Assembly (NCBI GenBank): GCA_947040455.1
Contig: CAMRBN010000006.1
Location: 1 to 45,591 of the forward strand
DNA from: an uncultured Mycoplasma sp.
GTDB lineage: Bacteria; Bacillota_I; Bacilli_A; Mycoplasmatales; Metamycoplasmataceae
DNA length: 45,591 nt
Reading direction: 5' to 3'
Part shown: positions 1 to 45,591 of the stretch, piece after piece
Layout of the letters: the number at the start of each line of letters is the position of its first letter
Position numbering within the stretch: the stretch's first letter is position 1
Notes under the pieces: generated by a model
Seen by the model: the letters and a program-made list of their open reading frames with translations, nothing else
Databases searched by the model: none
What the model was told of the DNA's origin: nothing
Position numbers and translations under genes: made by a program

Positions 1-109
1 TAGACTGATTTTTATTGATTTCAATAGTTGATAATCCTGCAGCCAAAATAGTACTAACTCCAACAACAGAAATTGATCCTAACATGATGTTTTTTATATT
101 TTTCTTCAT
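1..109 (-). CDS. N-terminus of a secreted or membrane-anchored protein (partial)
   Basis: Only the first 36 codons are inside the window; the gene runs off the left edge. The start is an ATG at 107-109 with a GGAG ribosome binding site at 119-122. The peptide opens with MKKNIKNIM followed by a hydrophobic stretch (LGSISVVGVSTILAAG), a typical mycoplasma signal peptide or N-terminal anchor. No lipobox cysteine is seen after the hydrophobic core, so it is probably cleaved or membrane-anchored rather than a lipoprotein. The remaining residues (STIEINKNQS) give no family clue. Function unknown. Confidence 0.6.
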   Translation of the reverse strand, partial: MKKNIKNIMLGSISVVGVSTILAAGLSTIEINKNQS

Positions 110-196
110 AAAATATTTCTCCTTAAAAATTCATAATTGTTTAAAAATATTATATTAAATAATAAGGGGGAATATTTAATTTCATTAAAATAAAAA

Positions 197-424
197 TTAT
201 TTTGCATTTTTGATAGATCTCATAACATTTTTAATGTGTGCTTCTGATGGCTTTCTACCCATTTGCAAAAACATTGCTCTAACCATTTTTTCAGTAATTG
301 GAGGATTTTCTCTTAATTGTTTTTCAAACATTTTTTTGGTAAAATAAAATCCTAAAAAACCACCCAAAACAAACAAAATTAATGATAATCCAATTATCAA
401 ACCAATCGCTAAACCTAAATCCAT
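197..424 (-). CDS. UPF0154 (YneF-like) single-pass membrane protein
   Basis: A 75-residue protein with one N-terminal membrane helix (roughly residues 3-28, rich in Leu, Ile and Gly), then a short basic cytoplasmic segment containing NPPITEKMVRAMFLQMGRKPSE. That combination, in particular the 'NPPI-E-M-R-MF-QMGRKPSE' pattern, is the signature of the UPF0154/YneF family, small proteins conserved across Firmicutes and mollicutes with no established role. The length matches the family. A GAGGT ribosome binding site lies about 10 bases before the ATG and a TATAAT box (456-461, minus) further upstream, so it probably has its own promoter. Confidence 0.85.
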   Translation of the reverse strand: MDLGLAIGLIIGLSLILFVLGGFLGFYFTKKMFEKQLRENPPITEKMVRAMFLQMGRKPSEAHIKNVMRSIKNAK

Positions 425-455
425 ATTCTAATACCTCAATTCAAACATTTATATA

Positions 456-461
456 ATTATA
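456..461 (-). promoter_or_regulatory. -10 box for the UPF0154 gene
   Basis: TATAAT on the minus strand, about 32 bases upstream of the ATG at 424. Transcription would give a leader of roughly 25 nt that contains the GAGGT ribosome binding site. No clear -35 box is visible, as is common in mycoplasmas. Confidence 0.5.
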
Positions 462-495
462 GCACTTGATTAAAATATTGTCATTGTTAAAAAAA

Positions 496-1656
496 TTATT
501 TAATCATTTCCTTATATAAATTCAATCATTTTTCTTCAAATGTTTCATAAGTCAAATATTTAATTGCAAATTCATAGCAATTATTAGATAATTCTTGTAA
601 TTTCTCAATGGACAAATCATTAATTTCATCAAATTGTTGAGCATAATAATTTATGTCAACTTTATTATCTCAAAGAAACCCATTATTATTATTATCTGCT
701 AGAAATGGTGCAGATATATGTGAATTTCGTATAATTATGGGTGTAGATGAACAAATAGATTCTACCAAAGATGTAGAAAAACCCTCATAATTACTTAATA
801 GTAAATTTATTTTAGAATGAAGATTAATATTAAGTACTTCATAATGATTAACTTTTCCATGAAAAATAATATTTTTATTTTTAGTTATTTTTTTGACATA
901 TGTTCCAAATCCATAAACATCTAATTTGTTTTGGCTAACTTTCATCATTTTATCAACAACATTCATTTTCTTTTGTTCAACAGTCACTCTTCCTATATAA
1001 ATTATATTTCTTTCAAAAATATTTTTTTTGTAAATCTCATCCTTTAGTTTTTTGTTTTCCTCTATGGTTGATTTTTTTATGCTGCTATTTAGAATAGTAA
1101 AATATCTTTTATTTTTATTCGATTTAAATTTATTCACAACATAATTTTTATTACCTTCATCAAAAAATAATATATTATTAGCTAATTTAAAGCAATTTTT
1201 AAATCCTGTTAATCAAATTAAAAATACTGCTAGAGGAGTAAAAAAACCGTATCTTTTCATTTCAAAAAAATCTGCTGATTGATGTTGTATATATAAATAT
1301 TTATCACTATTAAATAATTTTTTAGATCTCACCAACATCAATGAAGCATCAATTACCAAGTCATAATCATCAATCATTTTATCTAATTGCTTCCGAGAAC
1401 GATATGCAATATTATAAGCATTTTTGAATCATCATTTTAATTTTGATTTTTGACAATCATTAAATTTTTTGTTAGGAGTTATAATTTTAATGTCATCTGT
1501 TTTCTCTAAGTCTTTTTTAGTCATATTAAATTCAAAAGTGTATTCATCAATAATGCAATTTTCTTTTTGTAAAATTTTGATAATTCTATCAGTATACATA
1601 TCTGCACCAGACATAAACAAATGATTATTTCCGCTAATAATTAAAATTTTTTTCAT
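496..1656 (-). CDS. Glycosyltransferase, GT-B fold (family 4-like)
   Basis: A 386-residue protein read through at least four Trp-encoding TGA codons, including a TGA TGA pair just after residue 74. The N-terminus MKKILIISGNNHLFMSGADMYTDRI resembles the GT-B acceptor domain of family 4 enzymes, whose opening reads 'GGAE-Y---L'. The C-terminal half has IIYIGRVTVEQKKMNVVDKMMK, the start of the Glycos_transf_1 domain, and the E-x7-E type motif SNYEGFSTSLVESICSSTPII that binds the nucleotide sugar. Such enzymes make membrane glycolipids or capsular sugars in mycoplasmas; donor and acceptor cannot be told from sequence. No signal peptide, so it acts in the cytoplasm or at the inner face of the membrane. 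It lies 52 bases downstream of the MAG6790-like gene and is probably co-transcribed with it. Confidence 0.8.
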
Positions 1657-1708
1657 ACAAAAACAACCTGCACACTTTCCTATTGAAACAAATAATTAAT
1701 AATTTCAT

Positions 1709-1909
1709 TTAAACTATTTTTATCAGTTCTTCTTTTGATTCTCAGGATTGCTTATTACTCCTAAAAACATGTATTATTTCTATTTTTTCATTTGATTTAT
1801 CATTATTTTTTCTTTTTCATCCTACAATAAATTTTTCAATTTCTTCAAGAGTGTGTCCTTCTGTAATAATTTGTTTGTCTGAAATTAATACTGCTTTATA
1901 TTGGTACAT
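1709..1909 (-). CDS. Small MAG6790-family-like protein
   Basis: A 66-residue protein beginning MYQYKAVLISDKQIITEGHTLEEIEKFIVGWKRK, with two TGA Trp codons. The pattern 'M-[YF]-x-YKAVL---...-TLEEIE--I---KR' followed by 'IEIIHVFR' matches my recollection of the MAG6790 family, short cytoplasmic proteins of unknown function in Mycoplasma. The start at 1909 is chosen because AAAGGA lies seven bases before that ATG; the frame is open upstream to another ATG at 1966 that lacks a ribosome binding site. No membrane segment. It precedes the glycosyltransferase on the same strand. Family assignment is from memory of the pattern only. Confidence 0.6.
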
Positions 1910-1984
1910 AAATAATCCTTTAGATTTAAAATATTTCAATTTTATATCACTAAAATTATAACTCATTTTTACTCAATTAATAGT

Positions 1985-1998
1985 TATAATTTTATAAT
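1985..1998 (+). promoter_or_regulatory. Overlapping -10 boxes for the rsuA-type gene, leaderless
   Basis: Two TATAAT hexamers (1985-1990 and 1993-1998) sit immediately before the ATG at 2001. With the first box the transcript would start within about four bases of the ATG, and there is no Shine-Dalgarno sequence, so the mRNA is predicted to be leaderless. Confidence 0.5.
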
Positions 1999-2000
1999 AT

Positions 2001-2684
2001 ATGAAAATTAGATTAGAGAAAATTATATCATCACAAAATAATTTAAGCAGAAAGCAAGTTAAAAAATTAATACAACTTGGTAACGTTTTAGTTAATGATA
2101 AAATTGAAAAAAATCCTTCGCTTAAAATAGATCCATTAATTAACAAAGTGATTTTTAATAATAAAATTATTGAATATAAGGAATTTATATATATTGCATT
2201 AAACAAGCCAAAAAAATATATTTGTGCAACAAAAGATAATTTCCAACCAACCATTTTAGAATTAGTTAATGAATATTCTCATTTTAATTTGCACATAGCT
2301 GGAAGATTAGATAAGGATACCACAGGGCTTGTCTTATTGACTAATGATGGTAATTGATCTTATAAATTAAAAGGTCCAAAAGCAAATATTGAAAAAGAAT
2401 ATGAAGTGACATTAAAACATAATTTAACAAAATCAATGATAAAACAATTACAAGGAGAAATAATTTTGGATAATAAAATTTTAAAGCCCATTAAAATTAT
2501 CCAAAAAGAAATTAATACTTGTAACATCATTTTAAGCGAAGGTAAATATCACCAAATAAAAAGAATGTTTCATTTAGTGGACAATGAGGTTGTTGAATTA
2601 AACAGAATTAGAATTGGAAGATTGAGATTAGAAGATTTGGATATTGCGATAGGTGAATGAAAAGAAATTAATGATAATTATTAA
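2001..2684 (+). CDS. rsuA: RsuA/RluB/E/F-type rRNA pseudouridine synthase
   Basis: A 227-residue protein with an N-terminal S4 RNA-binding domain (MKIRLEKIISSQNNLSRKQVKKLI, residues 1-60) and a pseudouridine synthase domain. The catalytic aspartate is in AGRLDKDTTGLVLLTNDG (about residues 97-114), the RsuA-type form of motif II. SEGKYHQIKRMF near residue 180 is the RsuA-type 'GKYHQVRRM' motif. Length fits RsuA (about 230). It isomerises uridine in rRNA; RsuA modifies 16S position 516, but the exact target here is inferred. TGA Trp codons occur at 2358 and 2658. It starts the plus-strand run that continues with mnmG 56 bases on. Confidence 0.85.
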
Positions 2685-2740
2685 ATTAAAGGTTATTATT
2701 TAAAATAAGTATTACTTAAATACATTGTTAGAAGGAAACT

Positions 2741-4564
2741 ATGAAAAAAAATATTTTTGATGCCATAGTGGTTGGTGGCGGTCATGCAGGAATTGAAGCT
2801 GCTTTTGCTTTGGCAAAGCAAAATTTCAATGTCGCTTTAATAACTTTAGATGAAAACAAACTGGCCTCAATGCCATGCAATCCTTCTATCGGCGGTCCTG
2901 CAAAGGGTATTATTACAAAAGAGATTGATGCTCTTGGAGGTATGCAAGGTTATTTTGCTGATTTGGCAATGATTCAAGTAAAGATGCTGAACCTTTCGAA
3001 AGGTCCGGCAGTAAGAGCTATTAGAGCCCAAATAGACAAAGATAAATACTCTAAAATAATTCATCAATATGTAAAAGATGATAAAAATATCAACCTAATT
3101 ACAGGAATGGTAAATTCACTAATTATTAACAATGATAAAATAACAGGAATTCTTTTAAATACAAGCAAAGAAATAATGGCCAAAATAGTAATAATAACAA
3201 CAGGAACATATATGGACTCTAGAGTTCTAAGGGGTAGTGATATTACTATATCAGGTCCGGACGGAGACTTGACTTCATCAAATCTATCAACAAATCTAAA
3301 AGAATTAGGTTTTAATTTGATGAGATTAAAAACAGGAACTCCGGCAAGAATATTTGCTGATTCAATTGATTTTTCAGAAGTAGAAGAAGAAATTTTAGAG
3401 GAAGAAAACTTAACTTTTTCTTCTAGATCAAATGTTGAAATAAAATTACAAACGCATTGTTTTCTAACTTACACAAATAAAGAAACACATAAAATTATTC
3501 TAGATAATCTTGACAAATCTAGCATGTATTCAGGGTTGATTAATGGTGTAGGACCTAGATATTGTCCTTCTATTGAAGATAAGGTAGTGCGTTTCCAAGA
3601 CAAAGATAGACATCAAGTATTTTTTGAACCTGAAACATCTTTGGGTGATATTTATTATATAAACGGTCTTTCAACATCTATGCCAATTGATGTTCAAAAA
3701 AAATTCATAAATACTATTCCAGGATTGAAAAATGCAAAAGTTTCTAAGTGAGGATACGCAATAGAATATGATGCTATAAACTCTTTACAAGTTAAAAAAT
3801 CACTTGAATCTAAATTAGTTGAAAACTTATTTTTTGCTGGTCAAATAAATGGTACAAGTGGATATGAAGAAGCTGCAGCTCAAGGATTAATAGCAGGAAT
3901 AAATGCTGCACAAAAATTAAAAAATAAAGAACCATTACATCTTTTAAGAAGTGATTCCTATATTGGTGTTATGATTGATGATTTAACCACCAAGGGAACT
4001 AATGAACCCTATAGAATGCTAACATCCAGAGCTGAATATCGATTACTTTTAAGAAATGATAATGCGGATATACGTTTAGCAAAATATGCTTTTGAAACCA
4101 ATATGATTGACGAAAAAATATTTAATGAAATAAAGGAAAAATATTTAATTATTAGCAATAAAATAGAAGAATTAAAAAATACATATCTTTCATCTGGAGA
4201 TCCAATAGCAATTAAGTTAGGAATATTAAATGGTCAATCAATTTTTAAAACTCTTTCTAGACCAGATATAAATATTGATGATTTTATTAAAAACTTTAAA
4301 TACAAAGATAGTTTAATTATTCAAATTCGTTTAGACGGATATATTAAAAAACAAAAAATTGCTGCAGAAAAAATGCTTAGACTAGAATTTTTAAGAATAC
4401 CTCAAAATATTAATTATGAAAATGTTCAAAATTTAGCCACAGAAGCAAGACAAAAATTGAATTTAATAAAACCAGTAACCTTAGGACAAGCATATAGAAT
4501 ACCAGGAATAAATCCTGCTGATATTGAAATGTTGCTATTTCACATAAACACAAAGTCCATTTAA
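2741..4564 (+). CDS. mnmG: tRNA U34 carboxymethylaminomethyl modification enzyme MnmG (GidA)
   Basis: A 607-residue FAD-dependent enzyme that works with MnmE (TrmE) to put a carboxymethylaminomethyl-type group on the wobble uridine of tRNAs. The FAD dinucleotide motif is [12 protein letters not shown] (residues 10-21). The conserved [14 protein letters not shown] segment (around residue 45) contains the active-site region cysteine, and [16 protein letters not shown] (around residues 367-382) is the hallmark GidA block. [25 protein letters not shown] (from about residue 413) is the second hallmark, followed by the helical tRNA/MnmE-binding C-terminus. One TGA Trp at 3749. A clear AGAAGGA ribosome binding site precedes the ATG. 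Length is normal (about 610-630). MnmE is not in this window. Confidence 0.97.
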
Positions 4565-4581
4565 TAAAATAAATATTTTGA

Positions 4582-4587
4582 TATAAT
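4582..4587 (+). promoter_or_regulatory. Extended -10 box before the membrane protein at 4617
   Basis: TGATATAAT (TG-n-TATAAT, hexamer 4582-4587), 29 bases before the GTG start. The leader contains a GAAAGAG purine stretch that can serve as ribosome binding site. Confidence 0.5.
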
Positions 4588-4616
4588 TTAATAAATATTG
4601 AAAGAGTGGAAATTTT

Positions 4617-5438
4617 GTGGAAATAAAACCTATTTATAATACTGGAACTATTACTTTTGTTGAAAACCCCTCAAAACTTAGCGCAATTAAAATAAATTCT
4701 AATTACAAACAAGATCCAAAAGGTGTAATACCGAATGGAATTTACAAAGTATTTAAATATGAAAACTCAAGATTTTTATTTGTATTTATTTTATCTTTCT
4801 TAATATTTTTTTCACAAATAATTATTATATCTTTGATATCCAATGTTTTAAAATGAGGATGATTTTGATATGTTCCGACTTCCGTTATAGCAATAGCATC
4901 ATTAGCCAAATTAATATATAACTATATTGAATATAGAGGTTTAAAAAATGCAATTAATGTGTATAGAGATGATTTGGGTTCTGGATTAAAGACTACCCCC
5001 CCTTTTATTTCAAACATTTATATTAAATTATATAAAAAACAAGTCACTCACAATTGAGCAACTATTTCCATTTTATTTTATGGAACTATTTTTGTTTTAA
5101 TTTTTTGATGATTAAAAGATGTTAATTGATGAATATTTAATTTTGAACAATGAATAAATGATTTGGGTCCTGCTCCTGAAAATTTAGCTATATACATAAT
5201 AATGGGATTAATAGGTGTGATGGTAGTTCATATTTGATTTACAATTTTTAGAAAAAAAAGAATTATTGATATTCAATCTTTTTTCGGTAATGAAGTTATT
5301 TCTCAAATAGAAATTCAAAAAATAACTTCTGAAATGAATAAAGCATACAGGAAAATTTTCTTTTTATCTATTTTAATAATTTTAATAATTCCCATCATTG
5401 TTAAATTGATCATTAGCAAAATTAGAAGCAAAAAATAA
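4617..5438 (+). CDS. Five-helix membrane protein, MSC_0882-like
   Basis: A 273-residue protein that starts with GTG at 4617 (no ATG fits the reading start; GAAAGAG lies about eight bases upstream). A soluble N-terminus of about 58 residues contains DPKGVIPNGIYKVFKYE, then hydrophobic segments near residues 59-85, 90-112, 148-166, 190-212 and 248-268. It is Trp-rich, with many TGA codons, including WGWFWY at the second helix. The 'KGVIPxGIYKVF' block before the first helix recalls the mollicute MSC_0882 membrane family, whose function is unknown; that match is from memory. It ends four bases from the convergent rbfA stop. Confidence 0.65.
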
Positions 5439-5442
5439 TATC

Positions 5443-5787
5443 TTAATTTTTACTTGATTTTTTTATAGATTCTAATATCTTGTCAATTTCTAGTGCTTTT
5501 TTACCAACAACATCTAATTCAAAATTTAATCTTGGAACACTTCTTCCTAAATCGTATTTTGAAAGCATTGTGCGAATAAATCCCTTTGAATTATTCAGTG
5601 CTTCCAATGATTTATTTTCTAATTTTTCAAAACTAACATATATTTTTAAATTAGAGCCATCATTAGATAGTTTAACATCAACAACTGTAATATTACTAAT
5701 ATTTACATTAGTAACATCTTGTTGAATAATTTGAGAAATTAACAACATATAATTTGATTCTTTTTTTCTTTTATTTATTTCATTCAT
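5443..5787 (-). CDS. rbfA: Ribosome-binding factor A
   Basis: A 114-residue protein of the RbfA KH-fold family, which binds immature 30S subunits and helps mature the 5' end of 16S rRNA. Visible family features are the opening NEINKRKKESNYMLLISQIIQQDV, the central VNISNITVVDVKLSNDGSNLKIYVSFE strand pattern and the segment VPRLNFELD (family 'P-L-F--D'). It is the last gene of the nusA operon, starting three bases after the infB stop with no Shine-Dalgarno sequence, so translation is probably coupled to infB. Confidence 0.92.
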   Translation of the reverse strand: MNEINKRKKESNYMLLISQIIQQDVTNVNISNITVVDVKLSNDGSNLKIYVSFEKLENKSLEALNNSKGFIRTMLSKYDLGRSVPRLNFELDVVGKKALEIDKILESIKKSSKN

Positions 5788-5790
5788 ATA

Positions 5791-7644
5791 TTAAGAAACT
5801 AAAACTTCATCATAAGTTTGTAGTTTATCTCCCTCTTCTAAATTATCGAATTTTCTGATATGTGTTCCAAATTCAGTTCCTTTTTCAGCTTTCTTAATGT
5901 TATTTTTACCGTTTTGCAAAGATTCTAATTTACCATCATGAATTATTTTGTCATTTCTTAAAACTCTTAATTTAGTATTAGACTTGATTGTTCCGCTAAC
6001 AACTAAACATCCAGCAATAGTTCCAACTTTTGAAAAATAAAATAATTTTTGAATAAGAGCTTCTCCGGTAATCACTTCTTCATACTTTGGTTCTTGTTTA
6101 GATTTAATAATTAATTCAACATCTTCAATAATTTTATAAATTATTGTCTCTATTTTTATCACAACTTTTTCAGAATCAGCAAATTTTTTAACACTTCCAT
6201 CAACACGAAGATTAAAGGCGTAAATTATAGAATTAGAAGTTTGCGCAAGTAAAACATCACTTTTGGTAACAGAACCCACAGAGGCTCTAACTACATTTAC
6301 AACAACTTCATCATTTTTAATTGCTGATATAGAATGTTTTAAGGCTTCAACAGTTCCTTGAACATCAGATTTAATAATTATATTGAAAATTTTTAAATCT
6401 GAGTTTACATTAGATATTTGCGTTTGTTTTAAATTTAATTCATTTTTCTTATCCACGAAAGCTTTTCTATTAGCTAATTCTTTAGCAAACTTTTCGTCGT
6501 CAAAACCAATAAATCTATCACCAGCATTAGGAGTATAATTTAGACCCGTAACTATTACAGGAGTTCCTGGAAGAGCTTTTTCCAACTCTTCTCCTGTTGT
6601 TGAAGTAATATTTTTAATTCTTCCATAATGAGATCCAGCAACAATAAAATCTCTTTTCAACAAAGTTCCATTTTCGATAATTAAAGTAGCAATAGTTCCT
6701 TGGCCAATATCGATACGTGATTCAATAACAGTTCCCATTGCTGAACGATTTCTATTTGCTTTTAATTCTAGTAACTCTGATTGAAGTAAAATAATATCAA
6801 AAAGTTGATTAATTCCATCACCAGTTAACCCAGAACCATACACGAAAGGAATATTTCCTCCTCATTCTTCACAAAGAATGTCATACTTAGAAAGATCGCC
6901 CTTTACTTTTTCAATATCAATTCCTTGTTTATCCATTTTGTTCACAAAAACTATTAAAGGTACATTTGCGAACTTTGCATGATCAATAGCCTCAATAGTT
7001 TGTGGTTTAACGCCATCATCTGCAGCGACAACCAAAATAACAATATCTGTAACTTTAGCCCCTCTTGCTCTCATCGAAGTAAAAGCTTCATGACCTGGAG
7101 TATCTAAAAAAGTAATAAAGTCTTTCTTGTGTTTGACTTGATATGCACCAGTATGTTGAGTTATACCGCCGCTTTCCCCAATTGCTATATTAGAATTTCT
7201 AATTTTATCAATAAGAGTGGTTTTACCATGATCAACATGACCCATAATAGTAATTATTGGAGGTCTTTTTTCAAGTTCTTCTTTTGGATCGTCAACTTTA
7301 AGATGATCCATGAAATTGGTTTCATTTGATTCCTCTTCTTTTTGAAAATCATATTCATATTCGAAACAAATTTCAGCAATTTCTTCTTCTGATAAAGTTG
7401 AATTCAAATTGTATAACTTGCCTTTTTTGAAAAGATTAATTAATATTTCATTTGGTTTAATTTTAACATTATTTGAAAATTCATTGACAGTCATTGGACC
7501 AGTGAAAATAAAGACACCGTCTTTTAGTTCAGTTTTAATGTTGGTTAATTGATTTTTTATTTGAAGATCATTCGTTCTTCTATTTGCAATTTTATTTTGC
7601 GATTTGTTTTCATTTTTACTATTTTTAGTTTTTAATTTCTTCAT
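5791..7644 (-). CDS. infB: Translation initiation factor IF-2
   Basis: A 617-residue GTPase that brings initiator tRNA to the 30S subunit. A short Lys/Asn-rich N-terminus (about 45 residues) and an IF2_N domain ([17 protein letters not shown], from about residue 42) precede the G domain: G1 GHVDHGKTT (about residues 134-142), G2 around [10 protein letters not shown]3 DTPGHEAF, G4 NKMD (near 235). The C-terminal domains II to IV follow, including [11 protein letters not shown] and [15 protein letters not shown]. One TGA Trp codon lies at 6859. Mycoplasma IF-2 is typically of this short form. The start overlaps the 3' end of rnpM by 20 bases, so translation is probably coupled. Confidence 0.97.
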
Positions 7645-7903
7645 TTTTTTTAACCTCTTGTTTCAATTTATCATATACATCTTTTGAAATGTTTGTTTTG
7701 AATGCTCGATTAAGAACTTTTCTTTCAAGGGCTTGAATAATTAATTTAAATTCATTAGTAATATAGGCCCCTCGTCCTTGCATATGATTATCATTATCTA
7801 AAAAAATATTGTCTTCTTTATCTTTAACAATTCTAATCATATTATTGATATGAGTGACTTTGTTCGTCACAATACATTTTCTTAAAATTTCTTTATTACT
7901 CAT
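7625..7903 (-). CDS. rnpM: RnpM (YlxR, DUF448) RNA-binding protein
   Basis: A 92-residue protein between nusA and infB, the conserved place of ylxR. The start is the ATG at 7903, which overlaps the nusA stop (GAGTAA/ATGAGT region) and has GAAGAG four bases upstream. The family motif is present: [10 protein letters not shown] (usual form 'RKC--C--'), MIRIVKD, and GRGAYI (usual form 'GRGAYvc'). In B. subtilis YlxR has been described as an RNase P modulator, hence RnpM; that role is carried over by homology. It overlaps infB downstream. Confidence 0.88.
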
Positions 7904-9446
7904 TATTCTCTTCATCAAAGTCTGAAAAATCATAATCATCAAAATTAATATCTGACGCTAAATCAGAATCAAATTGGAATGACTTTTCAATATCATTAAT
8001 ATCTCTTTTTGAAGGCTTCTTAGGAGAGTTTGCATCTTGGATAGAATTATTCATATTACTAAAATTAATATTAGATTTTTTATCATCTTTACTATCGCTT
8101 TGATAATCAAAATAAGTTGGTTTGAAATCTCCAAATGCAAATTCGCCAGATGCAAATTCATTAATTTCTGTTTTATATTCCGCTAATTCTCTATCAAATT
8201 CATCCATATTTAAATTTGGAGAGTTATATCTATTACCATTATTTGAAAAAGAGTTATTATTGTGTCTTGCGTTTCTTTTATTTTCAAATTGAAATGATCT
8301 TGGTCCATCATGAGATTCTATTTGTTCTAATTGTTCAGGGTTGATATTTCCATTTCATAAAATTTCAATATTTCTTTCTTTTGCATCTGCAATAGAAATA
8401 ATATCAATATTAATTTTAGTTAATTCAACTGTTAGCTTAACATTAATTCCTTGCTTACCAATAGCTATTGTGTTATGTTTATTAGGAACAATAATTAAAT
8501 AATCTTTTCCATTTGGTTTTAAATTAATTGAAACAACTTTTGCTGGAGACATTGAGTTTGAAATGTATTCATTCAAATCATCTGAATATTGAATAACATC
8601 TATTTTTTCTCCACCTATTTTTTCAGAAACAGAATTAATTCTTTGTCCACCCTGTCCTATTATTGAACCCACAATATCCATATCTCCTTCAAATTCAGGA
8701 TTTTTTCTAAAAGATATTTTTGCCCTAACGCCTGGAATTCTACTTATTGAAACTATTTGGATATTCCCATTTTCAATTTCAGGAATCTCAACTTTTAAAA
8801 CTTCTTTAATTCTACTTGATGAAGAATTAGATACCAAAACTTGATAATCTCTTGAATTCTCATATACTTCTTCTATAAAAACTTTATGATAAACAGAATT
8901 TGATAAATTAATACTCATATTTCTAAATTTCATAGGCATCAAACAATGTGTTCCATCCTCTAAAATAAAAGTTGCTGTTTTTCCATGTTCATCCTCTAAT
9001 CTAGCATCAACTTGCTCTCCAATTAATGGGAAATATTTATCATATATTTTTGATTTTTCCAAATTTAAAATTTCTAACTTAAACGACTGCTCTATTTTAC
9101 TAAATGTTGTTCTTGAAAAATCATCAAATTTAATTTCAGCAGGAATACAATCTCCAACTCTAACTGTTGGATCTAATAGCAAAGCCTCTTCAAGTTTAAT
9201 ATCTATTAAGTTAGACTCTTTCTCATAATTTTCAGAATCTAAAATAACAACTTTTGATTTATTAATCAAAATCAATCTATTTTCTTCTTCATTAATTGAT
9301 AAAGTTAATTTTGCATCTGGATCCAACTGAGAATGAACTATTCTTTCAATAGCATTTAACAAAAATTGAACAATGTCATTGATGTTCATTTCTTTTGATT
9401 TTGATATAAATTTAATTAATTCTAATGGGTTTGTTTGATTTTTCAT
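7896..9446 (-). CDS. nusA: Transcription termination/antitermination factor NusA with an acidic tail
   Basis: A 516-residue RNA polymerase-binding factor. Residues 1-130 form the RNAP-binding N-terminal domain, followed by an S1 domain (about 131-200, starting near GEQVDARLEDEHGKTATFIL) and two KH domains, with SISRIPGVRAKISF, GSIIGQGGQRINSV and AIGKQGINVKLTVELT marking the KH motifs. After residue 363 a low-complexity tail of about 150 residues begins, first Asn/Arg-rich (HNNNSFSNNGNRYN) and then strongly acidic ([18 protein letters not shown] at the end). One TGA Trp (8352) joins the two parts. It starts inside the rimP stop codon (TAATG). The tail has no repeats that I recognise from the AR domains of E. 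coli NusA. Confidence 0.95.
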
Positions 9447-9889
9447 TATTTTGTTATTTCCTTTTTTGTTTTTATAGATTGTTTGAATTGTTTTATATTA
9501 GAATTTTGAAACTCTATTTTTCTAAAACAACCCTTCATATTTACTTTTAATATTATGAACTCTTCTTCAATTTTAATCAATTCTCCTTCAAATAAAAGTT
9601 TATTGAATTGTTGATTTATCAAAACTATTTGAATATATTTTCCAATATATTCATTTAAGTTTAAAAAATCAATATTTTTTTCAGCTCCAGATGAATAAAT
9701 ATTTAAGTAATATTTATTTCCACTAGTATCTATTTCATCAATAATATCAGAAATAATTTTGCTCTTTGCTTGAATTTCATCCATAATAGGACAATCGATT
9801 TCAACATCTAAAAATAAAGCGTTGTCTCTTGTAGAAAATTTACAGTCTATAAGAGGAAAATCCAATCTTTTCTTTAATTGTTCAATCAA
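9446..9889 (-). CDS. rimP: Ribosome maturation factor RimP
   Basis: A 147-residue protein in the canonical first position of the nusA operon. It shows the two-domain RimP plan: N-terminal alpha/beta domain with KSKIISDIIDEID and NKYYLNIYSSGAEKNI (family 'Y-LEVSSPGldRpL'), then an Sm-like C-terminal barrel (YIGKYIQIVLI ... FEGELIKIEEEFIIL). It is needed for 30S assembly. Translation begins at a TTG (9887-9889): AAGAGG lies five bases upstream and no ATG in the frame has such a site. The stop overlaps the nusA start by one base. Confidence 0.85.
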   Translation of the reverse strand: MIEQLKKRLDFPLIDCKFSTRDNALFLDVEIDCPIMDEIQAKSKIISDIIDEIDTSGNKYYLNIYSSGAEKNIDFLNLNEYIGKYIQIVLINQQFNKLLFEGELIKIEEEFIILKVNMKGCFRKIEFQNSNIKQFKQSIKTKKEITK

Positions 9890-9929
9890 AAGTACCTCTT
9901 ATTCAATCATTTTGTGCTATATATTTAAT

Positions 9930-9995
9930 TAAAAAAATCGCTTTAGCAACTCATATATATTGTTTTTTCAATAATTAATTAGCATAATAATTATA
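9930..9995 (-). promoter_or_regulatory. Promoter and leader of the rimP-nusA operon with a weak terminator-like hairpin
   Basis: On the minus strand a TATAAT box (9990-9995) would start a leader of about 95 nt before rimP. In that leader a short hairpin (9938-9949, stem UUGC/GCGA) is directly followed by a run of seven U (9931-9937), shaped like a weak intrinsic terminator. Upstream of it AUUG/CAAU can form another weak stem. It could be an attenuator, or just AT-rich sequence. The remainder of the gap between pyrG and rimP (9996-10046) shows nothing else. Confidence 0.35.
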
Positions 9996-10046
9996 ACTTA
10001 AAATTAGTTTTATTCTAAATATTAATAAAGTTGAAGTGTTTAAAAT

Positions 10047-11639
10047 TTAACAAGCTTTTAAAAATTCAGTAAATAAAGGATGTGGATTCATTGGAGTAGA
10101 ATTAAATTCAGGATGATATTGAGTTCCTAAATAGAATTTTTTGCTTTTGACTTCACATGTTTCTACCAATCCTGTTTTGCTATCAGTTCCTGAAAATATA
10201 AATTCTCCATCTTCTAAAATTTCTATATATTTTCTGCTTACTTCGTAACGATGTCTGTGTCTTTCTTTTGCTTGAGGCACATTATAAATTTTTCTCATTT
10301 TCGTTTCCTCTTTAAATAAAACGGTTGATTCACCCAAACGAAGAGTTCCCCCTAATGAATTTTCATTTTTATTAATTAAATCAAAAATTGGTGTTCCTTC
10401 TTTATTAATTTCTGCCGAAGTAGCATCTTTATATCCCATCAATCTTGCATGAGCAATGGTCATAACTTGCATACCCAAACAAATTCCTAATGTCGGAATG
10501 TCTTTTTCCCTTGAATAAGTCGCTGCTATAATCTTTCCTTCAAAACCTCTTGAACCAAAACCTGGTAAAATAACAATGCCATTTGCTTCGCCTATTTTGG
10601 ACTCAATATTTTCAACAGTTATATTTTCTGAAGCAATTCATTTAAGTTGAACATCAACTCCTTGATAAACCGAAGAAATAAACAATGATTCTTTAATTGA
10701 TTTATATGCATCCTCAAACGCAGTATATTTACCAATCATTCCAATTATTATTTTTTTTGTTTTAGGTGTTTTTATTTTTTCAGTAAATTCAATTCAATTT
10801 TTATGATCAGGTGTTTTTAATTCAATATTAAATTGCTTTAAAATATTTTCAGCAACATTTAAAGTTTCAAGATATAGGGGTATTTCATAAACTGAATCTA
10901 CATCGTGCAACGGAATAATTTTTTCTGGTTCTAAAAAAATAGCATTTGATATCTTAACGCATATTTCTTTTGGTAATTTTTTGTGAGACCTCAAGATAAT
11001 CATATGCGGCTTAATTCCCATAGTTAATAAAGAAGAAATTGAAAATTGTGTTGGTTTTGTTTTAAAATCTTTCGATGTTTCCAAAAATGGTATATATGTT
11101 GCATGAACAAAATAAGCAATATTTGAATTAAAAGAACCAAATTCTGAAATAGCTCTAATAAAAGCTGTTGATTCCATATCTCCAACAGTTCCACCAATTT
11201 CAATTATAAGAAAATCTGGTTTATGAGTTTGAGCTGTTTTAACCATTAATTCAATTATTTCGTTTGTAAAATGAGGGACTATTTGAACGGTTTTACCCTT
11301 ATATTTTCCAGCTCTTTCTTTATTAATAACATTTTGAAATATTTTTCCAGAAGTGTAATTAGAATCTTTGGTTAATTTTTCATCTACAAATCTTTCATAA
11401 TGACCTAAATCTAAATCTGTTTCTCCACCATCATGAGTTACATAAACTTCTCCGTGTTCATACGGAGACAAAACACCTGGATCAATATTTAAATAAGGAT
11501 CTAATTTTTGAGTAAATATTTTAAATCCTCTTGCCTTTAAAATATTTCCTATTGAAGCGGCTATAATTCCTTTGCCTATTCCAGAAACAACACCACCAGT
11601 TACAAAAATAAATTTTGTTTTCCCTATTAATTTTTTCAT
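10047..11639 (-). CDS. pyrG: CTP synthase
   Basis: A 530-residue enzyme that makes CTP from UTP, ATP and glutamine. The N-terminal synthase domain shows FVTGGVVSGIGKGI (from about residue 13) and LDPYLNIDPGVLSPYEHGEV. The C-terminal class I glutamine amidotransferase has the nucleophile Cys387 in GICLGMQ, and His509 and Glu511 in QYHPEF complete the triad. TGA Trp codons fall in the linker (near 10791) and at WIASEN. Length agrees with the family (about 535). AAGGA precedes the ATG. There is no oligo-G start region of the kind used for reiterative-transcription control in B. subtilis pyrG. Confidence 0.97.
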
Positions 11640-11751
11640 AATTTATCCTTAAAATTTATTTCTCAACTATTTAATATATAAATAATATCATTTTATTTTA
11701 AACCAATTTTTATTTTTAATTAAAAAGATGTTTTTATTTTATAAATGGTGT

Positions 11752-11757
11752 TATAAT
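11752..11757 (+). promoter_or_regulatory. -10 box for the RNA at 11764-11924
   Basis: TATAAT on the plus strand, within TGGTGTTATAATGTAATTAG. The -35 region is poor. Transcription would begin around 11764. Confidence 0.45.
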
Positions 11758-11763
11758 GTAATT

Positions 11764-11924
11764 AGCTTATTTAGGATAATCTAAATGGGTTTTAAAGTCG
11801 TGAGACCTATAAAACATCTTTACAATATCAATTAAATCGATATTCTTCACTCTAATAATAAAATAAAAAATTGTAGGCGCTTATGATAAACCATTCTTTA
11901 AATATTAAAGAATGGTTTTTTTAA
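11764..11924 (+). ncRNA. Candidate structured RNA (sRNA or cis-regulatory leader), unidentified
   Basis: A promoter-to-terminator unit of about 160 nt with no open reading frame of note. Predicted stems by eye: UUUAG/CUAAA around a GAUAAU loop (about 11769-11784), GUUUUA/UAAAAC enclosing GUC-GUGA-GAC (about 11788-11815), AAUAUC/GAUAUU (about 11825-11846), then a linker and the terminator hairpin. It has no match to the features I know for SRP RNA, tmRNA, RNase P RNA, T-box, purine, TPP, SAM or M-box RNAs. It lies upstream of and in the same direction as the helicase gene, so it is either a free small RNA or a leader that ends early. Existence as a transcript is inferred. Confidence 0.4.
11888..11924 (+). 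terminator. Strong intrinsic terminator
   Basis: A perfect 14-bp stem (AAACCATTCTTTAA / TTAAAGAATGGTTT) with an ATA loop, followed by T-rich sequence (11916-11922). Stem and T-run orientation point to the plus strand, ending the small RNA unit and insulating the helicase gene at 12017. On the minus strand the flank is not T-rich. Confidence 0.8.
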
Positions 11925-12016
11925 TTTTATATTTAATTAAAATTACAATTAATTTTGGAAATTACTTTAAAATATATTAAGCATAAACTTTAAAAGCAAT
12001 AATTAGGAGAAAAAAT

Positions 12017-15000
12017 ATGAAAAAGGCAATAAAACAAAAATTATTAAATCTAATTACAATTAATCCAATTGATTACTGTATTAGAACCAATTTAACAACA
12101 AGGCATATTGATATATTAAAATATGTTAAAAAAGATGCATTTCTTTCGTTTATTAACAAAGAGACAAATCAATTAGAAATATCAACAGCTTCAGGTGTGG
12201 CTTTTTTTGAAGAAGAATTAAACACAGCAAATGATTTAACGAAATTTAACGAAATTATTTTTAATAATGGTTTTCTTCTTTCTACAACAATGTCAAATAA
12301 TCTCACTAAAGACTTTGAAGGTAATAGAAAAAAAATTACCAACCATTATGTTGCAGAAATGAAATCTTCTAAAAAAATATTTTTAGGAATTAACAAAGTT
12401 GCTAAACAATTTTATAATGATTCAGCAATATGACCATTGCATGTTTCGTATCAATTTTTAAAGGGTAAATTTGGTAATAACGTTGCAATTAAAGCTCCAA
12501 TAGTAATTCAAAAAGTAGAGGTTATCGAAGAAGGTGCAAAACTCTTCTTAAGAAGAATTGATGACGATATTATTGTGAATGAAAAATTATGTGTTGTTTT
12601 AAATAAAGAATATAAAACTAATTTAAATTCTCATGAATTATTGCAACCATTATCTTTGGAAGATAGTATTAAAAGATTTGAAGAAATGATTGGTTACCCG
12701 CTTTCTTATCAAAAAAATGGATTAGAAAGTTTTACCAAAGAAGATACAAAAGAATTAATTGAAAATTATTCAATATTACAAGTTGAACCTTCAACAGTAT
12801 TTGGTATTTTTGAACCTGGAGGTTCTGCTCTAAAACAGGATTTAGAAAAAATAATTGAACTTAACTCTGATCCTTTTGAATCTCAAATGGAAGGAAATTT
12901 CAAATCGATTAAACACTATCAAGATAAGGTTGTTAAAGAATCTAATATTTTAGAAATTAATCGTCCATTAAATATTTTTCAAAAATATGCTGTGGCTTCT
13001 TCATTGCAACAATCAACACTTATTTATGGTCCACCAGGAACAGGTAAATCAGAAGTTATTGCCAACATTATTTCCAATGCTTTAATCAAAGGTAGAAGTG
13101 TTTTAATGGTTTCAGAAAAGAAAGCTGCACTTGATGTTCTAACTTCACGTATTAATTCTCTTTCACAATTCACTTTATATCTTTGTGATAACAGAAATGC
13201 AGAAGGTTTCTATAAAAAAATTGATTCATTAAACACAATACTAGGTACTCAATGATATCGTGAACCTTCACGTTATTCAAGAAATGCAGTTATTGAACCT
13301 TTAAAAATGGATAAAAACGAATTGATGTTTTTTAACAATTATCAAGATTGATATTCTGAATTAGTTGTATTAGTTAAAAAACATTGAATTATTGAAGATT
13401 ATAATGATAATATTTTTAACTTGGATTATTCAAAGTACCAAGATTTAAAAAATGATTTAGGTGAACAAATAACCCATGAATGATTGTCAAATATTTTTTC
13501 TCCAGATGGTGGAAACACAACGGTTTATGAATCAATGCAAAAGTTTTTGGTTGAATATAACATTTCAAAAATTGACGACTTTTTTGATGAATATCTAAAA
13601 TATAAAAAATTTGTTAAAAAATATAAATTAGAAGAAGAATTTACTCCAAACGAAATGGTTAAACAAATTAAGAAAATTAAACAAAAAATTTCTATAAACA
13701 TAAAATTGGTAGAATCATTTTTATTGGGTGGTAAAAAAATGGTGGCTTCTTTAGAAGATTTCTTTGTCTTTAAAGAAAAATATGAGCATGCTAAAGAATA
13801 TGAAGACTTTATATCTAAATCATCTAAACAAAAAGCAGATTTCTTAGATAGAATTGATGACTATATATCATTCACAAAAAAATTAATTACTAAAAAACCC
13901 GAGCTTTCAGAATCTCCTAGAGAGAATTTGGTTAATTTTTCAATATTATGTGAAAACTTCAAAGACAAATATAAAAAAGAAATTAGTAAATTTGATTGAT
14001 TATCTTTCTTTGTAGAAAACGGAAGAAAGATTGAGAAATTTCTAGCAGTATTTAATGAATCTAAAGAAGATATTTCAAAAGCTGAAATTATATTTGCAGA
14101 ATTTATAACTAACAAAAAAATTATTAATGATATTGATAATTGTGAATTGCCATTAAAATCAGTTAAATCTATTTCAAAAAATATGAATGAAAATATCAAT
14201 ATGTTTAATGACTTCATTCAAAATATTGATATCTTAGAATCAGAATTTGTAGAGGATTTTATTGCATTTAAAGATTTCTTTGTATTTGATAATGAATTTT
14301 TATTAGAAATATATAAAATTAAAGATGCATTTAACGCAAAAAATCAAACTATAATTAAAGAATGATCTTGATTATCATTGCCTTATATTAAAGTATTGTA
14401 TTTAGAGAACTTTACACTTTTTGATTTATCAACAGTGGGAGAAACTATGCACCACATAACTGCACCTATTAGACACTCTCAATTCGAAAAACTTAAAACT
14501 ATTGCTTTATGAAATGACATTGTTAAAGACATCCCTATGTTCTTAGAAATTAAAGGTATACATTTACAAGATATCATTACTCAATTAAGAAAAGAAGCTA
14601 TTCGTTCGTCATCAATTATTGAGGAATTAGTTTTCAAGAAATACGTTAATTCATTAAGAAATTATTTAATCAAACTTTCAAAAGATGAAAAAGATGAAAT
14701 TGCCAATGTATTACGTATCGCTTCATCAGGAACATATCCTTCTATAACTCAATTTGTTAAAAAATACTATAGTTCTTTGAAAAAACTATTCCCTGTATGG
14801 GTTTGTCGTCCTGATAATGTTTCTGATATGATTCCCTTAATTGAAGAAGAATTTTATTATGGAATATTCGATGAAGCTTCTCAAATGTCAATTGAAAGAT
14901 CATATCCTTTAGTTTATAGATCTAAAATTAAAGTTGTTTCAGGAGATGACAAACAATTAAAACCTTCATCATTCTTTATGTCAAAAAGTGCAGAAGAAGA

Positions 15001-16159
15001 TTTTGATTTTGATGATTTTGATGCTGCAGAATCATTGCTTGAAAGAGCAAAAGTTTCTTGATGAAATGAATTTCATCTAAAAAATCACTATCGTTCTGAT
15101 TCAAAAGAACTTATTGAATTCTCAAATAAATTTATCTACAACAAAAACTTAGAAGTTGCAACTAAGTGCGGTGTTGTCGAAAGAGGAATTGATGTTTATG
15201 ATATCAATGGTGTTTGAAATTCAATGAATCAAGAAGAAGCTAGTAAAGTGATTGACTTGTTGATTGAACATCATGAAACATATGAGAAAATTCTTGTTGT
15301 AACATTTAACTCTAAGCAATCACAATTAATTGAAAACTTATTAGTTGAAAAATCAGCAACTTTTCCTGATTTATTAAAAGAAAAATTAGAAAACAATACA
15401 ATCATAATAACTAACCTTGAAAACGTTCAAGGTAATGAAGGTGATTTAGTTATACTATCAATTTCATATGGTAAAAATGTTGACGGCGTTCTAAAAAATA
15501 ACTTCGGTCCTTTAAATGCCAAAGGTGGTTCTAACAGATTAAATGTTGCTATTACTAGAGCAAGAGCTAAAATGATTATTGTTAAATCACTAAAAGGTGA
15601 TGAAATTAAAGTTTCAAATGTTAATAATAAAAACGCAATTATCTTTAAAAAATTTATCGAGTATTTAGATGCAATAAAAGTAAATCAAACTATTGAAACT
15701 ATAAATGAAGATATGGAAAATATTGATGAAATTAATGAAAGTACTCAATTATTAGACTTAAGACCAATGGAATCAAAAGATGAAGATCATCTAGAATTCT
15801 CTTCAATCATTGCAAAAAATATTTATGGTGATTTGATTAAAAACTTAAGTAGTAAATATGAAATACAAGTTAATATAAGAGTTGGTTCTCAACACATTGA
15901 TTTATTAATATTAAATAAAAAATCAAAAGTTGTTTTAAAGGCATTATTAATTGAAGAATGAAAATCTAATCGTACTGTTAAGGAAATGATTGAAGAAATT
16001 GATCGTCAATACTTTTTAGAAGATAGAGGTTATAGTACTTTCAAAATTAAAGAATATGAATGAAACATAGACAAAATTAAATTAATTGAAAAAATTAAAT
16101 CTTCACTAACAAATGAAGTTGGTCAATTGGATTACATTATTTGACAAACTGAAAAATAA
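12017..16159 (+). CDS. Large SF1 (Upf1-like) helicase with a Vsr-like C-terminal domain, MG140-like
   Basis: A 1380-residue protein read through many TGA Trp codons (first at 12434). Walker A is GPPGTGKS at residues 338-345, Walker B is DEAS at 952-955, motif V/VI elements are VQGNEGDLVILSIS (about 1134) and NVAITRARA (1176-1184). About 600 residues with long helical, Lys/Glu-rich stretches separate motifs I and II, as in the DUF4011/AAA_11-AAA_12 helicases. The last 120 residues resemble the Vsr-like REase_MTES_1575 nuclease: IRVGSQHIDLLIL, then LLIEEW, then DRQYFLEDRGYSTFKI. Asp1295 and Glu1313 are retained but the usual 'DG...HS..RDR' residues are not. M. genitalium MG140 is an annotated helicase of this sort. 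Substrate (DNA or RNA) is unknown. Start chosen by AGGAGA upstream of the ATG. Confidence 0.8.
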
Positions 16160-16169
16160 TCAATAATAA

Positions 16170-16197
16170 AATAAGGTAGTGGTAACCTTATTTTTTT
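16170..16197 (+). terminator. Intrinsic terminator after the helicase gene
   Basis: An 8-bp stem AATAAGGT / ACCTTATT (16170-16177 with 16185-16192), seven-base loop, then T7. The minus-strand flank is also T-rich, so it may also end ruvX transcripts in the other direction. Confidence 0.75.
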
Positions 16198-16239
16198 ATA
16201 TTAATATCAAAATAAAATTTATTTAATTCTATATTTTTG

Positions 16240-16659
16240 TTATTTATTAATTAAATAATTAGTTAAAATTATTTGAGCTGCCAACTTATCTCTATTTTGT
16301 TTTTGTTTTTGTCTAGACATTTTCATATCGATCATAATTTGAGTTGATTGCTTAGAACTATATCTTTCATCTACCAAAATAACTGGTATTGAAAAATACT
16401 CTTCAAGTTTAACTTTAAACTTGCTAACAATATTGCTCATAATAGATGCATCACCACTAGGCATTAGTGGGTTCCCTAAAACAAAGGCCTCTATAGGTCC
16501 ATATTCTTTTTTTATTTCTACTAATCTTAAAAAGATTTTTTCAAAGTCTTGAGCGTCATAATAAATTATTTCTAAGGATTGCGCTATGATTTGCAAGGGA
16601 TCAGTAATTGCTAATCCACACTTTTTGGTTCCTAAATCTAAAGCAACTAATCTCATCAT
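16240..16659 (-). CDS. ruvX: RuvX/YqgF Holliday-junction-resolvase-like nuclease
   Basis: A 139-residue RNase H-fold protein. LVALDLGTKKCGLAITDP (residues 4-21) carries the first catalytic Asp, EAFVLGNPLMPSGDAS the central block, and VILVDERYSSKQST the third with the conserved 'DER-T/S' motif. In E. coli YqgF acts in 16S rRNA 5' processing; a junction resolvase role was proposed from the fold. It begins ATG ATG one base after the alaS stop, without a ribosome binding site, so it is probably translated by coupling. Either ATG may be used. Confidence 0.9.
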   Translation of the reverse strand: MMRLVALDLGTKKCGLAITDPLQIIAQSLEIIYYDAQDFEKIFLRLVEIKKEYGPIEAFVLGNPLMPSGDASIMSNIVSKFKVKLEEYFSIPVILVDERYSSKQSTQIMIDMKMSRQKQKQNRDKLAAQIILTNYLINK

Positions 16660-16660
16660 A

Positions 16661-19273
16661 TTAAATTATTTTTTTAATATCATCTAAAGATATTTCCTCT
16701 ATTGAAGAACCTTGTCAAATTAAATTATTTCCACCACCATTAATTTTTTTAATAGAAGATAATTTATTCGCAAAGTCTTTTGAATCTATTTTTTTAGAAG
16801 TTATTATCAAGGCAGAGCTTTTTTCAAAAGCAGATAATAAAACAACTAATGCTTGCGGAAATTTTTCCCTTACCAAAATTGCTGTGTTCTTAATCATGCT
16901 TTTTTCAATATTATTTGCAAAATATAATTCAACATCATTGACTTTAATTGGTGTTAATGAAATATCTAAAGATATCTTTTTTGGTTTTAATAATTGTTTC
17001 ATCAATTCTTTATGTTTATCTATTTCAAGATAAACATCTTTTAAATATTGATTTAAGTTTTCGGTATTTTTAAATTTAATTTCTACTTTTTTACCTGATA
17101 ATTTATTTATTTTTTGAATTAAAGAATTTAATGAAGTTAAATTTTTATCAATCTGTTCTTTAATGTTTCCATTAACCAAATGATTGGAAGTTAGTGCTCT
17201 AATTCTATAAATTCCAGATCCTTTATTATCTACAGAAACTATTTTAAAACTTTCTAAATTTTGTGTAAAGTCAATGTGAGTTCCACCGCATAAATCAGTA
17301 GTTACATCATCAAATCTAACTACTCTAACATTCTCAGTATTAAAATATTCCATTTCATCAATAGTCATAATTGCACCCATATTTTTTGCTTTATTTGTGG
17401 TTGTTATTATATATTCTCGTTCAATATTTTTAATAATCACTTGATTCACAAAATCCTCAATTATAATTATTTCTTGGTCTGTAGGTTTTTGTTTTAAAGG
17501 AAAATCAAAAGTTAATCTGTCTTGATTATTATTAGACCCTAATTGCACAATTGAACTACCATATATTTTTCTTAGAGCAGCAAACAATAAGTGTGTTGCA
17601 GAGTGATTTCGCATCAAACCCAATCTTGTGGTTTGATCCACAAAACACTCGACAATATCTTGATCATTAATTTTTCCCTCAATTTTATGAACATGATTAT
17701 TATTTTTATCCTTAAAAACATCCAATACATTGATTTTATTTCCTGCTTGCATCAAATAACCCTTATCATGCAATTGACCACCGCTAGTAGCATAAAATGG
17801 TGTGTTATTCAAAACCAAATAACCTATTCCATTAATTTCACTTACCTTCTCTTCATCATTTAATAAAAATAATATTTTTGATTTGCTATATTCTTGTTCA
17901 TAACCAACAAAATTACTAATTGATTCACTAATTACATTAAGAGAATTAAGTGCTTTTGAGAAATTATCATGTTCATGTTTGCCTTTACTAATAGTAGAAT
18001 GATGTTCCTTTAGTGTTTCCAAGGCAATTAAGTCCATTTTAATATTATGGTCAGATAAAACATCATTAGTCATTTCTATTGGAAAACCATATGTTTCAAA
18101 TAATTTAAACGCAATATTAACATTAAATAAGTCTTTTGTTTTAGAAATTTCATCATCTAATATTTTTTTTCCTTGAAGAATAGTTTTTGAAAAGCTTTCT
18201 TCTTCTTTCTCTATAATAGAAGAAACATGATTAACATCAATATCAAAAATTAACGTATCTTTTGTAATTTGAACAAATTTATTTAAAAAAGTTTTTTCTT
18301 TAATCCCTAACTTAACACCTGAATAATAAGCTCTTCTTATCAATCTTCTAATAATATATCCTCTTTGGGTGTTAGACGGTTCTGCACCATCATTAATAGC
18401 ATTTACAACTGCTCTCATATGATCAGATATTATTTTAAAGTGTTTATTAATTGTTCCTTGTTCCTTGTTGTTGCTGAAATAATTTTCTATTTCATATCTT
18501 GAATTCGTATATTTTTCTACTTCTTTGATAATTTCTTGAAATAAGTCAGTATCAAAATTGGTAGGAACATCTTGCATTATAGCAACTATTCTTTCCAAAC
18601 CTGCACCAGTATCAATATTTTTTTGAGCAAGATCAACATATTCATTATTACCTAAATTATTATATTGACTAAAAACAATATTTCAAATTTCAATAAATCT
18701 ATCATTTTCAATATCGTCTTTAATTAATTCTGGTCCTCCATCATTATATTTAATTCCTCGGTCATAAAATATTTCTGTATTTGGTCCGCAAGGACCTGAA
18801 CCAACATCTCAAAAATTTAACTCTCTATTTCCTGAAATAATCTGAGAATTTTTATATCCTAAAGAAAGTCATTTCTCCTTCACTTCTAAATCTTCTTCAA
18901 AATAAGTAATATAAATTTTATTTTTATCTAATTTTAAAACATCTATTATGAATTCATTGGCAAATTCAATAGCTTCTGATTTAAAATAATCTCCAATAGA
19001 AAAATTACCAAGCATTTCAAAAAAAGTATGGTGTCTTGCTGTGATTCCTACATTTTCAATATCGTTTGTTCTTATTGATTTTTGTGAATTAACTAATCTA
19101 GATGATGGAGGTTTTTTCTTACCTGAAAAAAAATCTTTCAAAGTGGCTACACCTGAATTAATTCATAGTAATGAATTGTCATTGTGTGGTATTAATGATT
19201 TAGAAGGAACAAACAAATGTTCTTTGGACTCAAAAAACTTTATTCATTTTTCTCTTACTTCTTTTGAATTCAT
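16661..19273 (-). CDS. alaS: Alanine-tRNA ligase
   Basis: An 870-residue class II synthetase that charges tRNA-Ala. The N-terminal catalytic core starts [18 protein letters not shown] and includes [15 protein letters not shown] (motif 2 region), [18 protein letters not shown] and NTDIGAGLER-type motif 3 (here [22 protein letters not shown]). The editing domain keeps its zinc ligands in [15 protein letters not shown] and TDLCGGTHI. The C-Ala domain closes with [13 protein letters not shown], whose family form is 'KGGG---A-GG'. Several TGA Trp codons, among them conserved sites such as NFWDVG. Length is normal. ruvX follows after one base. Confidence 0.97.
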
Positions 19274-19351
19274 ATTATTTAATTTTATATTAAAAAAATG
19301 TCAATACTTATATTTAGTTTAGAAAAAATATATCAAGTGATAATAATTTTT

Positions 19352-19379
19352 AAATAAAAAAACAAACTAAATTAGTTTG
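19352..19379 (-). terminator. Intrinsic terminator of pyk
   Basis: On the minus strand CAAACTAA / TTAGTTTG (19363-19379) forms a tight hairpin followed by a T7-8 run (19355-19362), just after the pyk stop at 19404. Confidence 0.75.
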
Positions 19380-19403
19380 AAAATAATTTTATAATTAATA
19401 AGA

Positions 19404-20834
19404 TTAATATTTAAATTCTTTAGTTGTGTAATCACTATCAGCAACAAGGAATCTATCACCTTTTTCCACACCAAATGGTTTCAATGTTTCGGCAGCTTTA
19501 GAAGGATCTTTTTTAATTTCATCAAAGTAATTAATAGAATCCATAGAAACAAATACACTATTTGTAATACCAAATTTACCAATCATATCTTTGTCATTAA
19601 CAATACCTATAATTGCTGCATGTGGTCTATATTTAGCAATTGTTTGCAAAAGAGCACCTGTGGCTGAACGAACAATAACAAACTTATATTCTCCTGATTG
19701 AGTTTTTTTAGCAATTTCAAAAGCAATTTTATTTCTTTCATCTTTTGATGAATTATCAAAAGCTTCTTGCATTTGAACAGGGTAGTAAAGTTTGTTGTAA
19801 AATTCTTTTTCGGCTCTCATGTTTATTGTTGACATAACTTGCACCGATTCTACTGGGAAATCTCCTGACGCAGATTCTCCAGACAGCATTGTAGCATCTG
19901 CTCCTAATTCTGTTGCTCAGTAAACATCAGTAACTTCAGCTCTAGTAGGTTGTGGAGATTTCTCCATTGAATCTAGCATTTGTGTAGCAACAATAACCAC
20001 TTTACCTAATTTACGACATTTTCTAATAATTTTCTTTTGATTATAAGGAACTTCAAAATATGGTATTTCTAATCCTAGATCTCCACGAGCAATCATTATT
20101 CCATCAGAAGCTTCGATGATTTCATCAATTCTTTGAATAGCAACATTAGATTCTATCTTAGAAATTATTTGAACCTTTGAACCACCAACCGAATTAGCAA
20201 CTTCTCTTAATTCTTTAACATTAGCAGCAGAGTTAACAAACGAAGCAGCTATGTAGTCTATTCCATTTTTGATACCAAATTTAATATCTTCTTTATCTTT
20301 TTCTGATAAGAAAGGTAAAGAGAATTCAATTCCTGGAAGATTAATTCTTTTGTTTGTTTTTAATAAATGAGTATTAATAGTTTTAACAACAATAGAACCT
20401 TTAGAAACAGAAGTAACAAATGTTACTAATTTACCATCATCAAATAAAACTTTGTCTCCTTTTTTAACATCTCTATCCATTTCATAAGAAACTGTAATTT
20501 CTGAAGCTGTTCCAACTTTAGAATTATAGTCAGCTGCAGTAGTATAAACAACCACTTCAGTATTTGACTTTATTAATTGAGATCCATCTTTCATTTTTCC
20601 AACTCTAATTTCTGGACCTTTAGTGTCCAATAAAATTGAAATCGGAATATTTAATTCTTTTTCAATTTTTCTAGCTAAAACAAATTTTTCCAATTGTTCT
20701 TCTCTATCTCCATGTGAAAAATTTGCTCTTATTGTTGTCATACCATTAACTATTAATGCTTTTAAAACATCATATGTTTCTGATGAAGGACCTATTGTTC
20801 CTATTAATTTTGATCTTTTGTCTATGAAATGCAT
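19404..20834 (-). CDS. pyk: Pyruvate kinase
   Basis: A 476-residue glycolytic enzyme that converts phosphoenolpyruvate and ADP to pyruvate and ATP. Visible motifs: [19 protein letters not shown] at the N-terminus, [49 protein letters not shown] (Mg/phosphate site) and [49 protein letters not shown], with TGA for the Trp at 19914. The C-terminal effector domain is present. It has its own leader with AAGGGG before the ATG and a TATAAT box about 45 bases upstream. Substrate-level ATP production fits the fermentative metabolism implied by fba. Confidence 0.97.
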
Positions 20835-20930
20835 ATTTTTACCCCTTAAAATTATTTCTTTTAATATTATTATATAGAAATTAATTAATATAAATTTAAA
20901 AAAATAAAAGACTTTTATAAAATAAAAATT

Positions 20931-21644
20931 TTAATTCACATTCATATTCAAAATGCTAAATCTAACTTTCCCATTAATATCTTTATAATTAGCATATTTA
21001 TTATTTATAAAATATTCTTCTTTTAAAGGATTTATTTCAAATAATAATTTTCCATTTTCTGAAATATAATTTAGAGACTCTTTTTCAATTTTTTTGTAAA
21101 AAAACATACCGTCATCAATTGCAAAAAGTGCCTTATGCGGTTCAAACTTTAATACTGAATTGCTCATATTATTTTTTTCTATAATATCAATATAAGGGGG
21201 ATTAGAAATTATTAAATCAAATTTCCCTGAAACATTTTTAAACAAGTTTGATTTAATAATTTCTGTGTCAACATTATTTAATTTGGAGTTAATTTTAGTT
21301 TGAGAAATTGCATTTTTATCTATATCAACACAAGTAACTTTTAGCAATGGATTTCATTTCTTAATTGCAATTCCTATATATCCACTTCCAGTGCACATAT
21401 CTAAAATTTTAATGTATTTATTTTTTGAAATTATTTGCTTAGCTATTTCAACTAATTCTTCCGTTTCATATCTTGGTATAAGAATTTTTTTATTTAGTTT
21501 TATAGTGACATCACTCATTTCAATATAACCAATTATTTTTTGAACAGGCATTCCTGATTTCAATTTAATTTTTTCAAGAAATGAAATTTTTTGTTCCAAA
21601 CCATATCTTTTTTTTTCTAAAAATAAATCATCAATATTAGGCAT
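20931..21644 (-). CDS. prmC: Peptide chain release factor glutamine methyltransferase PrmC (HemK)
   Basis: A 237-residue SAM-dependent methyltransferase that methylates the glutamine of the GGQ motif of release factors. KILIPRYETEELVE, ILDMCTGSGYIGIAI (SAM loop) and IISNPPYID (the catalytic NPPY motif) are all clear. One TGA Trp at 21351. It is slightly shorter than most family members (about 280) because the N-terminal helical domain is reduced. Its ATG overlaps the prfA stop (TAATG), so modifier and substrate are translationally coupled. Confidence 0.94.
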
Positions 21645-22723
21645 TAAAAAATACCTACATTTTTAATTTTTTCAACTTGCTCTTCAGCCAATAAGGCGCT
21701 AATTAATGTTGTTAACTTACCATCCAAAATTCCTTTTAAAGAAGCTGAAAAATTTATTCTATGATCAGTTACTCTATCTTGTGGATAATTGTAAGTTCTA
21801 ATTTTTTCGCTTCTTGCTCCAGAACCAGCCAATTTTCTAAATTCACCTTCTAATTGTTTTTTCTTTTGAACTTCCAAATCAAATAATCTTGTTTTTAAAA
21901 CACGCATAGCCATATCTTTATTAGATATTTGAGATTTTCCATCTTGACAACTAGCAACAACACCAGTTGGTATATGTGTTATTCTAACTGCAGAATCAGT
22001 AGTATTAACGGATTGACCTCCAGCACCAGATGATCTATATGTGTCTATTTTTAAATCTGAATTATGAATTTCGATTTCTACATCTTCATCGGCTTCAGGC
22101 ATAACAGTAATTGTTGCAGTAGAAGTATGAACTCTTCCTTGTGTTTCTGTTTGAGGAATTCTTTGAACTCTATGAACTCCTGATTCGAATTTAAGTTTAG
22201 AATAAACTTTTTCTCCATTAACAGAAAAAATTATTTGAGAATAACCCCCTGTATTGCTAGGATATGAATCTAAAACCTTTATTTTCATTGAATTTTGTTC
22301 TGCTCACTTTGTGTATATTCTAAACAAATCACCAGCAAAAATGTTTGCTTCATCTCCACCTGCAGCTCCACGAATTTCCACAATCACATTTCGATCATCA
22401 TTTTCATCAACAGGTAATAACAATATTTTTAATTCTTCAATATATAATTTCATTTTCTTTTCAGATTCATTAATTTCTTGTTTGGCCATTTGAATTATTT
22501 CATCATCACTTTCTAACAACATTAATTTAGAATCTTCAATAATATTTTCACATAAAATATACTCATTAAATTTGTTCACCACATCTTTCAACATGTTATA
22601 TTCTTTATTAATTTTTGTATATAATTTTATATTTACTAAAACATCAGGAGATTTTAAATTCTCCTCAAGACTTTCATATTTTTTTTTAATCTCGGTAAGA
22701 GAGTCATACATTACTTTTTCCAT
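21644..22723 (-). CDS. prfA: Peptide chain release factor 1
   Basis: A 359-residue class I release factor for UAA and UAG. The catalytic GGQ is in [18 protein letters not shown] (GGQ near residue 231), and [32 protein letters not shown] and a normal helical N-terminus follow the family. No RF2 is expected in an organism that reads UGA as Trp. One TGA Trp at 22301 (IYTKW). A TATAAT box at 22733-22738 (minus) lies nine bases before the ATG and there is no Shine-Dalgarno sequence, so the transcript is probably leaderless or nearly so. Confidence 0.96.
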
Positions 22724-22732
22724 TTAATATTA

Positions 22733-22738
22733 ATTATA
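22733..22738 (-). promoter_or_regulatory. -10 box of prfA, near-leaderless
   Basis: TATAAT on the minus strand with nine bases to the ATG at 22723. A start point six to seven bases downstream leaves at most a few untranslated nucleotides. Confidence 0.5.
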
Positions 22739-22801
22739 CATAATAATTGTTTTTAGAATATGAACATTGCTATAAATCATATTTAAAATTGTTTTTTAAT
22801 G

Positions 22802-22807
22802 TAAAAT
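22802..22807 (+). promoter_or_regulatory. -10 box of gltX, leaderless
   Basis: TAAAAT with seven bases to the gltX ATG at 22815 and no ribosome binding site. It is divergent from the prfA promoter, with which it shares a gap of about 90 bases that holds nothing else visible. Confidence 0.4.
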
Positions 22808-22814
22808 TTTATAT

Positions 22815-24197
22815 ATGAAAAAAATTAGAACTAGATATGCTCCTAGCCCAACAGGATATTTACATATTGGAGGAGCCAGAACCGCTTTATTTTGTTACTT
22901 ATTTGCCAAACACAATAATGGTGAATTTATTTTAAGAATTGAAGATACTGATTTTTCAAGAAATGTTTTTAATGGTGAAAAATCACAATTAAATAATTTA
23001 AAATGATTAGGAATTGTGCCAGATGAATCACCAATTAACCCAAATCCTAAATATGGTAAATATCGTCAAAGCGAAAAACTTGATGTTTATAATAAATATG
23101 TTGAAAAAATGCTTGAAGATGGTACTGCATATATCGCTTTTGATTCAACAGATGAATTAACTCAGCAAAAACAAGAGCAAGAAGCATCTGGAAAATTTTC
23201 TTTTAGATATAACAAAAATTGATTAAAAATTTCTGATAAAGAGAGAAAAAGAAGAGAAACAAATGGTGAATATGCAATTAGAATTTCTTTACCAAAAAAT
23301 AGAGATTACATTTGACATGACTTAGTGAGAGATGAAATTAGTGTTAATTCAGATGAAATTGGTGATTGGGTAATTAAAAAAAGTGATGGATATCCAACAT
23401 ATAATTTTGCAGTAGTAATAGATGATTATGATATGGAAATTACACATATTTTTAGGGGCGAAGAACATATCACAAACACTCCTAAACAATTATCGGTATA
23501 TGAAGCTTTAGGTTGAACTCCACCTTTCTTTGGACATTTAACCATAATAACAAATATGGATGGTAAAAAATTATCTAAAAGAGATTTAACTTTACATCAA
23601 TTTATTGAAGATTACAAAAATGAAGGTTATTGTCCCGATGCTGTATTTAATTTTTTAGCTTTGTTGGGCTGAACAAGCGAAGATTCAAAAGAATTAATGT
23701 CTAAAAAAGAATTAATAACAAAATTTGATTACAAAAGATTATCTAAATCACCATCAAAATTTGATATTCAAAAAATGGATTGATTTTCAAAAATATATAT
23801 TAAAAATCAAGATGATAATATTATTTTGGAAAAATTAAAATTTTCAAATAACCAAAATCAAGATTGAAAACTTTTATTTTTAAGTATATATAAAGAAAAT
23901 GCTAAAAACATTCAAGAGTTGCAAAAAAATATTGAAATATATGAAATTCCAAAAATTCATGGTGATTATGAAGAAACGGAACTAACTAAAATTTTTGCTC
24001 AAGAGATTTTATCTCGAGACTTTAATGTTGATAATATTCAAGAAGCAATTAATAGCACTAAAAATATCACTAAAGAAAATGGAAAAAATTTATTTATGCC
24101 AATTAGAAAATTTGCTACTGGTGTAGAACATGGTCCTGAACTTGCAAAAGCTATCTTTTTATTTGGTGAAACTAAAGTTAAGGCAAGATTAAAGTAA
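22815..24197 (+). CDS. gltX: Glutamate-tRNA ligase
   Basis: A 460-residue class I synthetase. [21 protein letters not shown] contains the HIGH-type signature (HIGG), [13 protein letters not shown] the next conserved block, [26 protein letters not shown] the catalytic middle, and GKKLSKRD the KMSKS-equivalent loop (near residue 253). Many TGA Trp codons. Because gatCAB lies further on and no glnS is seen, this enzyme probably also misacylates tRNA-Gln for amidation. The gene runs into the next one with a four-base TAATGA overlap. Confidence 0.97.
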
Positions 24198-24571
24198 TGA
24201 CAATAACTTTTAAATCTACTTATGGACAAAATGAAAATCAACAAGAAATTGAATTTACTTCCCAATTAACTAAATCTATAGATCAAGATATGAATGTCCT
24301 AGAATTTATTGAACCGTCTAATAATATTCAAAATAGAATTGAATATAACGAATCAAAAGTGACAATATATGCCGGTCCAACAACTATTGATTTAGAAATG
24401 AATAAGAAAATTAAAAATAATTTCATTACAGAACATGGAACCATAATTATTGTTTCACTTTTAGAAAAACTAGTTTTAAATGACAAAAACATAAAGTTAA
24501 AATATATCTTAACTGATGAAGAAGGAAATCTAATAAATAACTTTAAAATTCATTTAATTATTTCTAATTAA
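24197..24571 (+). CDS. DUF1934 (YwiB)-like small beta-barrel protein
   Basis: A 124-residue cytoplasmic protein starting inside the gltX stop. The strand pattern resembles DUF1934: ITFKSTYGQNENQQEIEFTSQLTKS at the start, VLEFIEPSNNIQNRIEYNESKVTIYAGPTTIDLEM in the middle, and KLKYILTDEEGNLINNFKIHLIIS at the end (family: 'Y-L-..G..-.N.I.I.I'). B. subtilis YwiB is the namesake and has no clear role. I assign the family by pattern only. Its stop codon overlaps the stop of rpmE on the opposite strand, leaving no space for a terminator between them. Confidence 0.5.
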   Translation: MTITFKSTYGQNENQQEIEFTSQLTKSIDQDMNVLEFIEPSNNIQNRIEYNESKVTIYAGPTTIDLEMNKKIKNNFITEHGTIIIVSLLEKLVLNDKNIKLKYILTDEEGNLINNFKIHLIISN

Positions 24572-24786
24572 TTATTTTTATCATTACCTGATGCTACACG
24601 ACGATTGAATCTTTCAACTCTACCCGCTGATCTAGCAATAGAGTTGTCGCCTGTATAGAATGCATGGCAACTTGAACAAATATCAATTGATACATCATTT
24701 GATGTAGTTAATAATTGATGGTTAGTATTACATGTTGAACATTTAATTGTTAGTAATTCTGATTTTGGATGAGTGTCTTTTTTCAT
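24568..24786 (-). CDS. rpmE: 50S ribosomal protein L31
   Basis: A 72-residue ribosomal protein with the start MKKDTHP (family 'M-K--IHP') and the zinc-binding form of L31: Cys16, Cys19, Cys37 and Cys40 (KCSTCN ... ICSSCHAFYTGD). GRVERFNRRV is the conserved C-terminal block. AAAGGA precedes the ATG and a TATAAT box (24823-24828, minus) gives it its own promoter. Confidence 0.95.
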   Translation of the reverse strand: MKKDTHPKSELLTIKCSTCNTNHQLLTTSNDVSIDICSSCHAFYTGDNSIARSAGRVERFNRRVASGNDKNN

Positions 24787-24862
24787 AATTTTAAATCCTT
24801 TGTGACTTTTTTATTTTTATAAATTATATATTAAAAATTAGAATTTAGAAGAAATAGAGTGT

Positions 24863-25450
24863 CTATTTAGGAAATACACTTTTTTGTTGTTCTAAAGAAA
24901 GGTTTCAAATACCCACTTTATTAATTTTGGCATATATTTCTATTTTCGATAATTGATTGTAATAATCAATATCTGGATAATAAAAGAAATCACTATCAAT
25001 AGGAGATATATATTTCACTCTTGCCAAACCATTTTTTAATAATTCTAAAGCCAAATCAAAAGTTTGGTAATTTATTTTGGTTATTACTCTATTATAAAAA
25101 TCTAACTTTCATATTTTTAAAATAACTTTTTTATTTAAAATTATTTTGGAACTAAAATTAGCAGCTTTTGATGCATAAAATTTTTGAATTCCTATTGTTG
25201 GGTTAAAATTACGAGTAGAATCAAAACTTTCAGGAGTGTCAACTCCAAGTAATCTATATTTTATATGGTTATTGTCTTGAAATGTATCACCGTCAATAAC
25301 TTTAGAAATGTAGGTGTTGTTGTTTTGTTGGTGACAAGATGTTGTAATAAAAAAAGAAAATATAATCATCAAACATAAAAATCATATTCGAGATATTTTT
25401 CTCTTTTTTTCTCTTCATTTATTATTTTTTTTCATTTTATAATCTATCAT
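24863..25450 (-). CDS. Thermonuclease-family (SNase-like) surface lipoprotein
   Basis: A 195-residue protein. A basic N-terminus and hydrophobic helix end in the lipobox ITTSC (Cys39), so it should be lipid-anchored outside the cell. The SNase core follows: VIDGDTF (metal Asp), YRLLGVDTPES (catalytic Arg, Asp-Thr and Glu) and DFYNRVITKI (second catalytic Arg region). All key residues seem present, so it is likely an active Ca-dependent nuclease. Mycoplasmas use such enzymes to scavenge nucleic acid precursors from the host. The ATG at 25450 is preferred since a TATAAT box (25457-25462, minus) lies six bases before it; a second in-frame ATG at 25435 is possible, and neither has a Shine-Dalgarno sequence. 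Confidence 0.85.
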
Positions 25451-25456
25451 TATTTA

Positions 25457-25462
25457 ATTATA
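25457..25462 (-). promoter_or_regulatory. -10 box of the nuclease lipoprotein gene, leaderless
   Basis: TATAAT on the minus strand, six bases (TAAATA) before the ATG at 25450, the same geometry as at 29425. Confidence 0.45.
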
Positions 25463-25577
25463 AAAACTTTTATTTATAATTTCCGCAAATAGGACAATAT
25501 TAACATTAAAGAAACATTTTCATTAAAATAATATTTTTAAATTAATAATTATAGTTGGTTGACTTGTCTCATTATTG

Positions 25578-25610
25578 AAAAACAAAAAAAACAAGCTTTA
25601 ATGCTTGCTT
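25578..25610 (-). terminator. Intrinsic terminator of fba
   Basis: On the minus strand CAAGC / GCTTG (25592-25607) with a six-base loop, flanked by A-rich sequence before and a T8 run after (25584-25591), ten bases beyond the fba stop. Confidence 0.75.
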
Positions 25611-25620
25611 TTTAATTTAA

Positions 25621-26520
25621 TTAAGCTTTGCTTTGTGAACCTAATTCTTTTATTTTATCTTTTACAGTTTTTTCCATAGCTGCAATACCTGGAGCATATA
25701 ATTTTCTTGGATCAAAATTTTTGCCTTTTTTAGCTTCGCCAGATTCTACATAAGCTCAAATAGCTTCAGCATTTGATATTTGTAATTCAGTATTAATATT
25801 AATTTTAGCAATACCATTTTTAATAGATTTTTTAATTTGATCTGAAGGTATTCCTGAACCACCATGTAAAACCATTCCGATACCACATGCTTCAGATAAA
25901 TCTTTTAATGCTTCAAAATTTAAAGATTTTCATGATGAAGGATAAGGACCATGAATATTACCAATTCCAGCTGCAAGAAAATCAATTCCCAATTGTGCCA
26001 TTTGAATAGCTTCTTCAGGAGAACCAATTTCTCCATCACCAATAATTCCGTCTTCTTCTCCGCCAATCGAACCAATTTCAGCTTCTACAGATGCATTATA
26101 TTTTTTAGCTAATTCAACAACTTCTTTTGTATTTTGATAATTAACTTCAAAAGTTTCATGTGAACCGTCATACATAACAGATGTATAACCCGCTTCTAAA
26201 GCTAAAATAGCTCCTTCTTTTGAACCATGATCTAGATGTAAAACCACCGGAACAGTAATACTTAAATCTCTCATTAAACCCTTTACCATACCAACAACAG
26301 TATTATAACCACCCATGTATTTAACGGCACCTTCCGATGTTCCTAAAATTACTGGCGATTTTTCTTCTTGAGCTGCCAACAAAGTAGTTTTAGTTCATTC
26401 TAAATTATTTATATTGATATGCGGTATAGCATATTTTCCTTCAAATGCTTGAGACACAATATCTTTTGCATTTACAAGTAAATCTGCACAATCTTTGCTT
26501 TTTGTTTTAAATATACTCAT
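25621..26520 (-). CDS. fba: Class II fructose-bisphosphate aldolase
   Basis: A 299-residue zinc enzyme that splits fructose 1,6-bisphosphate. Zn and substrate residues are visible in VVLHLDHGSK, EAEIGSIGGEEDG, GIGNIHGPYPSS and MGMVLHGGSGIPSDQIKKSI, followed by GIAKININTELQ. TGA Trp codons at NLEWTKT, SSWKSL and AIWAYVE. AGGAG lies before the ATG. The length is typical for the mollicute/Firmicute form (about 285-300). Together with pyk it indicates an active glycolysis. Confidence 0.97.
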
Positions 26521-26608
26521 AATTATATTCTCCTTTTTAATTTGTATAAAATTTTATTACATGTATTATTATATCACTTATTTGAAATTATTAAAATCTC
26601 ATAATTAG

Positions 26609-27550
26609 TTAATTTGAAATTTTGCTGGCCATTTCAACTATTTCATTGATTTGTTCTTTTGTTTGTATTACTGCTCCAGATGCTTTTTCATGACCGCCGC
26701 CGCCATAAAATTGTGCTATTTGATGAACATTGTGAGTGCTAGACCTTAATCTCACTCTTATATCACCACTTTCTTGTTCTATAAAGAAAATTCATATTGT
26801 ATAGGGTTGAATATTTGATAAAAAATCAACTCTGTTTCTTTTTTCTTCCGATAAATTTAATTCTTTAGACTTACTAACACTTAAAAAATAGTAAATAACA
26901 TTTTCTTTTGTTTCATAATTATTTAAAACTTCTTTAAGAAAAATTATTTCTTCTTTTGTTCTTTTAGATAAATTATTATGAATAAATTGAACATCAAATT
27001 TTGTTTTTAATAATTTTGAAACTAAATTAAATGTTCTGGAAGATGTTTTGTCGAAAAAAAATCTTCCAGAATCAGTATAAATCCCTAAATAAATATATGC
27101 TGCAGCTTTTTTAGAAATTTTTCAATTTAAATTAATTGCTAATTCAGCTATTTGTTCTGCAGAAGCACAATAACTTTGGTCAACTCAAACAATAATTGGA
27201 TTAAGATCATCTCCACCAATATGATGATCTATTCGTAAAACACTTTTCAGTTTTTTACTCATTATTAATTCTGAATATTGAATTCTGTTTGAAAAATTAG
27301 CATCCACAACAATTCCTAAAGATTGGCTTAAAATTTCTTCACTAGGAATTTCATCATGTTTAAATTGCATAAAGGGTAAGATGTTTTTAGAATCGCCAAT
27401 TGCATACACTTTAATGTGAGGAAAATTATCATTAATTAATTCTTTTAATCCAAATTGTGACCCTAAACAATCACCGTCAGGATTAATGTGATGGAAAATA
27501 ATGATTGATTGATAATCTTTAATAATTTCTTCTATTTTCTTTAAATTCAT
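26609..27550 (-). CDS. DHH-family phosphoesterase (NrnA-like oligoribonuclease/pAp phosphatase)
   Basis: A 313-residue cytoplasmic enzyme. Metal motifs: FHHINPDGDCLGSQ (usual 'H--PDGDA-GS'), IVVDANFSNRIQY (usual 'vD'), the DHH motif in RIDHHIGGDD, and TDSGRF. The C-terminal DHHA1 domain ends with FYGGGGHEKASGA. NrnA proteins degrade short RNAs and dephosphorylate pAp, and some relatives act on cyclic dinucleotides, so the exact substrate is open. One or more TGA Trp codons, first at 27182. A TAAAAT box six bases before the ATG and no ribosome binding site suggest a leaderless mRNA. Confidence 0.9.
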
Positions 27551-27597
27551 ATATTTATTTTAACTTAAATAAGTATTAAAATTATATTAAATTTTGA

Positions 27598-27603
27598 TAT
27601 AAT
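27598..27603 (+). promoter_or_regulatory. Extended -10 box of the RNase J-like gene
   Basis: TGATATAAT (hexamer 27598-27603) on the plus strand. The start point near 27610 gives a leader of about 145 nt before the ATG at 27756. Confidence 0.5.
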
Positions 27604-27609
27604 TTTAAA

Positions 27610-27755
27610 TAATAAAAATATCTTGGATTGTCAAGTGGGTGTTGTTATGTGGCAATGTGTATAAAATGTTTAGAATTGCCCCGAATAGATTATTCAGCAC
27701 ATTGCTGAATATGCACAATATAAATAAATAATACAATGAATGAAATGGAGATAAG
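27610..27755 (+). promoter_or_regulatory. Long structured leader of the RNase J-like gene
   Basis: About 145 nt between promoter and ATG with two clear hairpins: GGCAAT/ATTGCC (27651-27656 with 27675-27680) and ATTCAGC/GCTGAAT with a five-base loop (27692-27698 with 27704-27710). No T-run follows either, so they are not terminators. ATGGAG just before the ATG is the ribosome binding site. I recognise no known riboswitch. Structures upstream of RNase genes can mediate autoregulation, but that is speculation here. Confidence 0.4.
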
Positions 27756-29411
27756 ATGTCTAATACAAGAATTTTTGCCTTAGGTGGTTTAGATGAAAAT
27801 GGTAAAAACTGTTATATTTTAGAAGTAGATAAAGAGATATATGTAATTAATTCTGGAACAAAAATACCTATTTCTGCCTCACATGGAATTGACACTCTAA
27901 TTCCAAACTTCAAATATCTTGAAGATAATGCCAACAGAATTAAAGGATTATTTATTACAGATGTTCAAAACGAATCTTTCTCTGCTTTGCCTTGATTATT
28001 AATGATGGTCCCAAACATAACTATTTATTGTTCTGATTTTTCTTTATTTTTAATAAAGGAAAGAATTTCGAAATACAATATCGGAAAATCTAACCACAAA
28101 CTTAAAGAAATAGATTCTAAAGGAGAAAAAATTGGATCTATTATCGTTGAACCTATTGAATTAGCAGGAGCACTTCCTGGTACATTAGGTTTTAATTTCA
28201 AAACCTTAGATGGAAGTGTTATTTTTATGTTTAACTTTGTTAATGCTGACTTAGGAATATATGGAAAGACAGATATTGCTCAAATAAAACAAAACAATCC
28301 TAAAATATTAGCATTAATAATGGATTCTGGAATGTCAAATTTTAACGGTACATCTAGCGAAAATATTGATATTAAAAATTTATTAGATGAAAAATTTAAT
28401 TCAATAAAAGAAAATGAAAGAATAATAGTTGGTTCTTATGATCATGAAATGTCTTCACTGCAACAAATTTTGGATTTAGCAAAAAAATACAACAGAACAG
28501 TAATTACATATGGAAGAATATATCATCAACTTTTAGAATTTTTAATTAATTCTAACCCTAATTTAGTTTTACCTAAAATTGTGGATTACAAAAAAATAAA
28601 AGAAGAAAAGAGTTGTGTAATAATTGTTTCTGGAACTGTTGAAAGATTGTACAAAAGATTTGTAAGAATAACTGATGATAATGATGTTTATCTAAAAATA
28701 AATAATACAGACCACATCGTGATGATTGCTGCGCCGGTTAATGGTTTAGAAACTGAATCAACTTATGCATTAGATGAATTAGCCAGAAAAACACCTCATA
28801 TAATTGATTATACTGATAATGAATTTTATCGTTGTAGGCCAGCAAAACAAGATATCTTTAATATTATTGAATTATTAAAACCTGAATATTTTATTCCTGC
28901 ACAAGGTTTATATAGATATATGATTGTAGCTGTAAAAGAAGCTGTAAGAGCTGGTTTAACACAAAATAAATCTATTCCATTACAAAATGGTAAAATTGCA
29001 AGCTTTCAAAATGGCGAATTAATTTCACAAAAAGAAAGAATTTCTGAGGTTGGAGACATTATAATTGATGGTTTTGGAATTGGAGATATCTCTAAAGAAG
29101 TTATATATGAAAGAGAAGTTATTGCAAGAGATGGAGTTATTGTTGTTTCTGCTCTTTATGACAAAAAAACTAAAAAACTTTTTGATCATATTGATATTAA
29201 ATATATTGGAGTTATTGCTTCTAAAGATAGAGAACAAATTGATATTTTAATAGAAAATACTGTTACTCATATCTATTATGATGAATTAAAATTTTTTACC
29301 AAATTTAGTTTATATAATGTTCAAGACACCATAAGAAAAGTTGTGAGAAAAAAAATATTCAAGATGACTGACAAAGAACCTATGGTTGTTATAATTTTTA
29401 ATGAAATTTAA
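27756..29411 (+). CDS. RNase J-like protein with a lost active site
   Basis: A 551-residue protein with the RNase J layout (beta-lactamase, beta-CASP, C-terminal domain): opening RIFALGGLDENGKNCYILEVD, KEIYVINSGTK, and C-terminal blocks such as ISEVGDIIIDGFGIGDIS and EVIARDGVIVVSALYDKK. The metal ligands are missing. Where active enzymes have 'THGHEDHIG' this one has TDVQNESFS (residues 68-76). The 'H-SGHAS-ED' segment is CRPAKQD (360-366), and the 'P-HGEYR' His is Gln383 in PAQGLYR. It should thus lack nuclease activity. Firmicutes carry a partly degenerate partner, RNase J2, in complex with J1; this gene may fill that structural role. The first TGA Trp is just after residue 80. Confidence 0.8.
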
Positions 29412-29424
29412 AAATTATATATAT

Positions 29425-29430
29425 TATAAT
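29425..29430 (+). promoter_or_regulatory. -10 box before the FtsK-like gene, leaderless
   Basis: TATAAT with six bases (TAAAAA) to the ATG at 29437 and no Shine-Dalgarno sequence. It allows independent expression from the upstream RNase J-like gene. Confidence 0.45.
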
Positions 29431-29436
29431 TAAAAA

Positions 29437-30561
29437 ATGATTAAGCGAAAAAAAATAGATAAAACTAGAAAATTTCAAAAAAATAATTACAATATTTGGA
29501 CTAATGGTCGTCTTTTATCGCTTATTTTAATAGGTTCATCTCTTTTATTTTTAATTTTATCAATAATTGAATTACCTATTTTATCAGCGATTCCAGGATA
29601 TACTGTTGGATTTTTGTTTGGATATTACTCATATATATTTTATTTTTTTATAATTTACTATTCTATTTGTAAGTTATTCAACATAAACATTTATCTAATT
29701 AAAAAAATTTCAAAATTTAAAGTATTAAATTACTCTTGATTAAATGTTTTTATATTAACATTTGGAATAATGTTAATAATAGAAACTTCCATGTACATAA
29801 ATAATAATAATGCGGCTTTCCCTGGAGTTGATGCATGAACAGATAACTTTACTTCATGATGAAAAAAATTTACATCATTCAATGACCCAACTAAACCCAA
29901 TATTAATAACACTGGCGTTGTTATTAGTTTAATATTATCTATTTTATATTCTATAGGAGGAACTATTATTGCAATAATTTTTTCTTTATTACTTATTTTA
30001 TACTTTATATTTTATTTACTATATTCTTCTCCTATCAAAAAAATTGGTAGTAAAAGAGCGGCTAAAAAAAGAGCGGCCGTTTTAAATCAGGAATATGAAA
30101 CTAAAATAGTTGATCTTTCTTTTGAAGATGAAAATAAAATTATAGTTTCAGAGTTTGGAGATAAAATAGTTGGTGATGCTACGCAACAAATAGAAATTTC
30201 TATACAAACAAAAAACAAATCTAAAGTTACTCCAGTGTCACAAAAATCATTAAAAGATAATAAAAAACAACAAAATATACAAGTATCAACAATTACGGAA
30301 TCTGATGGTGATTCAGAGCAACTAATTGATATTCCTTTTGAAAATCCATTTGATCAAAGTGAAATAATAGTTTCTGCTTCTAATGCCACTGATGAAATCA
30401 AAGTTAAAAAAAGAGCAGGTATTAAATTAGAAGATACTGAATTTTTATTCAACAATATTGTTGAAAGTAAAAAAGAACAAAGCCTTGATGTGTATAATCA
30501 AACTCATGATATTAAAATAAAGAAAAATAGAAAAAAAATAAAAAAAGAGAAAAAAGGATAA
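29437..30561 (+). CDS. Membrane protein resembling the FtsK/SpoIIIE N-terminal domain, without motor
   Basis: A 374-residue protein. After a basic N-terminus (MIKRKKIDKTRKFQ) come four hydrophobic segments (about residues 27-46, 50-80, 101-116 and 165-200). The last has the 'GG-I---.-.-L-.-.G--G' pattern (NTGVVISLILSILYSIGGTI) of the FtsK 4TM domain. The rest (about 205-374) is a hydrophilic, charged, low-complexity tail ending in a Lys cluster. There is no Walker A or B motif, so the DNA-translocating motor is absent. In B. subtilis the RNase J2 gene sits near spoIIIE, which supports the identification by context. Alternatively it is an unrelated mollicute membrane protein. The stop is three bases before the thioredoxin-like gene. 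Confidence 0.45.
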
Positions 30562-30564
30562 ATT

Positions 30565-30894
30565 ATGATTAAAGAAATGAAATGAAATGACGCTCAACAA
30601 GAATTAAAAAAGACGGATGTTACATATTTGATATTTGGAGCAGAATGATGTGGAGATTGCGTAATGATGGAACCAATCGTAGAAGAATTGGAAAAACATT
30701 TTGAAAAAAATGAAAAAGTACAATTTATTAGAATTGATGCGGAAGAATCGCTTTTATTTAGAGATGAAAAAAGCAAATATAAAGTTTTAAAAATACCCAC
30801 ACATGTTTTTATGAAAAATGGAGAAATAATTACTATTAAATATGAATACATGCCACTACAAGAAATGATTGAAGAGATAAATAAGTTATTTTAA
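30565..30894 (+). CDS. Thioredoxin-like protein with CGDC active site
   Basis: A 109-residue protein with the thioredoxin fold: YLIFGAEWCGDCVMMEPIVEEL holds the redox motif Cys29-Gly-Asp-Cys32, preceded by a TGA-encoded Trp as in typical thioredoxins. IPTHVFMKNGE carries the cis-proline. The CGDC variant instead of CGPC is common in thioredoxin-like family members whose partners are unknown. AAGGA lies before the ATG. It follows the FtsK-like gene by three bases and precedes uvrC by six, so the three probably form one transcript. Confidence 0.85.
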
Positions 30895-30900
30895 ATAATT

Positions 30901-32574
30901 ATGGATTTAACTAATGTAAGCGAACTTTCTGGAGTATATTTATGAAAAGACAGCAATAATAATGTTATTTATGTTGGCAAGGCTAAGAATCTAAAAAAAA
31001 GGATGTCTGATTACTTTACAGGATCAATTAACTCATTTAAAACTGCTAAAATGATTGAAAAGATACATCAATATGAAACCATAATTTGCAATAATGAAAA
31101 TGAAGCATTAATATTGGAAAGAAATTTAATTCAAAAATATAAACCTTTTTATAATGTTTGTTTGTTGGATGATCGAAAATACCCATATATAAATATTTTA
31201 TTGAATAAAAATGAATTATTTATTTCTTTAAAATATACAGTTAAACAAGAAAGTAAGCACAATCTTTTTTATGGGCCTTATTTAAATAATGGCAATTCTA
31301 AAATAATATTAAATTTTTTGAAAAGTGAATGCTTCTATAATAAAGGATTACCGATTAAAAAAGAAAGTTTTGAATTTTGAGAACAAAAATTTCTTTTAGC
31401 CAAACAAATATTATCTAAAAATAACAATGATTTTTTAATTGAATTAACCAAAAAAATGTATTATTTTTCTGATAGTCAACAATTTGAAAGAGCAAACGAA
31501 ATGAAGGGTGTAATTAATTTTTTATCAATGAATAAAGATGTTCAAATTGTTGAATTAAAAAATAATACTAATTTTGATGTTATATCTGGTAATTATCATA
31601 ATAATTTTATGGTTTTCTGTATTCAATTTTTTAGAAGTGGTTCTTTAATAAATAATGATATTCATACAATTGAAATAAACATATCTATTGATGACACAAT
31701 ACGACAATTTATTAATCAATTTTATCAAAATAAAAAATTACCTAAAAAAATAATTACTAATTTAAACATTATGTCTAATGATATATTTTTCGAATCAGAA
31801 GTAATAATACCTCAAAAAGGTAAGTACTTGTCAGTGCTTAATTTAGCCATTAAGAATGCAGCAGAAAATATTGATTTTAAAATATTAGAATATAAAAATA
31901 AACAAGCAATAATTATTGGTGGATTGAATTTTCTAAAAAAAATAAGCAAGCAAGAAGATTTAAATCACATTATTATGATTGATAATTCAAACACAAGAAA
32001 CACCAACCCTGTTTCTGTTGTCATTTCATATAGAAATGGTTGCCCTCAAAAAAGTGAATATAGAAAATTTAATATTGCTCCTTCTAATAGAAGAGGAGAT
32101 GTAGAATATATGAATCAAGGTTTAACACAATATTTTAGCAAAGAAAATGTAATACCAAGTATTTTGATTGTGGACGGAGGCATTCAACAATTGAACGAAG
32201 CCAAATTAACACTAAATAAATTAAACATCAACGTTCCAGTAATGGGATTGGTTAAAAATACAAACCATAAAACTGATTTTATAATTCTAGAAAATTCAGA
32301 AGAAGTTAAGATTGACAAGGATGCATTTCTTTTTTTAAGCGGCATGCAAGAGGAGGTTGATAGATTTGCCAAAACAGTTCATAGAAATAAAAATTCTAAA
32401 AGTAGTTTAGAAGGTATATTAACCAAAATACCTGGAATAGGACCAAAAACTGAATTAAAAATTTTAAAACACTTTAAAACATATAACAATATATATAACT
32501 CTAATTTGGAAGAACTTCAAAAAGTTGTAAGTCCAAATGTAGCCAAAAGCATCATTAAAATTTTCAAGCATTAA
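30901..32574 (+). CDS. uvrC: Excinuclease ABC subunit C
   Basis: A 557-residue nucleotide-excision repair nuclease that makes both incisions around a lesion bound by UvrAB. The GIY-YIG domain opens [30 protein letters not shown]; the UVR (UvrB-binding) helix pair is around QQFERANEMKGVINFL; the RNase H-like domain has MIDNSNTRNTNP and PSILIVDGGIQQL; a helix-hairpin-helix tail ends with ILTKIPGIGPKTEL. In most UvrC proteins a His sits in 'DEAHRFA'; here that segment is EEVDRFA with Asp487. The ATG has no clear ribosome binding site and is likely coupled to the gene upstream. Length is slightly short (usual 590-610). Confidence 0.95.
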
Positions 32575-32599
32575 TTTTGCATTTATATATAATTATTCA

Positions 32600-32620
32600 A
32601 TTCTTTAATATTTAAAGAAT
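32600..32620. repeat. 21-bp palindrome between uvrC and tRNA-Arg
   Basis: A 9-bp perfect stem with a three-base loop (ATTCTTTAA-TAT-TTAAAGAAT). It lacks a following T-run. The same palindrome, read from the other strand, is the core of the terminator at 11893-11913. It may serve as a 3' end structure for uvrC mRNA. Confidence 0.4.
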
Positions 32621-32656
32621 ATTAAAATAAATTATGATAAAATTTATTTATTAAAT

Positions 32657-32732
32657 GGTCGCGTAGCTCAGGGGACAGAGCACGTGCCTTCTAAGCATGT
32701 GGTCGGAGGTTCGAATCCTCCCGTGATCGCCA
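32657..32732 (+). tRNA. tRNA-Arg (anticodon UCU)
   Basis: A 76-nt cloverleaf with encoded CCA. Acceptor GGTCGCG pairs with CGTGATC (two G-U pairs), D stem GCTC/GAGC, anticodon stem CGTGC/GCATG around loop CTTCTAA (anticodon TCT at 34-36), T arm GGAGG-TTCGAAT-CCTCC. It reads AGA, the dominant arginine codon of this genome. A T-rich stretch follows directly and probably ends the transcript. Confidence 0.97.
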
Positions 32733-32763
32733 TTTTTTTTTGCTTTTTTTATAAAAAATAAGA

Positions 32764-32769
32764 TATTAT
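32764..32769 (+). promoter_or_regulatory. -10 box of the DUF3196-like gene, leaderless
   Basis: TATTAT with nine bases to the ATG at 32779 and no Shine-Dalgarno sequence. Confidence 0.35.
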
Positions 32770-32778
32770 TTAATATAT

Positions 32779-33471
32779 ATGAATAAACAAAACTATTATC
32801 AAGAGATAATTCAAGAAATTAAAAGAATAAGAGAGATTGATTTAGATCAAGCTGTTTTATTATTGAAAAAAGAATTATCAATGCCATACATACCTTTAGA
32901 ACATGAAAAAGAAATGAAAAAATTATTTAAGGAATATTCCATTTCTTTTGATCAGAAAAAAATGACTATGAATAGAGAAGAATTATTAGAAATTGTTAAT
33001 TCTGGTGTTGAAAATGGAAAACAATCATTAGCACTAACTCAAATTTCACAATTCAACTGAGTTGGTTTTGAAAATGATATTCAAAAAATATTAGTTTCCA
33101 ATACCATTGCGAATAATGCAAAAACTATCTTTGTTGAAAGTTTAATTGTGCAAAAACTAAATCATGATTTTATAATTAATGACCAAATTATAAACCCTTC
33201 AAAAATGAAGTCGGTTTTTGATTCCAAATATTGTATTGAAAATATGGTTGGGATTGAATCTAAAAATATTGATGATCCTATTGTAAAAAGAATAGCTATG
33301 GAATCTTTTTTGATTTACATATCAGTTATATTCCCAGAAAATTTATCTCTTAAATACGTTAATCATGTAGATGAAATTATTTTGGTATCTAAAGCATTAT
33401 TGGGAGAGATTGAAGCCATCCAAGGTAATGATGTTGCAACCAAAATTTTCAAAACTATTTCAAAAAATTAG
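32779..33471 (+). CDS. DUF3196-like helical protein upstream of tig
   Basis: A 230-residue, mostly helical cytoplasmic protein. NYYQEIIQEIKRIREIDLDQAVLLLKKELSMPYIPLEHEKEMKKL is typical of the N-terminus of the mollicute DUF3196 family (M. pneumoniae MPN330, M. genitalium MG237). In those genomes the family gene lies right before the trigger factor gene, as here. The middle segment EELLEIVNSGVENGKQSLALTQISQFNW (Trp from TGA) looks like a helical repeat. Function unknown; the neighbour hints at protein folding. Assignment rests on pattern plus synteny. Confidence 0.7.
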
Positions 33472-33541
33472 TATAATATTTAAAATATAGTTTTAGTAAA
33501 ATCTATTACTAATTAAATAAAGAAGTGAGAAACATTAAAAC

Positions 33542-34840
33542 ATGATAACAAAAACAATAGATAAAAAAACATCTGAAATGAGAATTGTATTACCGGTACC
33601 AAAAGATGAATGAAAAAAATCGCAAGAAAAAGCTTTTGCTTTAATTGCTAAAGATTTAAGTATTAAAGGATTTAGAAAAGGAAAAGTTCCTTTAATAAAG
33701 GCGAAAGAATATATTTCTGAAGGTCAAATATGAGAAAAAGGAATTGTATCTTTGTTGGATAAATATGTTGTTATTGCATCCAAAGAAATTACTGATGAAA
33801 TTGTGCTTGATAGTCCTACTTATACTGTAGAGAAAGTTACAAGTGATGAATTAGAAATTATCTTTATATATCCTTTATTTCCAAACTTTAAATTAAAAGA
33901 TTATAAAAAATTGGGTATTTCTTTGGATAAAATAGCAACTGATGCTGAATTAAAACAAGACATTATTCAACAAGAAAATAAATTATTATCTAAAACTGCT
34001 GTTTTATTACCTAAAAAAGGTAAAAATGTAGTAATTGAAAATAATGATACTATTATTTTTGATTTCAAAGGTTTTAATGACGGAGAAGCCTTTGATGGTG
34101 GAGAAGCTGAAGATTTTGAATTAAAAGTTGGTTCTGGTAATTTTATTCCTGGGTTTGAAGATGAACTTATGGGTTTAAAATCAGGGCATGAAGGTAGTAT
34201 ATATGTAACTTTTCCTAAAGATTACCATGTAAAGGATTTAGCTAATAAAAAAGTAGAATTTAAAATTAATATTAAAGAAATTAAAACTTTGGATTTACCA
34301 AAATTAGATGCTGAATTTATTAAGACATTAAATATCAAAAATGTAACAACTCCAAAGCAATTAAATGATTATTTATTAGACTTAACTAAAAGAGAAAATC
34401 TTGAAAAATCAAGAATTAAGTTTAAAAATGAAGTATTTTCAAGATTAATGGACCAAAATGAAATACCAGTACCTAAAACATTGCTTTTAAAAGAAGTGCA
34501 AACATTGATGAAAAGATTTAATGATAATTTGAAAAAAGAGGGAATCAATAAAAAAGAATATTTGGAAATGACACAACTTACAGGTGAAGATGTTACTAAA
34601 GAATTAACTGTTGAAGCAGAGAAAAACATTATAACATCGTTGTTATTTGCTCATTTAGCTAAAGAAGAGAAATTAGAAGCTCAAGATACTCATTATCAAG
34701 AACACTATGAAAAGCTTGCTAAATTATATAATATTGAAGATGTTAAAATGATTGAAGGTATGTTACCGAAGGATAAATTGGAACCACAAATTATCAATGA
34801 ATTAGTTATTGATATGTTAATTAAATATAATAATAAATAA
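33542..34840 (+). CDS. tig: Trigger factor
   Basis: A 432-residue ribosome-associated chaperone. The N-terminal ribosome-binding domain ends with [18 protein letters not shown], the usual 'GFRKGK-P' signature that contacts L23. The peptidyl-prolyl isomerase domain follows ([42 protein letters not shown], about residues 170-215), and a helical C-terminus. TGA Trp codons at DEWKKS and IWEKG. A purine-rich GAAGTGAG precedes the ATG by about 12 bases. It acts on nascent chains at the tunnel exit, in keeping with secA next door. Confidence 0.95.
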
Positions 34841-34845
34841 AATCA

Positions 34846-34876
34846 AAAATGTTTTTTACCATAAAACATTTTTTTT
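34846..34876 (+). terminator. Intrinsic terminator of tig
   Basis: A 10-bp stem AAAATGTTTT / AAAACATTTT (34846-34855 with 34863-34872), seven-base loop, then a T-run to 34876. It separates tig from secA, whose -10 box (TATAAA, about 34878) follows immediately. Confidence 0.75.
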
Positions 34877-34877
34877 A

Positions 34878-34883
34878 TATAAA
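34878..34883 (+). promoter_or_regulatory. -10 box of secA, leaderless
   Basis: TATAAA with nine bases to the secA ATG at 34893, no Shine-Dalgarno sequence. Confidence 0.35.
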
Positions 34884-34892
34884 ATTATATAT

Positions 34893-37508
34893 ATGAATAG
34901 CACTAATATCAATACAAAGTCTTACAAAGAGAAAAATAAAAAGAGAAAAGAAAAATCCAAAACCAATAAGGAATACAATGCTTTTCGTTCTGCTGAAGTT
35001 AGATCTGCTGAAGCTTCTTTGAAAAAAATAAACTCATTAGAAAAAAGCGTTAAAAATTTAGCTGATGATCAGTTAAAAAATAAAACTAGAGTTTTTAAGC
35101 AACGACTAAAAAAGGGCGAGTCTTTAGAAGATATTAGAAATGAAGCTTTTGCTGTTGTTAGAGAAGCAACATTTAGAGTATTGAAAAAAAGACCTTTTGA
35201 TGTACAAATTATCGGAGGAGTTATTTTAGATTTGGGTTCTGTTGCCGAAATGAAAACTGGCGAGGGGAAAACCATTACTTCAATTGCCCCAATATATTTA
35301 AACGCCCTTAATGGAAAGGGAGTAATTGTTTCTACAGTTAATGAATACCTAGCGGCACGTGATGCTGAAGAAATGGGTGAAGTTTTTAATTGATTGGGTC
35401 TAACTGTTGGAATTAACAAACCTAAAGCTGATAAAGAAGATAAAAGAAGGGCATATGCTTGTGATATTACATATTCTATTCACTCTGAATTAGGATTTGA
35501 TTATTTACGTGATAATATGGTGGTTCATAAAAATCAAAAAGTTCAAAGAGGATTGAATTTTGCCTTAATTGATGAAGTTGATTCAATTTTAATTGATGAG
35601 GCGAAAACTCCATTGATTATTTCGGGTGGTGAAACTAACGATTCAAAACTATATGAAACAGCGAATCAGTTTGCTTTGTCATTATTAGTAGAAGATTATC
35701 AAGTTGATCATGAAACACAATCTATTTCATTGAATCACAAAGGCGTTAATAAAGCTAATAAATTTTATAATGTTAAAAATATATATGAAATTCAGAATTC
35801 TGAAATTGTTCATCGTATTCAAAATTCTTTACGTGCACAACTTATTATGAAACGTGATGTTGAATATATTGTTTTAAATGAAAAAATTGAATTAGTTGAT
35901 TCATTTACAGGAAGAGTAATGGAAGGTAGATCATATTCCGAAGGACTGCAGCAAGCATTGCAAGCTAAGGAAAAAATTGAAATTGAACCTGAAACTAAAA
36001 CAATGGCAACAATTACTTATCAAAACTTTTTTAGAATGTTTAAAAAACTTTCGGGAATGACGGGAACCGCCAAAACAGAAGAACAAGAATTTTTAGATAT
36101 TTATAACATGAGAGTAAATGTCGTACCGACAAATAAACCTATTAGACGAATTGATCACCCTGATGAAGTTTATGTAAGTTTCCAATATAAGTTTCAAGCA
36201 ATGGTTAAAGAAATTGATAAAATCAGAAAAACCGGTCAACCCATTTTAATTGGTACAGCAGAAGTAAAAGAATCAGAATACTTACATGACATACTTTTAA
36301 AGAACAATATTCCGCATACTATTTTAAATGCCAAACAAAATAAATCGGAAGCGGAAATTATTTCTAAAGCAGGTGAGTTAAATTCAATTACTATAGCAAC
36401 CAATATGGCTGGTCGAGGAACTGATATTAAATTAGGTCCAGGAGTTGTTGAAGCTGGTGGACTTTATGTTTTAGGAACTAACAAAGCTGAATCACGTAGA
36501 ATTGATAACCAATTAAAGGGACGTGCTGGACGTCAAGGAGATATTGGAGAATCTAAATTTTTCCTTTCAATAGAAGACCAACTTATCCAAAGATTTTCAT
36601 TACAGGAAAAATGAAAAGAAATATTTAAAGGTGCTGGTGAAAATAAAATAGATGGTAAAACTATTTTAAAGGCGTTTGCTCGTGCTCAAAGAAAAATAGA
36701 GGGTTTTAACTATGATAGTAGAAAATCTGTTCTAAATTATGATGATGTGATTAGAAAACAAAGAGATTTGCTTTATACACAAAGAGACATTGTTTTAACT
36801 CAAGATGATTTATACCCCATTATTGAAAAAATTATCGCAAATGCAAGTGAACAATTAATTTATGTAGATGGAGTATTGAATTATACAGGTTTAGTAAATT
36901 ACACTCGATTAACAAAATATATCAATGAAACTTTTTTAAATCAATGTGACTTTGTTTTTATTGAAGAACACTTTAAACATTTAACCAATGAAGCTATTCC
37001 TTTATTTTTTGAAAAAGTAATTTTAGAGCTATATAATAAATCCAGACAAATTTCTGCTGAGAAATCATCAATCGAGTGAATTAAGTCTAACGAAAGAACA
37101 ACATTTATTGAATCTATTGATGCTCAATGACAATACCACATTGATATTATGGATAAACTAAGATCATCCACAAATATTGTTCAATACTCTCAAAAAAATC
37201 CATATCAAGTTTATGCCGAACAAGGTTCTGCTAAATTTAATGAAATGTGTCATGAAATTGCCTTTCAAGTATTAATTGCATTATTAAATAATGTCAATAT
37301 AATACCAAAACAAGAAACGGAAAATATTGAAATTAATGGTCAAATGATTTCAATTCCAAAAAATATACCCCAAATTTTAAGAGATGTAATTATAAATAAA
37401 ATTAAAAGCGGATTCCAAACAATGAATGCAAATGGTGGATTTGACTTAGAACTTAAGTTAGACGACATTTTATATCAAGAATTAAATAGCTTAGATGCAG
37501 TGCTATAA
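34893..37508 (+). CDS. secA: Preprotein translocase ATPase SecA
   Basis: An 871-residue ATPase that drives proteins through SecYEG. Walker A is MKTGEGKT (near residue 122-129), the DEAD-type Walker B is [12 protein letters not shown], and [47 protein letters not shown] and [28 protein letters not shown] mark NBD2 and the helical domains. Two oddities: a Lys/Asn-rich extension of about 30 residues before the usual start, and no C-terminal zinc-binding CxCx(8)CH tail, which mycoplasma SecA often lacks. Several TGA Trp codons, the first at 35391. Confidence 0.97.
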
Positions 37509-37523
37509 TATCAATAAAAATAT

Positions 37524-38660
37524 TTATCTTCTTTTTCTAAAAATATCTAACTTATCTAGAATTATATTGGTAAAAAATCATTTTTTAGGTACTATTCTTT
37601 GAGAGAAGAATGTCTTATAATATGAAGCATTAACAATAATTCCTGCATATAAAAAATAAGCCAAAACCAAAACAAATGTAATCGAATATAAAAATGTACC
37701 TATGGACCCATATTTTGCATAATCAATCAAAGCAGAAACATATCCAAATGACATTGTAAATATAACGGTAGGAATAACTGTGATTAATATTCCTGGAGAA
37801 ATTTCTTTTCATTTTAATTTAAATAATGGTGAAAATCTAAATAATAAACCAACACCTAAATAACTTCAAAAAATCAAGTAAACTGATAATGTAAAATAAA
37901 ACAAGACTTCATATTGTCAACCAAAAACACGATTGTCAAGAGATAAACTTGGTCATTTTTCTTGATATCAACTCAACAAAGGAATGATCGATAAAAAGGA
38001 CAAAATAAAAAAAACAGAAATAATAGGAACCATCATTATACACCTTAATCTTTTGATAATAAAGTTAGTTTGCTCTGTATGTTCATAAATAGTAGATTGA
38101 CTATCTATAAATTTGGAAATTCCCTTGGATGAAAATCATATTGAAGAAAATAGCAAAATCACTATTGTAGTATTAATAAGAATGACGTTTGTATCACTTG
38201 TATTTATTTGTATCAAAAGAGAGTCGAATCCAGGAATTATTCGGGATAAAATATCTTCACGCAATATTGTTCCTCAACCTAAATCTTTACCACCAGTTAA
38301 GACAGGAATGTGAGAAATCGCTTCAATAGCAGCAATAACGATAATGGATATAGGTATTATTGAGAAAAATAAATAGAGACCTAACCCCGCTGGAATAAAA
38401 TTAAATTTAGGTGAAGAAATTTTTTCATAAGTAGTATCTATTAACTCTCTTTTCTTTACAGGGTTAATAGATATTTTTTTATTCAATGTTAATTTTAATG
38501 AAATCAAAATTATAATTTTAATAATTTTATCAAAAAAAGTAATTTCAACAGAATTTCTATAAGTATGTTTTGAAACTCATTTATAATTTGCTTTTTTATT
38601 TTTTCTTTTTGGCTTTTCAATAGCATCTCAACCAAATTTTAACTTATTTTTCTTCGACAT
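37524..38660 (-). CDS. YihY/virulence factor BrkB family membrane protein
   Basis: A 378-residue integral membrane protein. A basic N-terminus (SKKNKLKFGWDAIEKPKRK) and about six hydrophobic segments surround the family landmarks FIPAGLGLYLFFSIIPISII (usual 'aaalaFy-llSl-P') and the final FLYAGIIVNASYY (usual 'yi-l-GaelN-'). Members were once mis-called RNase BN; the actual function is unsettled, possibly transport. Six or more TGA Trp codons. GGAGAAAC before the ATG fixes the start at 38660, overlapping the 3' end of gatB by 17 bases, which suggests co-transcription with gatCAB. Confidence 0.85.
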
Positions 38661-40071
38661 GTTTCTCCAAAATTTCCATAGTTATTTGGTTTGCGACAAT
38701 TGGATTAGCTTGACCTTTGGTTAATTTCATCAATTGACCTATAACAAACTTTAAGCATCTTTCTTGCCTTTCAATAAATTCATTTAAAAGTCCAGGATTT
38801 TCTTTAATTATATCTTTAATGAAAGAAGACAAAATTTTAGTGTCAGAAATTTGCACAGAACCCTCGCTTTTAATTAAATCTTCTACCGAAGTTGTTAAGT
38901 TAACTAATTTTGGGAAAAAAGTTTTTAATTGCTTACCAGAAATCTTTCCTAAGGCTGACAAATTAATTAAATCAGCAATGTCTTGTGGTTTTATATTTAA
39001 GTCCTGAATACTTTTGTTTTTTGCCAAAACAAGAACTTCAGAAAAAAAGAATTTAGCCAAAGTTTCTCTATCATCATATTTAATTGAATCAAAGAATTTA
39101 GAGGCTTCCAAGTTATTATTTAACAACAATATATATGTTTCAGGAATACCATCTTTAAAATACCTGTCCTTTTGCTCTCAAGGCATTTCTTCAATAGCAA
39201 TATCATCTATTCATTTTGAATCCAACATAATTGGTGGTATATTAGGTTCTTTAAAATATTTATAATCAATGTCATCACTCTTTTCTCTCATAACAATATT
39301 TTCGAATGAAGCTTCATCGAATCTTTTCGTTTCTTGCCTAATAACTTCTCCAGCAAGAATTTTTTTTGTTTGACAAGCTATTTCAAATTCAATGGCCTTT
39401 TTAACATTATTTAAGGAATTGATATTTTTAATTTCAACTTTTGTACCTAGTTTTTTAGATCCCAACATTCTTAAAGAAATATTAATGTCTGCTCTTAATG
39501 AACCTTCGGACATTTTAGAATCACTAATTCCTAAAAATAATGCAATCATTCTAATTGTGTTAATATAATTCATCGCTTCTTCTGCCGTATTCATTTCAGG
39601 TTCAGAAACTATTTCCAATAGAGGAACTCCTGCTCTATTATAATTGATTAATGTTTCGGTAGGTGTATGAATTTGTCTAGCAGTATCTTCTTCAATATGA
39701 ATTCTATTAATGTTTATTTCTTTAACTTCATCATTATTCAAGAATAACGAAATCTTTCCATTAGATCCTATAGGGCGAAATTGTTGTGTAATTTGAAATC
39801 CTTTAGGAATGTCTGTATAATAATAATTTTTTCTATCAAAGTGTAATTCTTTATCGATATTCATATCTAGAGCCTTGCACAACTTTATCCCCTTAATTAC
39901 AGCTTCTTTATTTAATGAAGGCAATGTTCCAGGATAACCCAAATCAATAGTTGTTGCATTCGTATTAGCTAAAGCATTAAAATCATTTTCGCCACAAGAA
40001 AATAGTTTTGTTTTTGTATTTAATTCTAAATGGATTTCTATACCAATAATTACTTCTAAATTTTTAATCAT
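38644..40071 (-). CDS. gatB: Glu/Asp-tRNA amidotransferase subunit B
   Basis: A 475-residue subunit that binds the misacylated tRNA and carries the kinase site of the amidotransferase. EVIIGIEIHLELNTKTKLFSC, DLGYPGTLPSLN, YYYTDIPKGFQITQQ, NRIHIEEDTARQIH and NRAGVPLLEIVSEPEM are all family blocks; the helical and YqeY-like tail domain is at the C-terminus (GQANPIVANQITMEIL). The start at 40071 overlaps the gatA stop (TAATG) and has AAAGAG upstream; the longer reading to 40095 would overlap gatA and lacks support. Two TGA Trp codons lie between 39130 and 39210. Confidence 0.96.
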
Positions 40072-41393
40072 TATAATTCTCTTTTTTCTTTCCACATATT
40101 TTCTAAATATAAAGAGTGTGCAAACAATTTCTTATCATCATAAATTTTAGAATCAATAGAAATATTAAAAGGCATATTGTCAGAAGTACCTAAATTAAAA
40201 TTAATAGAAGGATTCCCAACCAAGTTAGAACCAGTCAATATTCAAGTCATTAAGTTATCCGAATTATTTTCTACATCTTTTACTAGAGGAGCTATTGATG
40301 GAGATGATGGAAAGATAAGAACATCGCATTCATTATGAATTTTAGTGAATCAATCACTAATAAGTCTTCTAATTTTTTGCGCTCTTAAAAACAGTTTTTC
40401 TTGATTATCTTTTTCAAGATAAAAAGAACCCAAAGCAAGCCTTCTTTGAACCATGAAACCAAATCCTGAAGATCTTGTTTTCGAAAATGAATCTTTTCAA
40501 TCATCACCCTCAATTCTTTTTCCAAAATGAACACCAGTTAAATTAGATAAATTAGAAGAAGCTTCTGAAAAAGAAATAATGTCATAAACTGGTTTGATGG
40601 CATTTAATAAATCTAAATTTAATTTTATTTTATTTAATTTGATTCCTTGTTCCTTCAATGTATCAAGAAAGTTTTGATATTCTTTTGCAATAGATTTATC
40701 TAAAAATTCAAAACAATCTAAATAAGAAATGGTTTTGGGTTTTATAGAAACCACATCTTCTAAATCAATGGTTAATGAAGTTAAATCTTTTTCATCAAAA
40801 CCATAAAGAGTTTTGGCTATTTGTAAAGAATCATTGACATCATGAGAAAATCAACTAACAGTGTCCAAACTAGATGCATATGCAAATAAACCCCAACGAG
40901 AAACCGCACCATAAGATGGTTTGAACCCAACTTTTCCAATATAAGATGCCGGCAATCTAACTGAATCACCTGTATCAGAACCAATAGCAAAACCAATATT
41001 TTCTGTAAAAGTTGCTGCCGAACCTGAAGAAGAACCTCCAATAGCTCTTTTCTTATTTAATGGATTAGTTATTATTCCCGATCTAGAGTAAGTTCCGGTT
41101 CCGGCCATAGCTAGTTCATCACAAAATACTTTAGCAACAATAGTGGCTCCTGCATCAATTAATTTATCAAAAACTGTTGCATTATAATGAGATTTAAAAC
41201 CTAACAAAATATTAGAAGATGAAGTTGTGTCTCATTTCTCAGTAGCAAAAACATCTTTCAAAGTAAAAATAACACCAGCTAGAGGTCCTTGCTTTTTATT
41301 CACATCTTCATATACTTCTATTACAGAATTATTTTGATCATTAGATAATTCTTTTTGAGCATTTTTTAAGTTTCCTTTGTTAACAAAAATCAT
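40071..41393 (-). CDS. gatA: Glu/Asp-tRNA amidotransferase subunit A
   Basis: A 440-residue amidase-signature subunit that releases ammonia from glutamine. The Ser-cisSer-Lys triad lies in FTLKDVF (Lys), AIGGSSSGSAA (cis-Ser) and GSDTGDSVRLPAS (nucleophile Ser region), followed by VGFKPSYGAVSRWGLFAYASSLDTV. The TGDS form replaces the TGGS of most bacteria. It is shorter than usual (about 480), mainly at the N-terminus. TGA Trp codons occur throughout. Both ends overlap neighbours by one base (TAATG), so GatC, GatA and GatB are translationally coupled. Confidence 0.95.
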
Positions 41394-41674
41394 TATTTCA
41401 AAACCCTCTTCATAACAACATAATCACCATTATGTTTGGAAGCATTAGAAAGCAATTTTTCTTTATCTAAAGAAGGACCGACTACATCTTCTCTCAAAAA
41501 TGTTATTGGTTGTGAAATTCTTGCCATAGGTTCTACACCTTCAATATTAATATTTTTTATTTTTTCCATATTTTTTTCTATGAAATAAAATTCATCTTGA
41601 AGAGAATTCAAAACTTTTTCATCAATATTAATTAATATTTTATTCGTCATAGAAACAAATTTTTCTTTAGTCAT
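41393..41674 (-). CDS. gatC: Glu/Asp-tRNA amidotransferase subunit C
   Basis: A 93-residue small subunit that wraps around GatA. The family pattern is seen in 'INIEGVEPMARISQPITFLREDVVGPSLDKEKLLSNA' split over residues 42-78: I-VEPM----P---LREDV. KHNGDYVVMKRVL at the end matches the usual 'yF-VP-V'. First gene of gatC-gatA-gatB. Confidence 0.85.
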   Translation of the reverse strand: MTKEKFVSMTNKILINIDEKVLNSLQDEFYFIEKNMEKIKNINIEGVEPMARISQPITFLREDVVGPSLDKEKLLSNASKHNGDYVVMKRVLK

Positions 41675-41700
41675 TTATAAACTCCTTATTATTAATAATA

Positions 41701-42543
41701 CTATCATTTTGCTTCAGAAACAAACATTGTTCCATTTAAATATTCTAATTCTTGTTCTAAATTATGAAAAACTAATTTATTTGAATGCAAAAATACTCTT
41801 TTGCCGTAATCTCCACCGTATCTTCTATCACCCTTTATTGGATAACCTAAGTGTTGTAGAGTAACTCTTATTTGATGTTTTTTTCCAGTAATAATTCTTG
41901 CATATTTTTTATTTCCTTGTGTAAAAAAAATAGTTTCCATTTTTTCTCCAGGTAAAGAATCTGAAAGTTTGTGTCTTCTTGTTTTTTTATCATATTTAGA
42001 ATAAAAAATAAAGTGTTGTTTTTCAAAGGGAAAATCTGATTTCATAACATAATATTTTTCAAAATCACTTGTTTTTTCATTCATTTGCACAAGTGTAGAA
42101 TAATTTTTAGCATAGATTATTAATCCAGACGTTGATTTATCTAATCGTCCGATATGAGACGGTTTAAAAGAATCAATTTTTTTATATTGCAAATATGATA
42201 AAACTTGAAAATCTAAACAATCAGGTTCTCCGTGTACTGCAACATTAATTGGTTTGTTAATTACCAATATATTATCATCTTCAAAAATTTTTTCAAAAGT
42301 AATTGAAGGTTCGATAAAATCATCCATTTTATAACTGTCTTCTAATCCGTAAATTCAAATTCTATCGTTTTCTTTGATTTCATAATCTTTTTCAGAAATT
42401 CTTTTGTCATTAACACGAATGTCTTTTTTTCTAAATAATTTTTCTATTCTAGACACAGGGACATTATCCAATACTTTTATAATGTATTTAAAACAAGTTC
42501 TGCCTTCGTCATTTTTTGTGGCTTTTAATTTTATTAAATTCAT
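41701..42543 (-). CDS. RluA-family pseudouridine synthase (RluC/RluD type)
   Basis: A 280-residue protein with an N-terminal S4 domain (NVPVSRIEKLFRKKDIRVNDKRI, to about residue 62) and a pseudouridine synthase domain. The catalytic Asp is in PSHIGRLDKSTSGLIIYAK; TGKKHQIRVTLQHLGYPIKGDRRYGG is the RluA-type C-terminal motif, and DDNILVINKPINVAVHGE the first motif. Likely target is 23S rRNA, as for RluC/D. A TGA Trp at 42352 joins the S4 part; the last codon before the TAG stop is another TGA (Trp). It begins one base after the scpB stop region, at the end of the scpA-scpB unit. Confidence 0.9.
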
Positions 42544-42544
42544 T

Positions 42545-43123
42545 TTACTCGTCTCTCTGAGATGAGTATAAATCTATTTCGTCTTCTTCATCTAAATCTA
42601 AATCAATATTATTGAATTCTGATAGTCTTGGTAATTGATTCAAAGACCTTATTCTAAAATAATCATAAAATTTATCAGTTACCCCATAAAGAATGGGTGT
42701 TCCAGGAGATTTAGAAATTCCTACTTCTTCAATTAATCCTTTCAAAAGCAAAACACTAACAATGTGATCTGAATTTTTGCCACGAATATCACTAATAGAA
42801 GATCTGGTTATAGGCGCTTTATAAGCAACAATACCAACTGTTTCAATAGCTGAATCTGACAATTTTTGTTTTTGCTCTCCTGTTATCAATTCAGAAATAA
42901 AATCTTTTGCTTCAGGAACAGTTGCAAGTTTGTATATTCCATTATATTCTTCAACTATAGTCCCTCTATTGCCGTCATTATATATTTCAATAAATTTTTT
43001 CATCATTTCTTTTGCTGGAGCTATTGTTTCTAAAATAAAGATTCTTTGTATTTCCTCATTATTAACTCCTTGATCTCCTCTAATATAAAGTATAGATTCT
43101 ATTATTTTTTCTCTTGATGTCAT
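42545..43123 (-). CDS. scpB: Segregation and condensation protein B
   Basis: A 192-residue winged-helix protein of the SMC-ScpAB condensin. REKIIESILYIRGDQGVNNEEI, SDSAIETVGIVAYKAPITRSSISDIRGKNSDHIV and LLKGLIEEVGISKSPGTPILYGVTDKFYDYF are standard ScpB blocks. An acidic tail (DLDLDEEDEIDLYSS) closes it. The start overlaps the scpA stop (TAATG). Confidence 0.95.
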   Translation of the reverse strand: MTSREKIIESILYIRGDQGVNNEEIQRIFILETIAPAKEMMKKFIEIYNDGNRGTIVEEYNGIYKLATVPEAKDFISELITGEQKQKLSDSAIETVGIVAYKAPITRSSISDIRGKNSDHIVSVLLLKGLIEEVGISKSPGTPILYGVTDKFYDYFRIRSLNQLPRLSEFNNIDLDLDEEDEIDLYSSQRDE

Positions 43124-43890
43124 TAGTACATTTCTCCTTTACTTATTTTTATTTCTTCAAATTGTTCTATTTGTTCTAGAACCAACTCTTCTTTTCTAGA
43201 CATATCTAATACAGCTATTAATGTAACTACAAAATGATTTAGAGTCTCTACTGAAAAGAGTAATTCAAATGTTATATTATTTTCATTTGCATCAATCAAT
43301 TTTCGTATTTGTTTCTTTCTCTCTGACGGAGATAAATTAAATGTTTCAAATTTAATTTTCCTTAATTTACTTGCCTGAGTTCTTTCAAACATTTTACGCA
43401 AAATAGTAATTAATTTAATTGATGTTCCATAACCATCTAAAATAGACTCGTCAATCTCTTTAATGTATTGTTCTGTATCAGATATTTTTTTAATAAATAT
43501 TTCTTTTCTTTTTAATTCTTGTTCTCTTAATTTAATAGAAAGATTTTTGAATTCTTCATATTCATTAAGCAATCTTAAAAGTCTTAATTTATCTTCTTGG
43601 ACTTCTAATTCAGCTTCAGGATCAGCTAATATTAATTTAGATTTAATATAAATTAAATCTGCAGCCATTACTAAATATTCGCTAGCAATATCCACATTTC
43701 GTTTAGTTACTTCAGAAATAATCGCTAAATATTGAGTAGCTAAATCTACAAGGTCAACTTCAAAAATACTTATATTTTTCTTTTTAACAAGCATCAACAA
43801 TAAATCTAGCGGTCCATTAAATTTCTCTAAAGAAAAATTGTGATCTAGTAGAGAATGTTCTGATTCAGTTATAATCTTTGAATTTGCCAT
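43123..43890 (-). CDS. scpA: Segregation and condensation protein A
   Basis: A 255-residue kleisin that bridges the SMC heads. FSLEKFNGPLDLLLMLVKKKNISIFEVDLVDLATQYL and ASEYLVMAADLIYIKSKLIL are the N-terminal SMC-binding block; the C-terminal winged helix (NNITFELLFSVETLNHFVVTLIAVLDMSRKEELVLEQ) is complete. GGAT-type purine site before the ATG. It and ScpB, translated from coupled reading frames, load on the chromosome for segregation. Confidence 0.95.
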   Translation of the reverse strand: MANSKIITESEHSLLDHNFSLEKFNGPLDLLLMLVKKKNISIFEVDLVDLATQYLAIISEVTKRNVDIASEYLVMAADLIYIKSKLILADPEAELEVQEDKLRLLRLLNEYEEFKNLSIKLREQELKRKEIFIKKISDTEQYIKEIDESILDGYGTSIKLITILRKMFERTQASKLRKIKFETFNLSPSERKKQIRKLIDANENNITFELLFSVETLNHFVVTLIAVLDMSRKEELVLEQIEQFEEIKISKGEMY

Positions 43891-43899
43891 TTAATATCC

Positions 43900-44889
43900 T
43901 TATTTGTTTTCTTTTATATTGGTTGATTTTTTGGATTCTTTTTTTATTTTTTTCTTCTTTTCTAGTTCAATAAATTTTTGTGTTTCAATTTCTTCTTGAA
44001 CTTTTAATTTATTTTGTTGCGTTTCTATTTTTAGTTTTTGTTTTTCTAAATTAGAGGAAATTTTATTTTCTTTTTTCAAGTATATTTGCTCTTTTTTCTT
44101 AGCTTTAATAAGTGAAGATTCACTAACTTCTTTATGAGTAAATATAGGTGGTACAAAAGATGATTCAACTATTTTTTGAACTCTATTTGCCAAAGCTTGT
44201 GTAGATTGATTAATAAAGGAATTTGCCGGAATTTTTTTATGAAAAATAATCTCTGTCTGTAATTTTGTTTTTCTTCTTCAATCAATTCCCTTAACAGAAT
44301 TATTAATAGTAAATGGAATAATAGGAATCAGTTCTCTTTGAGCTATTTTTAAAGCACCTGGCTTGAATTCTGCTATTTTACCATCATAACTTCTTGTTCC
44401 TTCAGGGAAAATAACTCCATATGTTTTGTGGGTCTTAATGAATTTCCCGAATTCTTTATATATTTCTAAAGATTTCCTTAAACTATCTCTTTCTAAAAAA
44501 AATACGTCCATTAATTCTAATGGGTATCTAACAAGATCATCATGCTTCAAAGTATCTTTAGCTAGAAAAGTAGTTATTTTATTAAAATCATCTTTTTCAC
44601 TTGTTTTTTTCTGCAAAGCTTTTAAAACAATAAATGCATCGCTAAAATCTTGGTGGTTCCCAACCAACAAAGCAGGTCCTCCGCTTGATAAATTTTGAAA
44701 TCCAGAGACCTTAACACTTAAATTAAATCCATCTAACATTTTTGAAGCATATTTAGAAACTAAATCATTTCTTCATTGCAAAGAAAATCTTTCTGGGTCT
44801 TTATTCATTTTTTTCATGACTCTTTTACATTTTTTAGAACGTAAATCTCACAAGGGTTTTCTTAATACAGCTTTCAAATTTCAATTCAT
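43900..44889 (-). CDS. plsC: Lysophospholipid acyltransferase (PlsC-like) with a charged C-terminal tail
   Basis: A 329-residue protein of the 1-acyl-glycerol-3-phosphate acyltransferase family, which makes phosphatidic acid at the membrane. The H-x4-D motif is NHQDFSD (His79, Asp84), and VIFPEGTRSYD (Glu163) is the second motif; IPIIPFTINNS follows. The catalytic domain ends near residue 240. A tail of about 75 residues, almost entirely Lys, Glu, Gln and Ile (KAKKKEQIYLKKENK onward), is probably coiled coil and is not part of the usual family. Many TGA Trp codons. It starts directly after the acpS stop. Confidence 0.9.
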
Positions 44890-45192
44890 CTATACATCCT
44901 TATTTTTTAAAGCAATTGCTATAACATAATCATTTTCTCTAGAAGTACTTATTTCAAAATTATTGAAACAATATTTGCCATTAATTTTTCCTATATTTAT
45001 ATTACTAAAATTGGAAAACATATTGTCACTTTTAAAAATTGCTTCTTTAATGGCTCATCTAGTTGCCAAATATATTTCTTTAAATTCATCATTGGTTCAT
45101 TCCAGAAATTCTTCGTTAGATAAAATTTTTTTCGCAAAATTTTCATCTTTATTTCTAAACCTATCAATTGATGTAATATCTATTCCAATCAT
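44890..45192 (-). CDS. acpS: Holo-[acyl-carrier-protein] synthase
   Basis: A 100-residue enzyme that transfers phosphopantetheine from CoA to acyl carrier protein. MIGIDITSIDRF contains the metal-binding Asp5 and TRWAIKEAIFK contains Glu50, both family-defining; the C-terminal SRENDYVIAIAL is the last strand. Two Trp come from TGA. It is a short AcpS (usual 115-125). A TATAAT box ten bases before the ATG and no ribosome binding site suggest a near-leaderless mRNA. The stop abuts the plsC start, pairing two lipid functions. Confidence 0.88.
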
Positions 45193-45202
45193 ATATTTAT
45201 TA

Positions 45203-45208
45203 ATTATA
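45203..45208 (-). promoter_or_regulatory. Extended -10 box of the acpS-plsC unit
   Basis: TGATATAAT on the minus strand (hexamer 45203-45208), ten bases before the acpS ATG. It lies between tRNA-Thr and acpS. Confidence 0.45.
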
Positions 45209-45255
45209 TCAATGAAATTTTTATTTAATTATTTTTTATGGTGGTTTTAACCATA

Positions 45256-45330
45256 TGGTGCCGCTTACAAGAATCGAACTTGTGACCCCTTCCTTACCAT
45301 GGAAGTGCTCTGCCCCTGAGCTAAAACGGC
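45256..45330 (-). tRNA. tRNA-Thr (anticodon GGU)
   Basis: A 75-nt cloverleaf on the minus strand with encoded CCA. Acceptor GCCGTTT/AAGCGGC (one G-U), D stem GCTC/GAGC, anticodon stem CTTCC/GGAAG around ATGGTAA (anticodon GGT), T arm ACAAG-TTCGATT-CTTGT, discriminator A. It reads ACC and ACU. Confidence 0.97.
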
Positions 45331-45381
45331 ATATTTATTGTTTTATATTTAAAATTATATTAGAAAATATTATAAAAATAC

Positions 45382-45387
45382 TATAAT
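45382..45387 (+). promoter_or_regulatory. -10 box before the repeat protein gene
   Basis: TATAAT on the plus strand; a second candidate TAAAAT is at 45394-45399. The resulting leader of 25-35 nt includes AAGGTG just before the ATG. Confidence 0.4.
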
Positions 45388-45425
45388 ATAGGTTAAAATT
45401 ATATATATTTAATAAAAAGGTGCAT

Positions 45426-45591
45426 ATGTCAAAATTTTCTAGAAACAACAAAAATGAATTTAATAATAATTCAGAAATAATTAATGGGCCAAGACCAATG
45501 AACCCAAATCAGATGAATGGACCAAGACCAATGAAACCAAATCAGATGAATGGACCAAGACCAATGAACCCAAATCAGATGAATGGACCAA
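45426..45591 (+). CDS. Start of a tandem-repeat Asn/Pro/Met-rich protein (partial)
   Basis: The first 55 codons are inside the window; the gene runs off the right edge. After MSKFSRNNKNEFNNNSEI comes an 11-residue unit NGPRPMNPNQM repeated without interruption from codon 20 on. AAGGTG before the ATG supports the start. There is no signal peptide or membrane segment at the N-terminus, so the repeat region is probably cytoplasmic or reaches a membrane only later in the protein. No family recognised; Pro-rich repeat proteins in mycoplasmas are often cytoskeletal or adhesion-related, but nothing here proves that. Confidence 0.7.
   Translation, partial: MSKFSRNNKNEFNNNSEIINGPRPMNPNQMNGPRPMKPNQMNGPRPMNPNQMNGP
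45483..45591 (+). repeat. 33-bp in-frame tandem repeat (three copies plus a partial)
   Basis: Units at 45483-45515, 45516-45548 and 45549-45581, with ten bases of a fourth at the edge. They are nearly identical at DNA level: only one third-position change (GGG/GGA) and one AAC/AAA change. The period is a multiple of three, so gain or loss of units keeps the frame. Confidence 0.95.

Follow-up and report, generated by a model that had tools for sequence, protein, structure and literature searches.

The window, that is, the whole stretch of 45,591 nucleotides analysed here, comes from the draft genome of an uncultured Mycoplasma sp. (820 kb in 16 contigs). At positions 27756-29411 of its plus strand lies an intact ORF of the RNase J2 type (551 aa, hereafter window J2), which is open only under genetic code 4, where TGA is read as tryptophan. 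The coordinates, the frame and the three motif segments quoted in an earlier, sequence-only reading of this DNA proved correct when we read the sequence again. For the metal ligands we have used the numbering of the J1 paralogue of the same genome, in which the seven RNase J ligands are H69, H71, D73, H74, H138, D160 and H387. The gene and its features are, all on the plus strand:

27756..29411, plus strand: gene of a probable RNase J2-type pseudoenzyme (rnjB-like), 551 aa under genetic code 4, with S. epidermidis RNase J2 as best PDB sequence match
27957..27983, plus strand: former HxHxDH motif, now T68-D-V-Q-N-E-S-F-S76, with all four ligands replaced (alignment with J1)
27993..27995, plus strand: TGA read as Trp80 in the conserved PWLL segment, the single TGA of the gene and a stop under table 11
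28167..28169, plus strand: Gly138 at the position of a metal-ligand His (J1 H138; alignment with J1)
28233..28235, plus strand: Asn160 at the position of the metal-bridging Asp (J1 D160); N in 56/58 family members
28416..28775, plus strand: beta-CASP domain, residues 221-340 (PF22505, E 5e-9)
28833..28853, plus strand: C360-RPAKQ-D366 at the phosphate-binding segment HTSGHA, motif B (alignment with J1)
28902..28904, plus strand: Gln383 at the position of the motif-C His (HGEYR); Q in 49/58 family members
29100..29408, plus strand: RNase J C-terminal domain, residues 449-551 (PF17770, E 5e-11)

Full-length similarity to RNase J, the beta-CASP insertion and the C-terminal domain place the protein among the RNases J2. 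It matches TIGR00649 over its whole length (E 8e-87), with a score of 291.9 bits that lies below the cut-off of 400, and its closest solved relative by sequence is the S. epidermidis RNase J2 (8yyh and 6k6w, E 5e-51 to 1e-50). The C-terminal domain, which serves oligomerisation in known RNases J, was found in 45 out of 45 relatives in our alignment A1, and Trp80 falls within the most conserved columns of 58 J2 relatives. The nearest named records are metagenome assemblies of uncultured Mycoplasma sp. (97% identity), followed by Mycoplasmopsis, Metamycoplasma and Mesomycoplasma. A basic RNA-binding surface was considered as a general explanation and dropped, since the pI values point no single way (6.2 for window J2, 8.8 for J1 and a median of 8.9 for the J2 of the family).

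Regarding the neighbouring genes, window J2 is directly followed by a gene for a 374-aa membrane protein (29437-30558, plus strand), whose first 190 residues resemble the N-terminal membrane part of the FtsK of relative L097 (26%, 9e-15). In L097 the same slot holds a full FtsK (L097:7684-9807, 708 aa, PF01580 and PF17854), and L096:7679-8464 is listed with the same FtsK-like observation. The 374-aa protein lacks the FtsK motor, and a search of the source genome gave no FtsK_SpoIIIE match above the cut-off; judging from these matches, the genome seems to have lost the translocase motor and kept the membrane part. Elsewhere in the window, the gene at 12017-16159 (plus strand, 1380 aa) codes for a protein with DUF4011 and a helicase split into AAA_11 and AAA_12 parts, whose C terminus gives a weak REase-like match to MTES_1575; this product could be a helicase-nuclease and the gene possibly belongs to defence or to a mobile element. 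We also observed a small secreted or lipoprotein-like staphylococcal-nuclease homologue (24863-25450, minus strand, PF00565, 3e-16) and a predicted membrane protein of 273 aa whose gene contains 10 TGA codons and which matches nothing in Pfam (4617-5438, plus strand).

The alignment with the J1 of its own genome showed that window J2 retains none of the seven metal ligands (H69D, H71Q, D73E, H74S, H138G, D160N and H387Q), which sets it apart in sequence from the active RNase J/metallo-beta-lactamase nucleases. His365 of J1, the second His of HTSGHA in motif B, is also replaced, by R361. The claim that all visible metal-binding motifs are erased thus holds, with D69/Q71/E73/S74 at HGHEDH, R361 in HTSGHA and Q383 in HGEYR. 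The list of losses first drawn up was right in its three segments and incomplete, as His138 to Gly and Asp160 to Asn have to be added. Displacement of the ligands to another part of the protein is ruled out: the eight His of window J2 (43, 114, 230, 257, 320, 348, 478 and 505) form no HxH or HH anywhere in the sequence, so the ligands have not simply moved.

An active-looking RNase J elsewhere in the genome had been predicted, and we found it at C5:196-1908 on the minus strand. This J1 of 570 aa has HGHEDH, HTSGHA and HGEYR intact and all seven ligands, so window J2 co-occurs with a J1 as expected of an RNase J2. Within the genome, only this J1 matched RMMBL, a family that forms part of the catalytic core of RNase J. 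The two paralogues share about 25% identity and their genes lie non-adjacent, a point against their partnership. When we looked for linkage of J1 and J2 genes in the available flanks of relatives, only one case appeared, Metamycoplasma hyosynoviae, in which, unlike in the source genome, the two genes are about 4 kb apart (L092:572-2338 and 6001-7650).

An RNase J match is present in all 135 genomes of the family (14 genera) and in all 320 genomes of the order (50 genera, 11 families). At least two matches were counted in 309 of these 320 genomes, a count of RNase J matches per genome in which second matches are not individually sorted into J1 or J2; the 11 genomes with a single match are drafts of at least 60 contigs. 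We then compared 169 J2 from the order, a sample that spans its main genera and part of its genomes. None of them has the motif-C His and none exceeds 3/7 ligands, in contrast to the J1 of the order, with 7/7 ligands in 23 out of 23 examined. Within the family (n=58), 38 J2 keep no ligand, 13 keep one, 3 keep two and 4 keep three, and among the J2 of the other families of the order (n=111) the corresponding numbers are 33, 66, 11 and 1, the single ligand being mostly that of the Asp160 position. HxH is kept by only 6 of the 169, from genera g2, g9 (which includes Mycoplasma todarodis, L099), g11 and g14. All J2 examined from the f7 family (genera g24-g35), to which we infer that M. mycoides belongs, lack both HxH and the motif-C His. 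MG423 of M. genitalium, proposed as a reference for comparison and presumably our record L139, is itself probably metal-less. The metal-site loss described for this gene is real; as the loss of most or all ligands it is order-wide and not peculiar to one species.

Conservation among the J2 is highest in three places: LGGLDENGKN close to the N terminus, R387, and GFGxGDIS, which precedes the C-terminal domain. Foldseek searches with an AlphaFold2 model of window J2 (45 sequences, pLDDT 86.6, pTM 0.76) gave as top match 9a5v, an integrative model of B. subtilis J2-J1, then 3zq4 and other RNases J, with CPSF73 and the Integrator cleavage module far below; the S. epidermidis J2 fits the model at 2.6-3.1 A over the catalytic part alone. 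Window J2 is thus predicted to adopt the RNase J fold. The low-confidence parts of the model, residues 13-15 and 440-454, also lie in the most conserved stretches, and one may speculate that they would fit surfaces needing a partner.

According to these results, we consider it likely that mycoplasma RNase J2 is a pseudoenzyme that serves J1 as a non-catalytic partner within a J1-J2 complex. J2 would retain both the MBL/beta-CASP fold and its C-terminal domain for oligomerisation and would be unable to hold catalytic metals; J1 would supply the sole active site of the complex, and J2 would shape, stabilise or target J1, giving it structural support in the way that CPSF100 and INTS9 support CPSF73 and INTS11. 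The inactivity of J2 in hydrolysis, its binding to J1 and its effect on J1 are what we infer from the comparisons given here. Nuclease activity is very unlikely for a protein with 0/7 ligands, and some activity may persist in those J2 of the order that keep a few of them, where its absence is not certain.

One could argue that the former pocket has been repurposed, so that J2 now uses it to bind the ends of RNA, a nucleotide or a protein, and functions in part or entirely independently of J1. The residues that replaced the ligands are indeed conserved in the family (N160 in 56/58, D69 and Q383 in 49/58 each), as are Y228-D229 (55-56), L385 (57) and R387, a neighbour of Gln383 that is invariant in 58/58, and most J2 of the order carry an acidic Y/F-[DE]-x-[DE] segment instead of FASN and GLY[RK] instead of GEYR. 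However, such a pocket has no known ligand, and at the former site different residues (KPSD, NPSxYN, GTPSY) occur in the order's other families, hence there is no single new site conserved order-wide. We regard this explanation as unlikely. Still less probable, to the point that we give it little weight, is that J2 remains a nuclease, through another mechanism or with one metal, like the S. epidermidis J2, whose altered site binds a single Mn2+ and whose activity prefers Ca2+ (PMC7864078). Some mycoplasma J2 do retain D160 or a few ligands. However, the staphylococcal metal is held by His76, His78, His80, His144 and Glu166 (PMC7864078), and at the corresponding positions window J2 has D69, Q71, E73, G138 and N160. 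Finally, there is hardly any chance that the gene is decaying or an artefact of sequencing or assembly, as the lost motifs and the draft nature of the assembly might suggest: an artefact or pseudogene is refuted by the intact frame, the dN/dS values, the same residues in independent assemblies and the presence of full-length orthologues in almost every genome of the order.

These selection data also bear on the non-catalytic subunit. Pairwise dN/dS within the genus (Nei-Gojobori; the wider pairs are rough, with dS near 1) ranged from 0.04 to 0.15 for J2, which excludes a pseudogene, and from 0.01 to 0.06 for J1. J2 is therefore under constraint, weaker than that on J1, its dN/dS being 1.3 to 5 times higher in matched pairs. 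An independent assembly contains a 97% identical J2 orthologue (dN/dS 0.05) with the same residues at the lost sites, which rules out an error in a single sequence. That the protein is selected for something other than metal catalysis, as suggested in the sequence-only reading, gains support from this constraint on an intact frame, from the preserved fold and C-terminal domain and from the order-wide retention.

We built a tree of 98 rows with the ligand columns removed, a quick and unrooted tree with some long branches. In it, the order's J2 group together in a single clade (100, starred), separate from the J1 clade; those of the family likewise form one clade (100), and the J1 of the order fall in one clade with other J1. 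Window J2 therefore groups with RNase J2, and the position of the group within the Bacilli J2 is not fixed by the tree. None of the 49 J2 of the order on the tree has the motif-C His. Loss of HxH within the J2 clade takes 6 losses under no-regain parsimony and 3 changes under ordinary parsimony. As early members of the family still have HxHDE, the ancestor of the family probably had HxH, with separate losses elsewhere; one early loss followed by regain is less likely. In other Bacilli, most J2-like proteins retain HxH together with 3-6 ligands, and in many of them K or I replaces the motif-C His; this points to a stepwise erosion that looks to have started with motif C and reached the remaining ligands later. 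Early-branching Metamycoplasmataceae J2 with HxHDE or HxHDD (e.g. ISHGHDE) represent a half-eroded, intermediate state; they come from the named records L099, L097 and L096 and from L041, L043, L047, L050, L051 and L053, and would be useful for timing the loss of activity.

A combined picture, in which an order-wide obligate pairing of nuclease and pseudonuclease (the bacterial equivalent of CPSF73-CPSF100) lost the J2 site several times independently after the motif-C His and rebuilt the pocket as a new conserved site in Metamycoplasmataceae, is plausible, though as a whole it falls somewhat short of probable.

J1/J2 heteromers from Bacillus and Staphylococcus, weakly active J2 and inactive eukaryotic beta-CASP partners are known; what is apparently new is the complete loss of the metal site in a mollicute J2, of which we found no description in the open-access literature (subscription journals lay outside the search). 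A 2014 survey describes the two paralogues as catalytic and, for Mollicutes, goes no further than asking if this holds (PMC4014445). In Bacillus and Staphylococcus it is not settled whether RNase J2 matters for its catalysis or for a structural role. In S. aureus, an H76A/H78A J2 mutant grew like the wild type and deletion of J2 was harmful, and the authors propose a mainly structural J2 (PMC3937233). An order with small genomes that kept J2 in almost all of them and discarded its metal site is the natural counterpart of that mutant and, including as it does the organism behind Syn3.0, a clean system for testing the structural role. The minimal cell Syn3.0 retains RnjB beside RnjA (PMC4993169). 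There is also a consequence for annotation. The label 'RNase J family beta-CASP ribonuclease' (TIGR00649, named after MG423) is borne by proteins that very likely cut nothing: a metal-less J2 (P0002, L118) scored 451 bits, which exceeds the curated threshold of 400, and such proteins will accordingly be named ribonuclease by automatic annotation.

Among known systems, the Bacillus and Staphylococcus RNase J2 (RnjB) is like window J2 in paralogue group, domain order, C-terminal domain, co-occurrence with J1 and a degraded site. It differs in that it keeps the HxH core and most ligands, of which window J2 keeps none. As had been stated from the outset, classical J2 retains much of the motif, both in alignments of Bacilli J2 and in S. 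aureus, where it reads HGHEHA (PMC3937233), and a staphylococcal J2 with a degraded site still shows weak single-metal activity (PMC7864078). By analogy, the mycoplasma J2 look like the evolutionary end point of the S. aureus state, in which the active site is dispensable. RNase J1 (RnjA) shares the fold and overall length with window J2 and differs in having all seven ligands. In eukaryotes, CPSF73 and INTS11 are the active partners of CPSF100 and INTS9, respectively. CPSF100 and INTS9 are themselves inactive beta-CASP partners, INTS9 being unable to coordinate the catalytic metals (PMC7980224). The likeness is that a beta-CASP pseudonuclease, in our case a probable one, is retained beside a paralogue with an intact site. 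CPSF100 and INTS9 differ as eukaryotic subunits of 3'-end processing, far in sequence, and the bacterial case arose separately from RNase J2; hence, the parallel is one of mode of working and not of membership.
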